A stretch of DNA of 64,000 bases from Verrucomicrobiia bacterium (GTDB taxonomy: Bacteria; Verrucomicrobiota; Verrucomicrobiia; Limisphaerales; JADLHS01): the NCBI GenBank assembly GCA_011525685.1, contig WYBW01000022.1, forward strand, positions 186,001 to 250,000, given 5' to 3'. The notes under the pieces are model-generated. The model saw nothing but the letters and a program-made list of their open reading frames with translations. It was not told the DNA's origin and did no database searches. This document shows, piece by piece, positions 1 through 64,000 of the stretch (its first letter is position 1; each line of letters starts with the position of its first letter). The position numbers were made by a program, and so were the translations under genes.

Positions 1-1
1 G

Positions 2-1252
2 CGCGCGCTGACTTGGTTCTCCGCGCTTCTGTTACTGGCGGGAGCGGCGGCGATGCTCCCCTTCGGTGATTTCGCAGTGGTGGGCAATGTGCCGCGATTT
101 CTGATCGGCGCGGGCGTCATGGGGGCGGGCTATGCAGTGAGTTGGGCGTTACGACAGCCAACGCTGCGACTCTTGTGGACCGTGGCGCTGGGCGCGCGGC
201 TCATGCTCTTGTTCATGCACCCGGGAGATGACATCTGGCGTTACATTTGGGAAGGACGCGTCACGCTCGCGGGCTTCAATCCCTATCAGCTCGCACCGAA
301 CGCCGACGCGCTGGAGCAGTTGCGGGATTCCGTCGTGTGGCCGCATGTTGGACATCCGACTTTGACCGCCGTATATCCGCCGTTGACGCAACTGTGTTTC
401 GCTGTGATCGCGTCGCTCGGTTCGGGCGTCATTGTGTTCAAGTTGTTTTTCGCTTTGGTTGATTTGGCCGTGGGCGCGCTCCTGCTGAAGCGATTCGGGC
501 GCACTGTCGCGCTGACTTACTTGTGGAATCCGCTGGTGATCTATTCCTTCGCCGGCGGCGGCCATTACGACAGTCTGTTTGTCCTGCCGCTGGTCGGCGC
601 GTTGCTTCTCGCTTCTTCCGAATCCAGCAAACGGAGATCTGCACTGAGCGCCCTGCTGTTGGGTTGCAGCATCGCGGTGAAGTGGGCTTCTGGCCCGTTG
701 GCATTGTGGTGGGTGTGGCGAGCTTGGCGGAAGCACGGAAGATTTGCGGCGGGGTGGACCGGAATTCTGACGGCGCTGCCGATGCTGACATTGTTGTTTT
801 TGGTTATTCCGGGCACATCGTGGCAACAACTCGGTCCGCATGACTGGATCACCTATTCGTGGAGCGCGCCATTGCTGCCGAGTGTGATCAAATGGCTGAC
901 GGGCTTTGCGCCAAATAACCAATTCTATCTGCTGCCTGTTCTGGTGGTTTCCGCCGCCATCGCGATTCGTGTAAAAGAACCGTGGCGCGCGACCGCGATG
1001 TTTTTCTTCGCTGTGCTGGCTTTGTCCCCCGCAAATCACGGCTGGTATTTCACCTGGTTCATCGCCGCCGCCGCGTGTCTGCCCGCTCTAGGGTGGAGCG
1101 CCCGATTGGTAGGCGTCTCGGCCTTCGCTTACTTTTGGGTGCTGCATGTCAACACGACACAGGGCGCTTGGACACTCAGCCCCCAACTCTCGGTATTGTT
1201 GTGGCTGCCCTTCGTAGCGCCCGCGCTGATTGCAATCAAATGGACTCCTTAA
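2..1252 (+). CDS. Polytopic membrane glycosyltransferase-like protein, 5' end cut by the window
   Basis: The reading frame is open from base 2, so the gene probably starts upstream; the first ATG inside the window is at 53. The product has about ten hydrophobic segments. A polar loop near residues 58-90 of the ATG-53 product contains DDIWRYIWEGRV and FNPYQLAP, typical of GT-C fold, polyprenyl-phosphate-sugar-dependent mannosyltransferases (GT87/DUF2029-like). Such enzymes add a sugar to a lipid or cell-surface glycan on the outer face of the inner membrane. The acidic DD pair is the likely catalytic site, by family analogy. The sugar and acceptor cannot be read from the sequence. The next gene starts 57 bases downstream on the same strand. 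Confidence 0.7.
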   Translation, partial: RALTWFSALLLLAGAAAMLPFGDFAVVGNVPRFLIGAGVMGAGYAVSWALRQPTLRLLWTVALGARLMLLFMHPGDDIWRYIWEGRVTLAGFNPYQLAPNADALEQLRDSVVWPHVGHPTLTAVYPPLTQLCFAVIASLGSGVIVFKLFFALVDLAVGALLLKRFGRTVALTYLWNPLVIYSFAGGGHYDSLFVLPLVGALLLASSESSKRRSALSALLLGCSIAVKWASGPLALWWVWRAWRKHGRFAAGWTGILTALPMLTLLFLVIPGTSWQQLGPHDWITYSWSAPLLPSVIKWLTGFAPNNQFYLLPVLVVSAAIAIRVKEPWRATAMFFFAVLALSPANHGWYFTWFIAAAACLPALGWSARLVGVSAFAYFWVLHVNTTQGAWTLSPQLSVLLWLPFVAPALIAIKWTP

Positions 1253-1309
1253 TCGTTATTCAGGCAGCGGACCGCGCGGTTTGCGATAAGCGGATGAAGT
1301 TATCTTGGC

Positions 1310-1822
1310 ATGTGGTTTGGACGAACATCAGACAAAAAGCCGGCTCGGGATGAGGAAGAATTGCTGCAAGCAGGTTTCCGATTCGCGCTGTCGTTGACGC
1401 ATCACACGCATGACGCGGAAGACCTGACGCAACAATCCTGGCTGAATCTCGCGCGGCGGCATGGGCAGGTGCGCGACAAGAGCCTCCTGTTTCGCACCAT
1501 TCGCAACCTGTTCTACGACCAATACCGGCGGGGCAAGATCGTGGTGTTCGAGCCGCTGGAAGATGACCACGTTGAATTGGCGGCCGACGATGGGAGCGAG
1601 TCCGCGCCCGCGAAAGGCGATTTGGACGTGCTCCTGGCGGGATTGCGCGTGGTCGAACGCGAGGCGCTGTTCTTGAACTGCGTTGAGGGTTACACGGCGG
1701 AGGAAATCGCAAAGCTGACCGGGCAACCACGAGGAACGGTGTTGAGCCTCCTGTCCCGCGCCAAGCGCAAACTGCGGCGCACGGCTGCGGAAGACTCCTC
1801 GCCACAAAGACCGAATCCATGA
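1310..1822 (+). CDS. ECF-type RNA polymerase sigma factor
   Basis: This is a 170-residue sigma-70 family protein. Region 2 is visible around residues 35-75 (DAEDLTQQSWLNLA, then RTIRNLFYDQYRR). Region 4 spans about 105-160, with the helix-turn-helix EEIAKLTGQPRGTVLSLLSR. Length and two-domain layout fit ECF sigma factors, which redirect RNA polymerase to a small regulon. Its stop overlaps the next start by four bases (ATGA), so it is translationally coupled to the membrane protein at 1819, presumably its partner. Start chosen at ATG 1310. Confidence 0.85.
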   Translation: MWFGRTSDKKPARDEEELLQAGFRFALSLTHHTHDAEDLTQQSWLNLARRHGQVRDKSLLFRTIRNLFYDQYRRGKIVVFEPLEDDHVELAADDGSESAPAKGDLDVLLAGLRVVEREALFLNCVEGYTAEEIAKLTGQPRGTVLSLLSRAKRKLRRTAAEDSSPQRPNP

Positions 1823-2406
1823 AAACGCTCGAACAACAGGTGCGAGATTATTACGGGGCGCAGGCGCTGCCGGTGGAGCGGGTTCAGTCCATCGTGCAAT
1901 TGGGCCACGCGGTAACGCCCTCCCGCAAACTTGCGTGGGCGATGGGCGCGGCGGCAGCGTTCGCCTTGGTCGCGGTCATCCTGCTCGTGTTTAACCGTCC
2001 GCCGCAAGGCGACCTGACGCAATTGGTGTTCGCCGAGATTGCGAAGAATCATGCCAAGCATATCGCCCCGGAAGTGGCGACGGATCGTTACGAGGAAGTC
2101 CAGGCGAAGCTTTCGCGGCTGGACTTTTCCGCGCGGCCAGCCGCCGAGTTTCTGCTCAAGGACTTTCAATTGGTGGGTGGCCGCTACTGCTCGGTGCAAT
2201 CGGAGTTCGCGGCGCAATTGAAGCTGCGCGAGAACGCCAGCGGTGAAACCTGCACGCTTTACGTCGTGCCGCTGACGCCGGTGTTGCGGCAGGTGAAGCC
2301 GGACACGCGCGTCGTGAATGGCGTGCGGGTGCAGGTGTGGAGCGAGGACGGACGTTTGTTCGGCTTGGCGCGGGACACAAATCCAAAGCCACCGGAGACG
2401 CACTGA
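1819..2406 (+). CDS. Single-pass membrane protein, possible anti-sigma partner
   Basis: This 195-residue protein has a short cytoplasmic N-terminus (about 38 residues), one transmembrane segment near residues 39-58 and a soluble C-terminal region of about 135 residues that would face the periplasm. It overlaps the ECF sigma gene by four bases, the usual layout for a sigma/anti-sigma pair. However, the N-terminus lacks the HxxxCxxC zinc motif of classical anti-sigma domains. The role is therefore inferred from position and topology alone. I recognise no conserved domain in the C-terminal part. Confidence 0.6.
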   Translation: MKTLEQQVRDYYGAQALPVERVQSIVQLGHAVTPSRKLAWAMGAAAAFALVAVILLVFNRPPQGDLTQLVFAEIAKNHAKHIAPEVATDRYEEVQAKLSRLDFSARPAAEFLLKDFQLVGGRYCSVQSEFAAQLKLRENASGETCTLYVVPLTPVLRQVKPDTRVVNGVRVQVWSEDGRLFGLARDTNPKPPETH

Positions 2407-2521
2407 TTCCGATTTGCCGGGCTTGCCGCCGTCTAGCGGGCACGGCAAGCGCGGATGCGACAAAGCAACAACACGCCGCACTGATGGCGTTCAACAACAA
2501 CCAGACAAAACGAAACAGAAC

Positions 2522-2956
2522 ATGAAAACACTCCAAACCTCACGCGTGCTCAACTTGTTGAGCGGAACATTCATCACGGTCTGCCTGTCGCTGCTGCTGG
2601 CCGGGCGAACGACCGCTCTGGCCCAAGCCGCCGAGCACGATCACAAGCACGAGCCAACCGTGGCCGTCGTCGGCACGGTCAAATGCACGTCCTGTTCCCT
2701 GAAGAAGGAGAAGGACGCCCACGCCCAATGTTCCGTCTATGGCTGCCAGTTTGCCTTCAAGGCCGACAACGTGACCAACGACAAGGGCAAGCGCGTCAAG
2801 AAGCTCGAAGGGAAGACGTATCAAATTATGCTCAACGACCAGTCCAAGGCGCTAGCGGCCAAGGAGCAGAAAGGCGGGAAGTTCAACCTTCAGGCCAGGA
2901 TTTACGCGGACGATGGCGTGATCGAAGTCGTTTCGTTCGAGGCGGCCAAGAAGTAG
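2522..2956 (+). CDS. Small exported protein with cysteine motif
   Basis: The reading frame opens upstream, but the start at ATG 2522 gives a proper signal peptide (hydrophobic core about residues 10-32, cleavage near ALAQA). The mature protein is about 110 residues, begins with a His-rich stretch (AEHDHKHEP) and carries [17 protein letters not shown] and a fourth Cys in VYGCQF. Four cysteines plus histidines suggest a metal site or disulfides in the periplasm. It lies 22 bases before the DUF255 thioredoxin-like gene, so a shared redox or metal function is plausible but unproven. Confidence 0.65.
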
Positions 2957-2978
2957 CCGCGCACCGCGCCTGAACGCC

Positions 2979-5240
2979 ATGACCAAACCAACACGGATTG
3001 CAATTGTCGCGGGCAGCCTGGCCTTGCTGGCTGCGGTGGTTTGGCATTTTGCCAAGGCTGAGAACGACAGGGCCGAAAGCAATGTGAGTGCGCCGAGGAG
3101 CGAACCCGCCTCGGCGCACAAATATACGAATCGCCTCGCTCACTCGAAGTCCCCCTACCTGCTTCAGCACGCGCACAATCCAGTGGACTGGCACGAGTGG
3201 GGCGAGGAAGCGTTTGCGAAGGCGCGCAAGGAGAACAAACTCATTTTCCTCTCAGTGGGTTATTCGACCTGCCACTGGTGTCACGTCATGGAACGTGAAT
3301 CGTTCGAGAACGAGGGCATCGCGAACATCATGAACGAGCACTTCGTGTGCATCAAAGTGGATCGCGAGGAACGGCCTGACGTGGACCGCGTCTATATGAC
3401 GTTCGTGCAGGCGACGACGGGCGGCGGTGGTTGGCCCATGAGCGTTTGGCTTACGCCGGATTTGAAGCCGTTCTTCGGTGGCACGTATTTCCCGCCGGAA
3501 GACAAGTTTGGTCGGCGGGGCTTTCCGTCCATCTTGAAAACGATTGCGCAAGCCTGGCAAAGCGACCGTGAGAAGATCATCGCCTCCAGCACGGAAGTGA
3601 CGCGCCGATTGCAGGAATACACACAGGTCAAGGGCAGCGGCGCGGGCGGACTGGAGCAGGCCTGGCTGGATAAGACCTACGAGCAAATCAAATCGAGTTA
3701 CGAGCCGCGTTACGGCGGGTTTGGTGGAGCGCCCAAATTCCCGCGCCCGGTCTCGCTGAATTTCATGCTGCGCTACCATGCGCGCACCGGCGCGAAGGAC
3801 GCGCTCGACATGTCACTGTTCACGCTGCGCAAGATGGCCGAAGGCGGGATGCACGATCATCTTGGCGGCGGATTCCACCGCTATTCGGTGGACGACCGCT
3901 GGCATGTCCCGCACTTCGAGAAGATGCTTTACGATCAGGCGCAACTCGTCAGCTCGTATCTTGAAGCGTTTCAAATCACGCGCGAGCCGTTCTACGCGGA
4001 CGTGGCGCGCGACATCCTCGCTTACGTTCAACGCGACCTGACGGGCGAGCATGGCCAGTTTTACTCCGCCGAGGACGCGGACAGTCCGTTGCCTGACAAT
4101 CCGGCGGACCATGCGGAGGGCGCGTTCTACGTTTGGGAAGACAAGGAGATTGCGGAAGCCGTGGGCAAGGAGGCGGCGGAAATCTTCGATTATTACTACG
4201 GCGTCGAGCGAGGCGGCAACGTGCGCGAAGACCCGCACGGCGAGTTTTCGAACAAGAACGTGCTCATCGTCTCGCACACGGTCGAGGAGACGGCGAAGAA
4301 GTTCGACAAGACGCCCGATCAGGTGCGGGCCACGCTCGCGGAGGCGAGAACGAAGTTGTTTGCGATTCGGTCAAAACGTCCGCGTCCGCATCTGGACGAC
4401 AAAACCATCACGGCCTGGAACGGCTTGATGATCTCCGCGTTCGCCCGCGCCTATCAGGTGCTCGATGATCCGCAATACCTGACGGCGGCGACGAAGGCTC
4501 GACAATTCGTGAAGGCGAAACTCCGCGATGAGAAGACCGGCAAATTGCTCCGGCGGTATCGCGCCGGGGAAGCAGCCATTGACGGTTTTGCCGACGATTA
4601 CGCCTTTCTCATCCAGGGCCTGCTCGATCTCTACGAAGCCGGCTTTGACATCACCGACCTCGCGTGGGCCTTGGATTTGCAGAAGAAGCAGAACGAACTG
4701 TTTTGGGATGCGTCCGGCAGCGGCTTCTTCAGCACGACCGGCGACGACCCGAGCGTCCTGTTGCGCATGAAGGAGGATTACGACGGCGCAGAGCCATCAC
4801 CCAACTCCGTCGCCGCCCTGAACCTTCTGCGCCTTTCACAGATGCTCGACGATAAATCGTTCCGCGACATGGCGGAGAAGACGCTCACCGCGTTTGCGGC
4901 GCGTCTCCAACAAGCGCCCAGCGCCATGCCGCAAATGATGGTGGCGCTGGATTTCAGCCTCTCGAAACCGAAGCAAATCGTCATCGCGGGCAAACCCAAC
5001 GCCGCCGACACACGCGCCATGCTCGGAGTCGCCCACGAACATTTCATCCCCGCCAAAATTCTTCTCCTCGCGGATGGTGCGGGCGGCCAAGCGTTCCTCG
5101 GCCAGCGCCTTGAATTCATTCAGGACGTGAAACCGCTGGACGGCAAAACAACCGCCTACGTGTGCGAAAACTACGTCTGCCACACCCCAACGCCGGACCT
5201 GGGCAAGTTGACAAGCTTGCTCGCGGCGAAGCGTCCGTAG
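2979..5240 (+). CDS. DUF255 thioredoxin-like / six-hairpin protein (YyaL/SPATA20-type)
   Basis: This 753-residue protein has an N-terminal membrane anchor or signal (residues 7-25), then a thioredoxin-like DUF255 domain with family hallmarks: [14 protein letters not shown] (about 58-71), CHWC (C98, C101) and [10 protein letters not shown]. An (alpha/alpha)6-type barrel follows, with [13 protein letters not shown] and a C-terminal [11 protein letters not shown] motif. The usual length of this family is about 650-750. Biochemical function is uncertain. The CxxC suggests a redox role and the barrel suggests carbohydrate or cellobiose-epimerase-like binding. The N-terminal anchor places this copy outside the cytoplasm, near the exported Cys-rich protein upstream. 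Confidence 0.85.
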
Positions 5241-5415
5241 GTGATCAGCCTTCACGTCAGAAGAACCACAGTGAGAAACCTTCGCTTCCTGCACCGCTCG
5301 ACGAGGCTTCGATCTGCGGTCGGCGAAACTAGCCGCTCAATTCTGCGGTGGGACTTGAAACGACGGGAAGTCGAATGGGAAAAGGCGCATCGTGGCTGAA
5401 TCGGCTGAGAGGCAG
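5241..5415. other. Gap between host genes and the mobile element
   Basis: These 175 bases separate the DUF255 gene from the convergent stop of the PHP-ATPase gene. Gene content changes here from housekeeping-like to accessory, so a left junction of the inserted element is expected in or near this gap. I see no tRNA gene, no inverted repeat and no copy of the right-end tRNA-like sequence found at 23514-23535. Confidence 0.35.
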
Positions 5416-8316
5416 CTAAAAGCCGTATTTGTTCTTTCTGAGTTCAAATGCTTGCCGTCCACCTTCCATGATCGTCGTAATAGTCTCGCGCACGGGCGCA
5501 CAATCAATTGACCCAACTGGATCAATTTTTCCACGAGTGTTGTCCCCTGCATCACGATAACCAAAGCAAACGACAAGTTCTGCGTCGCCATTGACCACGA
5601 TATTGGCATTATGACTCACGAACAACAGTTGTCGGTTGTGTTTTGTCTCCGCGATCCGACCAGACAGCACATGAATCTGTTCGTTGTCGAGGTCTTCCTC
5701 GGGCTGGTCAATTAGCAGCGGCGCTCCCGACTGGGCCAGCAGGGTGCGGAGGAGGCAGGTTGCCTGTTGTCCTGGTGAGGCGGAATCGAACGGGATGTAG
5801 TTGTCCGTTCCGTCGGCTTTCTTCCCAAGGCGAAAGGCAAATTTGATTTGATCGCCGATGTTTATGAATCGGATTTGCTCCAAGCCATCTTGGGTCACTC
5901 CATTTCGGATAGATTCCACATTTGCATCGGTGAAACCCGCCGCCTTGAGCATCGGTGTAGCCGGGAGAGCACCAGTTCCTTTGCTTTTGAAAAGAGTGTC
6001 GAGTTCAGCCATGCCTTCGGACCACTTCTCAATTGGATGCGCAGCGTTGCATACGGTAGAGGCCAAGGTGCTGACTTTTTGGTCGCTGTCTTTCACATTT
6101 CGGCCTTGGATCAAGGTTTCCAAGGCGATACGAACTGGATGCTCATCCCCACAAAAGGCAAGTTCTGCCTTGAACTCGTGTTGGGCCTGCTCGCTGATAA
6201 GCTGACACTGTTTCCGTAACAAGTCGGCGCGTTCCTGGAGTGCAGTCAAAAAGGAATTCCAGTGAGTATTTCCCACCTCGTCGAATACAACTTTCAGCGT
6301 GTTGCGCTCCGATTCCAAAGCGGCGTGCTTGGTTTCGAGGTCAGAAACCTGCTTATTGAGATTTTGAATCTCATCGAGTTGTTTCTTATTTTTGGCACTT
6401 TCCGTGACACACTTGTCGTAGTCGGCTTGGTGTTTCGTGAACGCCGTTCGCAATTCGTCCAGCGCAGGCTTGTTCGCAGCCGCCAGCCACGACCCGGATG
6501 AAGCCTCGGTAATCAGAGCGTCAAGTTGACCGAGAACCTTTTGGAGAAAGGCGTTTGCGTCGCCAGATACTTTTTGAACCTTCACGAGGTCGGGGAGTTG
6601 CTCCGGGAGTGTGATTGCGCCCAACGCAATAGCCTGGTTGCGTGTTTGCTCCAACAATTCAGAGGTCTTCTTGGGCAATTCAACCGCCCGTGTTAACCAC
6701 TGATCCTGCTGGCTCAAAAGATCGTGGGCCTGAATAATGGTTTGCTGTTCGGGCGTGAGGGATTGCAGTTGCGATTGGAGTGCTTGCACCTGCTCCTTTT
6801 TGCTTTTGATGGTGACTGCGATTTCCCCCAACTGAATGTTCAGGTTCGACAGCCGTAGTTCTCTCGTTCGTTGTTCCTTTATTTGGGGAAGAACAGTCTT
6901 ATCAATCCGATCCTGAATCTGCGCCAGACCTTCCTTCACCGGGTCGGTAATCAGGCGATTGATTTCCTCTGGCAGCGTCCCAACACAACTCAATTGCTTT
7001 TGGGCATACGAAACGATCGGAAACTCCCGCCGGACTTGCTCCGGCGTCATTGTTTGAGAAGCCCCGTTGGGATCAAATACGACAATGGTGTCAGCTTTGT
7101 CGGTGATTGTTCTCTCGATGCGATAAACGACTTCGTTCCTCTTGTAGAAGACACTCACCTTTGCGTTCGCCGGCTTAAGCGTGCCATCAATCAAAGCCTT
7201 GCGCCGTTTCTGAAAGTTCGGCAGTTCGGTCGAATCAGCAACTGGAGGATCATCGCAAAGTGCCCACCGGATATATTCGAGAAGCGACGATTTTCCCGTG
7301 CCGCGCCCCCCAATGAGGGCATTGAACTGTGGATTGAGGCCGAGATTGACTGGGCCAAGAAACTGACTTTCGCTTACCGTGACGCCAACAACTTGGAGCA
7401 GCGGGAACGCTGGCTCTGAATGGCTGATGCGAGAGCGGCGCGCCAAACATGCTTGGCGCAAAGCTTCAGCGGACGGCTCTGCCCATTTCACCCAAGTCGG
7501 CCATGCACCCAAATCAGAAAACTCGATTACTGTTTGACCGTTCACCGCTTTGGCTACGGCGGTCCTACAGTCCGATGTTTGAAAAACTCCTAACGCCCGA
7601 TTCCCCCACTGCGAGATTTTGCCTTCAACCTTTGCCCTATTGCCATCGTCAAGCTCGGCATAAAGGCAACCTTCGATGTATCCGCCAACGCACGGCATTG
7701 AAACAAAGTGCGGATGAAATCCATCTCGTAAGATTGATTTGTGCCCACCCTTTTTCACGTTGGGCAAAAGAATGAATCTGCCCTCCAAAAACTTGAATTT
7801 CGCTGGGTTCGTTTCTTCGGGGTTGATTCTGATTGAATTCAGCGCCTTCGTGATCTCGCCGAGGTTCAAGTCCGTGTGAAGGGCCAAGGTTTGCGTCGTC
7901 TTTGGACTCGCCGCTGGGGTAGGCGTTACCCGAAGCGCTCCCCAAATATGATTCAGCATTTCTTCGGACAAGCCGGGATCGAAAATCAAAATGGCCTGAC
8001 AGGATGGTGTGGCCAATGTCAATTCGACACCGGGAAAAACGACCAGACGGTCGTGCACCGGATACGGATTGCCGTCCTGTTGCTTTTCTGCTTGAGCAGC
8101 ATCATGGACGGTCTTCCAAAGGCACAAATCGTGATGGTCGGTGATGGCGACAGCTTGAATACCCTTGCGCCTGCAATCGGAAACAAGTGCTTCTGCAAAT
8201 GCGCCTCGATTGCCAATCAAGTCCGCAAACGGACCACTCCAGTTCGCGTCGCGCAGCGTGTGAACTTGAAAATCGCACTTCCGAAAGCGAGCACCTTTGT
8301 CCGGTTGCATACGCAT
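5416..8316 (-). CDS. PHP-domain SMC/Rad50-like ATPase (TrlF family)
   Basis: This 966-residue protein has a PHP phosphoesterase domain (about residues 10-280), with DFQVHT and the metal motif ITDHHDL. An ABC-type ATPase follows, split by a long coiled coil. Walker A is GGRGTGKS (336-343), heptad-rich helices run about 440-700, the ABC signature region is SASPGQQAT, and Walker B is LLIDQPEEDLDN (about 867-878) followed by a VSHN switch. This is the layout of TrlF-like proteins, thought to sense and cleave nucleic acid or nucleotides and often found in defence or mobile islands. The frame opens at 8433, but conserved sequence begins at ATG 8316. That start also removes an overlap with the upstream coupling-protein gene. 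Last gene of a five-gene minus-strand operon. Confidence 0.85.
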   Translation of the reverse strand: MRMQPDKGARFRKCDFQVHTLRDANWSGPFADLIGNRGAFAEALVSDCRRKGIQAVAITDHHDLCLWKTVHDAAQAEKQQDGNPYPVHDRLVVFPGVELTLATPSCQAILIFDPGLSEEMLNHIWGALRVTPTPAASPKTTQTLALHTDLNLGEITKALNSIRINPEETNPAKFKFLEGRFILLPNVKKGGHKSILRDGFHPHFVSMPCVGGYIEGCLYAELDDGNRAKVEGKISQWGNRALGVFQTSDCRTAVAKAVNGQTVIEFSDLGAWPTWVKWAEPSAEALRQACLARRSRISHSEPAFPLLQVVGVTVSESQFLGPVNLGLNPQFNALIGGRGTGKSSLLEYIRWALCDDPPVADSTELPNFQKRRKALIDGTLKPANAKVSVFYKRNEVVYRIERTITDKADTIVVFDPNGASQTMTPEQVRREFPIVSYAQKQLSCVGTLPEEINRLITDPVKEGLAQIQDRIDKTVLPQIKEQRTRELRLSNLNIQLGEIAVTIKSKKEQVQALQSQLQSLTPEQQTIIQAHDLLSQQDQWLTRAVELPKKTSELLEQTRNQAIALGAITLPEQLPDLVKVQKVSGDANAFLQKVLGQLDALITEASSGSWLAAANKPALDELRTAFTKHQADYDKCVTESAKNKKQLDEIQNLNKQVSDLETKHAALESERNTLKVVFDEVGNTHWNSFLTALQERADLLRKQCQLISEQAQHEFKAELAFCGDEHPVRIALETLIQGRNVKDSDQKVSTLASTVCNAAHPIEKWSEGMAELDTLFKSKGTGALPATPMLKAAGFTDANVESIRNGVTQDGLEQIRFINIGDQIKFAFRLGKKADGTDNYIPFDSASPGQQATCLLRTLLAQSGAPLLIDQPEEDLDNEQIHVLSGRIAETKHNRQLLFVSHNANIVVNGDAELVVCFGYRDAGDNTRGKIDPVGSIDCAPVRETITTIMEGGRQAFELRKNKYGF

Positions 8317-8377
8317 ATTAAGGGGGAAACGAATAGGAGCGGAAAGGCTTTTCTGACAACGCCAGCGCAATCCATGC

Positions 8378-9856
8378 TCAAAACAATCGACGCCAACGAG
8401 AAAACCATTTGGAAATGTTTCCATCCGCCTCAAGCGGTGGAAGCGTCACCCGGCGGAAGCCACGTTCGCAATGGACAAGGACGCACTCGTGGTCGCGGAG
8501 ATTGCGGAGTTTGTGCGGCTTGATCTTGTGTTCCTCGGTTTCGGAGTAGTTCACGTTGCGCTTGCCGGCGCTGAATCCCCACGAGCGTTTCACCACGCGC
8601 TTCTTGCCGATGAAGTCGGCGGCTTGGACGGCATCGGCTTCATCGGCGGCGCGGAAGATGAGGCGGTTGCGGAGATTGAGCGTGAGCACCTTCGCCTTGT
8701 CGTTGCCAAGCGGCGGCACGAGTGATGTTGTGCTCTGGGCGGCGGCAACGACGGTTGCGCCTGCTTCGCGAATCACGTCCACGCAGTTGTAGTCGCTCGT
8801 GCCGTCTTCGCTGGCGGTCATGAACCGCTGCGCTTCGTCAGCCCATAGGATGAGCAAATTGTTTTTCGCACGGTCAGTCTTGGCTTTGTCAAAGCGGCGC
8901 AACGCGTGGTTGTAGAATAGCAGCTTCAGGAACGTGTTCACATAACGGCGCTCGGTCTGGAATTTCTGCGGCATCGTCGTGAGGATGATTTTGCCCTGGT
9001 CAATCGCGGCGAAGTCGAACGTGCTTTCGCCGGTGCAGAATACCTCGGCGACTTCCGGCGTCAGGAAGTATTGCAGATAGTTGCCGATGGTTTCGCGCAC
9101 ACCGCCAAGCTGCTCGTCGGGTTGGTTGAGAAACCGGTTGCCGAAGTGCGCGTAAACAGCGGCGCGGCGCGGGGTTTCGAGCAGGCTCTCAAGGTTCTCC
9201 ATTTCCTCGGCGAGAAGCTCGCGGTCGGAGAGCAACTCGAAAGCACCGGTCAACGTGACGGGGCGATTCAACTCGAACAGCATTTCGAGCGCATGGGCGA
9301 TGTGCGTCTGCGCCTGGCTCTTGAAGAATCCCTTGTCGCCGCCCTGGCCGAGGCTCGTGGCGGTGTCCACGATGAATTTGGCGTAGGTCGTAAACGGGAT
9401 GCTGCGGTCGCCGGTAAGGTTGTAGCGATTCGGTGGCGTCCATTGGGCGTCCGTATCGCCGGAACGGATTTGCAAATGAATCAAGTCGTGGTCGCGACCA
9501 TAGTGTGACGCCATTGCGGAGAGCGTTTCCCAATAGACGCCCTTCTCGTCAATGCACAGGCCGCCCCACGTCGGCTCGTTTTGGAATACTTGGTGGGCAA
9601 GTTGATTGATCCCGGAACTGGTCTTGCCAGAGCCGGTGTCACCGGTGATGAGCCAGCCGCGACAGAATTGATTCCGCTTCCACCTCAAGCCGCCGAGCTT
9701 TGCAACATGGCTATTGCGGGGCGTCGCGAGCAAGAGGCGCACCGCCATAATCACCAGCAGAATTCCAAAGCCGAGCAGAACTGGCCGAAGGTGTTTCGAC
9801 ATCAGCCATTCCGCCGGAAACGTGATTGGACCAACGGGCATGAAGGGAAGTTTCAC
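8378..9856 (-). CDS. TraG/TraD-like coupling ATPase
   Basis: This 492-residue protein has one N-terminal transmembrane segment (about residues 24-44), then a RecA-like motor domain: Walker A GDTGSGKT (72-79) and Walker B LLILWADEAQRF (334-345). These features match type IV coupling proteins and related conjugative ATPases, which bring relaxase-bound DNA to a secretion channel at the inner membrane. It overlaps the gene upstream by four bases. With the MobF relaxase at 14659 it forms a minimal mobilization set, because no other type IV secretion genes are in the window. Confidence 0.85.
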   Translation of the reverse strand: MKLPFMPVGPITFPAEWLMSKHLRPVLLGFGILLVIMAVRLLLATPRNSHVAKLGGLRWKRNQFCRGWLITGDTGSGKTSSGINQLAHQVFQNEPTWGGLCIDEKGVYWETLSAMASHYGRDHDLIHLQIRSGDTDAQWTPPNRYNLTGDRSIPFTTYAKFIVDTATSLGQGGDKGFFKSQAQTHIAHALEMLFELNRPVTLTGAFELLSDRELLAEEMENLESLLETPRRAAVYAHFGNRFLNQPDEQLGGVRETIGNYLQYFLTPEVAEVFCTGESTFDFAAIDQGKIILTTMPQKFQTERRYVNTFLKLLFYNHALRRFDKAKTDRAKNNLLILWADEAQRFMTASEDGTSDYNCVDVIREAGATVVAAAQSTTSLVPPLGNDKAKVLTLNLRNRLIFRAADEADAVQAADFIGKKRVVKRSWGFSAGKRNVNYSETEEHKIKPHKLRNLRDHECVLVHCERGFRRVTLPPLEADGNISKWFSRWRRLF

Positions 9857-10218
9857 GGCCAGCCCTTTCCGATGAGATAGCCAGCCAGCAGCGCGGCGAG
9901 CGCAGCGAAGATTGCGGCGGCGCGGGTGATCCTCGCCGCGCCATGAGTGAGCGAGCGGCTTCGCAACGCTTCCTGCAACCCGGCGGACTGCTGCTGAAAC
10001 GTCTGCGCCACCGCGACGAGCTTTACGATGTCCGCGCGGAACTGCTCGAACGACGGGATTTCGCGGCGGCGCAGTTCATCCCAATGCTGCTGGTGGATAC
10101 GGAACAACTCGACGAGGAGCATCACCGCGTCGTCTTCTCGCAGCCGATGTTTATCGCGCCACTCGGCAACGGCCTTGGCGAACTCCTCGTCGAAGTCGGG
10201 CTGTTCGTTGTTCGGCAT
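9853..10218 (-). CDS. Small tail-anchored protein, conserved in position only
   Basis: This 121-residue protein is mostly charged and helical, with a C-terminal hydrophobic segment (about residues 98-118, AAIFAALAALLAGYLIGKGWP region) that could anchor it in the inner membrane. It sits between the ParA-like gene (5 bases upstream) and the coupling ATPase (4-base overlap), so it is surely co-translated with them. A role as adaptor between DNA-partition or transfer proteins and the membrane is an inference from this placement. I do not recognise the family. Confidence 0.7.
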   Translation of the reverse strand: MPNNEQPDFDEEFAKAVAEWRDKHRLREDDAVMLLVELFRIHQQHWDELRRREIPSFEQFRADIVKLVAVAQTFQQQSAGLQEALRSRSLTHGAARITRAAAIFAALAALLAGYLIGKGWP

Positions 10219-10223
10219 GGGAA

Positions 10224-10916
10224 TTACTTGGCGGGCAAGAGCAAATCGGTGATGGACTCAATTTCGGCGTAAAGCTTCCGTTGCCACGTTTGGAGTCGCT
10301 GCCGATCCAACAAGCTAAAGGCCGGATGTTTCGCTGCTGACGTGATGGTCACGTTTTCGGCGTTGAGAGCCTCGACCAGCCAATCCTGCAACCGCGTCAT
10401 GGAAATCTCCCGTCCGCCGAGCTTGTCTTTGAGACGCGCCCGCACTTCGGATGACTCGAACAGTGAGAAGCTGTCGCTGTGCGCGGCGTTGCGCACCACG
10501 ACGTAACCGCATTTCTTCCCGAACTGGTCGGCGAGACGCTGGATTTGATCCACGCTGTCGGACTCGTGGTTCACCGGCATGACGAGCGTGAGCGCCGCAC
10601 CGAGTTCGGACAGCACGGCGGGCAGGTCAATCTCAGCGAAGTAATCAATGAACAGGTCGGTGGACGCGGCACGGCAGTCCATGACAACGAGGCTCGCCTT
10701 TTCCAGGGCGGCGAAGATTCCGTCCAGTTCGCGGCGATTGTCCAGGTCCAGAAACCGCGTGTCAGGATGAAACCGCTTCAACGTCGAGTTTTCGTTGTCG
10801 GAATCAATCGCGACATGGGCAACGCCCTTGTCCTTGAGGAACTGAACGAAGTTCACGGCGAAGAAGCTTTTGCCGACGCCGCCCTTGCCGTTAAGGATGA
10901 GAACAAGACGTTTCAT
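10224..10916 (-). CDS. ParA/MinD-type ATPase
   Basis: This 230-residue protein opens with the deviant Walker A LNGKGGVGKSFFAVN (residues 8-22), the mark of ParA-family partition ATPases, and has VVMDCRAAST as the Walker B region. ParA proteins move plasmid or conjugation complexes along the nucleoid with a DNA-binding partner. Its start overlaps the upstream HTH-like gene by four bases. Downstream genes are the small membrane protein and the coupling ATPase, so it may position the transfer machinery, the element itself, or both. Confidence 0.9.
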   Translation of the reverse strand: MKRLVLILNGKGGVGKSFFAVNFVQFLKDKGVAHVAIDSDNENSTLKRFHPDTRFLDLDNRRELDGIFAALEKASLVVMDCRAASTDLFIDYFAEIDLPAVLSELGAALTLVMPVNHESDSVDQIQRLADQFGKKCGYVVVRNAAHSDSFSLFESSEVRARLKDKLGGREISMTRLQDWLVEALNAENVTITSAAKHPAFSLLDRQRLQTWQRKLYAEIESITDLLLPAK

Positions 10917-11344
10917 GTGCTTTCAGGTTTGAGCATCCGCACTTGCGCGATGCGAGGCCCGCGTGATCGGGTGGATGGAGTTTCGTGACCGTTGGTGTCT
11001 GCGGATGGCTCTGCCGACGAGTTGTTCCCGCTATCGCGGGGCGCGCTACTGGCCGGCTCGCCGCCGTTTGCAGTAGGCGAAACAGGCGGGCGTTTTCGCC
11101 CCGGTCGTCTGCGAGGCCGCACAATTTCGCCAATGACTTGATGGCAGAACGCAGCGATGGCCGTCTTGCTGGTCGGCAGGCAATGTTGCGTGAGCAGTTC
11201 GGCAATGGCGCGATATGACGCGCGCCTTTGCCGCAATTCAGCGATGACATCCTTGGCCGGGAGCAAGTCCTGGAACTTCTGTGGACGGAGCGGCGTAAAT
11301 TCCGCGACCGCCTGCCTGACTGTGGCTGGGTCAAACGAGGACAT
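10913..11344 (-). CDS. Small HTH-like DNA-binding protein, putative centromere/oriT-binding factor
   Basis: The frame opens at 11488, but the N-terminal part there is low-complexity shadow. The natural start is ATG 11344, giving 143 residues. Residues about 25-75 (KDVIAELRQRRASYRAIAEL, then PTSKTAIAAF) look like the short helix-turn-helix domains found in TraK/MobC-like or plasmid partition proteins. The rest is a Pro/Ser/Arg-rich, disordered, basic tail. It is the first gene of the operon with ParA, and the region directly upstream carries an array of GCGGAC repeats. I infer that it binds that array as the ParB-like partner. No known family is assigned with certainty. Confidence 0.65.
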   Translation of the reverse strand: MSSFDPATVRQAVAEFTPLRPQKFQDLLPAKDVIAELRQRRASYRAIAELLTQHCLPTSKTAIAAFCHQVIGEIVRPRRRPGRKRPPVSPTANGGEPASSAPRDSGNNSSAEPSADTNGHETPSTRSRGPRIAQVRMLKPEST

Positions 11345-11789
11345 ACGCGGGAGTGATGCGGATGCGAACCGGGAAATTGATCGGCGGCAAGATGGACACG
11401 GCGATGCAATGGCTCGGATAATTCTTTGCCGGTTCGCGTTTGCGGACAGTCCTGGGACACGGCGAGTTCGCGGCGACGCACAGTTCAAGACGGCGGACTG
11501 CTTGCGGACAATTTAAGCCCGTGGCCGCTGCCGGTTCGCGGACAGTCGAAGCCCATGCGTGGTCGAGTTCGCAGATTGATCGTGGACGCGACTGTGGACG
11601 CGGACTGAACGCGGACATGGATTGCTCGGGGACGCGGACAGGTTGCGCCGGCGTCCTGATCGCGGCTGAATCCAGTTCGCGGATAATCCACGCCTGCGGC
11701 CATGAGCCGCACCTTTCGCGCGGCTGTTCCGCGCTTTCACCGCGACTGCTTCGCGGACGCAGAAACCTTGTGCCAACAAGGGGTAGGGC
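11345..11789 (+). repeat. GCGGAC repeat array, candidate centromere or iteron region
   Basis: No convincing gene lies here. Eight copies of GCGGAC followed by A, T or G, all in the same direction, start at 11442, 11493, 11504, 11538, 11600, 11611, 11634 and 11753, with a GCGGATA variant at 11679. Several are preceded by TTC or TTT. By my rough count a given hexamer of this composition is expected about 0.2 times in this length. The array lies immediately upstream of the HTH/ParA operon, so it may be a partition site, an origin iteron set or an oriT region. Confidence 0.6.
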
Positions 11790-14034
11790 GTGCGTGTGAA
11801 ATAAAGATGAGGTTCCAGTGATTGTTCGATATGAAAATAAATTCGTAAGACGAACCTGCGGTTCCGTCCGCAGTAGCCTATCGGCACCGGCGCGGCTGGC
11901 AACGGTCGGGTCGGAAGCTGCCGAGACAACATCCTTCCATCGTCGCGATGAGGAGATTTCCGCGAGGCAATCTCCGCGACTGCGAGCGTCAATGTGGTCG
12001 GAGGGACAGGCTGAATGATACGTCCAACTAAAGTGAACTGCTGTAGGCACCGTCATACTCGACGAGCCAAAGACGCTGACAGGCTCCGGCCAAAATCGGC
12101 AATGCAGTCGGTTGTTCCATCGCAAGCTTGGAACACGCGGACATTCCAGACTGCCGGTGTGGAAGGCAGGGATTAACTCATTCGTGTCACTGGAAACTAA
12201 CATTGTAAACCCGACATTCCGCCCCGGCTTTGGGGCAGGCGCATCCGCAAGGAACGCTGACGGGATGGCGGGCAGAGGATGCTGGAAAAAGCGAACGCCG
12301 CTCGGTAATGGAGCGGACAGGGGTTGCAACATCACCCCGCCGTGCAAACGGGCAGACTTCCAGCGGGTCGTTCGTGACGAGAGAACTGACAGAACCTTCA
12401 TAGGAGGAAACAGCAAATGAACGCGGATCAAACTGCGTGTGCATCCTCCGGCAAGGCGACCGCTTGGGAACAGGTTGACTGGCCCCAGTGCGAGCGTCAG
12501 GTCAGGAGGCTGCAAGCGCGTATCGTCAAGGCAACTCAGGAAGGCCGCTGGAACAAGGTGAAAGCCTTGCAACGGCTGCTGACCTGCTCGTTTTCCGGCA
12601 AAGCCTTGGCCGTGAAACGGGTGACGGACAATCAAGGCAGGCGAACGTCCGGGGTGGATGGAAAGATATGGAATTCCCCGGCGTCCAAACACAAAGCCAT
12701 CGGCACGCTGAAGCGGAGAGGGTATCAACCCCAACCGTTGCGGCGTGTCCACATTCCGAAGGCCAACGGGAAGTTGCGACCGCTGGGTATCCCGACGATG
12801 AAAGACCGCGCCATGCAGGCTTTGTATCTGCTGGCGTTGGCCCCTGTCGCCGAGAGCACAGCGGACAAAAACTCCTATGGCTTTCGTCCTGGCCGAGGCA
12901 CGGCTGACGCCATCGGGCAGAGCTTCCTCATGCTGTCCCACAAGGACAGTGCGACGTGGGTGCTGGAGGGCGACATTCGCGGTTGTTTCGACAACATCAG
13001 TCACGAATGGATGCTCCGACATATCCCCACGGACAAGGAAGTGCTGCGCAAGTGGCTTAAAGCCGGGTTCATGGAAAATCGAATCCTCTTCCCAACAGAG
13101 GCAGGAACGCCACAGGGCGGGATTATCTCGCCCACTCTGGCCAACCTGACACTGGACGGATTGGAACGGAGGCTCAGGGCAACCTTCCCCGTGAAGGCAC
13201 CCAAAGGCCGAACGTCCAGTCTCAAGGTGAACCTCATTCGATATGCGGACGACTTCATCATCACCGGCGCGAGCAAGGAAGTGCTGGAAAACGAAGTCAA
13301 GCCACTGGTTGAGCAGTTCATGCGCGACCGGGGCTTGCAGCTCTCGCCTGAGAAAACCTGCGTTACACATATCGAGCAAGGGTTCGACTTCCTCGGACAA
13401 AACCTCCGCAAGTATGGCGGCAAGTTGCTCATCCAACCCTCCAAGAGAAATACGCACACGTTCTTGGAGAAGGTGCGGCAGCTTATCCGCCAGAACCGCG
13501 GACTCAGCCAGACCGACTTGATACGTCAGCTCAACCCCATCATCCGGGGCTGGGCCAACTACCATCGCCACGTCGTGGCGAAGGGGACGTTCAAGAAAGT
13601 GGAATGGGCCTTGTGGCACAGTCTCTGGCGTTGGGCCAGACGCCGGCACTCCGGCAAACGCTCCCGTTGGTTGATCCAGCGCTACTGGCATCCACTGGGA
13701 GGGAAGAACAGGTTCGCGACAATTACCGGCAAGCGGACGCCCGGCGGGAAACCGCTCTGGTTGAAGTTGGTGAATCCAACGGAAATCAGCATCCGGCGTC
13801 ATGTGAAAATCCGGGGTGAAGCGAATCCGTTCGACCCGTGCTGGCGTGCCTATTTTGAAGACCGTGCGTTCTTCAAGAAGTTTGGCATTCATCGTCGTGA
13901 GGCTGGATTGAAACCGTCGAGCCAACCGGCTCCGCAATAGCGGGGCTTTGTAACGGCTTGAGCCGGATGACGGGAAACTGTCACGTCCGGTTCTGAGGGG
14001 AGGGGGTGGCGGCAACGTCACCTCCTTACCCGAC
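11790..14034 (+). mobile_element. Group II intron with encoded reverse transcriptase
   Basis: The 3' end is clear. Domain V is the 34-base hairpin at 13960-13993 (GAGCCGGATGA, GAAA tetraloop, TCACGTCCGGTTC), followed by domain VI and a terminal ACCCGAC with a candidate branch-point A at 14028, seven bases before the predicted end. The 5' end is less certain: GTGCG at 11790 (or GTGTG at 11794) lies 627 bases before the ORF, the right size for domains I-III. The intron runs opposite to the flanking minus-strand genes and ends seven bases from the TAA of the gene at 14041, so no gene seems broken. Boundaries need exon-joining data or a homologous empty site. Confidence 0.7.
12417..13940 (+). CDS. 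ltrA: Group II intron reverse transcriptase/maturase (LtrA-like)
   Basis: This 507-residue protein has the RT fingers/palm order of intron-encoded proteins: RPLGIPTMKDR (about 121-131), YGFRPGRG (154-161), GDIRGCFDNI (185-194, first catalytic Asp), GTPQGGIISP (230-239) and the YADD box (276-279). The maturase X domain covers about 370-450. The C-terminal NPFDPCW piece looks like an HNH remnant without the usual Cys pairs, so I do not claim endonuclease activity. The protein helps the RNA fold for splicing and copies it into new DNA sites. A strong ribosome site (AGGAGG) stands 9 bases before ATG 12417. Confidence 0.97.
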   Translation: MNADQTACASSGKATAWEQVDWPQCERQVRRLQARIVKATQEGRWNKVKALQRLLTCSFSGKALAVKRVTDNQGRRTSGVDGKIWNSPASKHKAIGTLKRRGYQPQPLRRVHIPKANGKLRPLGIPTMKDRAMQALYLLALAPVAESTADKNSYGFRPGRGTADAIGQSFLMLSHKDSATWVLEGDIRGCFDNISHEWMLRHIPTDKEVLRKWLKAGFMENRILFPTEAGTPQGGIISPTLANLTLDGLERRLRATFPVKAPKGRTSSLKVNLIRYADDFIITGASKEVLENEVKPLVEQFMRDRGLQLSPEKTCVTHIEQGFDFLGQNLRKYGGKLLIQPSKRNTHTFLEKVRQLIRQNRGLSQTDLIRQLNPIIRGWANYHRHVVAKGTFKKVEWALWHSLWRWARRRHSGKRSRWLIQRYWHPLGGKNRFATITGKRTPGGKPLWLKLVNPTEISIRRHVKIRGEANPFDPCWRAYFEDRAFFKKFGIHRREAGLKPSSQPAPQ

Positions 14035-14040
14035 CCTGTC

Positions 14041-14295
14041 TTAAACATGATGAGAAACACACTGCCTCCTTTGCTCCAGCAACTCGTCGCGCCAGTTCTT
14101 CAATTGCGTGGCGACGGCTTCGATGCGGGTGGTTTGTTCAATCGCACCGACTTCGATGCGCCCGGCGTAGTGTGCGCCAAGTGGCGTTTCCGACAGTTGC
14201 ATCACGGAATGTTCGGCATGGGCATTGAGCCGTTCGCCGAGTTTGTTCAGCACTTCGATGGCGGTGCGTAATTGAGCGGTGGTGGGTGTTTGCAT
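14041..14295 (-). CDS. Small uncharacterised protein of the relaxase region
   Basis: This is an 84-residue product from ATG 14295 (MQTPTTAQLRTAIEVLNKLG). The longer frame upstream is a shadow of the next gene. It is mostly helical and may pair with the protein encoded just upstream (2-base gap). Its last residues, QCVSHHV, are followed by TAA at 14041, seven bases from the intron end. I recognise no domain. Position beside the relaxase suggests an accessory DNA-transfer protein, which is only an inference. Confidence 0.55.
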   Translation of the reverse strand: MQTPTTAQLRTAIEVLNKLGERLNAHAEHSVMQLSETPLGAHYAGRIEVGAIEQTTRIEAVATQLKNWRDELLEQRRQCVSHHV

Positions 14296-14297
14296 AA

Positions 14298-14576
14298 TCA
14301 GATGCGGATGCCGCGCGAGGATTTGTGCGCGAGTTCCTGCCGATGACGTGGATACTTTTTGAGGACGGACTGTGCCAGCGTTACAACTTCCGGTGCAATC
14401 GGGTGTGCCCACGGATCGCTAAAGCCGAGTTTTGCGGCAGCTTCCTCAGCCGCAAGTTTCGTTGGCGCTTCAATGGTAGTGCGAAGTGGGTCGCCTAACT
14501 CGCGGGCATACTCCCGGTCAATGTGGTAGATGCCCCACAGTTGGTTGCCGGGCATCGCTGTCGCGGTCGTGCTCAT
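14298..14576 (-). CDS. Small uncharacterised protein divergent from the relaxase
   Basis: This is a 92-residue product from ATG 14576, with a GTG alternative at 14582. Residues 10-25 (GNQLWGIYHIDREYARE) and a conserved-looking C-terminal helix are the only distinct features. It forms a two-gene unit with the 84-residue gene downstream and is transcribed away from the relaxase across an 82-base gap. Such small genes beside a relaxase often encode relaxosome accessory factors, but no family is recognised here. Confidence 0.55.
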   Translation of the reverse strand: MSTTATAMPGNQLWGIYHIDREYARELGDPLRTTIEAPTKLAAEEAAAKLGFSDPWAHPIAPEVVTLAQSVLKKYPRHRQELAHKSSRGIRI

Positions 14577-14658
14577 GCCCACAGTTCAGCACAATCCGCA
14601 TTTGCGAAGATGTATCAGCTACACAAAATGCGCGGGCAGTCCGTGTAGTGTCCGGTGT
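14577..14658. promoter_or_regulatory. Divergent intergenic region, candidate oriT
   Basis: This 82-base spacer separates the relaxase from the divergent small gene. It contains GCATTTGCG, ACACAAAATGCGCGGGCAG and GTGTAGTGTCCGGTGTGTGG. MobF relaxases commonly nick near their own gene, and the G/T-rich GTGTAGTGTCC is loosely like a TrwC-type nic region. This is a weak resemblance, given as a pointer only. Promoters for both directions must also lie here. Confidence 0.25.
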
Positions 14659-17511
14659 GTGGTCACGGCAAAGACGCAATACAACCTCAAGAACGCAGAG
14701 GAATACTTCGAGGAGCATCTGGCTGTCGGGGACTACTACGATGAAGGTCAGCGCATCGCCGGCGAGTGGATTGGGTTGGGCGCGCAACGGCTGGAATTGT
14801 CCGGGAAGGTCCGCGCCGAGGATTTCCTGCGGCTGTGCGAGAATCAGCATCCAAGCACGGGTGAAACGCTGACGCAACGGCTGAACACGACGCGGACGGA
14901 AGACGGCGAAAACGCGGCCAATCGGCGGATATTCTACGACTTCACATTCTCTCCGCCGAAGTCGGTTTCCATCGCGGGACTGATTGGGGAGGACAAAAGG
15001 ATTTTGGAGGCGCACGCGCGGGCCGTGAGGTCGGCGTTGCGGGAATTCGAGGCGTTTGCCGCGACGCGCATTCGCACTGGTGGAGCGCAAAGCGACCGCC
15101 TGACCGGCAACTTCGTGACAGCGTTGTTCACGCACGATACGTCTCGCGCCCTCGACCCGCACCTGCACACGCATTGCATCGTGTTCAACGCGACCTTCGA
15201 CGGGACAGAAAACCGCTGGAAGGCGCTCCAGAATTACGAACTGCTGCGTGCCAGAAAGTTTGCCGAGAACGCTTACTATCACGAACTCGCTCGTGAACTG
15301 CGGGCTTTCGGCTACCGCGTTCGCAATCGGGCTCGCGGTGATTTTGAAATCGAAGGCGTCTCCAACGACCTGTGCGAGCGATTCTCGAAGCGGCACACAC
15401 AGATTGATGAGGCGCTTGCCAAGCTGCTCGCGGACAAGCCTGAACTCACCGGTGGAAACTTTCAGGATTTGCGCGAGCAACTGGCGACGACGGAGCGATC
15501 CCGGAAACAGAAAACCCTGAGTCACGACGAACTCCGACGACTGTGGGAAGCGCAGTTGAACAGGACTGAGCAAGCGGCTTTGCAGCGGCTTTCAAGTTTA
15601 CCGGACCTGGACGTGAAGGAGAAAAAGGGCCACACGGTCAGCGAGGCCGTTCAATGGGCCGAGGATCATTTGTTCGACCGGAATTCGGTCGTGCTTGAAT
15701 GTCAGTTGTGGCAGGAGGCATTGGGTCGGGCGCGCGGCGAAGGCTTCTCCATTATCGAACTCAAGGATTTCACCCGGCGGCGCGGCTACATACGAGACGA
15801 GGACCGCTCCGGTGCGGTCACGATGCGCGAAGTGTTGCTGCGTGAATGGGAGATCGTTCAGACCGCGAAAGAAGGCGTCGGCGAATGCTGGCCGCTCGTG
15901 CCCAATCCCCAACCCACAAATCCGAAGCTTGATGACGAACAGCGCAAGGCACTCGAAGGATTACTCAGCTCGACCAATCTGGTTTCTATTTTTCGTGGCG
16001 GCGCGGGCACGGGCAAAAGTTTTGTTCTGCGCGAGCTGGTCGAGCAACTACGGGAGTCTGGCCGGCGCATCGCCGTTCTCGCGCCGCAACGCCAGCAGGT
16101 CGTGGAAATGGAGAAGGCGGGTTTCCCATCTCCGGCGACGGTCGCCAGCTTTCTTACCAAGGCTGAGTTGCAGGAGCGCGCGGTAATCATCGTGGACGAG
16201 GCTGGCCAGATTGGAGGGCGTCAAATGCTGGCATTGCTCCGCCTGGCCAAGAAGCGGAATGCCCGCGTTGTTCTATCGGGCGACACTCGGCAGCATGGTG
16301 CGGTGGAAGCATCCGATGCGCTGCTTGCCATCGAGCGACATGCAGGCGTGAAGCCGGTGGAGTTGCACAAGATTCGCCGCCAAGACCCCGGCCTTGGTCG
16401 CGATAACAGCGAGCGCGCCAGCATCAAGCGGTATCGGAAGGCGGTTGAGTCCGCAGCGGCTGGAAGACTGGCGGAATCCTTCAAACGGCTGGACCTAATG
16501 GGCGCGGTCGTTGGGTGCGGCTTGGGCGAACAAGCCGACAAGCTCGCCGACGAACACCTTCGCCTCACCGAGCAAAACGCCTCGGTGGTCGTAGTGTCAC
16601 AGACCTGGGGCGAGGTGCATCGAGTGAATACGCGAGTTCGCGAGGCGCTCAAAGCAAAGAGATTGCTCGGCGCGAATGATACCGCAGTTGAAGTCCTCGA
16701 ACGTGTTGACCTGACCAATGCGCAGAAGCGCGACGAACGATTCTACCCGCAAGGTGCGGTCATCGTCTTCAACCAGAAAGTGCGCGAAGCCGATGCCGGG
16801 GCGAAAGGCAAGCTGTCGGGGATACTCAAAACCGGGCTGCTCGTGGAAGTCGGTGGGCGATTCGTCACGGTATCGAACAAGATGCTCGACCACATTTCGG
16901 TCTGTCAGACACGCGAAATTGCTGTCGCGACCGGCGACCGGCTGCACCTGAAAGCCAATCGCAAACTCGCAACGGGTGGCCGCGTCACAAACGGCGAGCT
17001 TGTCGCGGTGAAATCGGTTCGCTCTGATGGCAGCATTGAACTCACCGATGGCCGGGTGTTGGACGCGAGCTTCCGCGAGTTCCTGCCGGGCTACGCCGTC
17101 ACGTCCTACGGCTCGCAAGGCAAAACAGTGGATTACGTTTTGTTTTCCGACTCCACCATCAAGGCTGCGACCAACGCGCAGCAATGGTATGTGACCATTT
17201 CGCGCGGCCGGCGCGGCATCCGCATCTTCACACCGGACAAAGAGCAATTGCGTGAGAACGTCACCCGCTCCGGGCATCGCCCGCTTGCGATGGAACTCGC
17301 CGCTGGCTTAACCCATCGGCGCGGTCTTCGCCTCTGGGATCGGCTGCATGGTTACATGCTGCGCTTTGGCCGTCGTGCTGCTGACAACTTCTGTCGCCTG
17401 AAACTTTCCCGTCATCGTCATCAACCCGTTGAAACCCATGAGCACAAAATCACCCGAATGTTGGGCGAGCGATCCGAACGCTCGCGCGGTCAAAATCGAA
17501 GTATCGGCTGA
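14659..17511 (+). CDS. MobF-family relaxase/helicase (TrwC/TraI type)
   Basis: GTG 14659 is chosen over the upstream open frame because family similarity starts there. The 950-residue product has an N-terminal TrwC relaxase domain with candidate nicking tyrosines Y16, Y26 and Y27 (EYF, DYYDEG) and the three-histidine metal site H168, H170, H172 (DPHLHTHCIVFN). A RecD2-like helicase domain follows, with Walker A GGAGTGKS (447-454) and DEAG (513-516). It nicks at oriT, stays covalently bound to the 5' end and unwinds the strand for transfer. Its partner is the coupling ATPase at 8378. The C-terminal 60 residues are basic and probably unstructured. Confidence 0.95.
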   Translation: MVTAKTQYNLKNAEEYFEEHLAVGDYYDEGQRIAGEWIGLGAQRLELSGKVRAEDFLRLCENQHPSTGETLTQRLNTTRTEDGENAANRRIFYDFTFSPPKSVSIAGLIGEDKRILEAHARAVRSALREFEAFAATRIRTGGAQSDRLTGNFVTALFTHDTSRALDPHLHTHCIVFNATFDGTENRWKALQNYELLRARKFAENAYYHELARELRAFGYRVRNRARGDFEIEGVSNDLCERFSKRHTQIDEALAKLLADKPELTGGNFQDLREQLATTERSRKQKTLSHDELRRLWEAQLNRTEQAALQRLSSLPDLDVKEKKGHTVSEAVQWAEDHLFDRNSVVLECQLWQEALGRARGEGFSIIELKDFTRRRGYIRDEDRSGAVTMREVLLREWEIVQTAKEGVGECWPLVPNPQPTNPKLDDEQRKALEGLLSSTNLVSIFRGGAGTGKSFVLRELVEQLRESGRRIAVLAPQRQQVVEMEKAGFPSPATVASFLTKAELQERAVIIVDEAGQIGGRQMLALLRLAKKRNARVVLSGDTRQHGAVEASDALLAIERHAGVKPVELHKIRRQDPGLGRDNSERASIKRYRKAVESAAAGRLAESFKRLDLMGAVVGCGLGEQADKLADEHLRLTEQNASVVVVSQTWGEVHRVNTRVREALKAKRLLGANDTAVEVLERVDLTNAQKRDERFYPQGAVIVFNQKVREADAGAKGKLSGILKTGLLVEVGGRFVTVSNKMLDHISVCQTREIAVATGDRLHLKANRKLATGGRVTNGELVAVKSVRSDGSIELTDGRVLDASFREFLPGYAVTSYGSQGKTVDYVLFSDSTIKAATNAQQWYVTISRGRRGIRIFTPDKEQLRENVTRSGHRPLAMELAAGLTHRRGLRLWDRLHGYMLRFGRRAADNFCRLKLSRHRHQPVETHEHKITRMLGERSERSRGQNRSIG

Positions 17512-17770
17512 ACAAAGCCTTCTGCTGCCTTTCGATCAATTCGCCTTCGCCGAACTCAAGCGCGATGGCAAAGAGCAGCGGCTGCGGCTGGTCTTCGCCA
17601 CACACGAAGTCACTCTGCGCGGCCACGCTTTGCGGCGCATTGAAACCGCGATGCAGCGCATGGAACTATCATTTCTTACGTCATTGCCGAGCAACCAGCG
17701 GTCAATCATTCCTGACGGACAGCCAATGATTCGCGAAATAGCCGTTTCCGAGGCGGGCAAAGCAGAGTGA
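17438..17770 (+). CDS. Small uncharacterised protein overlapping the relaxase end
   Basis: This 110-residue protein starts at ATG 17438, overlapping the relaxase 3' end by 74 bases in another frame. The centre (EQSLLLPFDQFAFAELKRDG, then LRLVFATHEVTLRGHALRR) looks like a small beta-rich domain followed by a helix. Similar small proteins often sit behind relaxases in mobilizable elements, but I cannot name the family. It faces the ImmA/IrrE gene tail to tail, 53 bases away. Confidence 0.55.
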   Translation: MSTKSPECWASDPNARAVKIEVSAEQSLLLPFDQFAFAELKRDGKEQRLRLVFATHEVTLRGHALRRIETAMQRMELSFLTSLPSNQRSIIPDGQPMIREIAVSEAGKAE

Positions 17771-17823
17771 TTTAGCGCTTTTCAAAAATGGTCCAGCAGC
17801 AACAGCGCGCACCGGACGGAGGC

Positions 17824-18666
17824 TCATTTTGAATTGGGCAGCGGGCGAAGAATGGTTACAACCCCAAATCGTCCGAGCCGAAGTGCTTCTTCTTGGACGA
17901 TGATGTCCTGCTGGCTTCCCGGATACACGCCATTGAACCAGAATGATGCGAGCGAAACGGATGCCTTGGGTTCGCAATAGGCGTTAGGGTTGTCGGCGAT
18001 TGCCAACGAGGTGGCACAGTCTGGCGGCAGCAAGTCCGAGCGTGTCATCAGGTGATGCAGGCCAATGTTTCGGAAAGCCACATTCACCTCGGTCCACGGC
18101 GGCTTTCCATTTCTCCAGTATGCCAGGGCGACCGGTTGAGTGTTGTGTTCAACAAATCGGATCGCCGCACTGGCACAGGAAACGTTGAACTCCTTCACGA
18201 TACCTCGGATGCCTTCCAATCCGGGCGGCTGCTTGGAAAAAACGGCGCTGAACCTTGCGGCGGGCATCAGCAAGTGCGAGGCAAACAGGTCGGCTTCCTG
18301 TTCGACGATGCGCTCGGCATCCGGTTGATCGGCGATTGAGAAATGCGCTGGAGCGCCGGCCAGCAAAGCGTTGCGGTGCTCATCAATGAAATAGTGGCCA
18401 AGTTCGTGCCCCTGTGTGAACCGTGCTCTTGGTGAAGTCAGATTTCCCAGCCTGTCGAGGTTGCAGAAGATGTGAAATCTCCCCTTGCGGTGCTCAAGCA
18501 TTCCGTCGAAGCCATCGCCATAGTAATTTGCGGAGTGGGTGATGTGCTTGTTGCCCATGATGCAAATTGGATCAATGAACCGGGCCGGGCAGTGCGTCTC
18601 CGCAACCGCCTCGGCGAGCGCGATGATTTCCTGCCGCCGCGCTGGGGTGACTTTGCTTCTGCTCAT
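17824..18666 (-). CDS. ImmA/IrrE-family metallopeptidase
   Basis: This 280-residue protein has the zinc-protease motif HELGH (87-91) inside FTQGHELGHYFIDEH, and the third ligand Glu in VEQEADLFASHLLMP (E124), which is the ImmA/IrrE hallmark. Members cut a repressor or antitoxin in response to stress, for instance in ICE induction, radiation response and CBASS control. It overlaps the 124-residue gene upstream by four bases, and a sigma-factor-like gene precedes that one. The small protein is therefore the natural candidate substrate. The C-terminal 130 residues may be a sensor domain of unknown ligand. Confidence 0.88.
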   Translation of the reverse strand: MSRSKVTPARRQEIIALAEAVAETHCPARFIDPICIMGNKHITHSANYYGDGFDGMLEHRKGRFHIFCNLDRLGNLTSPRARFTQGHELGHYFIDEHRNALLAGAPAHFSIADQPDAERIVEQEADLFASHLLMPAARFSAVFSKQPPGLEGIRGIVKEFNVSCASAAIRFVEHNTQPVALAYWRNGKPPWTEVNVAFRNIGLHHLMTRSDLLPPDCATSLAIADNPNAYCEPKASVSLASFWFNGVYPGSQQDIIVQEEALRLGRFGVVTILRPLPNSK

Positions 18667-19037
18667 TTCTCGTCCGTTAAGCCCTTCTCGGCATTGGCGC
18701 GATCCTGCTCCATTTGCTTTCGGACTTCGTCCGTGATCTGGCCGCCGTTTCGCGCCGCCATCGCCAGCAGTTCGTTTTCAACTTCGGGCGATGTTTTACC
18801 GAACAGCGAAACGACCTTGGAACTTTCCTCTGTCTTTTGATTCCTGACTCTGGCCAGCAGCCGGGCAGGATCAATGCTCTGAACCTCGCTGGGATCAATC
18901 TCGGCTTCGAGGTTGCGGATGTCTTCTTCAGACACGGGGAAGACTTTTCCGTCTTCTCGAAGAACCTGATGCAGCAGGCTTTCAAGCTCTTCGCCCGTGA
19001 TGCCTTTCTTTGCCGGGTTCTCACCGTGGTTATTCAT
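18663..19037 (-). CDS. Small acidic protein between a sigma factor and an ImmA/IrrE protease
   Basis: This is a 124-residue product from ATG 19037, with AAGGA a few bases upstream; the longer frame lacks such support. It is acidic and helical (ELESLLHQVLRED, SEEDIRNLEAEIDPSEV, EVENELLAMAARNG). It carries no recognised domain and no HTH motif. Being locked between the sigma-like gene (34 bases upstream) and the protease (4-base overlap), it may act as an anti-sigma factor or protease substrate. This is inference from gene order. Confidence 0.65.
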   Translation of the reverse strand: MNNHGENPAKKGITGEELESLLHQVLREDGKVFPVSEEDIRNLEAEIDPSEVQSIDPARLLARVRNQKTEESSKVVSLFGKTSPEVENELLAMAARNGGQITDEVRKQMEQDRANAEKGLTDEK

Positions 19038-19071
19038 AATTCCTTTCGTTGTTGCGTCACTTGTGTGGTGG

Positions 19072-19758
19072 TTATGTTTTGGTTTCAAGATACTCTTCCA
19101 ATTTTCGGAGGAGTCTTCCTCTCTTCGTCTTAATGCTTTCTGGTGTCGTCCCCATCGAATCGGCAAGCCCCGCCAGAATGTCGTCGGGAATGTGGGCTTT
19201 GCCTGTCTTGAAGTCGTAGAAATTCATCGAGATTACCAGCATCTCGCTGTCGGCCTCGGGCAGCGCCTCAAGGAATGTCCGAACTGCCGCTTTTTTGCTT
19301 TGGAGGGCGCGAAGGTCGAACCGTTCGGGAGCTTTTTCTGGCAGTTGAGCTTGAGCCTCGGCTTCTTCCTGTTCCTTTCGGGTGGGAGCTTCCTGTTTCC
19401 TCTCTGGCTTGCGGAACTCCATCAGGAACTCGTTTTTGGCAATCTGGAAAAGCCAGGCCTGGATTTTTAACCGCAGCTTTTCAGGCGACAGACCGGACGG
19501 GGCATTGAACGAACCGGCCTTCACAAACGCCTTTTCAAAGGTTCGCAGGACAAAGTCGTCGGGATTCCAACCCAAAGCCCGGAAGCCGTTCTTTTCCGCA
19601 AAACCGAGGAGCGTCGTCTGGAATCGGCGGAAGAATTCCGCCAAGGCTGCTTCCGCGTCCTCTCGGTTTTCATCCTTGAAGGTCATCCGAAGCAGCAGAT
19701 CCAAATCGTCTGCTGCTCCGGCGGCCTGTTCTTCAGCTACAGTCGCGTTTTCTCGCAT
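19072..19758 (-). CDS. Sigma-70-like regulator
   Basis: ATG 19758 has a good ribosome site (AAAGGTG) upstream; the frame extends further but without support. The 228-residue product has a region-2-like helix pair (DDFVLRTFEKAFVKAG, then KIQAWLFQIAKNEFLMEFRK, about 67-117). A Glu/Gln-rich linker (118-145) follows, then a region-4-like HTH (ILAGLADSMGTTPESIKTKR, 194-213). It is more divergent and longer than ordinary ECF factors. It is transcribed divergently from the ubiquitin-like operon across 137 bases, so it may switch that operon's promoter. Confidence 0.75.
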   Translation of the reverse strand: MRENATVAEEQAAGAADDLDLLLRMTFKDENREDAEAALAEFFRRFQTTLLGFAEKNGFRALGWNPDDFVLRTFEKAFVKAGSFNAPSGLSPEKLRLKIQAWLFQIAKNEFLMEFRKPERKQEAPTRKEQEEAEAQAQLPEKAPERFDLRALQSKKAAVRTFLEALPEADSEMLVISMNFYDFKTGKAHIPDDILAGLADSMGTTPESIKTKRGRLLRKLEEYLETKT

Positions 19759-19895
19759 AGGACACCTTTCTCCACCCTGTAAATGCGACTTGGTAACACC
19801 GGCCTTGGTTTGGCCGGCAGCACCATCCGCCCCCCTGCCTGTTACCTGCCCGCATATATTTGGGTGGAGGCACAACCGCCTTCGGAAAGATAGAA
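19759..19895. promoter_or_regulatory. Divergent control region of the ubiquitin-like operon
   Basis: This 137-base region drives the sigma/small protein/protease module to the left and the Ubl-E2/JAMM-E1/DUF6527 operon to the right. It contains an inverted repeat with 6-base arms, CCGGCC and GGCCGG, at 19799-19817, which could be an operator. An A/T-rich CATATATTTG sits near 19853. The ribosome site GGAAAG (19884-19889) belongs to the right-hand operon. Confidence 0.45.
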
Positions 19896-20669
19896 ATGCC
19901 TATGGAAAAAGAACATTCAAAAACAGGAAACAGCGGACAGCTTCCGGCCAACCCTGAAGCTGTTGAAGTGGAGGAACTCGACGTTGAGGAATTCTCCAAG
20001 ATGCACGGCGGCAAGCCGCCCAAGGCCAAGAGATACATCATCCGCATTGACCGGGAAAAATACACGGTCAACGTGCCGGAAATGACGGGTCGCCAGATTT
20101 TAGAACTGGCGAAGAAGCTGCCGCCAGAGAATTGGCTCTTGAATCAAAAACTCAAGGGCGGTCGAGTCGTGGCCATCGGCCTCAACGACGTGGTGGACTT
20201 CACCGCACCTGGCGTGGAGCGATTCATCACGCTGCCGAAAGACCAGACGGAAGGATTTCAGAATCCGCGTCGTGAATTCCGCCTCCCAGAGGCGGATGTT
20301 GCCGGGCTTGATGACGGTGGCCTCCATTGGGAGACCGTGAAGGCTGGCAACGATGCGGGTTGGGTATTGGTTCACGGGTATCGCGTGCCCAGCGGTTACA
20401 ACGTCGAATCAGTGTCGGTAGCCGTCCAGATTCCTGGCGGCTACCCGACCGCTCAGTTGGACATGGCCTTTTTTCATCCGCCATTGAGCCGTAAAGATGG
20501 ACGCGGCATTCCCAACACGGAGGCAACCGCCAACATTGACGGGAAAAGCTGGCAGCGATGGTCACGCCATTACACACCAGCCAATCCTTGGATTCCTGGC
20601 GAATACAACGTGCTGACGCATTTGGTGCTGGTGAAACATTGGCTGGAGCGTGAATTCCAACGCAACTGA
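19896..20669 (+). CDS. Ubiquitin-like domain fused to an E2-like domain (multiubiquitin + Prok-E2)
   Basis: Start ATG 19896 has GGAAAG at the right spacing; ATG 19902 is also possible. The 257-residue product has a beta-grasp ubiquitin-like domain at about 44-118 (KRYIIRIDREKYTVNVPE, GRQILELAKK, GVERFITLP). An E2/UBC-like domain at about 128-255 follows (VLVHGYRVPSGYNVESV, VQIPGGYPTAQLDM, FFHPPLSRKDG, GKSWQRWSRHY). These match the bacterial multiubiquitin and Prok-E2 families. There is no cysteine anywhere, so a classical E2 thioester is impossible; serines such as S198 or S218 would have to serve, or the E2 acts otherwise. The Ubl is followed by T118-E119-G120 rather than a free GG end. Confidence 0.88.
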   Translation: MPMEKEHSKTGNSGQLPANPEAVEVEELDVEEFSKMHGGKPPKAKRYIIRIDREKYTVNVPEMTGRQILELAKKLPPENWLLNQKLKGGRVVAIGLNDVVDFTAPGVERFITLPKDQTEGFQNPRREFRLPEADVAGLDDGGLHWETVKAGNDAGWVLVHGYRVPSGYNVESVSVAVQIPGGYPTAQLDMAFFHPPLSRKDGRGIPNTEATANIDGKSWQRWSRHYTPANPWIPGEYNVLTHLVLVKHWLEREFQRN

Positions 20670-20672
20670 ACG

Positions 20673-22058
20673 ATGAAGTCATATCATCTGCGATTCACCG
20701 CGCAACAGGTCGAGGAACTGCGCCGCCACTTATTCCCCGGTGACGGCAAGGAAGCGGTGGCACTCGCATTATGTGGCCGACGAGACGACGACAGCATCCA
20801 TATACTCTGTGTCCACAAATTGCTGTTGATCCCTCATGACAAATGCCACGAGCGACATCCCTTGCGAGTGCATTGGCCAACTGACATTGGCCGGCCGATT
20901 TACGAGGAGGCGATGCGGAAGCACATGGCTGTGCTCAAGATTCATAGCCATCCGGGTTATTACCGCCAATTCTCGGAGGTTGACGACCGATCGGATGCGG
21001 AACTTTTTAGCTCACTGCACGGGTGGACTGACGATGGTATGCCTCACGCCAGCGCCGTCATGCTACCCAACAAGGAAATGTTCGCCCGGGTGATAACGGC
21101 GGATTTGCAGTTCGTGGCTGTGAGTCGTATCGCCGTGGCAGGAGATGAAATCGCTTTTTTTGACTTTGCCCCATCACGCAAGGAAATCGCCTCGAAAGAC
21201 CTGAGAACCGCCCAGGCGTTCGGGGAAAAAACCGTTGCGCTGCTCAACTCGCTTCGAGTGGGCGTGGTGGGGTGCTCCGGGACGGGAAGTTGGGTCATCG
21301 AGCAACTCGCGCGGCTCGGTGTCGGGGAATTAGTTTTGGTTGACCCTGACATCATTGAACACAAGAACCTCAATCGCATCGTCAACTCCACCCTGGAACA
21401 AGCCGAGAGTAAGACGCCTAAAGTCGAGGCACTTGAGTCGGCGATTCGTCGCATCATGGGAACATGCACACAGGTCACACCTTCGGCCAAAAATCTCTTT
21501 CACACGGGCGTGCTTCAAAAGCTGGCGACGTGTGACGTGCTGTTTGGCTGCATGGATACGGTGGATGGACGTGATATTCTCAATCGGCTGGCCACGTTTT
21601 ACCTCATTCCCTATTTTGACTTGGGGGTTCGTTTGGACGCCGACGGAAAAGGTGGCGTCAATGTTGTTTGCGGCTCGGTGCATTTTCTGTCGCCTGGCGG
21701 ATCAAGCTTGTTGTCCCGTCGCGTTTATGGCCCTGAAGCACTACGGGCCGCTTCGTTACGCAGAACCAACCCAGAACAGTTCACTGCCGAAGTAGATGAG
21801 GGCTACATCAAGGGAGTGAAAGTGGAAAGCCCCGCAGTCATCAGCGTCAATGGTCTGTGTGCGACGCTCGCGGTGAACAATCTGTTGGCCCGCCTCCACC
21901 CCTTTCGCATTGATCCCAACAACGAAATCCGTCACCAATGGTTTGATCTCATCAACGGCATCTTTGGAAACGGCAACGGTGGCGAGCCCTGCCGCGTTCT
22001 CCAGCTTTACGCCGGACGTGGCGACATAGAACCCTTCTTGGATTGCCATTTCGGATGA
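20673..22058 (+). CDS. JAMM/JAB isopeptidase fused to a ThiF/E1-like activating enzyme
   Basis: This 461-residue protein is a fusion. Residues 1-165 form a JAB domain with the full JAMM zinc set: E27, then HSHPGYYRQFSEVD (H91, H93, S101, D104). Residues about 185-460 form an E1/ThiF adenylation domain: VVGCSGTGS (198-206), LVDPD with D224, the NLNR contact (232-235) and CMDTVDGR (293-300). E1 enzymes adenylate the Ubl C-terminus and JAMM peptidases remove Ubls. The crossover region has SSLLSRR (344-350), where related proteins often have a CxxC. It starts 3 bases after the Ubl-E2 gene and overlaps the DUF6527 gene by four bases. Confidence 0.95.
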   Translation: MKSYHLRFTAQQVEELRRHLFPGDGKEAVALALCGRRDDDSIHILCVHKLLLIPHDKCHERHPLRVHWPTDIGRPIYEEAMRKHMAVLKIHSHPGYYRQFSEVDDRSDAELFSSLHGWTDDGMPHASAVMLPNKEMFARVITADLQFVAVSRIAVAGDEIAFFDFAPSRKEIASKDLRTAQAFGEKTVALLNSLRVGVVGCSGTGSWVIEQLARLGVGELVLVDPDIIEHKNLNRIVNSTLEQAESKTPKVEALESAIRRIMGTCTQVTPSAKNLFHTGVLQKLATCDVLFGCMDTVDGRDILNRLATFYLIPYFDLGVRLDADGKGGVNVVCGSVHFLSPGGSSLLSRRVYGPEALRAASLRRTNPEQFTAEVDEGYIKGVKVESPAVISVNGLCATLAVNNLLARLHPFRIDPNNEIRHQWFDLINGIFGNGNGGEPCRVLQLYAGRGDIEPFLDCHFG

Positions 22059-22396
22059 TCATCAAGCGGTTCATCCTCCTGCTGAAAGCCGCGTGGGCAA
22101 GGTTGCCCGTGGGTCGGCGTTGGAATGTGGAGCGGGTCAGTGACGAGCCGGAGATCGTGAAGCCGCGAATCGTGTATTTGGTGGGTGAAGCTGAACCTTG
22201 GGTCGCAGTATTCCAATGCCCGTGTGGGTGTGAGAAAAACATCTGGCTAAACTTGCTCAAGGAGCATCGGCCTCGGTGGAGTGTGACTGTGAACCAGAAT
22301 GGTCGCCCAACTGTATCGCCTTCAATCAATCGGCGAGTCGGATGTCGCAGCCACTTCCTCTTGATGAATGGAAGAATCAAGTGGTGTTCGCGATGA
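22055..22396 (+). CDS. DUF6527 metal-binding protein of ubiquitin-like operons
   Basis: This 113-residue protein starts at ATG 22055, in an ATGA overlap with the E1 gene. It has the compact pattern CPCGC (C55, C57, C59) and PSINRRVGCRSHFLLMNGRI (89-108, with C97 and H100), then C111. These suggest a zinc ribbon and match the DUF6527 family, which is repeatedly found beside bacterial Ubl/E2/E1-JAB genes. The function of the family is not established; possibilities are a substrate adaptor or E3-like factor. The N-terminal helix is basic and hydrophobic. Confidence 0.85.
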   Translation: MIIKRFILLLKAAWARLPVGRRWNVERVSDEPEIVKPRIVYLVGEAEPWVAVFQCPCGCEKNIWLNLLKEHRPRWSVTVNQNGRPTVSPSINRRVGCRSHFLLMNGRIKWCSR

Positions 22397-22427
22397 CGGT
22401 GTCCGACTGATTGCTACACGAATGATC

Positions 22428-22444
22428 CGGCCCAGAGCGGGCCG
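22428..22444. terminator. Hairpin between convergent genes
   Basis: A 6-base-pair GC hairpin (CGGCCC, loop AGAGC, GGGCCG) lies between the end of the ubiquitin-like operon and the stop of the RadC-like gene. Its position fits a bidirectional terminator, though no U-tract follows. Confidence 0.4.
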
Positions 22445-22458
22445 AAGTCACGCCTCGC

Positions 22459-23001
22459 TTAGTAAAAATAGCCCAAACTGCGAAGACTGGTGTGGTTTGG
22501 GTTTCCAAGGACGATGTGATCGAGGACTTCGATTTTGAGAAGTTGGCCCGCTCGAATGAGGTCGCGGGTGATTTTAATGTCGGCTTCGGATGGTGTCGGT
22601 TCGCCACTCGGATGATTGTGCGCGATGATGATTGCGGCGGCACTCGCCATGATTGCTAAACGGAATACCTCCCTCGGATGACAAAGAATTGTATCCATTG
22701 TTCCAATGGACACCAGATAGTGCCCCTTGATGCGCCGCCGTGTGTTGAGGATGAACACCACCAGACATTCACATTCAGAATTGAAGTAAGGATGAGTCGC
22801 GATATGCGCTTTCCAATAGGCGGCTGCCTGATCCGGTGTTTCACACTGTTGCATAGTGTCGGGTGTGGGACATTCCCGAAGTGAAACAATCTTCCATTCC
22901 TGTGGTTGAGCCGGGAATTTGATTGGCTTGACGATGTTGTTTGCGGGCTGCGGAGCGGTTGCGGTGCATCCATTGGCGATGAGGTTTTCCGTTGTGTTCA
23001 T
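22459..23001 (-). CDS. RadC-type JAB domain protein
   Basis: This is a 180-residue product from ATG 23001. The longer frame runs into a palindrome and is not used. Residues about 75-180 form a RadC/JAB metal-dependent domain with HNHPSGEPTPSEAD (HxHP...SxxD) and CLVVFILNTRRRIKGHYLVS. Such short RadC-like proteins, lacking the N-terminal HhH part of chromosomal RadC, are common on plasmids and mobile islands. Their biochemical role is unknown. The leader upstream is highly structured (22978-23227). Confidence 0.88.
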   Translation of the reverse strand: MNTTENLIANGCTATAPQPANNIVKPIKFPAQPQEWKIVSLRECPTPDTMQQCETPDQAAAYWKAHIATHPYFNSECECLVVFILNTRRRIKGHYLVSIGTMDTILCHPREVFRLAIMASAAAIIIAHNHPSGEPTPSEADIKITRDLIRAGQLLKIEVLDHIVLGNPNHTSLRSLGYFY

Positions 23002-23227
23002 GTTTTGCGTTTCGTTCCGAAGGAGCGGGACTGCTCTCTTCACCCGCCCGGAGAGAGCAGACCCGCTCCTGACGAAACGCACCCGTCTGCGCCCGCGCCG
23101 CCGGGCAGCGGAGCATCAGCAACGAAGTGACAGCGGGCGCAAGATGTTGCGACCGCTGGCGCGAGGTTGCGCGGAGCAACCAGAGGCGCGGGTGCAGACG
23201 GGATGAACACAACGGATAACCTCATCT
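22978..23227. repeat. 250-bp three-arm palindrome around the radC-like start
   Basis: The outermost arms (22978-23002 and 23203-23227) are inverted copies matching at 23 of 25 positions by my reading; the left arm includes the start codon and first codons of the RadC-like gene. Inside are two long hairpins. Hairpin A (23007-23080) has a 9-bp outer stem, a 19-bp inner stem with one mismatch and a 12-base loop. Hairpin B has 18-nt arms (23082-23099 and 23185-23202) with one mismatch. Together they can fold as a three-way junction. Confidence 0.8.
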
Positions 23228-23340
23228 GCGGATGCCTGCCTCGGCAGGAAACATACACTGATGACGGATGTCATTTAGCCCTGATTAACACGGCCTTTTT
23301 TACGAAAAGAGTGCCAGTGAAAGTGCCAGTGAACGCGTGA
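23203..23340 (+). CDS. Possible 45-residue ORF sharing its start with the RadC-like gene
   Basis: Because the RadC-like start is duplicated in inverted orientation, a short divergent ORF begins MNTTDNLI, almost the same as the RadC-like MNTTENLI. It reads 45 codons to TGA at 23340 with no recognisable domain. It may be a decayed second copy rather than a working gene. Confidence 0.25.
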   Translation: MNTTDNLICGCLPRQETYTDDGCHLALINTAFFTKRVPVKVPVNA

Positions 23341-23647
23341 TAAATGAGTAATAGGTGAGTAGCTGATTTGTATTGGTCGCGTGATGTCGGGTGCTTGACA
23401 CACACGCTCAAACGCCTGATTCTATTGGCGTTCGTTAGCTATGAGGCGCACGCCTCTGGTGGCGAGGCGGTAACGACGGAGTCGTGAATTTGGGAAAGAA
23501 TCCCCGGCTCTGTGCGATTCCGACCCTCGCCTCCAACTCCAAGCAAGGTGCATTCAATCCACGGAGTGCAGCGAACCGCCAGCCGCTCCTAAACTTTCAC
23601 GTCGTCAAAGCGTATGTGGTGGGGCCTGGTTGCGCGGTGGTGACCGA
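23228..23647. other. Gene-poor right edge of the mobile element
   Basis: Apart from the tail of a doubtful short ORF, I see no gene. There is a direct repeat GTGCCAGTGAA near 23311-23331 and a tRNA-like 3' end at 23514-23535. Accessory gene content ends here and host-like genes resume at 23648, so the right junction of the element is likely in this stretch. Confidence 0.4.
23514..23535 (+). other. tRNA 3'-end-like fragment, candidate attachment site
   Basis: The string GCGATTCCGACCCTCGCCTCCA looks like a T-loop, T-stem 3' strand, acceptor 3' strand and CCA of a tRNA. GGCGAGG at 23461-23467 could pair with CCTCGCC at tRNA distance, but the D, anticodon and T stems do not fold, so it is not a working tRNA gene. 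Integrative elements often copy a tRNA 3' end at one junction. No second copy was found on the left side of the element. Confidence 0.3.
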
Positions 23648-24139
23648 CTACTTCAAGCGGTCCGCCACTTTGTTCAGCAGCGCCCGGTAAGGCCCGCTAC
23701 GGATATTGGCCAACCGCTGCTCCTCCTCAAAAAAGCCGTCCCCCGCATTGCGCACAACATACGCCTGACATTGCAGCCGGTGCGTTTCCGCCCCCGCACT
23801 GACGATGTCCACCTTTACCCGCACCACGGTGCCGGCACCGTAATGAGTGTCCACGATGCCCTGATAAGCAATATCCGTCATGCGTGAGCCCTCCTTCTGG
23901 AACACCATGGGATGGCCTTTCATCGAACCGCCCACGTAACCTTCCTCCTGGAAAACCTGCGCTGTCACGTTCGCGATTTCCTGGGCCGTACGGCCTTTGA
24001 TGAGCACGGAGGCGAAGCTGGCGCCGCTTGGTTTGGTGGCCCCGCAACCGAAACCCGCCAACGCAAGCAGCACGACGGCCAGAGCACTTGTGGTAACGGC
24101 GCGAAGTTTGGAGAACTGAACCGTGGAGGATTGCATCAT
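23648..24139 (-). CDS. Lipoprotein of unknown function
   Basis: ATG 24139 gives 163 residues with a lipoprotein signal peptide (hydrophobic core after KLRAV, lipobox LAGFGC). The mature part (about 130 residues) contains FQEEGYVGGSMKGHPMVFQKEG and a region of alternating strands, consistent with a small alpha/beta periplasmic domain. Upstream starts (ATG 24163 or TTG 24166) would only lengthen the signal peptide. No family is recognised. Confidence 0.7.
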   Translation of the reverse strand: MMQSSTVQFSKLRAVTTSALAVVLLALAGFGCGATKPSGASFASVLIKGRTAQEIANVTAQVFQEEGYVGGSMKGHPMVFQKEGSRMTDIAYQGIVDTHYGAGTVVRVKVDIVSAGAETHRLQCQAYVVRNAGDGFFEEEQRLANIRSGPYRALLNKVADRLK

Positions 24140-24422
24140 AGTTGTTGGAGGGGTGATGTTCATCAAGAGCAGGCAGAGAGGTTCCGGCTGTCAGTCAGGC
24201 ACGCCGATTCTTCGCCTGTCGGACGAGTGGAATGGTTACAGGCGCTTGGCCCGCTGGCCGTCCTGCGGTTCATGGTCACAGTCTTCAGACAAAGCATGTC
24301 GGGAAAGAATTTGCCAAAAGCCGGGCCGCCTGTAACCCAGTAAATCTCCTAGGCTTGGCGTGGGACAGTACCGGTGATGAATGTTTGACAGCGGCCCACG
24401 ATTTGCGTAAGCAGAACTGCAA

Positions 24423-25142
24423 ATGGACACCAACGCAAGCGTCAATTATCGGGCCTGGGGAGCGGACAACATTGCCTACGGGCCGGTAGAGTTGCCCGGT
24501 TTGGTGACCTGGATCAAGCAGGGCAAGGTGCGGGCCGATTCCTGGGTGTTCAGGGAGAAGGACGCTACCTGGGCGCGCGCGTCGGACCTGTCCGAACTGA
24601 AGGTTTTATTCAAATCGAAGCTCCCACCAGCCGCGGCTGCCGCCGCCGACGCGATGGGCATCCAACCAGGCTCGCTGCGCCGCATCAAGATGCTGGCCGA
24701 CGTTGAGGATCGCTTGCTGGCCTCGCTGCTGACCTATTTGGAAGTGGTCAAGGTCGCGCCGTTTGGCGTCGTTGTGAACAAGGGTGACCATGGCGATTCG
24801 CTGTTCATGGTGTTGGAAGGCGAAGTGCGCGCCCGGGTGATGATTGACGGGCGCGAAACCACACTGTCCACGATGGGCGTGGGTGAGTGTTTCGGCGAAC
24901 TGGCGATTGTGGATCAAGGCCCGCGTTCGGCCGATGTGATCGCCAATCAACCCAGCGTGCTGATCAAAGTATCCGACGCGGCCCTGAGGAAAATGCTGGC
25001 GGAAGCGCCGGCGCTGGCGGCGCCGTTCGCGCTGGCTCTCGCGCGAGTCATCGCCCAACGAGTCCGGATGCTGACCAAACGCTACGAGGATTCCATTCAC
25101 TTCTCGCGAACGGCTTCCGCCGCGGGAACGGCTGAAGCGTAG
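24423..25142 (+). CDS. GYF_2-like domain + cyclic nucleotide-binding protein
   Basis: Residues 8-65 (YRAWGADNIAYGPVELPGLV, then WVFREKDATWARASDL) resemble the GYF_2 (DUF4339) domain. Residues about 85-200 form a cNMP-binding fold with the phosphate-binding cassette FGELAIVDQGPRSADV (the RS pair contacts the cyclic phosphate). There is no C-terminal HTH, so this is not a CRP-type regulator. It may be a protein-interaction effector of cAMP or cGMP. A cyclase candidate is encoded at 54090 in the same window. Confidence 0.8.
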   Translation: MDTNASVNYRAWGADNIAYGPVELPGLVTWIKQGKVRADSWVFREKDATWARASDLSELKVLFKSKLPPAAAAAADAMGIQPGSLRRIKMLADVEDRLLASLLTYLEVVKVAPFGVVVNKGDHGDSLFMVLEGEVRARVMIDGRETTLSTMGVGECFGELAIVDQGPRSADVIANQPSVLIKVSDAALRKMLAEAPALAAPFALALARVIAQRVRMLTKRYEDSIHFSRTASAAGTAEA

Positions 25143-25184
25143 GTTGCGCTCCACTGGGGCTCGCAGAGGACCTCTCGCCCGCGT

Positions 25185-25898
25185 CTAAAAGTGGAACGTA
25201 AAGCCGACCTGCGCGCCTTGCGAAAGCACGTCGTATTTGAACTGGCTCGTGCGGCTGCCGGTTTCGTAATCCATGTAAACCCAGCGGTAGCCGGCTTGGA
25301 GTGATCCCCATTTGGCGAATTGCCAGCCCAAGTACGGAAACGCCTGCCAGGTCAGGTCCGAGCCGACGCCGAATCCGCCAATGTCGCCCCGGACGTTGAA
25401 GCTGAATTTGCCTCCCAACGGCAGGCTGAGGTTTGCGCCCACGATTGGATCCCACCAGTCCTGCGTGCCGGAGGGATTGCGACCGAGCGGTCCACGGATC
25501 TCCCCGCTGAGGTTGTTGTAGCGGGTGCCCGCCAGCAGTTCGAAGCCCTCGCAGAAACGATAGCTCAAGCTTGGCTCGACCATCCATTGATCGAAGTCCG
25601 CGCTCACGCCTTTCTTGGACGCGCCCAGCCCCATGTAGATCACATCGGTGGTCAACGCCCACCGCTCGTAACCAATGCGCACTGTGCCCATGCCACCGAA
25701 TTCGAGGTTGTCCAAAATGTCGTCGAAGCCTACATCCAGATCGGCGGGAACGCCCCGCACCGTGACATCGCCGGACATGCCCACGGCCAGGCCGTAGAGC
25801 GACACGTCGAACGTCCACTTGTCGTTTTCCCCGCCGCGAAGGGCTGAAAGCGGCAGTGCGCCGGCGAGGATGAGCGTGAAGAGAAGTTTGTGTTTCAT
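25185..25898 (-). CDS. Outer-membrane beta-barrel protein
   Basis: This is a 237-residue product from ATG 25898, with a signal peptide (MKHKLLFTLILAGALPLSAL). The rest alternates polar and aromatic residues in strand-like stretches and ends in F (VGFTFHF), the usual barrel C-terminal signature. No substrate can be told. It precedes nothing on its strand within 40 bases and follows the SulP gene closely, so it may be its transport partner in the outer membrane. Confidence 0.7.
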   Translation of the reverse strand: MKHKLLFTLILAGALPLSALRGGENDKWTFDVSLYGLAVGMSGDVTVRGVPADLDVGFDDILDNLEFGGMGTVRIGYERWALTTDVIYMGLGASKKGVSADFDQWMVEPSLSYRFCEGFELLAGTRYNNLSGEIRGPLGRNPSGTQDWWDPIVGANLSLPLGGKFSFNVRGDIGGFGVGSDLTWQAFPYLGWQFAKWGSLQAGYRWVYMDYETGSRTSQFKYDVLSQGAQVGFTFHF

Positions 25899-25941
25899 GG
25901 TACTGACTGGTTGGCGTTGCGCACGATTTTCAGGCTCGTCG

Positions 25942-27750
25942 TCATTCGCGTTTCGTGTTTCTGTCCGCCGCACCTGAGTCAGGTTGCGCGGACGCGCTCT
26001 CTGGAGATTGGCGAAACGCCTGAGCAGCGTGACGATTGGTGGGGTAAAAACGGTTCGGGGCGATCAGTTCCATCAGGTGGTACTCTTTCAACCACGAGCG
26101 GAAGGAACGGTCGGCGCGGCTGACGGCGAAGGTGATGTTCCGCTTCTTCAGCAGGGTGATCGCTTGACGTAGAACCCCCGCGCCGGTCGTGTCCACGTCC
26201 ACCATCGCTTGCGCATCCAGCACGAACCAGCGGACGGGGGTGGGCGACTGCGTGACCAACCGCTCGACGTCGTCAAGGAACAGGGTTGCGTTGGCGAAAT
26301 AGAGTGGAGCGCCGAAGCGATACACCATCAGGCCGGAAGAACCGGCTGCCTTCCCTTCGTCCGCGGGAAGGAAGTGGCTGCCGTCGGGCGCTTCCAGGAG
26401 CGCTGACGTGTCCGGACGAGACGCCCGCCGGATCACATCAATGACGGACATGAGAAAGGCGATGACGACGGCGCGCAACGGACCCAGGACCAGCACGCTC
26501 AGAAAACAGGCCGTGGCGATCCAGAACTCTGAACGACGCATCCGCCACAGCTCTTTGAATTCGTGAACCTCGATCAACGACAGCACTGCGTTGGCGACGA
26601 TCCCGGCCAGGGCTGCATTGGGCAGATACGCCAGCAGGTCGGTGAAGAAAAGCAGCACCAGGGCAATGGTCACGGCCGCGACCAAGCTGGGCAACTGGCT
26701 GCGCGCGCCCGCACCGTCCATCGCCGCCGAGCGGGACGGACTGTTGCCAGTGAGCAGGGATCCGGTGAAGGCCGCCGCCAGATTGGCCGCGCCGTAAGCA
26801 AACAACATCTGGTCGCCGTCGGCCTTGTAGCCGTGCTTGTTGCTGTAGCTGCGGACCACGAGCAGGCCTTCGCACAGGAGAATGGCCACGATGGCCAGGG
26901 CGCCCGGCAGCAGCTTCAGGTAATCGGCCAGCGGGATGGCGGGAAGTGTCAGCGTAGGCAGCCCTGCGGGGACCGCCTTGCCCAGCACGGCGACCCCTTT
27001 GGCCGGGAGATCGAGCAGCGCGACTACAGTCGTCAGCAGCACCAGGGCGACCAATGCCCCGGGGATTTTCGGCGCATACCGCTTCATCAGCCGCACGATC
27101 AGAAAGGCCGCCACCCCGATCACGACCGAGTAGAGGTTCGCGTGCGGGATGGAGTGGATCATGGCCAGAATCTCGACGAAGTAACCCTCGGTGCTCACCG
27201 AGGTCGCCATGGTTTCTTTGAGGTGCTCCGCCGCCGCCACCAGACCTGTGGCTTCACCGACGTGCGGAGCGGCGAGGATCTTCCGGACCTGGTTGGTGAA
27301 CACCTCGACACCAAGCCCGGTGATGAAGCCCGCCATCACGGCGCGCGAGAGGAAATTGGCGAGGAACGCCAGCCGGAAGATCCAAAAGATGAAGAACAGC
27401 AACGCGCAGATCACGGCCAGCGCGAGGGCGTAGGGCAAACGCGCTTCTCCCGGCGCGGCGAAGGCAACGAGGGTGGCCCCGACCAAGGTGGCCATCGAGG
27501 CGTCCGGGCTGGTGACCAAGTGGCGCGAGCTGGCGAGCAGGGCGAAGACGACCAGCGGGATGATGGCCGCGTAGAGGCCGGCCGCGGGAGGCAGGCCCGC
27601 CACCTGCGCGTAGCCAATGTTGAGCGGAATCATCAGGGCGGCCAGCGTGACGCCCGCCATGGCTTCTCTCGGAACATCGGCCATGGTGATGCCCTGCAGG
27701 CCCGCGAACGGGCGGAGCCAGCGGATCTTCGAAAGAAGAGTGTTGTTCAT
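25942..27750 (-). CDS. SulP-family anion transporter with STAS domain
   Basis: This 602-residue protein has the SulP transmembrane core (about residues 20-430, starting [20 protein letters not shown], with [19 protein letters not shown] near 340) and a C-terminal STAS domain (about 465-570, [20 protein letters not shown]). SulP carriers move sulfate, bicarbonate or other oxyanions across the inner membrane. The substrate is not determined by the sequence. The barrel gene at 25185 is encoded 43 bases downstream on the same strand. Confidence 0.93.
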
Positions 27751-27948
27751 GCCGCGGGTTTCTTAAGTTAATAATCAGTGGTCAGTAATCGGTAATCAGT
27801 GATTGGTGATCTGGTGCATCATTTCTTTGGAAACAGGAAAATCATCATGAAGCGCGGGCTTCAGTCCCGGCCGCTGCCGGGTTTTCAGTTTCGGTCAGAC
27901 CGACATTTGACTTGGTTTCGGCAAGAGGTCTGTTAGAAAACTGTCCCC
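27751..27948. repeat. Intergenic repeats and a duplicated gene end
   Basis: Bases 27774-27810 hold four near copies of a CAGTRATCRGT-like motif. Bases 27819-27836 (TCATTTCTTTGGAAACAG) exactly repeat 28909-28926, which is the last coding part of the barrel gene at 28909. On the minus strand this copy still reads IFLFPKK then stop, so it looks like the tail of a lost or duplicated paralogue. Confidence 0.6.
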
Positions 27949-28173
27949 ATGACGTTTGAAGAGATGCCCGATGAATGGCAGGAGTGGCTGGAGTTGACTC
28001 CGATCGAGCGCTTCCGTCAAAGCGAGCAAATCTTCGCGCAATACCTTGCGATGGGAGGCAGCCTTGATCCCGACCCCGATCCGACAAGTCCTTTCTACGA
28101 TCCGGAAACATCAAGTACAGGCGCTGCTTATGGGCGGCCAGGCTTGCGTGTTTTACGGCGCGGCGCAGTTTAG
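27949..28173 (+). CDS. Small protein paired with a nucleotidyltransferase
   Basis: This 74-residue product starts MTFEEMPDEWQEWLELTP, with SEQIFAQYLAMGGSLDP in the middle. Its last 25-30 codons overlap the nucleotidyltransferase gene in another frame and look less natural, so the functional part may be the first 50 residues. Small acidic proteins of this kind precede nucleotidyltransferases in toxin-antitoxin-like pairs. That role is inferred. Confidence 0.55.
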   Translation: MTFEEMPDEWQEWLELTPIERFRQSEQIFAQYLAMGGSLDPDPDPTSPFYDPETSSTGAAYGRPGLRVLRRGAV

Positions 28174-28828
28174 CAAGGACGTGGACCTGGCGCTGCTGGC
28201 TTCGGAGGAGAATTTCTCCCGGCTGCGGGCCGCCCTGGCCGATCTCAACGCCAAACGCATCGCCGTGCCCCCCTTCGAGCCGGCGCTGCTGGCCCGCGGC
28301 CACGCAGCGCATTTCCGCTGCCAGGGCGGCGAGGCCGACGGCCTGCGCGTGGACGTCATGACCCGGCTGCGGGACCTCCCGGATTTTGCAGTGTTGTGGG
28401 CCAGACGGACAACGATCCAGGACACGAACGGGGAAACCTTCGAACTCCTTTCCGTGGAGGACTTGGTCCAAGCGAAGAAAACCCAGCGTGAAAAAGACTG
28501 GCCGATCATTGACGCGCTGGTCGAGGCCCATTATCGGGCGTTTGGCGACGAACCCACCCCGGAGCGCGTGCGGTTCTGGCTGGGTGAGTCGAGAACGCCG
28601 GAGCGCCTCATCCGCCTGGCCCACCGATTTCCCAACGAAGCCCGCGCCCAAACCACACGGCGCCCGCTGCTGCAGCTCGCAGTGGCCGGCGCGGGCGAGG
28701 CTTTGCGCGCCGCCCTGGACGCCGAAGCCCGCGCTGAACAAGCCAAAGACCGCGCTTATTGGGCACCGCTCAAAACCGAACTGGAAGCCTTCCGGCGCGC
28801 CGAACGGGCAGGTTACGGAACTGCGTGA
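28064..28828 (+). CDS. Nucleotidyltransferase of the AbiEii/MNT type
   Basis: TTG 28064 is chosen because GGGAGG lies five bases upstream and the product then begins with the helix expected before the active site. The 254-residue protein has LLMGGQACVFYGAAQFSKDVDLALL: GG plus the DVD acidic pair of polymerase-beta-like nucleotidyltransferases. A helical C-terminal part follows. Such enzymes modify a protein or tRNA, often as toxins or antitoxins. It is bracketed by an 18-bp direct repeat, suggesting an acquired module. Confidence 0.75.
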   Translation: MIPTPIRQVLSTIRKHQVQALLMGGQACVFYGAAQFSKDVDLALLASEENFSRLRAALADLNAKRIAVPPFEPALLARGHAAHFRCQGGEADGLRVDVMTRLRDLPDFAVLWARRTTIQDTNGETFELLSVEDLVQAKKTQREKDWPIIDALVEAHYRAFGDEPTPERVRFWLGESRTPERLIRLAHRFPNEARAQTTRRPLLQLAVAGAGEALRAALDAEARAEQAKDRAYWAPLKTELEAFRRAERAGYGTA

Positions 28829-28908
28829 GGAAGCCGAGCCGGAGGCAACAGAGATTCTCAAGGGGTTGATCTCTGCTACCTCTGCTCCCTCCTGTTGAAT
28901 CAACTTCT

Positions 28909-29823
28909 TCATTTCTTTGGAAACAGAAAGATGACGGCGAAACGGATTCCCCAATCCGGGCCGTCGTCGGGTTTGTCCGCGTAATAGCGGGCGCCCACGG
29001 TCAAGGCGACGGGTTGTTTGCCGATCTTTACCAACTGCTGAACCATGAGGTTCAGCGGCACCGTCCATTGATCGTTTTCCCAGTCGTAGGTGGACTCGGT
29101 ATTCAAGGTAAAGGTCGTGGCCTTCTTCGTGGTGAAGGAGACGAACGGCTGGAGATAGGTGGCGCTGACATCCGCGCGATCGCTCTCGCCAGCAAAGGAC
29201 CAGATGTGATTTACCAGCGCGCCGTAGGTCCAACCGTTCTGCTGTTTGAGCACCACTGCGGTAGGTCCGGCGCCCCACTGCTCCGCGCCCAGCAAATCAT
29301 CGGTGGCGGTGGGGAGCAGCAAGGCCGGCCCCGCGCCCCAGATCCAACCGCCTTTCGTGGGCTTAACCGGCGACAGAAAGAAGCTCTGCAAAGTGTCCGC
29401 CAACCCGGACTGGCTGGACGTGCCGAGGACGTTCTCCTGATAAACGTAGGGAAGAATCGTTCGCGAGATGAGGAGCCAGTCCTCGTTCAGCGTGATGGGA
29501 ATGATCGGCTGCAGGTTGAGCTTGTACTGGAAGCCATCGCCGTCCGGGCCCGCGCCCCAATCGAAGTTGTTCTGGAGGGGCACGCTGATGAGGGCGCCGA
29601 TGGGGTTCGCGAGGGTCTTGGCCAATTCGGCGGCCTTGGCCGCTGCGTCGTCAACCCCCGCGCCGCCGCCGTCGGAGGAAGTGGCGGCGGCGGGCGCGAG
29701 AGTGAGCGGACTGGGTAAGCCTGAATCGGATTGGGCCTGGGCGACTGACGCCAGCAGCGCGCAGACCGCCACCAAGAGGTTGAGTTTCGATTTCATAGTA
29801 TTGTTCATGGGTTGTCTTTTCAT
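28909..29823 (-). CDS. Outer-membrane transporter-like barrel protein
   Basis: This is a 304-residue product. The first good signal peptide begins at the internal MKSKLNLLVAVCALLASVAQAQ, so ATG 29796 may be the true start; ATG 29823 overlaps the transporter gene upstream by four bases. The mature part has many amphipathic strands (PLQNNFDWGAGPDGDGFQY, WGAGPALLLPT) and ends FLFPKK. This type is often called a neuromedin-U-like or MetA-pathway transporter, with no proven function. It is encoded with two bile-acid-symporter-family carriers. Confidence 0.65.
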   Translation of the reverse strand: MKRQPMNNTMKSKLNLLVAVCALLASVAQAQSDSGLPSPLTLAPAAATSSDGGGAGVDDAAAKAAELAKTLANPIGALISVPLQNNFDWGAGPDGDGFQYKLNLQPIIPITLNEDWLLISRTILPYVYQENVLGTSSQSGLADTLQSFFLSPVKPTKGGWIWGAGPALLLPTATDDLLGAEQWGAGPTAVVLKQQNGWTYGALVNHIWSFAGESDRADVSATYLQPFVSFTTKKATTFTLNTESTYDWENDQWTVPLNLMVQQLVKIGKQPVALTVGARYYADKPDDGPDWGIRFAVIFLFPKK

Positions 29824-30707
29824 TTTGCTGACTGCGCGGGGAGTTCTCCCGCACCTCCCGCACTGGTCTTGCCGGCCCGGGAGCCGAGGAAGCGTGCCAA
29901 AGGCAGCCAGACGATCAGCGGCACTGGGACCGCGAGGAGAGCCATGGCCATCAATTTCGGATCAATGACCGGAAAGGCGGTGACTGCCATCAACATGGCA
30001 CTGCCATTGCGCGAGCACACCGCCAGCGCCATGGAACTACGCTGGGCCTGGTTGAGACCAAAGCCAAAGACATAAGCGACCAGCGCCATGCCAAGGATAA
30101 ACAGGACCTGGCCCGCGATGGCAAAACTACCCAGGGTGCTGAGGAGCACCCGCCAGTTCATGAGCACAACGAAACCGAGCAGAAGCAAGGTGGAGATCCC
30201 CGCGATCTTTTTCACCCACGGGAAAATCCTGCCGGCCACCCGCGCGGCATAGACCCTGATGACCACGCCGATCACCAGCGGCAGCAGCACGGTGAGCAGG
30301 AGTGGCTTGCCGATGTCCCAACTGCTCAGCGTCAGCCCCGGGATCAGGAGCGGTGCCAGCAACGGCATCAGGATCACGGTGCTGACCACGGCCAGCGGCA
30401 TGATCGCCGCCGCAAGGGAAATGTCGGCCCGGGCCTTTCGGATGAGGATCGGCAACATCGGCGCGGTGGGCGCCAGACTGAAGATGAGCAACCCCACCGC
30501 GTACGGCTCTGCCATCGGCAGGATCTTCGTCAGCAGAATCGCAAAGGCCGGACCGACCACCCAGCACCACCCGAGGGTCAGCGCCAGCACCCGGAAGCTA
30601 CGCAACGACTTGAGTGTTTCGCGCAGGTTCAGCTCGAGGCCCATGGACCCCAGGTTCGCCAGGGCGTAAAACATCGCCACGATGCTGAAGGCCTTTTCAA
30701 TGTTCAT
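29820..30707 (-). CDS. Bile acid:sodium symporter family (BASS/SBF) transporter
   Basis: This 295-residue protein has about nine transmembrane helices. Family marks are the substrate-crossover regions around SLAPTAPMLPILIRKARAD and VCSRNGSAMLMAV. BASS carriers move organic anions with sodium; arsenite (ACR3) exporters are distant relatives. It overlaps the barrel gene by four bases, and a second BASS gene precedes it by 49 bases. Substrate unknown. Confidence 0.85.
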   Translation of the reverse strand: MNIEKAFSIVAMFYALANLGSMGLELNLRETLKSLRSFRVLALTLGWCWVVGPAFAILLTKILPMAEPYAVGLLIFSLAPTAPMLPILIRKARADISLAAAIMPLAVVSTVILMPLLAPLLIPGLTLSSWDIGKPLLLTVLLPLVIGVVIRVYAARVAGRIFPWVKKIAGISTLLLLGFVVLMNWRVLLSTLGSFAIAGQVLFILGMALVAYVFGFGLNQAQRSSMALAVCSRNGSAMLMAVTAFPVIDPKLMAMALLAVPVPLIVWLPLARFLGSRAGKTSAGGAGELPAQSAK

Positions 30708-30756
30708 GACCGTTCTCCTTTCATGTGAACTGGGATTCCTTCAATCATCCCAAACT

Positions 30757-31638
30757 TCAAGTTGAGGATGGGGTGGCTGCCTGATCTCCCGCATCGGTCT
30801 TGCCGGCGCGCTTGGCATAAATGCGGGCGGCGATGAGCATGGCGATAATCGGAGTGATCGTCCCGAGCGCACCGGTCGTGACGATGGCCAGCGGATCAAC
30901 CCCCGGAGCGATGTAAAGCGGCGCCAGGGCCGGGCCGATCTGACGGCAGCAGACCCCGATGGACAACACGCTCTTCTGGCGCTCCGGCATCCCAAAGCTG
31001 AGTAAATACGATCCGGCCGTGACGATGAGGAGGAACAAGAACTGCGCTCCGGCCGCAAAAGTCCCGACTGTTCCGAGCATCCCTTTGCCATACACGCCGA
31101 AGACCAGGAGCAGCATGGCCAGCGTATCAATCTTGGTGGCCTTGTTGACGAACGGTTGGATCGCAGCGGCGAAGGATGCCCGTCGGAGCTTCATGACCAC
31201 GCCGATGACCATGGGCAACAGGATGAACATCAGCATCGGCTTGGCAACCATCGCGGTCGTGACGGTCAAACCCTCGACCAGCAGCGGAACCATGATCGGC
31301 AAAAAGATCACCGTGCCCAGGGTCGTAAAGAGCGTGAAGGTCGCGGTGTAGTTCAGGTCCCCGTGCGCCCGGTCCACCATGAGGGGAAGCATCGGCCCGC
31401 CGGGCCCCAAGGTTATCAGGATAAGGCCCATCGCAACGGGCGGCTCCAAGGGGATCACCTTGGCGAGCAGGTAGCCCAGAGCCGGGCAGAGGATGAACCC
31501 CCACAGGGTGGTCAGTCCCATGAAGCGGAAGTCCCTGAACCCTCGCAGGGCCACCTTGAGGTCCAACCGCAAACCCAAGTCCAACAGGTTGCCCACCATG
31601 AAGAGCACCAGCGTAATTTTGAGGATGTTTTCAAGCAT
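30757..31638 (-). CDS. Second BASS/SBF-family transporter
   Basis: This 293-residue protein has about nine transmembrane helices, with LITLGPGGPMLPLMVDRAHGD and SIGVCCRQIGPALAPLYIA in the two crossover regions. It is a diverged paralogue of the next gene on the strand (30757-30707 gap, 49 bases). Two different BASS carriers side by side may work on related substrates or as a heteromer. The pair is followed by a barrel protein, suggesting a transport operon. Confidence 0.85.
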   Translation of the reverse strand: MLENILKITLVLFMVGNLLDLGLRLDLKVALRGFRDFRFMGLTTLWGFILCPALGYLLAKVIPLEPPVAMGLILITLGPGGPMLPLMVDRAHGDLNYTATFTLFTTLGTVIFLPIMVPLLVEGLTVTTAMVAKPMLMFILLPMVIGVVMKLRRASFAAAIQPFVNKATKIDTLAMLLLVFGVYGKGMLGTVGTFAAGAQFLFLLIVTAGSYLLSFGMPERQKSVLSIGVCCRQIGPALAPLYIAPGVDPLAIVTTGALGTITPIIAMLIAARIYAKRAGKTDAGDQAATPSST

Positions 31639-31729
31639 AGGTTGTCCTCCGTCCGTTGGGTATGACTTCGATGTTCATCGGGAGTTGTTTCTCGCGTCGT
31701 TGTGACTCGGGGTTCTTGAATGCGTTTTT

Positions 31730-33433
31730 TCACTTCAACTCGGCAATACCTCGCATCGCCCGCGACAACATGCCGCCGGAGATGTTCTTCGCTTTGAATC
31801 CGTTCTGCATCAGAATGCGCGTCGCGTAGTAGGCACGTTGAGCGGACCGGCAGATGACGTGAATCTCGCGATCCTTCGGGAGTTCGCCCAGCCGCGCGCG
31901 AAGTTGCGGCAGTGGAATGTTGACCGCGCCCGGCACATTCTCGACGACCAGTTCCACCGGCTCGCGCACGTCGAGGAGGAACGCACCGTTCACGGACTCC
32001 CAATGGCTGACCGGCATGTCGCCTCGCAGGATATTCGCCGCCACCATCCCGGCGAAGTTGACTGCATCCTTCGCGCTGCCGAACTGGGGCGCGTAGCAAA
32101 GCTCGGATTCTTCCAGGTCGTAAACCGTCGCGCCCATTTGAATGGCCATCGCCAAGGCGCTGATGCGTTTGTCCACCGCCGGTCCGTCTTCGCCGAGCGC
32201 CTGCGCGCCGAGCACCTTCCCGTTGGATTTCCGGAAGAGGAACTTCAATCCGAGCATCTTCGCGCCGGGGTAATAGCCGGCGTGTGAATTCGGAAACAGG
32301 AAAACTTTTTCGTAGTCGGTATCGCCGAGCTTCTTGAGCGTTTTCTCGCTGACACCGGTCCACGCGGCGGCGCCGCCAAACAGTCCGATGATCGAAGTGC
32401 CCTGAGTACCGTGGTAACGGGATTTGCGACCGCAAATCACATCGGCTGCGATGCGGCCCTGCCGGTTCGCCGGCCCGGCCAGCGCAATCAGACTCCACTC
32501 GCCGGTCCCGAAATCTTTCACTTCAATGGCATCGCCGACCGCGAAGATGTCCGGGTCACTCGTGCGCATGTGGTCGTCCACGCGGATGCCGCCGCGTTCG
32601 CCAATCGTGAGCCCGGCTGTTTTGGCGAGCGTGGTGTCCGGCTTCACGCCAATCGCAAGGATCACGATCTCAGCCGGGAAGGTTTTGCCAGTGCTGGTCT
32701 GGACTTCGAGGCAGCCTCCTTCCAATTGCTTGAATCCGACCACGCCGTCGTTCGCGACGACCTTGACGCCATGCTTCTTGATGTGGCCCTGCACCAGCGC
32801 CGCGATCTCCGGGTCCAACGGGCTGAGCACATGGTCGGGTTTTTGAATCAAAGTCACGTCGAAGCCGATGTGAACCAGGTTCTCCGCCGTTTCGAGCCCG
32901 ATGAATCCGCCACCGACCACGACCGCCCGGCGCACGGGCTTCACCATCTGGATGCCGGAATAGCAGTTCATCCCGGTGAGGTAAGCCGTGCCGCGTTCGA
33001 TCCATTCGCGGATCGTTCGCGCGTCCGGCACCGTCCGCACGTGGAAGATTCCCGGCAGATCAATGCCCGGCAGCGGCGGATGGACCGAAGCCGCGCCGGG
33101 CGAAAGCACGAGCTTGTCGTAGGATTCGGTCGTGACCTTGCCCGTCTTCACGTCGCGCAGGTCCACGGTCTTCTTCTTGGGATCAATGGAGACCGCCTCG
33201 CAGTTGGTCCGGCAATCCATGGCGAACTGGTTGCGGAACGTGGCTTCGTTCGCGACGAGGAGGCTGGCCTCCTTGGGAATCACGCCGCCGACGTGGTAAG
33301 GCAATCCGCAGTTCGCGTACGAAACATACGGCCCGCGCTCCACCATGAGGATTTCCGCTTTTTCATCCAACCGCCGCAAACGCGCCGCACACGACGCGCC
33401 GCCCGCCACTCCGCCTACGATGATGACTTTCAT
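31730..33433 (-). CDS. CoA-disulfide reductase-like flavoprotein with C-terminal rhodanese domain
   Basis: ATG 33433 gives 567 residues; the frame upstream has no support. The N-terminal FAD site is VGGVAGGASCAARLRR (6-21) and the redox cysteine is in SYANCGLPYH (C42). NAD(P) binding is at VVVGGGFIGLETAEN. A rhodanese domain covers about 465-567 with CRSAQRAYYATRIL as the active loop. This is the CoADR-RHD type, which reduces CoA disulfide, persulfides or polysulfide in the cytoplasm. Another rhodanese gene lies at 44797. Confidence 0.92.
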   Translation of the reverse strand: MKVIIVGGVAGGASCAARLRRLDEKAEILMVERGPYVSYANCGLPYHVGGVIPKEASLLVANEATFRNQFAMDCRTNCEAVSIDPKKKTVDLRDVKTGKVTTESYDKLVLSPGAASVHPPLPGIDLPGIFHVRTVPDARTIREWIERGTAYLTGMNCYSGIQMVKPVRRAVVVGGGFIGLETAENLVHIGFDVTLIQKPDHVLSPLDPEIAALVQGHIKKHGVKVVANDGVVGFKQLEGGCLEVQTSTGKTFPAEIVILAIGVKPDTTLAKTAGLTIGERGGIRVDDHMRTSDPDIFAVGDAIEVKDFGTGEWSLIALAGPANRQGRIAADVICGRKSRYHGTQGTSIIGLFGGAAAWTGVSEKTLKKLGDTDYEKVFLFPNSHAGYYPGAKMLGLKFLFRKSNGKVLGAQALGEDGPAVDKRISALAMAIQMGATVYDLEESELCYAPQFGSAKDAVNFAGMVAANILRGDMPVSHWESVNGAFLLDVREPVELVVENVPGAVNIPLPQLRARLGELPKDREIHVICRSAQRAYYATRILMQNGFKAKNISGGMLSRAMRGIAELK

Positions 33434-33532
33434 AATTAGTTTTTGGTCTATTGTTGTGGTTGTTCTTTTTCTCAAAACTCCTGAAATGATCCCGGGGTTG
33501 CTCGATTTGCTTTGAGTAGATGGTTCATGTCC

Positions 33533-34582
33533 TCACAGGTCAGAGAATTGAATGATGACCTTGATGTCTTCGGCATTTCGAGCCAGGGCTTGGGCGAAGT
33601 TCTCCGGCCGCTCGCGTCGCGTGATCAGCCGCTCCAGCCAGGAGCGGTCTGCGCGGGCCAGCGCTTCGCCGGCCTTGTACCAGTGCCGTTTGTTGGCGTT
33701 GACACTGCCGAAGAAGACATTGTTCTTCAGAACCAAAGAAGACGCGACGTTCGCCGTGGGGATTTTCGGCACGGCACCACCATGTCCTACGCCGGTGAGA
33801 CACACCACGCCACTCGCCCCGATCTTGTGCAGCGATTCGGCGATGACCTGCCCGACGCCTGTGCATTCCATGATCACGTCCGGCTCGAACCCGAGGTTGG
33901 CGACGCTGCCACTGTGGTAGGTCGCACCCAGTGCGCGCACGAGTTCAGGCTTGGGTCCGGTTTCGCCCCGGGCCAGAACGTGAACCTCCAACCCGAGTTG
34001 TTTGCCAAGCAGGGCACCGAGCAGGCCAATCGGCCCCGCCCCGGTGATGAGCACGGTTTTTGCTTCCCAAAAGGCGCGCCGCCCCACCGCGAGAATATGT
34101 TCCCAAGCCTTCACCACCACGGTGGTGGGCTCCAGCAGCACGCCGAGAATTCCCAAGGTCGGATCCACCTTGATGGCGTATTCGGGTTCGATGCGCCAGC
34201 GCTCCGACATGAATCCGTGAATCTGTTTGATGCCGCGTTCGGTGTATTGACCGTTGCGGCACATGTCCCACTCGCCCACGGCGCAGTTTGGGCAGGGAAC
34301 GGGATCGGGACGGCGGACGATGCCCACCACCAGGTCGCCCTGCTTAAGTCCGCTGGCCGGCCCGGGGTCCAGGACACGACCAAGGGACTCATGGCCGAGC
34401 ACAAGGCGCGTGTGGCCCGGCGGCGCCCAGCCATACTTGCCGTCCGCAATCTCGACATCCGTACCACAAACGCCGACCGCGATGGCTTCGACCAGGACCG
34501 ACCCGTCGCGCTCGTGAGGCTCGGCGACTTCTTCCAAACGGGCGCTGCCGGGTTGCTTTGGTTCTACAGTGATGGCTTTCAT
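33533..34582 (-). CDS. Glucose 1-dehydrogenase-like zinc alcohol dehydrogenase
   Basis: This is a 349-residue medium-chain dehydrogenase. Catalytic zinc residues are visible in VGVCGTDVE and LVLGHESLG, and the structural-zinc lobe is PCPNCAVGEWDMC. The nucleotide site is TGAGPIGLLGALLGKQ. Overall closeness is to the archaeal-type glucose/galactose dehydrogenase branch, e.g. the conserved VGIVRRPDPVPCPNC segment. It would oxidise an aldose to the lactone. Upstream on the same strand are a barrel protein and a GH63-like hydrolase, which suits sugar use. Confidence 0.85.
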   Translation of the reverse strand: MKAITVEPKQPGSARLEEVAEPHERDGSVLVEAIAVGVCGTDVEIADGKYGWAPPGHTRLVLGHESLGRVLDPGPASGLKQGDLVVGIVRRPDPVPCPNCAVGEWDMCRNGQYTERGIKQIHGFMSERWRIEPEYAIKVDPTLGILGVLLEPTTVVVKAWEHILAVGRRAFWEAKTVLITGAGPIGLLGALLGKQLGLEVHVLARGETGPKPELVRALGATYHSGSVANLGFEPDVIMECTGVGQVIAESLHKIGASGVVCLTGVGHGGAVPKIPTANVASSLVLKNNVFFGSVNANKRHWYKAGEALARADRSWLERLITRRERPENFAQALARNAEDIKVIIQFSDL

Positions 34583-34603
34583 TTTTTGGTGCTTGATTGA
34601 GTT

Positions 34604-35554
34604 CTACCACGATACCGAGACAGCCGTGGCGAAGGTGTCCGAGTCCAGGCCGGTCCCGACCTGGGTGCGGGTGCCGATGTAGGCGAACTTCACGCCGACA
34701 GCGCGGGTGATCGGGATGCCAACGCTAAAGCCCCACCCGAGATTGTTTTGGGAATTGTCGCTCGAAACGCCATTAACAGCCGTGACGCCGCCGCCCAGGT
34801 AGCCGAAACTGCCAGCCAGCCAGAGGCCGGGGCGAATGGTGTAAATCAGGTGGGCATCCACGCCATACGCTGGGTCCTGCTCCAACTGCTTACCGTTGAA
34901 AAAGTCGTTGTTGTCAGTGAAGAACAGGGCCGCCGCAGTCACTTCCGCCGACCACTTGCCCCAGTTGTGGACCGCGCCCAACTGGGGGCGGAACGTGAAC
35001 CGGTTCCCGCCCAGGTTGATCAGCTTGTCATCGTAGTATTGGCCGGTCGGCAGTTGCAGGATAAGGCCCATGCCCACGATCGTCTCGTGATCCGCGCTGG
35101 CCCGGTAGGCGGCGAACTTCTTGCCCTTGAGTGGCGGTGACCCGATCAAGTTCACGGCGAAGCGCACAAAGGTGTCGGCAAATCCTTCCCGATCCACCGC
35201 GGTGGGCACGCCATTGACCAGGCCGGACCAGTCGCCGAATTGATAGGGTTGGGTAAGATCCACTCTAGCCGACTTACCGAGCAACTCGAAGCTCCGGATG
35301 TATTTCACGGCGACGGTATGAAGATCGAATTCAACATCTTCGAGCCTGAGCACTGGGTCGAAATAGATGTCGCCGGTCGTGTAGGCGTAACCCGCGCCGG
35401 CGAAGTTGCCGCCGATGGGCAGATGGCTCCAGCGCCGCGGTTCGATATCCTGGCCCCGGCAGGGCAGTGACCAGACGCTGGTGATGAAAGGCAGCGCGCA
35501 CAGGGGCATGATTCGTTGGCGCATGGTTTTCATCATCGAGTAATGCCGCGTCAT
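34604..35554 (-). CDS. Outer-membrane transporter-like barrel protein (MetA-pathway type)
   Basis: ATG 35554 overlaps the upstream hydrolase stop by four bases and gives 316 residues; later Met codons at 35536 or 35533 would trim the signal peptide. After the export signal the sequence alternates strands (NFAGAGYAYTTGDIYFDP, LILQLPTGQYYDDKLINLGG) and ends TAVSVSW, an aromatic C-terminus as in barrels. It resembles the phenol-degradation MetA-type transporter family. Substrate unknown. Confidence 0.75.
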   Translation of the reverse strand: MTRHYSMMKTMRQRIMPLCALPFITSVWSLPCRGQDIEPRRWSHLPIGGNFAGAGYAYTTGDIYFDPVLRLEDVEFDLHTVAVKYIRSFELLGKSARVDLTQPYQFGDWSGLVNGVPTAVDREGFADTFVRFAVNLIGSPPLKGKKFAAYRASADHETIVGMGLILQLPTGQYYDDKLINLGGNRFTFRPQLGAVHNWGKWSAEVTAAALFFTDNNDFFNGKQLEQDPAYGVDAHLIYTIRPGLWLAGSFGYLGGGVTAVNGVSSDNSQNNLGWGFSVGIPITRAVGVKFAYIGTRTQVGTGLDSDTFATAVSVSW

Positions 35555-38265
35555 TTGGTGGCCGCGCCCACTGATTGATCCTTCTTCCGGTCCAGCATTT
35601 TTTGCGCATCCAAAGACCCGAAGAGATGCATGATGCGCGCGATCACCCCGGACCATCCGGTCTGGTGGCTCGCGCCAACGCCTGCGCCGCTGTCGCCGTG
35701 GAAGTATTCATAGAACAGGGGGTAATCGCGCCAATGGGGATCTTCCTGGAATTTTTGCGAAGCGCCATGCACGGGCCGTTTCCCCTGTTCATCCTTGAGG
35801 AAAATCCGGGATAGGCGGCGACCGATCTCCTCCGCCACCTGGTAGAGATTCATCTGTTTGCCGGAGCCAGTCGGGCATTCGATCGTGAAGTCGTTCCCGT
35901 AGTAGAGGTGGTACTGCAGCAGCGCCCGCACAATCAGCATGTTCACCGGCATCCAGATGGGGCCGCGCCAGTTCGAATTGCCGCCGAACATGCCGCTGTC
36001 CGAATCCCCGGGGAGATACGCCACCCGAAACTCCTGATCGCCGACGCGATAGGTGAAGGGGTGCTCGTGGTGAATCCGCGAGATGGCGCGCAGTCCGAAC
36101 GGGCTCAAGAATTCCTTTTCATCGAGCATGATCGCCAACACCCGGCGGAGATTGGCTTCGTTCAAGATCGAGCACAGCAGGCGATCTTTGTAGCCGGGTT
36201 TGAACGGGTCATGAATGAAGGCGACCAATTCCGGGCGGGCCTTGAAATACTCGCGCACCTGCGCGCCGATCTCCGGGTATTTCGTCGAGAGCTTCCCTTC
36301 AAAAATGGTGACGGCGCAAAAGGGCAGCAACCCGACCATCGAGCGGACCTTCAAACGTTCGGACCGTCCGTCCGGGGAGCGCAGCACATCGTAAAAGAAT
36401 CCGTCCTGTTCATCCCACATCCCGCCTTCCTCACCGGGGCGAATCATTCCCGAAGCGATCAGGAGAAAGTGATCGAGGAATTTCAGCGTGAGATTGACAT
36501 AGGCTGGATTGGTTACCGCCAGCTCGGCACCGATCTCGAGCATGTTCTGGCAGAACAGCGCCATCCAGGCGGTGCCGTCGGCCTGTTCCAGGTATCCTCC
36601 GGTCGGCAAGGGCGACGAGCGGTCGAAGACCCCAATGTTGTCCAACCCGAGGAATCCCCCTTCGAAGGCGCTGTTGCCGGCACGGTCTTTACGGTTCACC
36701 CACCAATTGAAGTTCAGCAGCAACTTGTGATAACAACGTTCGAGCCAGGCGAGGTCGCCCTGACCACGATCCGCTTTCTCCGTCAGATAGGTGAAGATCG
36801 TGGACCAGGCATGAACCGGGGGATTCACGTCCCCGAAGTTCCACTCGTACGCGGGGATCTGGCCGTTGGGGTGCAGGTAACGGGATCGCAGAAAGAGTTC
36901 CAACTGCTCCTTGCCGAAGTCCTGATCCACCAGCGTCAACGCCGTGACATGAAAGGCCAGATCCCAGGCGGCATACCAGGGATATTCCCATTTGTCCGGC
37001 ATGGAGATCACGTCCGCGTTGACCATGTGCCCCCAACGGTCGTTGCGGACGGAACGTTGATTCGCTTTGTAGGGCTGAACGCCGTGCTCCTTGAGCCAGC
37101 GACCGACGTCATAGCCAAAGAACTGCTTGGACCAGAGCATGCCGGCCAGGGCCTGCCGCATGACACTGGCCGCGTCGGGGCTTAACGAGGGAGGAATGAC
37201 GGCCGCATAGAATTCGTCGGCTTCTTGGAGCCGGGTCTTGAAGACCGATTCAAATCCCTTCCCGAAAAACTCACTCAACGCTTTCTTGTCACCCTTGGTG
37301 GGCGGGTCGCAGAGTCGCAGGCGAATGGTGCGGGATTCCCCGGCTTGCAGCGTTAGCGGGTAATGAGCCGCGACTTTGGTCCCCTGTTTCGCGGGATTGA
37401 CCGCGTCCTTATGGCCGTGAACGACATAGTTGCCGATGCCGTCTTTGACGTGAGGGGACGGATTCGGCGTGGCGAACAGCCGCTCGGTATTGGTTTCATT
37501 CTCAGTGAAGAGCAACGCCGCCGCGCCTTCCGCGTAACAGAAACGCTCGCCCAAGTCCCGATGCGAGAGCCCGATGATCCCGCCGGCTTTGTCCTGAGCG
37601 ACCTGACGAAGGCTGGGCCGGGTGACATTCCCGCCCCACGACCAGTCATTGCGAAACCAGAGCGTGGGCAGAAGCTGGAGCGTGGCTTTTTCCGGCCCTC
37701 GATTATGCACCGTGATTTGGATGAGCAAATCCTCGGGCGAAGCCTTGGCGTATTCCACGAAGACGTCGAAATAGCGGTCTTGGGCGAACACGCCTGTATC
37801 CAGCAGCTCATATTCTGGTTTACCCCGGCCGGCGTCACGGTTCGTCGCGATCAAATCGCCGTAGGGATAGGCGGCCTGCGGATATTTGTAGAGGTACCGC
37901 ATGTAGGAATGAGTCGGCGTGGAATCGAGATAGAAGTAGTACTCCTTCACGTCCTCGCCGTGGTTGCCCTCGCTGTTGGTCAGGCCGAATAGCCGTTCCT
38001 TCAGGATCGGGTCTTTCCCATTCCACAAGGCGATCGCGAAACAGAGGTGCTGCTGGTCGTCCGAGATGCCGGCCAGGCCATCCTCGCCCCAGCGATAGGC
38101 GCGCGACCGCGCGTGATCGTGGGGGAAGTAGTTCCACGCATCGCCGTTTTCGCTGTAGTCCTCGCGCACCGTGCCCCATTGCCGCTCGCTCAGGTAGGGA
38201 CCCCATGTCTTCCAGGGAAGATGCTTCGTTCGGGCTTCTTCAAGTCGGGTTTGTTCGGCGGTCAT
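35551..38265 (-). CDS. GH63-like glucosidase
   Basis: This 904-residue protein has the (alpha/alpha)6 barrel seen in GH63 alpha-glucosidases and their bacterial relatives. Marks are ERQWGTVREDYSENGDAWNYF near the N-terminus, KWEYPWYAAWDLAFH (middle) and GGNSNWRGPIWMPVNMLIV plus FNPDDQ-like acidic positions later. There is no signal peptide, so it is cytoplasmic unless the N-terminus is misread. Such proteins cut glucosylglycerate, mannosylglycerate or oligosaccharides in bacteria. The substrate here is unproven. Confidence 0.85.
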   Translation of the reverse strand: MTAEQTRLEEARTKHLPWKTWGPYLSERQWGTVREDYSENGDAWNYFPHDHARSRAYRWGEDGLAGISDDQQHLCFAIALWNGKDPILKERLFGLTNSEGNHGEDVKEYYFYLDSTPTHSYMRYLYKYPQAAYPYGDLIATNRDAGRGKPEYELLDTGVFAQDRYFDVFVEYAKASPEDLLIQITVHNRGPEKATLQLLPTLWFRNDWSWGGNVTRPSLRQVAQDKAGGIIGLSHRDLGERFCYAEGAAALLFTENETNTERLFATPNPSPHVKDGIGNYVVHGHKDAVNPAKQGTKVAAHYPLTLQAGESRTIRLRLCDPPTKGDKKALSEFFGKGFESVFKTRLQEADEFYAAVIPPSLSPDAASVMRQALAGMLWSKQFFGYDVGRWLKEHGVQPYKANQRSVRNDRWGHMVNADVISMPDKWEYPWYAAWDLAFHVTALTLVDQDFGKEQLELFLRSRYLHPNGQIPAYEWNFGDVNPPVHAWSTIFTYLTEKADRGQGDLAWLERCYHKLLLNFNWWVNRKDRAGNSAFEGGFLGLDNIGVFDRSSPLPTGGYLEQADGTAWMALFCQNMLEIGAELAVTNPAYVNLTLKFLDHFLLIASGMIRPGEEGGMWDEQDGFFYDVLRSPDGRSERLKVRSMVGLLPFCAVTIFEGKLSTKYPEIGAQVREYFKARPELVAFIHDPFKPGYKDRLLCSILNEANLRRVLAIMLDEKEFLSPFGLRAISRIHHEHPFTYRVGDQEFRVAYLPGDSDSGMFGGNSNWRGPIWMPVNMLIVRALLQYHLYYGNDFTIECPTGSGKQMNLYQVAEEIGRRLSRIFLKDEQGKRPVHGASQKFQEDPHWRDYPLFYEYFHGDSGAGVGASHQTGWSGVIARIMHLFGSLDAQKMLDRKKDQSVGAATK

Positions 38266-38315
38266 CTTAATTTCCTTTTTTGTTTAGTGTGACTATCACG
38301 TTCAGACCTGTCCTT

Positions 38316-39662
38316 TCAGATGGCCTTCGGCCCGGCGCCCGTGGACTTGAGATCGCCAGCCATGGCCTTGCCCACCGAGTGCTTTCCACCCACACCCTGC
38401 AAATCGCTCTCGTCGGCCAATGCCTGGTCTTCAAGCTCCGGGAAGAATCGCTGCGCGGAACGGTGTAACAGCGTCAATTCAGCACGCAGCAGCGCGGTGC
38501 GCTCCGGCGGCAGGACCTCCGTCAGATTCTCGATCATGGCGCGGAGGCGGCGGGCCACCTGGATGCTTGTGCCGCCAAAGTGACGGATTTCGGTGACCGC
38601 CAAGCGGACGAAATCCTCCCAATCGGGCGTACGATATACCAACCGAAGCGCGCCCGAGCTGTCGTGGGCCAATCCCTCCTCCAGGTGCCGGCCGCCCACA
38701 CTGCGCAGGAGGTGATGGAGCTGGTCAATCGCCAGGACCGCCGTCGTCGGATCGTTGATTGCCGGGGAAAGCCCCTTGGAAGCGATATCCACGATGATCC
38801 GAAAACCAAATGCCGGGTCTTGCTCCATCGTCCGTTCCTGGCCCAAAGCCACCGATTGACAAAGCGCCGTTTCCGGTGGCCTGCCCTTGTCTCCAAAGAT
38901 GCGGAACAGCGGGCTTCCCGCCGCCACAAAGTCCCCCACTTGGGGCACCAGTTCGACCACACACTCCGCCTTCTGCGCCAGGGCCACAAGGCCGTCGTGA
39001 TCGAACGCCAGCAGCACCCCGTCCTTCGGGTTTGGGATCGTGGTGGTCGGCTCGCCGGTCGGCGACCTCGAGACAGCGGGTGAAGTGTCCTTCTGCGTGG
39101 AGAGTCGCCGGGGATAAACGCTTTGGATGACCTCGTGCCCCAAACGGGCCACCGCCGCCAAGGCGCCGCTCGGGCGCAACGATTGGCCGACATGGTCAAT
39201 GAGAAACAGGAAAACACCCAGGCTGAGCAGGCACAAATAAGCGGATGAATACGCGGTGAACGTTGGCACCGTGGTGTGGATTCGCAAAAGGACCGCCAGC
39301 GTAAAAGTGAAGGTGAAGGCAAACAGGGTTAGCGCGAATCGGGTCACCGCGTCCCGGAACACGACGCTGATGATCCGCGGGGTAAGCTGGGCGCCGGCGA
39401 TCTGCAGCACGAGCAACAGGATCGAGGCCAGGAAGACAATGAACGTGAACATGGCCCCGGCCAGGGTGCCGAACAACGCCCGCGCCGCATCCGGATCAAA
39501 GCTGGACTGCCAGCCGGCGCGCACTTCAACCCAGTGAAGGCAATGGACCGACACCAGCCCGGCCACCATGCCGAACACGGACAGAAGCCAGATCGAATTC
39601 CGGACGTAATTCCGCAGCTTGTAGCGATAAATCCAGGTCATGAATTCAGTTTTCCCATTCAT
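38316..39662 (-). CDS. DUF2254 membrane protein
   Basis: ATG 39662 gives 448 residues; ATG 39641 is an alternative. Four transmembrane segments fall within the first 170 residues (WLLSVFGMVAGL, FGTLAGAMFTFIVFLASILL, FALTLFAFTFTFTLAVLL, LCLLSLGVFLFLI). A soluble domain follows with RIIVDIASKGLSPAINDPTT, the conserved signature of DUF2254. The function is unknown; distant resemblance to ion channels has been suggested. The upstream open frame toward 39998 overlaps the activase gene antisense and is not used. Confidence 0.85.
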   Translation of the reverse strand: MNGKTEFMTWIYRYKLRNYVRNSIWLLSVFGMVAGLVSVHCLHWVEVRAGWQSSFDPDAARALFGTLAGAMFTFIVFLASILLLVLQIAGAQLTPRIISVVFRDAVTRFALTLFAFTFTFTLAVLLRIHTTVPTFTAYSSAYLCLLSLGVFLFLIDHVGQSLRPSGALAAVARLGHEVIQSVYPRRLSTQKDTSPAVSRSPTGEPTTTIPNPKDGVLLAFDHDGLVALAQKAECVVELVPQVGDFVAAGSPLFRIFGDKGRPPETALCQSVALGQERTMEQDPAFGFRIIVDIASKGLSPAINDPTTAVLAIDQLHHLLRSVGGRHLEEGLAHDSSGALRLVYRTPDWEDFVRLAVTEIRHFGGTSIQVARRLRAMIENLTEVLPPERTALLRAELTLLHRSAQRFFPELEDQALADESDLQGVGGKHSVGKAMAGDLKSTGAGPKAI

Positions 39663-39822
39663 CTGGATGACGGCGGTCGCGGCGCTGCTTTCAAGTCGCA
39701 CGCAAGGCCCCCAGCCATCAGCTTTGCCACGGTGAAAACCACCACCGTGAGGTTGAACGAGGTCATCATGGTCAGGGTCGGTTTCCTTGCCCGTGCCTGA
39801 CTGTTTGCATAAAGAATTTTCT

Positions 39823-40794
39823 TCACTTCGCCGCCGGTGCTCTCTGGCCCGTGCGGCCGAAGGCTTCGTCAATGATGGCCTGGAGGTGCTTGACCACTTC
39901 ATCGGACGGCGTTTTGTAGTCGTCCAGTTCGTACACCTTGCCGAGGTATTCATACTTGCCCAGGCCGAAGCGGTGATACGGCAACAGTTCGTAATCAATC
40001 ACGTTCTTGTGCGGGCGGATGAACGCCAGCACCGCGCGGATGTGTTCCTCATCCGCATTCACGCCGGGAATCAGCGGCGTGCGGGCGATGAACTCGGTGT
40101 TGGGAAAGGTCTCGTAGGCTTTCTTGAAGTTCGCCAGAATTCGCTCATTGCCCACGCCGGTCCACTTCTTGTGCCGCTCGGGGATCGTGAGCTTGTGGTC
40201 ATGCAGCATGGTGTCCACGTGGGGCAGCACTTTTTCGATGTTGGCCCAGGGCACGTTGCACGCCGTTTCGACGGCCGTGTTCATGCCGCGCTCGTGGGCG
40301 CCCTTGAGCAGGGCGGCGCTGAAGTCCGGTTGCAACATGCACTCGCCACCGCTCAGGGTGATGCCGCCGCCCGAGGAACGGTAGATGGAAGCGTCCTTCT
40401 CCACTTCGGCCAGCACCTCGTCCACGGTCATCGTTTTGCCATACATTTCGAGCGCGCCGGTCGGGCAGAGCGAACACAAGGCCTCGTCGCAGCCGCTGGT
40501 GAGGTCCCAGTTGACTTTGACCGGCCCCTCTTCGCCCTCGGTAAAATAGAAAGCGCCCTTCGGGAAGGGATCTTTGAGGCAAAGACTGCACTCCCGGCCC
40601 TTGCACTTCTTCGGGTCGTAAGAGAGTTCCGGCTTCACGCGGATGCTCTCTGGGTTGCCGCACCATTTGCAGCGGAGCGAGCAGCCCTTGAGAAAAACGT
40701 TGGTGCGAATGCCCGGGCCGTCATGGCTGCAATAACGCTGGATGTTCAAGACGATGCCAGTCGTAGCGGAAGGAGTTGTAGATTGATTGCTCAT
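39823..40794 (-). CDS. Glycyl radical enzyme activase (radical SAM)
   Basis: This 323-residue radical SAM protein has the CxxxCxxC motif in KGCSLRCKWCGNPES and two ferredoxin-like extra cluster motifs, CKGRECSLC and CDEALCSLCPTGA. This marks the larger activase class with auxiliary 4Fe-4S sites rather than simple PflA. SGGECMLQ and LLPYHRFG are further family marks. It abstracts a hydrogen from the glycine of the partner enzyme encoded at 42317. The odd PFK homologue lies between them on the same strand. Confidence 0.95.
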   Translation of the reverse strand: MSNQSTTPSATTGIVLNIQRYCSHDGPGIRTNVFLKGCSLRCKWCGNPESIRVKPELSYDPKKCKGRECSLCLKDPFPKGAFYFTEGEEGPVKVNWDLTSGCDEALCSLCPTGALEMYGKTMTVDEVLAEVEKDASIYRSSGGGITLSGGECMLQPDFSAALLKGAHERGMNTAVETACNVPWANIEKVLPHVDTMLHDHKLTIPERHKKWTGVGNERILANFKKAYETFPNTEFIARTPLIPGVNADEEHIRAVLAFIRPHKNVIDYELLPYHRFGLGKYEYLGKVYELDDYKTPSDEVVKHLQAIIDEAFGRTGQRAPAAK

Positions 40795-40806
40795 AAAAAG
40801 TTCTCC

Positions 40807-41961
40807 TTAGTTTCCCAGGCAGATGCCGAGCGATTGGGCCGTTTTCAGAAACTCGTTGTCCGGCGGCACGGTTCTGACTTTGTTGATCGCTTCGGCCAGC
40901 GGCACGAATTTGATGGCGGGTGGCACGAAGGCCACCATCACGCCGTTTTGGCCGGTGTTCAGCGCTTGAACGGCGCCGGCGCCGTAAGCCAGTCCCAGTT
41001 GGCGGTCAACGGCAGTCGGGTTGCCGCCCCTGGCCCAAAGCCCGACAACCAGCGGAAAGGTTTCCTCAGCGATCAAGAGTTGCAGCCGGCTGGCCACGGT
41101 CTCCGCGGCGTGACCCGACCGTTGAATGACGTGACTGCTGTTATCGCCCGAGGCCAGCGGCGACAGCGAAGCCTTGAGCGTGGACGGCTTGTCCGTCCCG
41201 GCTTTCGCGTTGTCCACCAGCTTGGCGCCTTCGGCCACCACCACCAGCCCGTAAGAGCGACGCGTGGTCATCTTTTCCTTCAACCTCGCGGCCACTTTTT
41301 GCAGATCACAGGGAATCTCGGGAATCAGCACGGCATCGGCGCCCGCAGCGATGCCCGCCTGCAACGCCAACCAACCGGCCTGCGCTCCCAGCACTTCGAC
41401 CACGGCAATTTTCCGGGCCGCCTGCGCTGCCTGACGCGCCTTGTCGAGCATATCAATGGTGAAGCTGAGGGCGCTGTTGAACCCAAATGAAACCAGGGTG
41501 GCGGCAACGTCGCCCTCGATGGCCCGGGGAATGCACACCGCATTAAGTCCTTTGCCATGGAGCTTGTAGAGAATGGTCAGCCCCTGGCCACCCACGACGG
41601 AAATCAGGGCGTCAATCTTTTCTGCCTTCAACTTGGCCAGCAACTCGTCGGACTGGTCCACTTCCTCGACCATCTCGTCGGCATTGATCTGGCGGACATG
41701 GAACGGATCCACGCGGCTGGATTGGCCCAGCACACTGCCGGTGGACGGGTCCAGATTCTCAATCAACTGGGGCGTGAGGGGCAACAGTCCGCCCTCGGGG
41801 TAGTGCTTCGGATGCAGCAATCCTTCAAACCCGTCCCGGATGCCGACGACCTCCCAGCCCAATTGGCCCGCGGCCAGGGCTGCTCCTTTGATCACGGCAT
41901 TCATCCCCGGGACAAAGCCCGCGCCCACCATGATCGCGATGCGTTTTTTATTTGTGTTCAT
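40807..41961 (-). CDS. Phosphofructokinase homologue with altered active site
   Basis: This 384-residue protein has the PFK fold (VPGMNAVIK at 18-26). Two key motifs differ from working PFKs: GGDGT is GGQGL (124-128), and PKTIDND is PRAIEGD (145-151), replacing the catalytic Asp by Glu. It may use another phosphodonor or sugar phosphate, or be regulatory. It starts after the glycyl radical enzyme and runs into the activase gene 12 bases later, so all three are probably one transcript. A canonical PFK is encoded at 62748. Confidence 0.82.
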   Translation of the reverse strand: MNTNKKRIAIMVGAGFVPGMNAVIKGAALAAGQLGWEVVGIRDGFEGLLHPKHYPEGGLLPLTPQLIENLDPSTGSVLGQSSRVDPFHVRQINADEMVEEVDQSDELLAKLKAEKIDALISVVGGQGLTILYKLHGKGLNAVCIPRAIEGDVAATLVSFGFNSALSFTIDMLDKARQAAQAARKIAVVEVLGAQAGWLALQAGIAAGADAVLIPEIPCDLQKVAARLKEKMTTRRSYGLVVVAEGAKLVDNAKAGTDKPSTLKASLSPLASGDNSSHVIQRSGHAAETVASRLQLLIAEETFPLVVGLWARGGNPTAVDRQLGLAYGAGAVQALNTGQNGVMVAFVPPAIKFVPLAEAINKVRTVPPDNEFLKTAQSLGICLGN

Positions 41962-42316
41962 AATTTAATTCTAGATTTGAAACTTCCACTCAGTTGAACA
42001 GGAGGCAGTAGAGAGAGCAGAGACTTTTTGAAAATGGTAGCGTCGGCCATCCTGGCTGACGTAGAGCCGGGCGTCCCGCCCGGCGGAAAAAAAACCTCGC
42101 ATCGCAGTCAACTGGGTGACATTGGAATGTTTCCGCAACACGAACAGTTTTTCCCGGGCGGCAAGATGCCGCCCTCTACGGCAGGCGGGACGCCCGCCAC
42201 TACTCTGCTTCCTCTGCTGACTCCTGTTCTTCACTGCGTTGGCAGGTTTGGTTGATGACCAAGGGGAGTCCGGCATGGCGTGGCCGGACGCCACGCCACA
42301 CCGGCTCCGATATTTT
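41962..42316. repeat. Palindromic repeats between the PFK-like and glycyl radical enzyme genes
   Basis: No gene is seen in these 355 bases. Strong hairpins lie at 42066-42084 (8-bp arms, loop TCC), 42156-42174 (8-bp arms, loop AGA) and 42184-42198 (6-bp arms). The stretch GAACAGGAGGCAGTAGAGAG near 41997 resembles, in reverse complement, the sequence near 28868-28897. These look like dispersed REP-type repeats rather than regulatory sites. Confidence 0.7.
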
Positions 42317-44752
42317 TTAGGACTTCTGGCCGTCGAACGATTGCAGCGTGCGTTCGATGACCTCGTTCTGCACGCCAGGCGCCAGCTTGGTGAAGAAGGC
42401 ACTGAAACCGGCTACCCGAACGACAAGGTCGCGGTATTTTTCCGGGTGCTTCTGCGCGTCCCGGAGGATGTTTGTATCAAGGACGTTGAACTGGATGTGG
42501 TAGCCACCGTTATCAAACAGGGTCTTGACCAGGCGCAGCACATTGTCCCGGCCCTTGCGGGTCTTGAGCTGATCGGGAGGGAGCTTCATGTTCATGTGCG
42601 TGGCACTGTATTTGATGGCATCCTGAGCCTTGGCCGCCGACATCACCAACGCGGTGGGGCCGTTGACGTCGGTGCCCGGCATGGCCGACAGACTTCCATC
42701 GGTCAGGGCCACTCCGTTCTTCTTTCCGTTCGGCAGCGCCCCGGTCACCAACCCCATCAAATTGTGGATGCTCTTGGTGTAGGCATCCGGCACTGACTTG
42801 ATGTCCTTGCTGAGGAAGTTGCCGCCGCCGTCAACATTGTTGAACGCCTTCAGGATGCTGTCGTACACCCGGTGCGTCAGCCGGTTCATTTCCGGGATGT
42901 CGTTACCGTGCTTGGGCGCGCCCTCGTAGCACAGCTTCCGGACCTTCTCGTATTCCCCCTCGAAGTTGGCCGCCAGGGCCTTCTTGAGTTCGGCCATGGT
43001 CAGCTTCTTCTCGTCGTAGACGAGGTGCTTGACCGCCATGAGCGAGTTGGCTGCATCCACCCCACCCACCACAATCTGGGCCACGGTGTAGTAATTGGCC
43101 CCGCCGTTCCACACCTCGGTGCCGGTTTCAATGCAGCCCCCGGTCAGGAGCGAGCGCCACGGAACCGGGAGAAAGTCCGCGCACAACATACTGGCGATCC
43201 AGGCGCCGCGCCGGAGGACATCCTCATTGAATTGCAGTTGCTTCTCGAAGGCCGCATACAATTCCTCGAAGGTCTTGAAGGTCTCGGGATCCCCGGTCTT
43301 GGGTCCGATCTGCTTCTTGGTGCGCGGATCGAAGCCATTGTTCATCGTGAACTCGATGATCTTGCCCAGGTTGGGCTGGCCTTCCACCGGGTGACCGGTT
43401 TCGTAGGGAATGTAGGACCCCACGCAGGCGCCGATACAGGTGCGGCGGGCTTTTTCCAGGGTGATGCCTTTCTTGGAATCGCCGAACAAATTGAGGGCAC
43501 GAGCCATCATCACATTGCCATTCACGAACTGGGGCATGCCCACGCCGGTGCCGATGACATCCAGGACTTTTTCCAGGAATTTGCCACTCATCCGCTCCGT
43601 CCAGCAGCAGCTCAACGGCGGCTGCGGCAAGTGCAGGTAGCTGGAGGCATCGAGGATCAGGTAGTCCATTTCGGCGGTGGCATCTTCCCCATCCTCGGTG
43701 AAGCCTCCGAGCGTGATGCTCTGGCCCAGGTCAGCCGAGTTCTGCAAGGCGACCTTCTCACCGAAGTAATAGCCGATTTCGTTCAGCTTGATGAAGAGGT
43801 TCTGGAGCATGAACGTCGCGTCTTCCGGAGTGACCAGCCCAGCCGCCTTGTCGCGTTGATAGTAGGGCTCGAGGTTCTGGCCCAGATAGGCCTCGGAATA
43901 GCCGCAGCCGACCTGTTCGAGTTCTGCGCAGAGGTGACAGAAGAAGTGAGTTTGAATCGCTTCTCTCAGATTCCGGGCCGGATGCTCCGGCACCCATTCG
44001 CAGGTTTCGGCAATCGCGATCAACTCCGCCTTGCGGGTCGCGTCCTTCTCCTTGGCCGCCATGTCCCGGGCCAGTTCGGCATAGCGATGCGCCAGGCGGA
44101 CGATGGCCCGCATGATGATGAGGCTGGCTTCATAGAAGTAGAGCTTGCTGGCATTGGGCAGGCGCATCTCGAGAGCCGCCTGTCGCTCCTCGACCTCCTT
44201 GATCATGGCGGCGAGGCCATGATTGTAGATCCTGGGGTAGTTCAGGTTGCCGCCGCCACCCGGCCAGTCGAAGAAGCTGATGACAAAGCCGGAGTCGTAG
44301 CAAGGTTTCGGATCGAACCCATACTTCTTCTCGAAGATCTCCAGCGTGCGGGGCTTCAGTGCGCGCTTTTCCCAGTAATCCAGCGCCCACTGGTTCACCC
44401 GCTTGTCCTCCGGGTCCTTGCACTTCTCGACGGTGTTGTCGTCCTTCATCCAATCAATGTTCCATTCCGGATACGTGTAGATGCCGTTGACGGTGCTGGC
44501 CATGCTGCCCACGAAGAGGTTGTCATCAATGTAGAGCTTTTTCCGCTCCAACAGCGTGGCCATGAACTTGGCGCGACGCATGATGTTCTGGTCGCCTTGT
44601 GTCGCCGCGTAAACCTCCTCCATGATCCTGATCCGCTCAAAATCAACTTCCGCCGGCGTGCTCCGAAGTTGTTCTTTCAGACGATCAATGCGTGCCTTGT
44701 CGGCCTTGACCTTCGCGGTGGTGGGATTCGTTGTTGCTTTGGTGGTTGTCAT
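42317..44752 (-). CDS. Glycyl radical enzyme (pyruvate formate-lyase family), substrate unassigned
   Basis: This 811-residue protein has the radical glycine in RVAGFS (G782) near the C-terminus and the thiyl cysteine in CIGACVGSY (C443). The residue two after C443 is Gly, where diol dehydratases and decarboxylases of this family have the catalytic Glu (GCVE). Pyruvate formate-lyase itself has a CC pair, also absent. So the reaction is neither simple dehydration nor formate release by the known signatures. A radical addition (X-succinate-synthase-like) is one option. It works only under anoxia. Activase and PFK-like genes follow on the strand. Confidence 0.93.
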   Translation of the reverse strand: MTTTKATTNPTTAKVKADKARIDRLKEQLRSTPAEVDFERIRIMEEVYAATQGDQNIMRRAKFMATLLERKKLYIDDNLFVGSMASTVNGIYTYPEWNIDWMKDDNTVEKCKDPEDKRVNQWALDYWEKRALKPRTLEIFEKKYGFDPKPCYDSGFVISFFDWPGGGGNLNYPRIYNHGLAAMIKEVEERQAALEMRLPNASKLYFYEASLIIMRAIVRLAHRYAELARDMAAKEKDATRKAELIAIAETCEWVPEHPARNLREAIQTHFFCHLCAELEQVGCGYSEAYLGQNLEPYYQRDKAAGLVTPEDATFMLQNLFIKLNEIGYYFGEKVALQNSADLGQSITLGGFTEDGEDATAEMDYLILDASSYLHLPQPPLSCCWTERMSGKFLEKVLDVIGTGVGMPQFVNGNVMMARALNLFGDSKKGITLEKARRTCIGACVGSYIPYETGHPVEGQPNLGKIIEFTMNNGFDPRTKKQIGPKTGDPETFKTFEELYAAFEKQLQFNEDVLRRGAWIASMLCADFLPVPWRSLLTGGCIETGTEVWNGGANYYTVAQIVVGGVDAANSLMAVKHLVYDEKKLTMAELKKALAANFEGEYEKVRKLCYEGAPKHGNDIPEMNRLTHRVYDSILKAFNNVDGGGNFLSKDIKSVPDAYTKSIHNLMGLVTGALPNGKKNGVALTDGSLSAMPGTDVNGPTALVMSAAKAQDAIKYSATHMNMKLPPDQLKTRKGRDNVLRLVKTLFDNGGYHIQFNVLDTNILRDAQKHPEKYRDLVVRVAGFSAFFTKLAPGVQNEVIERTLQSFDGQKS

Positions 44753-44796
44753 ATTGCTTATCTCGTTTGTTGTTCTGTTTTTGTTGGTTCGTTCGT

Positions 44797-45300
44797 TTAA
44801 TCGTTTTGGGGAAGCACCAGCCGTTCAGGCGTGAGCTTTTTTGTCCACGGACAACCGGAGTTTTTCCAGCCGCCTTGGGGCACACTGGCGGAGTCCCCAT
44901 TCCCATCGCCCTCCATACCATCAATAATGTTGTGAACCTTCTTGAATCCGGCCTGCGCGAGCAGATTGCACGCAATCGCACTGCGACCGCCGGAGCGACA
45001 GGTGACCATGATAGTGTCCTCGGGCTTGGCGATGCGTTGGACCCGCGAAACGAAGTCGGGCAGCAGCTTCAGCGGGAACTGCTTCTTCTCGGCATCCCAC
45101 TCGTAGCTCTGCGCCGCGACCGGAATTTTCCAGGCCATTTCAGGATGGCCGACGAAGAGGAATTCCTCCGGGGTGCGGACATCGAGAATCTTCACCTGCT
45201 CCGGCGCGGTCTGCCATTTCGTGTAGGCTTCCTGCGCCGTCACATAAAGGCCCAGCGCCGTCTGTTTTTCTTTCGGTAGATTCGCTTTGGGATCAGTCAT
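44797..45300 (-). CDS. Rhodanese-domain protein
   Basis: This 167-residue protein is a single rhodanese domain with the active loop CRSGGRS and the CDC25-like ILDVRTPEEF start. There is no signal peptide. It transfers sulfane sulfur to a thiol acceptor. It lies 44 bases upstream of the glycyl radical enzyme on the same strand and could supply or clear sulfur for the Fe-S activase, which is an inference from position. Confidence 0.9.
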   Translation of the reverse strand: MTDPKANLPKEKQTALGLYVTAQEAYTKWQTAPEQVKILDVRTPEEFLFVGHPEMAWKIPVAAQSYEWDAEKKQFPLKLLPDFVSRVQRIAKPEDTIMVTCRSGGRSAIACNLLAQAGFKKVHNIIDGMEGDGNGDSASVPQGGWKNSGCPWTKKLTPERLVLPQND

Positions 45301-45340
45301 ATTTCGGTTGCTCGGTTTGTTAGTTTGACTGGTTGCGCCG

Positions 45341-45988
45341 TTACTTGGCTTCCGGGGACAGCGCCTTCTCCATTTTTCCCATTTCCTTGAGGGCGGATTG
45401 AACGGCCTTGTCCACGTATTGATGATTCCAATTGGCGCTCTTGACCGTGCTCTTGATCGCCTTCACGCCACCGGCCGTCACGTCTGTGGCGAGGGCCTTC
45501 TGGATGTCCGACAAATCCGAGAGGAACGGAGCGAACTTCTCGCCCGCGAGCTTGAGCGATGCCTCCACCTTGTCATAGCTCTTCTGAACGGCGTTCAACC
45601 GCTTCTGCGCATTCTTTCGCAATGACTCGTTGGCAATGCCGTTGACCGTGGTTTGCCAGTCCTGGAAATACTTCCGGCCATCGCCGCCCATCCATTGGAC
45701 CCGCGTGCGCGTCCAGGCAGCGGCGGATTCCGTCCGCGCGACTTCCGAGCTGTAGGCGTTGTAGGCGGGACGGAGGTCCCCCTTCTTCTGTGCGGTAAGG
45801 GCATTCAGCGCGCTCAACGTGGCCTTGAGCTGCTCGGAGGTCCGGGTCGTTTCGACCTGGGCGTCTTTGATGCTGCGGGCGAGTTGTTCCTGGCTGGCCT
45901 GGGTAGCCGAAGCCAACAGGGTTGCCAGACCGAGAGTAAACAGGATTTTCTTTTTCATAGGTGGTGGTGGTGGTGGTGGTGGTGTCAT
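45341..45988 (-). CDS. DUF2959-like exported protein with poly-proline leader
   Basis: ATG 45988 has a good ribosome site (GGAGAAACA just upstream), but it places a run of eight prolines, coded by a CCA-type microsatellite at 45959-45982, before a normal signal peptide start (MKKKILFTLGLATLLASATQA from ATG 45958). Either start could be used. The mature part is a long helical protein with KSYDKVEASLKLAGEKFAPF and resembles DUF2959. It is probably periplasmic, with unknown function. Confidence 0.6.
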   Translation of the reverse strand: MTPPPPPPPPMKKKILFTLGLATLLASATQASQEQLARSIKDAQVETTRTSEQLKATLSALNALTAQKKGDLRPAYNAYSSEVARTESAAAWTRTRVQWMGGDGRKYFQDWQTTVNGIANESLRKNAQKRLNAVQKSYDKVEASLKLAGEKFAPFLSDLSDIQKALATDVTAGGVKAIKSTVKSANWNHQYVDKAVQSALKEMGKMEKALSPEAK

Positions 45989-46014
45989 TGTTTCTCCGAT
46001 ACGAAATTCCCTCG

Positions 46015-46407
46015 TCAAGACGGCGACTGGTCCTTGGCAGTGGGATTGGCAGCCGCGATGGCGGCAAGCAGGGCCTCCCGATCAACCGGCTTCTTCAGAT
46101 AGGCGGAAGCGCCCAGCGAGCGCACCCGATCCGCAGTCCCAGGTTCATCATGGGCGGTGAGGACGACGACCGGCACAGGGATGTGCCGGGAGCGGAAAGT
46201 CTCCAATACGTCGAAGCCGTTGATCCCCGGCATGTGCAAATCCAGTAACAGGCAATCCAGCGGATGTGAACTTAGCGCGGCGAGGAGATCCTCCCCGCAG
46301 GCGTATTCCTCGACCTGGAAGCCGCGGCTGGTGAGCAAGCGGCGAAGCGCCTTGCGCATCTCCGGCTCGTCATCCAGCACGGCAACCACTGGTGCGGCTG
46401 TGAACAT
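46015..46407 (-). CDS. Stand-alone response-regulator receiver
   Basis: This 130-residue CheY-like protein has the acidic pocket DDEP near residue 12-15, phosphoacceptor Asp in LLLDLHMPG, Thr in VLTAHDE and Lys in YLKKPVD. There is no output domain. It is closest to the FixJ-type receivers and lies in the same block as a FixJ regulator (46766) and a PAS histidine kinase (47802), which may phosphorylate it. Confidence 0.9.
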   Translation of the reverse strand: MFTAAPVVAVLDDEPEMRKALRRLLTSRGFQVEEYACGEDLLAALSSHPLDCLLLDLHMPGINGFDVLETFRSRHIPVPVVVLTAHDEPGTADRVRSLGASAYLKKPVDREALLAAIAAANPTAKDQSPS

Positions 46408-46765
46408 CGGAGAGAGCCTAGGGCAGATCGGCGAAGCGCCGCTACTAGACCTTGGTTAAGTGCCAGAAGGTGGCCAGCCCGTAAATTCCACAGCTACCCG
46501 GCCCGCAAACGAGCGGCTCTCATTAACACCCGCTTCAGCGGGGTGTAAGCGAGGGTGGCGGACTCGAAACCGTTTTAACGGTTTCGACGAACTGGGGAAA
46601 ACCGTTCAAACGGTTTTCACTTTATCCGGCCCACTTCACCGTGCTAAAGCGCGATGCTGATGAGATGGGCTGTGAAATATCCGGACTTGGGAACAGCGGC
46701 GAGGATTCAGTGATCAGTGATCAGGGAACTTGAGCCAGCTCGCAAAAACCAACTGCGATAAAAAA
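46408..46765. repeat. Cluster of palindromes between response-regulator genes
   Basis: No gene is seen in these 358 bases. Two perfect palindromes with 10-bp arms stand at 46565-46586 and 46597-46618 with nearly the same core (AAACCGTT and AACGGTTT), 32 bases centre to centre. A hairpin of a different type (CACCCGCTTCAGCGGGGTG) sits near 46529-46547. The 46710-46727 stretch repeats CAGTGATCAGTGATCAG. These may be repeats or paired operators. Confidence 0.65.
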
Positions 46766-47419
46766 TCACTGCTTGCTACTTAGGGTCTTCCCCACGCCGA
46801 GTCGCTCGGCGGCGCGCACCAGATCGGCGAGCGATTCGACGCCCATTTTCTGCATGACATGCGCGCGGTGCAGCTTGATGTTCTGTTCCCCCGTACCGAG
46901 GTCGGCCGCAATCTGTTTGTTGAGTTGCCCGGCAACCACGTGCTCCATCACTTCACGCTCGCGCGGCGTGAGGGAGGCCAGTCGGGCGGCGAGCCCTGCG
47001 GTTTCCGCGATCTGCTGCCGCCGGGTTTCGGCCATCTGCAAGGCAGCGCGCACGGCCGGGATCAGCTTGGCCGCATCCACCGGCTTGGTGAGAAAATCCG
47101 TCGCCCCAGCCTTGATTGCGCGCACGCTCATGGGGATGTCGCCATGACCAGTGAGGAAGATGATGGGTATGAGGATGCCCTGATGCGTGAGGCGGCGCTG
47201 CAACTCCAGGCCATCCAGTTCCGGCATGGCGACATCCAGCACGAGGCAGGCTTTGTCCTCCGGACGATAGGCTTCAAGAAACACACTGACCGAGGTGAAC
47301 CCGCGAACGTCGAATCGCTTGGCGCGCAACAAACGCGTGAGCGCCTTCACCATCTCCGGCTCATCGTCGAGCAGGTAAACAGTGCCCGGTGGCGAGTGGC
47401 GAGTGGCGGGTGGCATCAT
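46766..47419 (-). CDS. FixJ/NarL-type response regulator
   Basis: ATG 47419 (or 47416) is chosen; the frame extends upstream into the next gene. The 217-residue product has a receiver (YLLDDEPEMVKAL, LVLDVAMPELDG with the phospho-Asp, FLTGHGDIPMSV, TKPVD) and a C-terminal LuxR HTH (LTPREREVMEHVVAGQLNKQIA). It is a transcription regulator, likely paired with the PAS/GAF kinase at 47802. It overlaps the four-helix-bundle gene upstream by four bases. Confidence 0.93.
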   Translation of the reverse strand: MMPPATRHSPPGTVYLLDDEPEMVKALTRLLRAKRFDVRGFTSVSVFLEAYRPEDKACLVLDVAMPELDGLELQRRLTHQGILIPIIFLTGHGDIPMSVRAIKAGATDFLTKPVDAAKLIPAVRAALQMAETRRQQIAETAGLAARLASLTPREREVMEHVVAGQLNKQIAADLGTGEQNIKLHRAHVMQKMGVESLADLVRAAERLGVGKTLSSKQ

Positions 47420-47772
47420 TGTCGCGTGAGTCTTGTGATTGTCGCGCTGAGGATGCGGTTGACTTCGTCGGCCAGCGCAACTCGGTGCTCCACGATTTCG
47501 AGTGGCATCCAGTGACGCAGCCACCGGTAACATCCCTGGGTTTCTCTCAAGGATCCCCTGGCGATAATCAGGAAGCGGCGATATTCGACTGTGGATTCAC
47601 GACCATAGCCTTCTTCTATGTTTGAACACACTGAGTCCGCACACGCCAATTGCTGGCTGACGAGGCGCTCCAATTTACGGTCGGAAAGGAACTGGTTGAC
47701 GTCATCAACCATCCGGTCGAACAACTCCAGCGCCTTCTGATACGCTCCAAACTGTTCAAGATTGCCGCTCAT
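47416..47772 (-). CDS. Four-helix-bundle protein (23S rRNA intervening-sequence type)
   Basis: This 118-residue protein carries family marks AYQKALELFDRMVDDVNQF, SVCSNIEEGYGRES and FLIIARGSLRE. This is the S23/IVP family, first seen inside 23S rRNA insertions but also found as free genes. Function is unknown; it forms oligomeric four-helix bundles. It overlaps the FixJ gene by four bases and sits 29 bases after the kinase, so it may belong to the signalling operon here rather than to any rRNA. Confidence 0.88.
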   Translation of the reverse strand: MSGNLEQFGAYQKALELFDRMVDDVNQFLSDRKLERLVSQQLACADSVCSNIEEGYGRESTVEYRRFLIIARGSLRETQGCYRWLRHWMPLEIVEHRVALADEVNRILSATITRLTRQ

Positions 47773-47801
47773 AAAAGGTAATAGAGGCCAGTGGCAGATG
47801 G

Positions 47802-49928
47802 CTAGGAGTGGGGCGATTGAAGTTTAGGACGCGGCTGATCTGGTCCGCCACTTGCCACTGGCCCCTCGCCACTTGCCACCTCCAGGACGGGCAGTTCGAA
47901 GTGGAAAACGGCGCCGCGCTCGGGGTGCGGCTCTGCCCAAAGACGGCCTTGGTGCGCGGCCATGATGGATCGGCAGATGGGCAGTCCCAGTCCCAGCCCG
48001 TGTGGCTTGGTGGTGTAGAACGGCTGGAAGAGGTGTTCCGGGGCGGTCGCCAAGCCGTCGCCCTCGTCCCGCACGGAAGCACGCACCAAGCCTTCGTGCC
48101 AAGTCGTCACGAGATGCAGCCGGCGTGCGCCGGGTGCGTTGCTGGCCATCGCGTCAGCCGCGTTGATGATCAGGTTGAGCACGAGTTGCTGGAGTTGCAC
48201 GCGATCACCCAAGACCGGTGGTAAATCGGGTGCCAGTTCACGAACCACCGTGACGCCCCGTCCGATGAGGTCGGCCTGAATGAGAAGCAACACCTCCTCA
48301 ATGACTTGGTTGAGCGCGAGCGGTTGCAGGGATACTTGGCCACGCTTGAGCATGGCGCGCAGTCGCTCGATGACTTCCCCCGCGCGGCGGTCCGCCGCGA
48401 CGATGTCCGTGAGGATGGCCTGCACCTCGGCGACATCCGGCGGTTCCTGCGCCAGCAGTTCCTGGGCGGCTTGGGCGTTGCTGAGAATGATGCCGAGCGG
48501 CTGGTTCAACTCATGCGCCAGCGAACCGGAAAGCGCGCCCACGGTGTTCACGCGCGTCAAGTGGGTCAGGTTGCTCCGCAATTCCTGGGCTTCCAGCTCC
48601 GCCTGTTTTTGTTGAGTGATATCGCGAATCACCCCAAAGGTGCGAATCCCACCTCCGCCAGCAGGGCGACTGGCGGCGCGGGCTGAGTGGTGAAGCCACC
48701 TTTGCCCCTTTGTCGGATGCACGTAGCGATACTCGACGGCGATCTGGTCCAATTCGCCGCCGTGCAACCTCTGACGTTCCTGCGAAATGAGGGGAAAGTC
48801 GTCAGCATGGACGTGTTTCGACCAGAACTCGACCGCCTGGAAATTCCGGGCCACTTCCGCGGGAATGCCGCAGATTTCCCGAAACCGGTCATCCACGAAG
48901 GAGGTCCGCCCGGCATAATCAACTTCGTAATACCCGAGGCCGGCCAGCTCAGTTCCCGCCGCCAGGCGCGCCTCGCTTGCCCGCAGCGCTTCTTCGGTCC
49001 GCTTGCGTTCCGTGATATCAATCGCCGCGCCGAGCATCCGGGCCGGTTTTCCATCCGCCTCGGGGAAACCGCGGCCCTGGGACACAATCCAGCGCTGCGA
49101 GCCGTCTGGCAACACCGCGCGGAATTCTCCCGCGTAATCCTTTCGGTTCGCCACCGCGCGCCGCACCTCTCGCTCCACCGTCTCGCGGTCGGCGGGATGG
49201 ATTCTCTGGATCACCTTTTCAAAACTGATGTCCTCACCGGATCCGAACCCGAACAGGCGCAGCCACCTTTCCGAGCCCCAGACCTGGTTGCGATTAATAC
49301 TCCACACCCAAACGCCCAACTCCGCCGCCTCGGCCGCCAGCGTCATCCGCTCCTCACTTTCGCGTAAAGCCTGGTCCGCGCGCTTCCGCGCCAGCGCGTT
49401 GGTGAAGACCTGGGCGACCAGTTGCAGCCGCTTCACCAGCAGGTCCGGCCAATCGCGTTCCGCCCGCGTCGTATTGAGGCCCAGGATGCCAATGGGCGGC
49501 TCCCCTCCCACCCGAAGCGGGAGACACAGATTTGATTTGACGCCCAATCGGCGGCAGTTTTCCCGGTCAATGGAAGCCTCCGCCGGCATCTGCTCCAATG
49601 AGGAAATGGGCACGATGCGCCCCTCGATCATGAGCTGGCGGAACCAGGGAAAATCGGTGTCGCGCAACGGCATGGCCGGTTGCGGACCGTCTTGGGCGCT
49701 ATAGTAATGGGTGAGCGTGAAACTACCCGGTGGCCCGGCCGACCACTGCCAGATCGCGGATATGTCGAGGTTCAGCGCCTTGCAGATGTGGCCTTCGGCC
49801 TCCATGATCTCACGGTCCACCTGGCCGGCGGGGAGGTTGACAAATTTCGATGAGAGATCAGCGATCAGCGTCTCGAAGCGCAGGCGCTCCTCGAGTTCCG
49901 CACGTTGGCTGGCGATTACCGAAATCAT
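47802..49928 (-). CDS. GAF/PAS-PAS sensor histidine kinase
   Basis: ATG 49928 gives 708 residues; the upstream frame runs toward the DUF3307 gene. A GAF domain covers about 20-175 and two PAS/PAC domains about 190-315 and 325-445 (SEERMTLAAEAAELGVWVWS and ASEARLAAGTELAGLGYYEV). The HisKA helix has phospho-His in SLAHELNQPLG, and HATPase covers about 570-690 with LILNIINAADA-like N-box and GLGLGLPIC. There is no membrane segment, so it senses a cytoplasmic cue (redox, light or gas by family analogy). Confidence 0.92.
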   Translation of the reverse strand: MISVIASQRAELEERLRFETLIADLSSKFVNLPAGQVDREIMEAEGHICKALNLDISAIWQWSAGPPGSFTLTHYYSAQDGPQPAMPLRDTDFPWFRQLMIEGRIVPISSLEQMPAEASIDRENCRRLGVKSNLCLPLRVGGEPPIGILGLNTTRAERDWPDLLVKRLQLVAQVFTNALARKRADQALRESEERMTLAAEAAELGVWVWSINRNQVWGSERWLRLFGFGSGEDISFEKVIQRIHPADRETVEREVRRAVANRKDYAGEFRAVLPDGSQRWIVSQGRGFPEADGKPARMLGAAIDITERKRTEEALRASEARLAAGTELAGLGYYEVDYAGRTSFVDDRFREICGIPAEVARNFQAVEFWSKHVHADDFPLISQERQRLHGGELDQIAVEYRYVHPTKGQRWLHHSARAASRPAGGGGIRTFGVIRDITQQKQAELEAQELRSNLTHLTRVNTVGALSGSLAHELNQPLGIILSNAQAAQELLAQEPPDVAEVQAILTDIVAADRRAGEVIERLRAMLKRGQVSLQPLALNQVIEEVLLLIQADLIGRGVTVVRELAPDLPPVLGDRVQLQQLVLNLIINAADAMASNAPGARRLHLVTTWHEGLVRASVRDEGDGLATAPEHLFQPFYTTKPHGLGLGLPICRSIMAAHQGRLWAEPHPERGAVFHFELPVLEVASGEGPVASGGPDQPRPKLQSPHS

Positions 49929-49957
49929 TGTCCGACGAAACCGTTCCGATAATAGCC

Positions 49958-50299
49958 TCAAACCCTGACCAGCGCCACCCAAGCGGCGATGCTCACGATG
50001 TGCAAGGTCTGATCAAGCCAGATGGCGATTGAGGTGGCTTCCGGTGCTTTGCCGCTTTTTTTGAAGACGCGAATCCACCAGTCCACCGGCCAGCGTGTGT
50101 CTATCAGGAGATGGACGAAACCCAAGACCAGTCCGGCCTGCCAGCCCAGCGCCACCCCGAGACACACTCCATGAATGCCGGCATGAACCCACCCGGCAGG
50201 ATGCCGCAGGTTCGTTTTGTTCAACGCCATCCAATCGTTCTGCAAAATCCAGTCCGCGACCAGATGCGCCACCAGACCTTTCTCGAACGGAGTCAGCAC
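49958..50299 (-). CDS. DUF3307 membrane protein
   Basis: This 113-residue protein has the DUF3307 signature LVAHLVADWILQNDWMA (9-25), a conserved HPAGWVHAGIHG and HLLIDTRWPVDWW. Three to four hydrophobic segments make it an inner-membrane protein of unknown function. It is placed between the kinase and the cNMP/GAF gene on the same strand with short gaps. Confidence 0.88.
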   Translation of the reverse strand: MLTPFEKGLVAHLVADWILQNDWMALNKTNLRHPAGWVHAGIHGVCLGVALGWQAGLVLGFVHLLIDTRWPVDWWIRVFKKSGKAPEATSIAIWLDQTLHIVSIAAWVALVRV

Positions 50300-50303
50300 G
50301 GTA

Positions 50304-51260
50304 TTAGAACCGGACGAATTGTCGGGAGTGACGCGACCGCGCCTGTTCCTCTTCGCGGTGACGGGCGTTGAGGATGGCTTGCGCGGCCTGGCGGGCCACG
50401 CCCCGGACCAGATGGAGTGAGTTCAGGTCGAAATGATCGCGTTCGTGATCGCCCAGCACAATCAACCCCAGAAACTGGTCCTCGATGGTAATGGGCGACA
50501 CGAGAAGCGATGCCGTCTCGAACCCGAGTCGTGCGCAAGCCTTGAACTTATCATGGTCGTCGAAGTTCGCGACGAGCAGATCATTTGGGTTTTGCTGGAC
50601 TGGCCCGAGAAAGCCTTGAGCATTGGCCACGGCTTCCAGTTGGGTTACGCTCAGGGTCAGATTCAACTGGGCACGAACTTCAAGCTGGTCGGAGAACTGG
50701 GAACGCAGCAGCAACAAGCCCCAGTCCGCCGTGGTGGCCGCCGCGAGCTGCTGCAAAATTACATTCAACAACGTGGGGAGTTCGCGCGATTCGCCAATGG
50801 CTTTGCCGACTTCATCGTAAACCACGAGCTGCGTGCTCAACCGCCGGATGCGATCGCTCGAGGTGCGGATCATGGCAAAGAGCACATTCATTCCGACGGC
50901 GCTGCCCCCGGCCTGCAATTGATCGAACGCCGCCTTGGACAATCGGAGGAGGCGCGCGCCGCCACTGGCCACCGCCGAGGCCGACCGCGGTTTCTGGTCA
51001 AGCAGCGCCATCTCGCCAAAGTAATCGCCCGCTTCGAGCACGGTCAGCACTTTCTGCGCGGTGGCCGCGGTTTGGGCGCGCTTCTCGATCCGCACACCGC
51101 CTTCCATGATGAAATACATGCTGTCGCCCGGTTCTTCCTCGGCGAAGACGGTCTGGCCATCGGCGTAGCGGCGTTCCTCCAAAACCGCCGCCAACCGGCC
51201 CAGCGCCTCGCGGTCCATGTCCCGCAGCACGGCGATGCATTTGAGCTCTTCAGGATTCAT
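50304..51260 (-). CDS. cNMP-binding + GAF domain protein
   Basis: This 318-residue protein has a cNMP-binding domain at about 10-125 (FAEEEPGDSMYFIMEGGVRI, FGEMALLDQKPRSASA with the phosphate-binding RS) and a GAF domain at about 150-300. It lacks an HTH and a catalytic domain, so it is likely an adaptor that reads cAMP or cGMP plus a second ligand. It is transcribed after two pilT genes and a cyclase-bearing chemosensory protein, which suggests it responds to that cyclase. Confidence 0.88.
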   Translation of the reverse strand: MNPEELKCIAVLRDMDREALGRLAAVLEERRYADGQTVFAEEEPGDSMYFIMEGGVRIEKRAQTAATAQKVLTVLEAGDYFGEMALLDQKPRSASAVASGGARLLRLSKAAFDQLQAGGSAVGMNVLFAMIRTSSDRIRRLSTQLVVYDEVGKAIGESRELPTLLNVILQQLAAATTADWGLLLLRSQFSDQLEVRAQLNLTLSVTQLEAVANAQGFLGPVQQNPNDLLVANFDDHDKFKACARLGFETASLLVSPITIEDQFLGLIVLGDHERDHFDLNSLHLVRGVARQAAQAILNARHREEEQARSRHSRQFVRF

Positions 51261-51281
51261 TCGGTCTCCGGGCTGACGAGG

Positions 51282-52361
51282 TTAAAGCACCTTGTATTGC
51301 TGGCGAGGCGTGATCATGGGGCGAAGCTCCTGCGGATGGTTCGCCTTGCTCAACGCATCTTCGTCGGTGACCAATCCGGCCGCGTGCAGTTCGGCCAGCG
51401 ATTTTTCCATCGTACACATGCCCAGGTTGGCCCCGGTTTGAATCGCCGAGTAAATCTGATGCGTCTTGCCCTCGCGGATGAGCGCCGAGATGGCGGGCGT
51501 CACCACCATGATCTCTCGGGCCGCTACCCTTCCCTGCCCGTCCGCCCGGGGCAAAAGGACCTGTGACACGACACCCTTCAACGTCGCGGCCAGCATCACC
51601 CGGATCTGCTCCTGTTGATAAGGCGGAAAGACGTCAATGATCCGGTCCACCGTCGAAGCCGCGTCCTGGGTGTGGAGTGTCGAAAGCACCAGATGGCCCG
51701 TCTCGGCCAACGTGAGGGCGGCGGCGATGGTTTCCAGGTCGCGCATTTCGCCGACCAGAATCACGTTCGGATCTTCGCGCAGCACGGCCTTCAACGCGCG
51801 CGGAAACGAGTAGGTATCTGAACCGAGCTCGCGCTGGTTGATGGTCGAGCGGATGTGCGGATGCAGGAATTCGATCGGGTCCTCGATGGTGATGATGTGT
51901 CCGTCTCGATGCTGATTGACCAGGTTGATCATCGCGGCCAGGGTCGTGGACTTGCCGCAGCCGGTGGGGCCCGTCACCAGCACCAAGCCGCGCGGCAGCA
52001 TCGCGAGTTGCTGAACGGTATCATTGAGTCCCAGTTCTTCGCAGGAGGGAATGTTCTCGCCAATGGTCCGGAACACGCCGGAAACGCAGCCGCGTTGCAT
52101 GAAGACGTTGACGCGGAACCGCGACACACCAGGGATGCCGATGGAAAAGTCCAGTTCGTGTTCCTCCTCGAACTTGGCCTTCTGATCGTCGGTGAGAATG
52201 CTGTACATAAGCGCCTTGGTGTCATCGGGCGTCAACTCGGTGTCAATTCCGCTGGGAATCAGCTTGCCGCTGATGCGCACCATCGGCGGGCGCATGGCGG
52301 TCAGGTGCAAGTCCGAAGCGCCGTGCTCGACGGCATGTTTGAGAAGATCGGCGAGGTCCAT
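51282..52361 (-). CDS. pilT: Twitching motility ATPase PilT/PilU, first copy
   Basis: This 359-residue hexameric retraction ATPase has Walker A GPTGCGKST (about 132-140), the Asp box LREDPNVILVGEMRDLET and the His box TGHLVLSTLHTQDA, all typical for PilT. The C-terminal ending differs from the AIRNLIRE motif region of PilT proper, so it could be a PilU. It powers type IV pilus retraction at the inner membrane. A second copy is encoded 278 bases upstream. Confidence 0.95.
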   Translation of the reverse strand: MDLADLLKHAVEHGASDLHLTAMRPPMVRISGKLIPSGIDTELTPDDTKALMYSILTDDQKAKFEEEHELDFSIGIPGVSRFRVNVFMQRGCVSGVFRTIGENIPSCEELGLNDTVQQLAMLPRGLVLVTGPTGCGKSTTLAAMINLVNQHRDGHIITIEDPIEFLHPHIRSTINQRELGSDTYSFPRALKAVLREDPNVILVGEMRDLETIAAALTLAETGHLVLSTLHTQDAASTVDRIIDVFPPYQQEQIRVMLAATLKGVVSQVLLPRADGQGRVAAREIMVVTPAISALIREGKTHQIYSAIQTGANLGMCTMEKSLAELHAAGLVTDEDALSKANHPQELRPMITPRQQYKVL

Positions 52362-52639
52362 GTTAGTGCTGGTTGGTTTGCTTCCAAGTCAAGTAACGGT
52401 CATTGCGGTACGGCGATTCATCAAAAATGATTCGGGTGTAGGGCAGGACCGGCAATCAGGCTGTAGCGCAGATTTCCAATCTGCCGTATCGCCGACTTCC
52501 AGTCGGCTGGCCGTTGGCAAACTCTGAATCGCCAGGAGACGGGTGCGGCTGCGGATTGGAAATCCGCGATACAGCAGGTTGGAAACCTGCGCTACGAGGG
52601 CGTTCGCCGTCCCTACCTGCCCCATTATCAATACGCGGT
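52362..52639. repeat. Paired hairpin repeats between the two pilT genes
   Basis: Four 17-nt hairpins with 7-bp arms and three-base loops lie at 52468-52484, 52491-52507 (loop TCC), 52551-52567 and 52574-52590 (loop GGA). The blocks 52463-52490 and 52568-52595 are inverted copies of each other, differing mainly by paired changes within the hairpin stem. This is a REP-like composite repeat, not a promoter. Confidence 0.8.
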
Positions 52640-53743
52640 TCATGCCATTGCGGAGGTGCCCGAATAAATTCCCTTGAGGTTCATTTTCAGTTCGTCCGGC
52701 TTCGGCGAGAAACGAATCGCCTCAGCCTCTTCCACCTTGCCGGCTTTGACCAGGTCCACCAGCGCTTGATTGAACGTCTGCATGCCGTCCTGTCGAGACG
52801 ATTGAATCGCTGCTGGAATCTTCGTGGTGTCACCCTCCAGGATGAGCTTCTTGATCCGCGGACTATTGATCAGAATCTCCAGGGCCGCCGTCCGCCCGCC
52901 ACCGGCCCGGGGCAGGAGTTTCTGACAAATGATCGCGCGCAGTCCCAGTGACAACTGCATCCGCACCTGGCCGATGCGATCGGTGGGAAACAGGTTGATC
53001 AGCCGCTCCAACGATTCGGGCGCGTCCTGAGTGTGCAACGTGCCGAACACGAGGTGTCCGGTTTCCGCTGCCGTCAACGCCACGGACGCCGATTCCGCAT
53101 CGCGCATTTCGCCAATCAGGATCACGTCTGGATCCTGCCGGAGCACATGCTTTAGCGCGGAGGCGAAGGTGGTTGAGTCCACCGAAATTTCCCGCTGGTT
53201 GATGAGAGCCAGTTTGTTCTCATGCACGAACTCGACGGGATCCTCCAACGTCATGATGTGGCAGGCCTGGGTCGCGTTGATGTGGTCAATCAGCGCGGCC
53301 AGCGTAGTGGACTTGCCGCTGCCCGTGGCGCCGGTCACGAGCACGAGCCCGTCGTTTGCTGCCGCGATGGTCTTCAGCACCTCCGGCAATTCGAGTTGCG
53401 CGATCGTGGGAATCTTCGTTCCGATCGTCCGCAGCACCATGCCCGGCCGATTTCGTTGGTAGAAAAGATTGACGCGAAAACGGCCAAGCTCGGGGATGGC
53501 AATAGCCGCATCGCAGTCCTTGGTGGCTTGGAACTCCTGCATTTTCTCGTCGCTGCCCAGCGCCTCGCGGGCCAGGCGCAGCACGTCGTTTTCGGTCAAG
53601 GCGGGCATTTCAAACCGGCCAAGCTCGCCGTTGATGCGACCGATGGGGACCTCGCCGGTCTGGATGTGGAGATCGGATCCCTTGTTTTCGAGTAGCACGC
53701 CGAGAAGATGGGCCAGGGTGGGCGACTCTTGGTTCTCTTGCAC
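52640..53743 (-). CDS. pilT: Twitching motility ATPase PilT, second copy
   Basis: This 367-residue protein is a full PilT-type ATPase: GATGSGKST Walker A (about 135-143), LRQDPDVILIGEMRDAES and TGHLVFGTLHTQDAP. It is about as long as the other copy but clearly diverged in sequence. Two retraction motors beside a chemosensory cluster fit a twitching-motility tactic system like Pil-Chp. It ends 278 bases before the first copy on the strand. Confidence 0.95.
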   Translation of the reverse strand: MQENQESPTLAHLLGVLLENKGSDLHIQTGEVPIGRINGELGRFEMPALTENDVLRLAREALGSDEKMQEFQATKDCDAAIAIPELGRFRVNLFYQRNRPGMVLRTIGTKIPTIAQLELPEVLKTIAAANDGLVLVTGATGSGKSTTLAALIDHINATQACHIMTLEDPVEFVHENKLALINQREISVDSTTFASALKHVLRQDPDVILIGEMRDAESASVALTAAETGHLVFGTLHTQDAPESLERLINLFPTDRIGQVRMQLSLGLRAIICQKLLPRAGGGRTAALEILINSPRIKKLILEGDTTKIPAAIQSSRQDGMQTFNQALVDLVKAGKVEEAEAIRFSPKPDELKMNLKGIYSGTSAMA

Positions 53744-54089
53744 AAGTCCTTTCTTAGTCCCGACGTTCTTGGTTGTCGAGGCTGATTGTCAATCTATAGA
53801 AACCAGATATTGTTCGGCGAGCCTGCCCCAATGGGGCTGTGTCATCCAGCCCAGGGTTGGCGCAACGCGACTACCCTGGGAACATGAATCAAAATCATCA
53901 TCAACCCTGAATGGGTTGCATCGGTTTGGCGAAACGGTGCTGCAACCCCGTTGGGGTTGTGGGAAAATTGAACACCTGACCCAGGGTAGCTCGTGCCTCG
54001 CAACCCTGGGCTGCGGGCTGGAATCCCGTTGGGATTCTGGGAATATGGATTTCATGCAGCGAGGAGGTGGGGGTGTATGGACTCGAAGA
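53744..54089. repeat. Structured palindromic repeat element, copy A (53823-54037)
   Basis: No gene is seen. About 215 bases are built of hairpins: GCCCC/GGGGC at 53825-53837, CCCAGGGT...ACCCTGGG at 53850-53880, CAACCCTGAATGGGTTG at 53902-53918, CAACCCCGTTGGGGTTG at 53943-53959, CCCAGGGT...CAACCCTGGG at 53980-54010 and GAATCCCGTTGGGATTC at 54021-54037. The order and spacing match copy B at 60199-60412. Confidence 0.8.
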
Positions 54090-56045
54090 TCACGCGGATT
54101 TACCTGTCGCCGCGGAGGCCAGGTGCTTCGCCGTCTGCTGCACCCACACCTTGAGTTCCGGCGAAACCGACGTGAAGCGAATGCGGGTTTGGGCCGCGGC
54201 TCCGGCCACGGCGCCAATCACCTTCGCATAAACTTCACCACCCGGATTTGCTCCAGCCACCGGGGCCAGTTCGATCTTGAGGTTGCTCAGGGGAACGAGC
54301 GCCAGTTGCGACTCAATGCCAGCCTCGGTGTCGGACAGCGCCACCAGCCGGCCTTCATGCACCGTGCGTCCGACAAATTTTTCTTCCAGCACGGTGAAAC
54401 GAATTGCCAACGGCTGCGGCAGCGGACAAAGCACGCTGGCTTTGGATGGCAACGAGAGATTGAACGGCGCGCCGATGCCGCCGACTTCGTGCAACTGCAA
54501 TTTCTCCTTGGCCCCTTTCGGTTCAACTTGAAACTGCGCGTCGAGTCGTAGCGGCGACTGGATCTTTTCCCGCACATTATCGGAAATGAGAATCTGGCCG
54601 CCGGTCGTGAAGGATTCGATGCGTCCGGCCAAGTTGACGTTTGAGCCGACGGCCGCGTATTTGGTCCGGCGCAACGAGCCGATGTTGCCGACGATCACGC
54701 GGCCCGTGTGGATGCCGATGCCCATTTCCAGTTCCGAAGCCCCCTTCGCCACGAGCCGTCCGTTGACGTCCTTCATGGCGAGTTGCATCGCCAGGCCACA
54801 CGCGACCGCTTTCGCGGCGTGGTCCTCGCAGGCCACTGGGGCGCCAAAGATGACCAGAATGGCGTCGCCGATGATCTCATCAATGGTGCCCTCGTATCGG
54901 CTGATCACGTCCACCATCGCTTCGAGGTAGAGATTGAGGAACTCGATCACCTGGTGGGGCGTCAGCCGCGCGGCCATCGCGGTGAAGCCGCGCAAATCGG
55001 ACATCAAGATCGTGACTTCGCGCTCCTCACCGCCCATTTCCAAGCCTTCGGGCGATTGGAGAATGCTCGCCGCGACCTCCTCGGACACATAACGCCCGAA
55101 CGCGCGCCGGACCAGCTCGTGGGCGCGCGCCAGCTCCGCCAGCCGCAACCGGTCCAGATCCCGCAGCCGCTTCTTCTCCAGCGACGTGGTGACGCGGGCC
55201 CGAAGCAGCGTTGGATTGAAAGGCTTGGGCAGGAAATCTTCCGCGCCCAGCTCGATGCACTTCACGGCGTTCTCCATTTGACCAGCGCCGGAAATGACGA
55301 TGACCGGCAGGCCGCTCAAATCTGGATTGGCTTTGAGCGCGTTGAGGACTTCGGTGCCGCTCATCTCGGGCATTTCGATGTCGAGCAACATCAGGTCGAA
55401 GGGCCTGGCCTGGACCAGTTCGAGCGCCTGGCGTCCGTTGGCGGCCTCCGTGATGTTGCGCAAGCCGAGCTCGTTGAGCGCGCTGATCAGCGCCAGGCGC
55501 ATCGTCCGGCTGTCGTCCACCACCAGAATGGCCGATTGCTCGAGGGAAACGCCACTCGCAGCGCCAGCCGGAGCGCCAGCCGAATTCGGTGGGGAATGGG
55601 AACTGGCAGCGCGGTCCGCGTGCTCTTCGGTCGCGGTCGAATCGCGCTTGGAAGTGCTCGTCACGGCGGCTTGAGGCACCAAGGCGATGATCCGGCCGAC
55701 CTTCGCCAGCAATTCCTCCTCCTGAAACGGCTTGATCACATAGTCGCGCACCCCCAGGCGGGCGGCGGCGGCGATGTGTTGCTGGCCGGACTCCGTGGAG
55801 AGCATGATGACGGGCGTGCGCTTGAGCGCTGGATGCTCCCGCATCTTGCGGATCATGGTAATCCCGTCCATCACTGGCATGTTCAAATCCGAGAGGATCA
55901 GGTCGGGCGTTTCGCTGAGGGCGGCGGCCAGGCCTTCTTCGCCGTTGGCGGCCTCGCGCCACTCGCAGTAGAAGCGCGCAAACAGCCGGGCCAAGGACGT
56001 CCGAACCGTCTTGCTGTCATCCACGTTGAGTATTTTTGGAGTCAT
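54090..56045 (-). CDS. REC-REC-class III nucleotide cyclase, with C-terminal PilZ-like region
   Basis: This 651-residue protein has two receiver domains at about 1-125 and 165-290 (ILSDLNMPVMDG and LLDIEMPEMSG with phospho-Asp). A class III cyclase domain covers about 340-520 (MSDLRGFTAMAARL, IDEIIGDAILVIFG metal Asps, YAAVGSNVNLAGRIES), and a C-terminal 110 residues look PilZ-like. The usual Asp of the purine-selecting VGDxVN motif is Ser/Asn here, so the nucleotide made (cAMP or cGMP) is not settled. It overlaps cheB by four bases, so it is probably the cluster's output. Confidence 0.9.
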   Translation of the reverse strand: MTPKILNVDDSKTVRTSLARLFARFYCEWREAANGEEGLAAALSETPDLILSDLNMPVMDGITMIRKMREHPALKRTPVIMLSTESGQQHIAAAARLGVRDYVIKPFQEEELLAKVGRIIALVPQAAVTSTSKRDSTATEEHADRAASSHSPPNSAGAPAGAASGVSLEQSAILVVDDSRTMRLALISALNELGLRNITEAANGRQALELVQARPFDLMLLDIEMPEMSGTEVLNALKANPDLSGLPVIVISGAGQMENAVKCIELGAEDFLPKPFNPTLLRARVTTSLEKKRLRDLDRLRLAELARAHELVRRAFGRYVSEEVAASILQSPEGLEMGGEEREVTILMSDLRGFTAMAARLTPHQVIEFLNLYLEAMVDVISRYEGTIDEIIGDAILVIFGAPVACEDHAAKAVACGLAMQLAMKDVNGRLVAKGASELEMGIGIHTGRVIVGNIGSLRRTKYAAVGSNVNLAGRIESFTTGGQILISDNVREKIQSPLRLDAQFQVEPKGAKEKLQLHEVGGIGAPFNLSLPSKASVLCPLPQPLAIRFTVLEEKFVGRTVHEGRLVALSDTEAGIESQLALVPLSNLKIELAPVAGANPGGEVYAKVIGAVAGAAAQTRIRFTSVSPELKVWVQQTAKHLASAATGKSA

Positions 56046-57106
56046 GCGCGAATGGGTTGGGCCAGAGCCTGGAGGATGGCTTGCGGCATCTGGTCGAGCG
56101 TCGTCACTTGATCCACGACTCCCAGTTTGATGGCGGCCTGGGGCATGCCATAAACCACGCAGCTATCCTCGTGTTCAGCGAGCGTCCGCGCCCCGGCAGC
56201 GCGCAGGGCCTGCATGCCACGAGCGCCATCGGTGCCCATGCCGGTTAACAACACCGCCACCGCCTGCGCGCCCGCGTGCTCGGCAGCGGAACGGAACAGC
56301 ACGTCCACCGCCGGACGGCAGTGATGCACCGGCGGCGACTGCGTGAGCCGGGCGCGATAGCCGCGTCCGTAGCGGACCAACGCCAGGTGAAAATCACCGG
56401 GAGCCACGAGGCATAAACCGGGACGCAAGGTATCACCCTCGACGGCTTCACGGACTTCGAAGGGGCACAACTCGTTCAGGCGTTCAGCCATGAGTCGTGA
56501 AAAAGTTGGTGGGATGTGTTGCACCACGGCGATCGGCGGCAGGCCGTCCGGCAGGCGCGGCAACAAAGAGCGCAACGCCTCCACCCCACCCGTCGAAGCC
56601 CCGATCAGGATCACGCGCCGTGCGGAAAATTCGCCGGGCGGCAGAGATTCCGCAACCGGCGGTGGGGCCGTAACGCTGGCTTCCGGGCGAGACGGCCGGA
56701 GGCGGGCGCGGGCGGCGGCCTTCACGAGATGGGCGAGTTGATAAGCGACTTCCCCTAAGGCTTGGCTGCCGTTGGGCTTGCCCACGACATCCACTGCCCC
56801 GGCGGCCAGCGCCTCCATTGCCTTCGCCGATCCTTGCGGAGTCAGGGCGCTGACCACGACCACTGGCATGGGATGGTGTTCGTTGAGAATCCGAAGAAAC
56901 GTCAACCCGTCCATGCGCGGCATTTCCAAGTCCAGCGTGATGACATCCGGCTGCAGCTTGAGAATCTTCTCCCGCGCCACGTACGCATCACAGGCAACGT
57001 CCACGACTTCGATTTCGGAATCCTGCTCCAGCGCATCACGGATGGATCGTCGGGCGACGGCGGAGTCGTCCACGATCAGCACCCGGATCTTGCGTTTGGC
57101 ACTCAT
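56042..57106 (-). CDS. cheB: Chemotaxis methylesterase CheB
   Basis: This 354-residue protein has an N-terminal receiver (VLIVDDSAVARRSIRD, LDLEMPRMDG) and a C-terminal methylesterase with catalytic GASTGGVEAL, PIAVVQHIPPTF and the late GMGTDGARGM. CheB demethylates or deamidates receptors after phosphorylation by CheA. It is coupled by four-base overlaps both to cheR upstream and to the REC-cyclase downstream. Confidence 0.97.
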   Translation of the reverse strand: MSAKRKIRVLIVDDSAVARRSIRDALEQDSEIEVVDVACDAYVAREKILKLQPDVITLDLEMPRMDGLTFLRILNEHHPMPVVVVSALTPQGSAKAMEALAAGAVDVVGKPNGSQALGEVAYQLAHLVKAAARARLRPSRPEASVTAPPPVAESLPPGEFSARRVILIGASTGGVEALRSLLPRLPDGLPPIAVVQHIPPTFSRLMAERLNELCPFEVREAVEGDTLRPGLCLVAPGDFHLALVRYGRGYRARLTQSPPVHHCRPAVDVLFRSAAEHAGAQAVAVLLTGMGTDGARGMQALRAAGARTLAEHEDSCVVYGMPQAAIKLGVVDQVTTLDQMPQAILQALAQPIRA

Positions 57107-58002
57107 GGCTTGCGGAACACGCTTTGGCGCACAGATTCCAGATCGTGCCGAATTCCCATCAGACTCTCCGAGTGTCCAATCACCAGGAAACCGCCCGAAG
57201 CCAGTTGTCGCGTGAGTTTATGCACCAAGGTCGCCCGCGACGCTGGATCGAAGTAAATCATGACGTTGCGGCAGAAGATCACGTGCTGGTCCCGCGGCAC
57301 CGGGTATTCGGCCTGGAACAGGTTGATGCGCTGAAATCGCACGCGCTTCCGCAACTCCGCTTTCACCCGGCAGGTCCCGTCCTGCGCTCCCACGCCGCGT
57401 TGAAAGTAACGCTTCAACAGCTCCGGCGGTAGGGCGTGCTGGGGGTCGAGCGGGTAAACGCCCCGTTCCGCTTCGGCGAGCATGCGATGCGAGATGTCCG
57501 AGGCCTCCAAGCGCCAGTCCACGGCAGGATGCTCGCGGAAGAACTCGGCCAGCACGATCGCCAGCGAGTAAGGCTCCTCGCCGGACGATGCGGCGGCAGA
57601 CCAAACCCGCAGCGGTGAACCTTCGACCGCGAGCCGCGGGAGCAAGTCGGGCAGCATCCGGCCGGTGAGTGTCGTGAAGTGCTCCGGCTCGCGGAAGAAC
57701 CGCGTGTGGTTCGTGGAAATGAGATCCACCAACTGCTCGATTTCATCAGGGCCTTGCGCGGAGCGGAGCACGGCGCAGTAGTCGTCGTAGGAAACAAGCC
57801 CCAGCACCCGCAAGCGCTTGCGCAGCCGGTTAGCCAGCATGGGCTGTTTGTCGGGGCCAATCCGGATATGGCTGTGCTGGTACACCAAGTCCACCAGCAT
57901 CCGGTAGGCTTCGGCCGACAGCTTCGCCGTGAACGAAGCATGCATGCGCGGCAACCCGATCCCCGCTGCTGCAGGCTCAGAAGTTCTTGAAGTTGGCGTC
58001 AT
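57103..58002 (-). CDS. cheR: Chemotaxis methyltransferase CheR
   Basis: This is a 299-residue product from ATG 58002; ATG 57945 (MHASFTAKL) is an alternative if the overlap with the MCP gene is avoided. The SAM-binding region is [19 protein letters not shown], and [18 protein letters not shown] and SESLMGI are further CheR marks. It methylates receptor glutamates. It is placed directly after its likely substrate, the MCP. Confidence 0.95.
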
Positions 58003-59602
58003 CTTCGTCAGCAGCCGGGTGGGCATCGCCGGGCATGGGGATGGCCTTCTGCTGGCCCGCGCCTAGCGACTTGTGCGGCTGAGGCCGCGGCCGGGGCCGC
58101 GCAGCGGGCTGACTGGTGAACACGGCAATATGCGAGGCGCGCGCTGGCGCTGGGGACGGAGTCATAGCCGCTACCGTGACGGCGCCACCCACGAGCTCGC
58201 GGAGTTTACCCACCATGTCCTTGAGCGACGCCGCCTGCGCATCGAGTTCCTCGGCGGCGCTGGCGCTTTCCTCGGCGCTGGCCGAATTGCTCTGCGTCAC
58301 CTGATCCATCTGGGTGATGGCAGTGTTGATCTGTTCGATGCCTTGGGCTTGTTCGCGGGCGGCCGTGGCAATTTCAGCCACCAACGCGTCGGTGGACGAC
58401 ACCTTGCTGGCGATCTGCGTGAGCGATTCCCCGACCTTGGTGCAACTGACGGAACCATTGCGACTGCTGGCAATCGCCGCTTCGATCTTGTCGGCCGTTT
58501 CCTTCGCGGCGGCCGCGCTGCGTTGGGCCAGCGAGCGAACTTCGTCCGCGACGACTGCAAAACCGGCGCCCGCCTCGCCAGCGCGCGCCGCTTCCACGGC
58601 GGCATTCAACGCCAGGATGTTCGTCTGGAAGGCGATCTCATCAATGTTCTTGACGATCTTGGCCACCTCCGCGCTCGAGCTGTCAATGGCCGCCATCGCC
58701 TGGGTCATCTCAACCATGGTGCGGGAACCGGCTTGGGCCACGGCATGCGCCTCGCCCGCCAGAGCCTTGGCCTTCTCGGCGTTGTCGGCGGTCGAGCGGA
58801 TCATGCTCGAGATCTCCTCCAGCGAGGCACTGGTTTCTTCCACGGACGCCGCTTGTTCGCTGGCACCCGAAGAGAGGTTCTGGCTGGCCGCCGAGACCTG
58901 GCGTGCGGCGGAAGCTGTTTGCGTGGCACCTTGATCGAGATTGCCGGCAAGATCGCGAAGCACGCGGTTGGTGGAACTGACGATCCGCCAGATCAGGACG
59001 CCGGACACCGCCAGCGACAGCACGAGCGCCAGGGTGATCAACCGGATGCCCGCCTGCGAGGCCTCTTTGCTGTCCTTGCTCACGTCGGCGGCGAGTTTCT
59101 CGTTGTAGCCGATGCTGGCATCAATTGCCTTGACGGACTCCCCAAAAGCGGGAAGAACCTGTTCCGCCAACAGCTTCTTCGCTTCCTCAGCCTTGTCCTG
59201 GCGGATCAATTCCAGATAACGGGTGCGGACGGAGGCAAAAGCGGCGCGCGTCCGTTTGGTTTCATCGAAGAGCCGGCGATCCTCGCTGTCGGAAATCAGC
59301 CCCTCGTACTGTTTGAACGCCGCGTCAATCTCCGCCCGGTTTGCGGCGATCTCCTCCTCGAGCGCCTTCCGTTCCTGCGGCGTGGCGTCCGCATACCTCA
59401 GGGTGGTGGCGATGTTGTCCCGGGTTGCGCCGCCGGCGGCTCGCAGCGTGAGCACGCTGGGCAGGCTGTTGTCGCCCAGGTGCATGATCGCCTGCTGGAG
59501 CATCTGCCCCCGCCAGATGGCGAAGGAGCCGAGCCCGATCACGATGAGCAGCAAGACGGCGAAACCGGAGATGATCCGACGAGAGATGGTCCAGGAGTTC
59601 AT
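57977..59602 (-). CDS. Methyl-accepting chemotaxis protein
   Basis: ATG 59602 gives 541 residues; the longer frame upstream lies inside cheW antisense frames and is not used. There are two transmembrane segments (about 8-30 and 185-210) around a four-helix periplasmic sensor. A HAMP-like region follows, then a coiled-coil signalling domain with the hairpin tip [23 protein letters not shown]. The C-terminus NFKNF resembles the NWETF pentapeptide that tethers CheR. Its start overlaps the cheW stop by four bases. Confidence 0.95.
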
Positions 59603-60129
59603 ACAGTTTGGTTTTGAGGATTCGGTTTTTGGGATGGAACAAGAGTCAGGAGGCCTTCCTTGAGGAAGACCTTGTCGAGGTCGAGGAGCGTCTTGACGCC
59701 GCCGTGGACGGTGGCCATGCCGAGGATGTAGTCCGTGTTGGGTGAACCCCCAAAATCCGGGGTGGGTTCGAGTTCCGCCTCGGCTAGTTGGACCACCTCT
59801 TCGACGGCGTCCACGATGGCTCCCATCAGCATAACGGTGGCGGGCGGAGCGCCCACCTGGACGACGATAATGCAGGCGCGATCGCCGTAGCCCTCGGTCG
59901 AGAGCTGGAACTTGGCCCGCAGATCGAGAATGGGAATGACTTTGCCGCGGAGATTGATGACGCCCTTGATATACTCCGGCATCCGGGGGACCGGCGTGAT
60001 GGGACACAGGCGGATGATCTCGCGGACGCCCAGCACCGGCAACCCGTAGGATTCCTGGCCGAGCTTGAAGGTCAGGTAACGACCGGGTTTTGCAGCGCTG
60101 GTTGGAGGAGAGGAGGCTTCAGGTGTCAT
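59599..60129 (-). CDS. cheW: Chemotaxis coupling protein CheW
   Basis: This 176-residue CheW domain (about 16-165) has [25 protein letters not shown] and [17 protein letters not shown]. It links receptor tips to CheA. An N-terminal 15-residue Ser/Pro tail precedes the domain. It is separated from cheA by a 318-base repeat-bearing gap. Confidence 0.96.
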
Positions 60130-60447
60130 GGGATTTCAAATGGCATTCGCAATGCGGCTGGCTTCGTAGGTGGCTGAGGTCGGCTGAATGGTCCAATAGA
60201 ACGCCAACGGCGTTCCAGCTTTCAGCCCAGGGTTGCGCCGGAGGCGCTACCCTGGGTCGCATATTGGAATCTGCAACAACCCTGTAAGGGTTGTGTCGCC
60301 GCAATGGCGCGCGTGCCACAACCCATTCAGGGTTGAACGATCCGGCATCGCATACCCAGGGTAGGCGCGGTGCGCCAACCCTGCGCTGGAGGACAGAACG
60401 CCGTTGGCGTTCGGCTTTGCGGGACGATGGCTCTTTCATGGCCAAGG
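60130..60447. repeat. Structured palindromic repeat element, copy B (60199-60412)
   Basis: No gene is seen between cheA and cheW. The element of 214 bases starts and ends with inverted copies of one hairpin (GAACGCC AAC GGCGTTC at 60199-60215 and GAACGCC GTT GGCGTTC at 60396-60412). Inside are CCCAGGGT...ACCCTGGG and several AACCC/GGGTT hairpins in the same order as in copy A at 53823-54037, with different stem sequences. Confidence 0.8.
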
Positions 60448-62652
60448 CTAGTTGTTGGTTCTTTGACATTTCACGAGCGTATCCACGTCCAGGATCAGAC
60501 CGACCCGGCCATCGCCCATAATCGCGGCGCCCGCCAGCAGGTCTTGTTTGCGAAACGTCTCGCCGAGATTCTTGATGACGACCTCCTGCTTGCCGAGCAG
60601 TTCATCCACGAGGATACCGCGAGCGGCGTCGCCGGATTCGACGACGACGATGATGCCCTCGGTCGGGTCAACCGCCCGGTATGGGGTGCCCAAGTGCTGT
60701 CCCAGGCGCAGGAGCGGAGTCAAACGCCCGCGCACACTGACCACTTCGCCGCGTTCGTGGACGGTGCTGACCATGCCGGCCCGGGGGCGGAACGATTCGC
60801 GCACTGACAACGTCGGGATGATGTAACGATCGTCGCCCACGCCGACGAGCATCCCGTCAATGATGGCGAGAGTCAGCGGGAGGACGATGGTGAAAGTGCT
60901 GCCCTGGCCCGCGACGGATCGGATTTCGATTTTTCCGCGCAGCTTCTCGATGTTGCGCCGGACCACGTCCATGCCCACCCCGCGGCCGGAGACATCCGTG
61001 ACTTTTTCAGCCGTGGAAAAGCCGGGCGCAAAGATGAGGGCGAAAATCTCCTCCTCGGTCGGAGTGGCGCCCGGCTTGATCAAGCCGCGTTCACGCGCCT
61101 TGGCCAGGATGCGCTCGCGGTCGAGGCCTTTGCCGTCATCCTGGATTTCAATGACAATGCCGCCCCGCTGATGGGAGGCGGAAAGTCGAATCGTCCCGAG
61201 TGCCGGTTTCCCGTGCGACTCGCGCACCGCAGGCAATTCAATGCCGTGGTCAATCGAATTGCGGATCATGTGGACCAGCGGGTCGCTCAATTCCTCGACG
61301 ATGTTGCGGTCAAGCTCCGTCTCTTCGCCTTCGGTGAGCAGTTGCACCTGCTTGTCCTGCTGCGCGGCGAGGTCGCGCACGAGGCGCGTCATCTTCTGAA
61401 ACGTCCGGCGGATCGGCACCATGCGCAGTGACATGGCGGTGCGTTGCAGTTCGGTGGTGATGCGGCCGAGTTGACGCAGCGTGCGCGCCAGATGGCGACT
61501 GGACAACCGCTGCACCTCGGGGTCCTGGACAACCATGGATTGGGCGATGACGAGTTCCCCGACCAAGTCCACCAGGCTGTCGAGCTTCCGGGTATCGAGT
61601 TTCACGAAGCCCGCCGCGCTCTCCGTCTTCGCTGAGGAATCACCATGCGCTTTTTGCGCTGGTGTTCCCGCTGCGGATGCGGCAGGAGCAGGCGTAGTGA
61701 CCTGGCTCGCCGCGCCTTCGGACTTGCTCAATTCGGCTTCCTGTGGAGTCGGGAGCGCTGCTTGCGCCGGAGCGGGAACGGTGGCCGGTGTGGGACCTCC
61801 GTGCAAGGTGGCTCGCACGCGTTGCCGAAGCTGCCGGGTGGGCACAACGATCGGTTCGCCCGGCTTCACGCCCTGGAGCTGGTCGCCGATTTCGCGGGTG
61901 AATTGCTTCAGCGTGTCTCCGCCATCAAGAATGAGGTTGATGATGTCCGAGTTGATGCGGAGTTCCGAACGGCGCACCGCATCGAGGAGCGACTCCAGAT
62001 CGTGCGCGAGTTCCCGCAGCGCATCGAGGTGCAGCAGACCGGCGCCGCCCTTCAACGTGTGGAAGGCGCGAAAGATGGAATTGATGGTGTCGGCATCCGT
62101 GGGGTTCTCCTCCAGCACCAGCACGCCTTGCTCGATGTTCTGCAGCAGTTCCTGGGCTTCGCCGTGGAATTCGCGAAGCAACTCCGAATCGTCCGCCAGT
62201 TTCAAACGGATGGCCGGTTCTTCATCGGCCGGTTGCGCAGCCGGCGATTCGGAGGGAGATGATTTCGCGTCTGCGGCCGGAGTTTTGACGACGCCCCCTG
62301 CGGACTGATTCCACGCAGGTGGGACCGCCGGCATTGTCGTACCGCGCTCCCACGCCGCAAGGACCGAACTCATCCACGCATGCCACTCGTTCAAGAACCG
62401 GATGGATTCGCCGGCGAAAACCCCCGGCCCATCCAGGATGTGATCCAGCGACCCGCGGATTGCGGTCAGGCCTGGAGACAAAACTTCCGGTGCGCCTTCG
62501 CGCGGAAGTTCCTCGAAGTCCATGACGAGGCTGTTGATCGGCAGGAGGCCGGTATCCTTGCCCGCCTCGACGAAAGCCAATTCCTCCCCCAGTTGTGCCA
62601 GAATTTTGGCCGCACGAACCAGGAACGGAGCGTTGTTTTGCGGCGCTAGCAC
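60448..62652 (-). CDS. cheA: Chemotaxis histidine kinase CheA
   Basis: GTG 62652 is preceded by AGGAGG. The 734-residue product has an N-terminal stretch without a recognised domain (1-150), an HPT domain at about 160-270 with the phospho-His in FHTLKGGAGLLHL, a Pro/Ala-rich linker, a dimerisation domain near 345-430, HATPase at about 430-590 (HMIRNSIDHGIE, GRGVGMDVVRRNIE) and CheW-like regulatory domain to the end. No separate CheY is encoded, so it may phosphorylate CheB and the REC-REC cyclase. Confidence 0.97.
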   Translation of the reverse strand: MLAPQNNAPFLVRAAKILAQLGEELAFVEAGKDTGLLPINSLVMDFEELPREGAPEVLSPGLTAIRGSLDHILDGPGVFAGESIRFLNEWHAWMSSVLAAWERGTTMPAVPPAWNQSAGGVVKTPAADAKSSPSESPAAQPADEEPAIRLKLADDSELLREFHGEAQELLQNIEQGVLVLEENPTDADTINSIFRAFHTLKGGAGLLHLDALRELAHDLESLLDAVRRSELRINSDIINLILDGGDTLKQFTREIGDQLQGVKPGEPIVVPTRQLRQRVRATLHGGPTPATVPAPAQAALPTPQEAELSKSEGAASQVTTPAPAASAAGTPAQKAHGDSSAKTESAAGFVKLDTRKLDSLVDLVGELVIAQSMVVQDPEVQRLSSRHLARTLRQLGRITTELQRTAMSLRMVPIRRTFQKMTRLVRDLAAQQDKQVQLLTEGEETELDRNIVEELSDPLVHMIRNSIDHGIELPAVRESHGKPALGTIRLSASHQRGGIVIEIQDDGKGLDRERILAKARERGLIKPGATPTEEEIFALIFAPGFSTAEKVTDVSGRGVGMDVVRRNIEKLRGKIEIRSVAGQGSTFTIVLPLTLAIIDGMLVGVGDDRYIIPTLSVRESFRPRAGMVSTVHERGEVVSVRGRLTPLLRLGQHLGTPYRAVDPTEGIIVVVESGDAARGILVDELLGKQEVVIKNLGETFRKQDLLAGAAIMGDGRVGLILDVDTLVKCQRTNN

Positions 62653-62747
62653 AGGAGCCTCCTACCATTTCTTAAACGACGCTGGCAAGCCTGCTTTTCC
62701 AACGCTTTCTCCTTCCGGAACGCGACAATGGTGGAAGGGTTCACGGG

Positions 62748-63998
62748 TTACTCGAATCGTTCAGGTTGTCCGGTGGCGGCCAGCACGGCGCTCCAGGCGA
62801 AGCCGGCTTCGTCCAGTTGTTTCTTGCGGCTGGCAAGCAGTTCAATGGGCACGTGAATAAACCGGTTGTGCAGGTAACCAATCACGAGGCCGGTCTTGCC
62901 GGCCATGGCCGCGTGAGCGGCGTGCCGCGCGAAGAGGTCGCAGAGGATTGAATCCTCGGCGTTGGCCGGGCTGCTGCGGACGAAGTAGCTCGGATCAAAA
63001 TAGCGCATGACCACGGGAATTTTTTCGGCCTGGAAATGCGCCTCGATGCGCTCGCGCAGAAACTGGCCGATGTCCTTGAGTTTGACGTTGCCGGAGGCGT
63101 CGCGCTCCGCAGCATTCGCCGCCAACAAGTCCTGCCCGGCGCCCTCGGCCACCACGATGACCGCGTGCCCGCGTTTGCGCATGCGCTGGTGGAGGGCCGA
63201 AAGAAATCCGCGCGGGCCGTCCAGTTTGAAGGGCACTTCCGGGACGAGGGTGAAGTTCACATCCTGACTGGCGACCGTGGCGCCGGCGGCGATGAAGCCG
63301 GCGTGGCGGCCCATCAGTTTCACGAGCGCGATGCCGTTCGCCACACTGCGGGCCTCGGTGTGCGCCCGGTCGAGCACCTTGGCGGCCTCCTCCACGGCGG
63401 TGAAGTAGCCGAAGGTCCGCGTCACGAAGGGCACGTCGTTGTCCACCGTCTTGGGAATCCCCACCACGGCCAGCGGATGGCCGCGCCGTTTTGCTTCCTG
63501 AAAGAGTTCGTTGCCGCCGCGCTGCGTACCGTCGCCGCCGATGGTGAAGAGAATGTTGACGCCGCGCCGAATCAGATTGTCCACCGCGAGACCGGTGTCC
63601 ACCGGCCCGCGCGAAGTGCCCAGCACCGTGCCACCTTCCTTGTGGATGTCGTCCACGAATTCGGACGTCAGCACGATCGGCTCGGCGCCGCGCGCCGGAT
63701 CAAGGCCCTGATAACCGCCCCGGAAACCGAGCACCTCTTTGAGGCCGTAGGCGTAATGAAGTTGGAGGAACAACGAACGGATGACGTCATTCAGGCCGGG
63801 GCACAAGCCGCCACAGGTGACAATGCCGGCGCGGGTTTGACCGGGATCGAAGAAGAGTCTGGCGCGCGGCCCGGCCAGCTCGAACTGGAGGCCCGGCTCG
63901 GCCCCGACTTCAATGAACTCCGGGATGCGCGCCTCATCACTGACGGTGCGGTTCAACGGCGAGTGGAACGGGGGATGGCCAAGGGTGGATATGTTCAT
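62748..63998 (-). CDS. pfkA: 6-phosphofructokinase, ATP- or PPi-dependent type
   Basis: This 416-residue protein has the full PFK set: CGGLCPGLNDVIR, GTSRGP, the GGDGTQRG binding loop and catalytic PKTVDND. The N-terminal extension of about 60 residues and overall layout fit the longer class II PFKs found in bacteria and plants. It phosphorylates fructose 6-phosphate in glycolysis. The start at ATG 63998 lies at the window edge, and the gene upstream is not visible. The odd PFK homologue at 40807 lacks these key residues. Confidence 0.95.
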   Translation of the reverse strand: MNISTLGHPPFHSPLNRTVSDEARIPEFIEVGAEPGLQFELAGPRARLFFDPGQTRAGIVTCGGLCPGLNDVIRSLFLQLHYAYGLKEVLGFRGGYQGLDPARGAEPIVLTSEFVDDIHKEGGTVLGTSRGPVDTGLAVDNLIRRGVNILFTIGGDGTQRGGNELFQEAKRRGHPLAVVGIPKTVDNDVPFVTRTFGYFTAVEEAAKVLDRAHTEARSVANGIALVKLMGRHAGFIAAGATVASQDVNFTLVPEVPFKLDGPRGFLSALHQRMRKRGHAVIVVAEGAGQDLLAANAAERDASGNVKLKDIGQFLRERIEAHFQAEKIPVVMRYFDPSYFVRSSPANAEDSILCDLFARHAAHAAMAGKTGLVIGYLHNRFIHVPIELLASRKKQLDEAGFAWSAVLAATGQPERFE

Positions 63999-64000
63999 GG

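What the first reader, a model, noticed from the sequence alone, without database searches (positions are those of the whole stretch)
19896..22396. Three-gene bacterial ubiquitin-like conjugation operon
Sequence shows a Ubl-E2 fusion, a JAMM-protease-E1 fusion and a DUF6527 protein in one tight operon (3-base gap, then ATGA overlap). Known families: multiubiquitin, Prok-E2, JAB (H91, H93, S101, D104 intact) and ThiF/E1. Related bacterial operons (the Bil/Bub-like groups, and type II CBASS with an E1-E2-JAB set) modify proteins, and some defend against phage. The compression into only three genes, and its carriage on a MobF mobilizable element, are worth attention. The exact target is unknown.
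Basis: partly seen in the sequence, partly recalled or inferred. Interest (0 to 1): 0.9.

Follow-up and report, generated by a model that had tools for sequence, protein, structure and literature searches.

The report
Bub ubiquitin-like operon with sigma-factor switch
A bacterial protein-tagging operon of a recently described kind (Bub), which probably makes its ubiquitin-like tag and its E2-like helper as one chain and cuts them apart, sits next to a conserved sigma-factor/small-protein/protease trio that probably switches it on and that also stands beside other defence genes; this trio appears to be undescribed.

Summary
It is a Bub (bacterial ubiquitination-like) operon, not a new kind: gene 2 matches the solved Citrobacter BubCD (E 6e-78), gene 1 matches BubA + BubB, gene 3 is DUF6527. 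The architecture, Ubl-E2 fusion included, was catalogued in 2006 (Iyer et al., row 6e). The fused 'E2' has no cysteine; its predicted fold is E2/UEV-like. Among 44 aligned Bub loci the JAB residues are invariant and the Ubl nearly always ends in glycine, fused or not; fusion/fission happened repeatedly, so the fusion is best read as a precursor cut after G120.

A divergent triad (ECF sigma, ~125-aa protein, CapP-like ImmA protease; 17824-19758, minus strand) moves with the operon as one six-gene block. This sigma family occurs at 11 places in two overlapping genome samples (320 and 388), always with the other two genes, always beside Ubl operons or known/candidate defence genes (one CBASS). 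A mirrored DNA element in the divergent gap occurred 7 times in 925 kb, only at such loci. That the protease frees the sigma by cutting the middle protein is inference. The published Bub controllers (CapW, CapH+CapP, CapK+CapS) do not include it.

The parts
19896..20669 (+). bubAB: single Ubl (residues 47-120, ends TEG120) fused to Cys-less E2/UEV-like BubB (about 123-257)
   Evidence: Pfam, PDB BubA/BubB matches, AF2 fold
20253..20258 (+). codons G120|F121: predicted JAB cleavage point separating Ubl from BubB (inferred)
   Evidence: G120 aligns to the last residue of most separate bubA products; Citrobacter PDB chains split after the matching Gly229
20673..22058 (+). bubCD: JAB metalloprotease domain (11-125) fused to E1-like ThiF domain (180-332)
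   Evidence: Pfam; Citrobacter BubCD 9ea4_A E 6.3e-78
22055..22396 (+). DUF6527 protein, putative zinc finger C55-x3-C59-x37-C97-x2-H100
   Evidence: Pfam; conservation in 42 sequences; AF2 model without PDB fold match
19072..19758 (-). ECF-type sigma factor (start ATG at 19758; the longer TTG start at 19875 is unlikely)
   Evidence: family profile hits ECF sigma structures (1h3l 2.4e-5); homologues L030, L032, L053, L096 over the Sigma70_r2 cut-off
18663..19037 (-). 'mid' protein (~125 aa), putative anti-sigma / protease substrate (inferred)
   Evidence: conserved (FPxSEEDI-like and AARNGG-like motifs) at all triad loci of this sigma family
17824..18666 (-). CapP-like ImmA/IrrE metalloprotease
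   Evidence: Peptidase_M78 47.4 bits; PADLOC capP E 3e-40
19840..19869 (+). control element facing bubAB: TGTTACC-N4-CGCATATA...GGGTGGAG
19770..19798 (-). mirrored copy facing the sigma gene: TGTTACC-N4-CGCATTTA...GGGTGGAG
14530..17511 (+). MobF/TrwC relaxase-helicase of the carrier element (context)

Best explanation
A six-gene cassette: a Bub protein-conjugation operon plus its own switch. Conjugation half: BubAB is made as one chain; the JAB domain of BubCD cuts after G120, giving a Ubl ending in TEG and free BubB; the E1 domain adenylates G120; transfer goes by a non-thioester route in which BubB acts as a non-catalytic E2/UEV-like scaffold and an E1 residue other than Cys (nearly invariant Y378 is the best candidate) may carry the tag; JAB may also remove tags; DUF6527, a putative zinc finger, is the best candidate for substrate choice. 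Switch half: the ECF sigma is held by 'mid'; when the CapP-like protease is activated (by analogy, by single-stranded DNA after damage or infection) it cuts 'mid', freeing the sigma to transcribe both its own genes and bubAB-bubCD-DUF6527 from the mirrored element. Shown here: homology, fold, fused architecture, conserved residues, co-transfer, mirrored element. Inferred: cleavage, transfer chemistry, anti-sigma role, inducing signal, phage defence.
For: Bub membership: BubCD E 6e-78 over 11-427, BubB E 2e-26, BubA Ubl; BubB-domain model vs 9eae_C Z 21, TM 0.88/0.93. Precursor reading: bubA ends at the Gly in most loci with separate genes; all fused ones with a recognised Ubl carry Gly at the junction; JAB HHSD 44/44; the Citrobacter-type 362-aa fusion equals BubA ending at Gly229 plus BubB from E230, and BubB residues are numbered 234-361 in the PDB; at least 5 fusion/fission changes on well-supported branches; dN/dS 0.08 for the fused gene against a relative with the same fusion, dS near saturation. 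No Cys in BubAB; Y378 nearly invariant, and 9eav BubCD has Phe at that site. Switch: conserved triad; similarity to another family's genome covers 17987-22364 only; 11 sigma-family places, each with mid and ImmA; mirrored element at 7 triad loci and nowhere else in 925 kb; the half-site pattern occurs 3 times in the 6.7-Mb own genome, two of them this pair; sigma identity.
Against: No experiment. 'mid' has no recognised anti-sigma domain. The element's two boxes are about 5-7 bp apart, shorter than usual ECF promoter spacing (own knowledge), so it could be an operator instead. Its pattern was refined on some of the loci it is scored on; L034 and L091 keep one good arm, and L053 and L096 did not match. 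Some separate BubA proteins have short tails after the Gly and L063 lacks it. Shared ancestry explains part of the co-occurrence for the closest loci. The Ye 2026 and Gong 2025 Bub papers could not be read here, so details of the mechanism may already be settled, or differ.
Confidence: 0.72

Rival explanations
1. The fusion works uncut: BubB stays tethered to the Ubl and the intact chain does the work without exposing the glycine.
For: The fused gene is under purifying selection and fusion is common.
Against: The junction keeps the Gly found at the free C-terminus of separate BubA proteins, JAB residues are invariant, and the Citrobacter chains are split at this point.
Confidence: 0.12
2. The neighbouring ImmA system is a CapH+CapP-like module: a DNA-binding repressor is destroyed by the protease, rather than a sigma factor released.
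For: PADLOC capP match 3e-40; CapH+CapP is a known Bub controller; the short box spacing of the element would suit an operator.
Against: The gene facing bubAB is an ECF sigma by profile; neither it nor mid shows an HTH repressor domain.
Confidence: 0.2
3. The triad regulates something else (for example plasmid transfer) and lies beside Bub only because both ride on mobile elements.
For: MobF, TrwB and ParA genes nearby; triads also occur without Bub.
Against: The divergent arrangement recurs at 8 Ubl operons; the element faces both genes; the relative L091 shares only the six genes.
Confidence: 0.08
4. The Bub operon is a general stress-response modifier rather than an anti-phage system (independent of the mechanism above).
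For: Bub has not been shown to protect against phage (PMC13373217).
Against: Sporadic distribution, mobile carriage, exchangeable controllers shared with CBASS.
Confidence: 0.35

Closest known systems
Citrobacter Bub (BubA/BubB/BubCD; PDB 9ea4, 9ea5, 9ea8, 9eae, 9eav; Ye et al. 2026, cited in PMC13373217)
   Same: Fused BubAB, JAB-E1 BubCD, Cys-less E2-like BubB, DUF6527 gene next
   Different: One Ubl here against three there; controller is sigma/mid/ImmA here against, by position in the related plasmid L064, a CapK/CapS-like pair
Operon type 6e of Iyer et al. 2006 (PMC1779556)
   Same: Ubl + inactive E2/RWD-like + JAB-E1 + metal-binding protein 'Y'; fusion of Ubl with the E2-like domain already noted
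   Different: The passages read here do not mention a sigma/ImmA controller
CapH+CapP, CapW, CapK+CapS controllers (PMC13373217)
   Same: Adjacent genes that control an immune operon; CapP-like ImmA protease
   Different: ECF sigma and a small protein in place of an HTH repressor; not in the published list of Bub controllers
CalpL/CalpT/CalpS of type III CRISPR (PMC12751052, PMC11417357)
   Same: Protease, anti-sigma and sigma logic in a defence setting (search-result level only; details from own knowledge)
   Different: ImmA-type metalloprotease, no SAVED/Lon domain, no CRISPR
Bil (bacterial ISG15-like) operons
   Same: Ubl, E1, E2 and JAB protease
   Different: Bil E2 has a catalytic Cys (PMC11354881); here there is none

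Membership tests
Bub | Multi_ubiq-type Ubl ending in Gly | tested here: met
   PF14452 48.6 bits; G120 aligned to the free C-terminus of BubA
Bub | E2-like BubB without catalytic Cys | tested here: met
   PF14462 114.8 bits, no Cys in the protein, model matches 9eae_C Z 21
Bub | JAB-E1 fusion BubCD with intact JAB site | tested here: met
   E 6e-78 to 9ea4_A; HHSD intact
Bub | DUF6527 partner gene | tested here: met
   PF20137 81.2 bits; present in 42 of 44 loci
Bub | Covalent conjugation of targets | not testable with these tools
   needs biochemistry
Bil | E2 with catalytic Cys | tested here: not met
   no Cys in gene 1
Type II CBASS | E1-E2 fusion (Cap2) with CD-NTase in the operon | tested here: not met
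   E1 is fused to JAB, not to an E2; the operon has no cyclase gene
CapH+CapP | CapP-type ImmA protease | tested here: met
   PADLOC capP 3e-40
CapH+CapP | HTH repressor CapH next to it | tested here: not met
   neighbours are an ECF sigma and 'mid'; no HTH Pfam hit
ECF sigma factors | sigma-70 region 2 (and region 4) | tested here: met
   family profile hits ECF structures; homologues L030, L032, L053, L096 over the Sigma70_r2 cut-off, window protein alone below it
CalpL/T/S | SAVED-Lon protease | tested here: not met
   protease is Peptidase_M78

The most novel reading that the evidence does not exclude
The sigma-mid-ImmA trio is a further class of defence-operon controller: regulated proteolysis frees an ECF sigma that turns on Bub, CBASS and other operons. 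In other phyla the protease part is fused to a UvrD helicase and nuclease, which could sense damaged or foreign DNA directly.
Probability: 0.6. Interest if true: 0.72.

Novelty: new variant of a known kind. Interest (0 to 1): 0.57.

Why it matters
Bub is a Cys-independent relative of ubiquitination whose trigger and role are unknown. A dedicated sigma factor with a recognisable DNA element gives a way to turn a Bub operon on at will, to ask what it tags, and to find other defence operons under the same control by searching for the element and the trio.

Tried and rejected
Phage and IMG/VR collections: no real Bub relative. Second Bub in the own genome: none. DUF6527 fold: AF2 model pLDDT 84.8 but no Foldseek match with E under 0.001 (best 0.23), VIA best Z 3.3; fold not assigned. 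Papers on DUF6527 or BubCD: none in the library; Ye 2026 and Gong 2025 not held. Paper search for ECF sigma with ImmA in defence: no such module among the titles listed. Ntn-hydrolase idea for the third gene of L003/L066: PDB profile search gave nothing, so left open. Mirrored-repeat test alone: 0 of 100 shuffles reached the window's value, but 3 of 60 random window pieces scored as high, so the specific pattern is the stronger evidence.

Full report
Observation. Pfam finds Multi_ubiq and Prok-E2_E in gene 1, Prok-JAB and ThiF in gene 2, and DUF6527 in gene 3, all over their curated cut-offs. Gene 1 has no cysteine.

Identity. By sequence, gene 2 is a relative of Citrobacter BubCD of PDB 9ea4 (E 6e-78), the second half of gene 1 of BubB (E 2e-26) and its first half of the BubA Ubl. 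An AlphaFold2 model of the BubB part (pLDDT 89.8) matches 9eae_C with Z 21 and 1.3 A rmsd, then E2 and UEV folds at Z 8-9. So this is a Bub operon. The same architecture, with the fused variant, is row 6e of Iyer et al. 2006, PMC1779556. PMC13373217 reports 544 Bub operons, 219 with CapW or CapH+CapP and 59 with CapK+CapS, and states that phage protection by Bub has not been demonstrated.

Survey. Bub loci were gathered from genomes and plasmids. In 44 aligned loci the JAB residues H91, H93, S101, D104 are invariant; the Ubl ends in Gly with few exceptions among the 43 loci with a matched Ubl domain; BubB has no conserved Cys but an invariant or nearly invariant W222-S223-R224-H225; and the E1 crossover region keeps Y378 in all but L034, with no conserved Cys there. 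The 9eav BubCD chain has Phe at the Y378 position, which may be an engineered mutant; from that and its conservation I infer that Y378 is a candidate for the acyl-carrying residue. DUF6527 keeps C55, C97, H100 (invariant) and C59 (nearly).

Fusion. Of 47 loci on a BubCD tree, 19 are fused by my sorting; the tree needs 8 changes and its well-supported branches force at least 5. Repeated fusion and fission with an unchanged Gly and an unchanged JAB fits a precursor that is cut. Citrobacter supports this: the 362-aa plasmid protein equals BubA 1-229, ending in Gly, plus BubB from residue 230, and the PDB numbers BubB 234-361. Cleavage itself is not shown here.

The neighbour triad. Divergent to bubAB lie an ECF sigma (19072-19758), a 125-aa protein (18663-19037) and a CapP-like ImmA protease (17824-18666; PADLOC capP 3e-40). 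The sigma family profile hits ECF sigma structures and homologues pass the Sigma70_r2 cut-off. The triad recurs at L030, L031, L032, L034, L091 and L093 next to Bub. L091, from another family of the order, has the same fused BubAB and 78% identical BubCD; nucleotide similarity to the window covers 17987-22364 and stops there, which marks the six genes as one transferable block. Searching 320 genomes of the order and 388 of the phylum, two overlapping sets, with the sigma profile gave 11 places at E <= 1e-12. All 11 carry mid and ImmA: 7 beside Bub (the window included), L098 beside a Multi_ubiq + DUF6791-ThiF + DUF6527 operon, L097 beside a CBASS cyclase (PADLOC 9e-96), L096 beside a PDC-M30B candidate, L053 beside a Schlafen AlbA_2 gene.

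More distant look-alikes exist: L013, L033 and L060 have a sigma-like gene, a small gene and ImmA; L061 and L065 have a 1140-aa ImmA-UvrD-PDDEXK fusion as third gene. Their sigma-like proteins are linked by pairwise matches and L061 passes the Pfam cut-off, but L013, L033, L060 and L065 do not, so these are weaker cases.

DNA element. The gap 19758-19896 holds two outward copies of TGTTACC-N4-CGCATnTA...GGGTGGAG. In the own genome TGTTAC-N(12-22)-GGTGRAG occurs three times and two of these are this pair. A mirrored pattern (TGTNAY-N4-9-CGYW, outward pairs) was found 7 times in 925 kb of loci held, each time in a triad gap: window, L030, L031, L032, L093, L097, L098. The pattern was refined on part of this set, so the count overstates its independent weight; L091 was fetched after the first pattern and matched it on one side.

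Mechanism. I propose a Bub conjugation unit under a sigma factor held by mid and released by ImmA cleavage. CapP proteases are reported to be activated by ssDNA (PMC13373217), and the ImmA-UvrD-nuclease fusions point the same way. CalpL/CalpT/CalpS is a precedent for a protease, anti-sigma and sigma switch in defence (and own knowledge). The role of mid, the signal and the target remain inferred.

Verdict. The Bub operon is a member of a known kind with a known fusion; together with its sigma-type controller I rate it a new variant of a known kind.

Noticed in passing
L061:111-3545, L065:158-3577, L004:1409-4921: Proteins of about 1140-1170 aa joining an ImmA (M78) domain, a UvrD helicase and a PD-(D/E)XK nuclease beside Bub operons; in L061 and L065 they follow a sigma-like gene and a small gene.
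   Followed up: partly
L003:2638-3987 and L066:1679-3112: A 450-478 aa protein (51% identical, MTSEVVVMN...ALASDSAATV) lies beside Bub where ImmA would be; the start resembles proteasome-type Ntn hydrolases, but no PDB profile match was found.
   Followed up: partly
L097:2952-4313: The same sigma-mid-ImmA triad and mirrored element near a CBASS oligonucleotide cyclase.
   Followed up: yes
L098:5344-7715: A Ubl operon with DUF6791-ThiF instead of JAB-ThiF, DUF6527 and no recognised E2 gene, under the same triad; it has no JAB and its Ubl is not fused, as the precursor model would predict.
   Followed up: partly
L094:6528-8580: A decayed Bub operon with stop codons in bubCD in a genome of the same order.
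   Followed up: no
window 5422-8433, minus strand: About 1000-aa protein with SMC/AAA ATPase matches and a weak PHP match near the mobility genes; might be a defence ATPase.
   Followed up: no
window 22462-23082, minus strand: RadC-like JAB protein directly downstream of the Bub operon, convergent; absent from the similarity block shared with L091.
   Followed up: no
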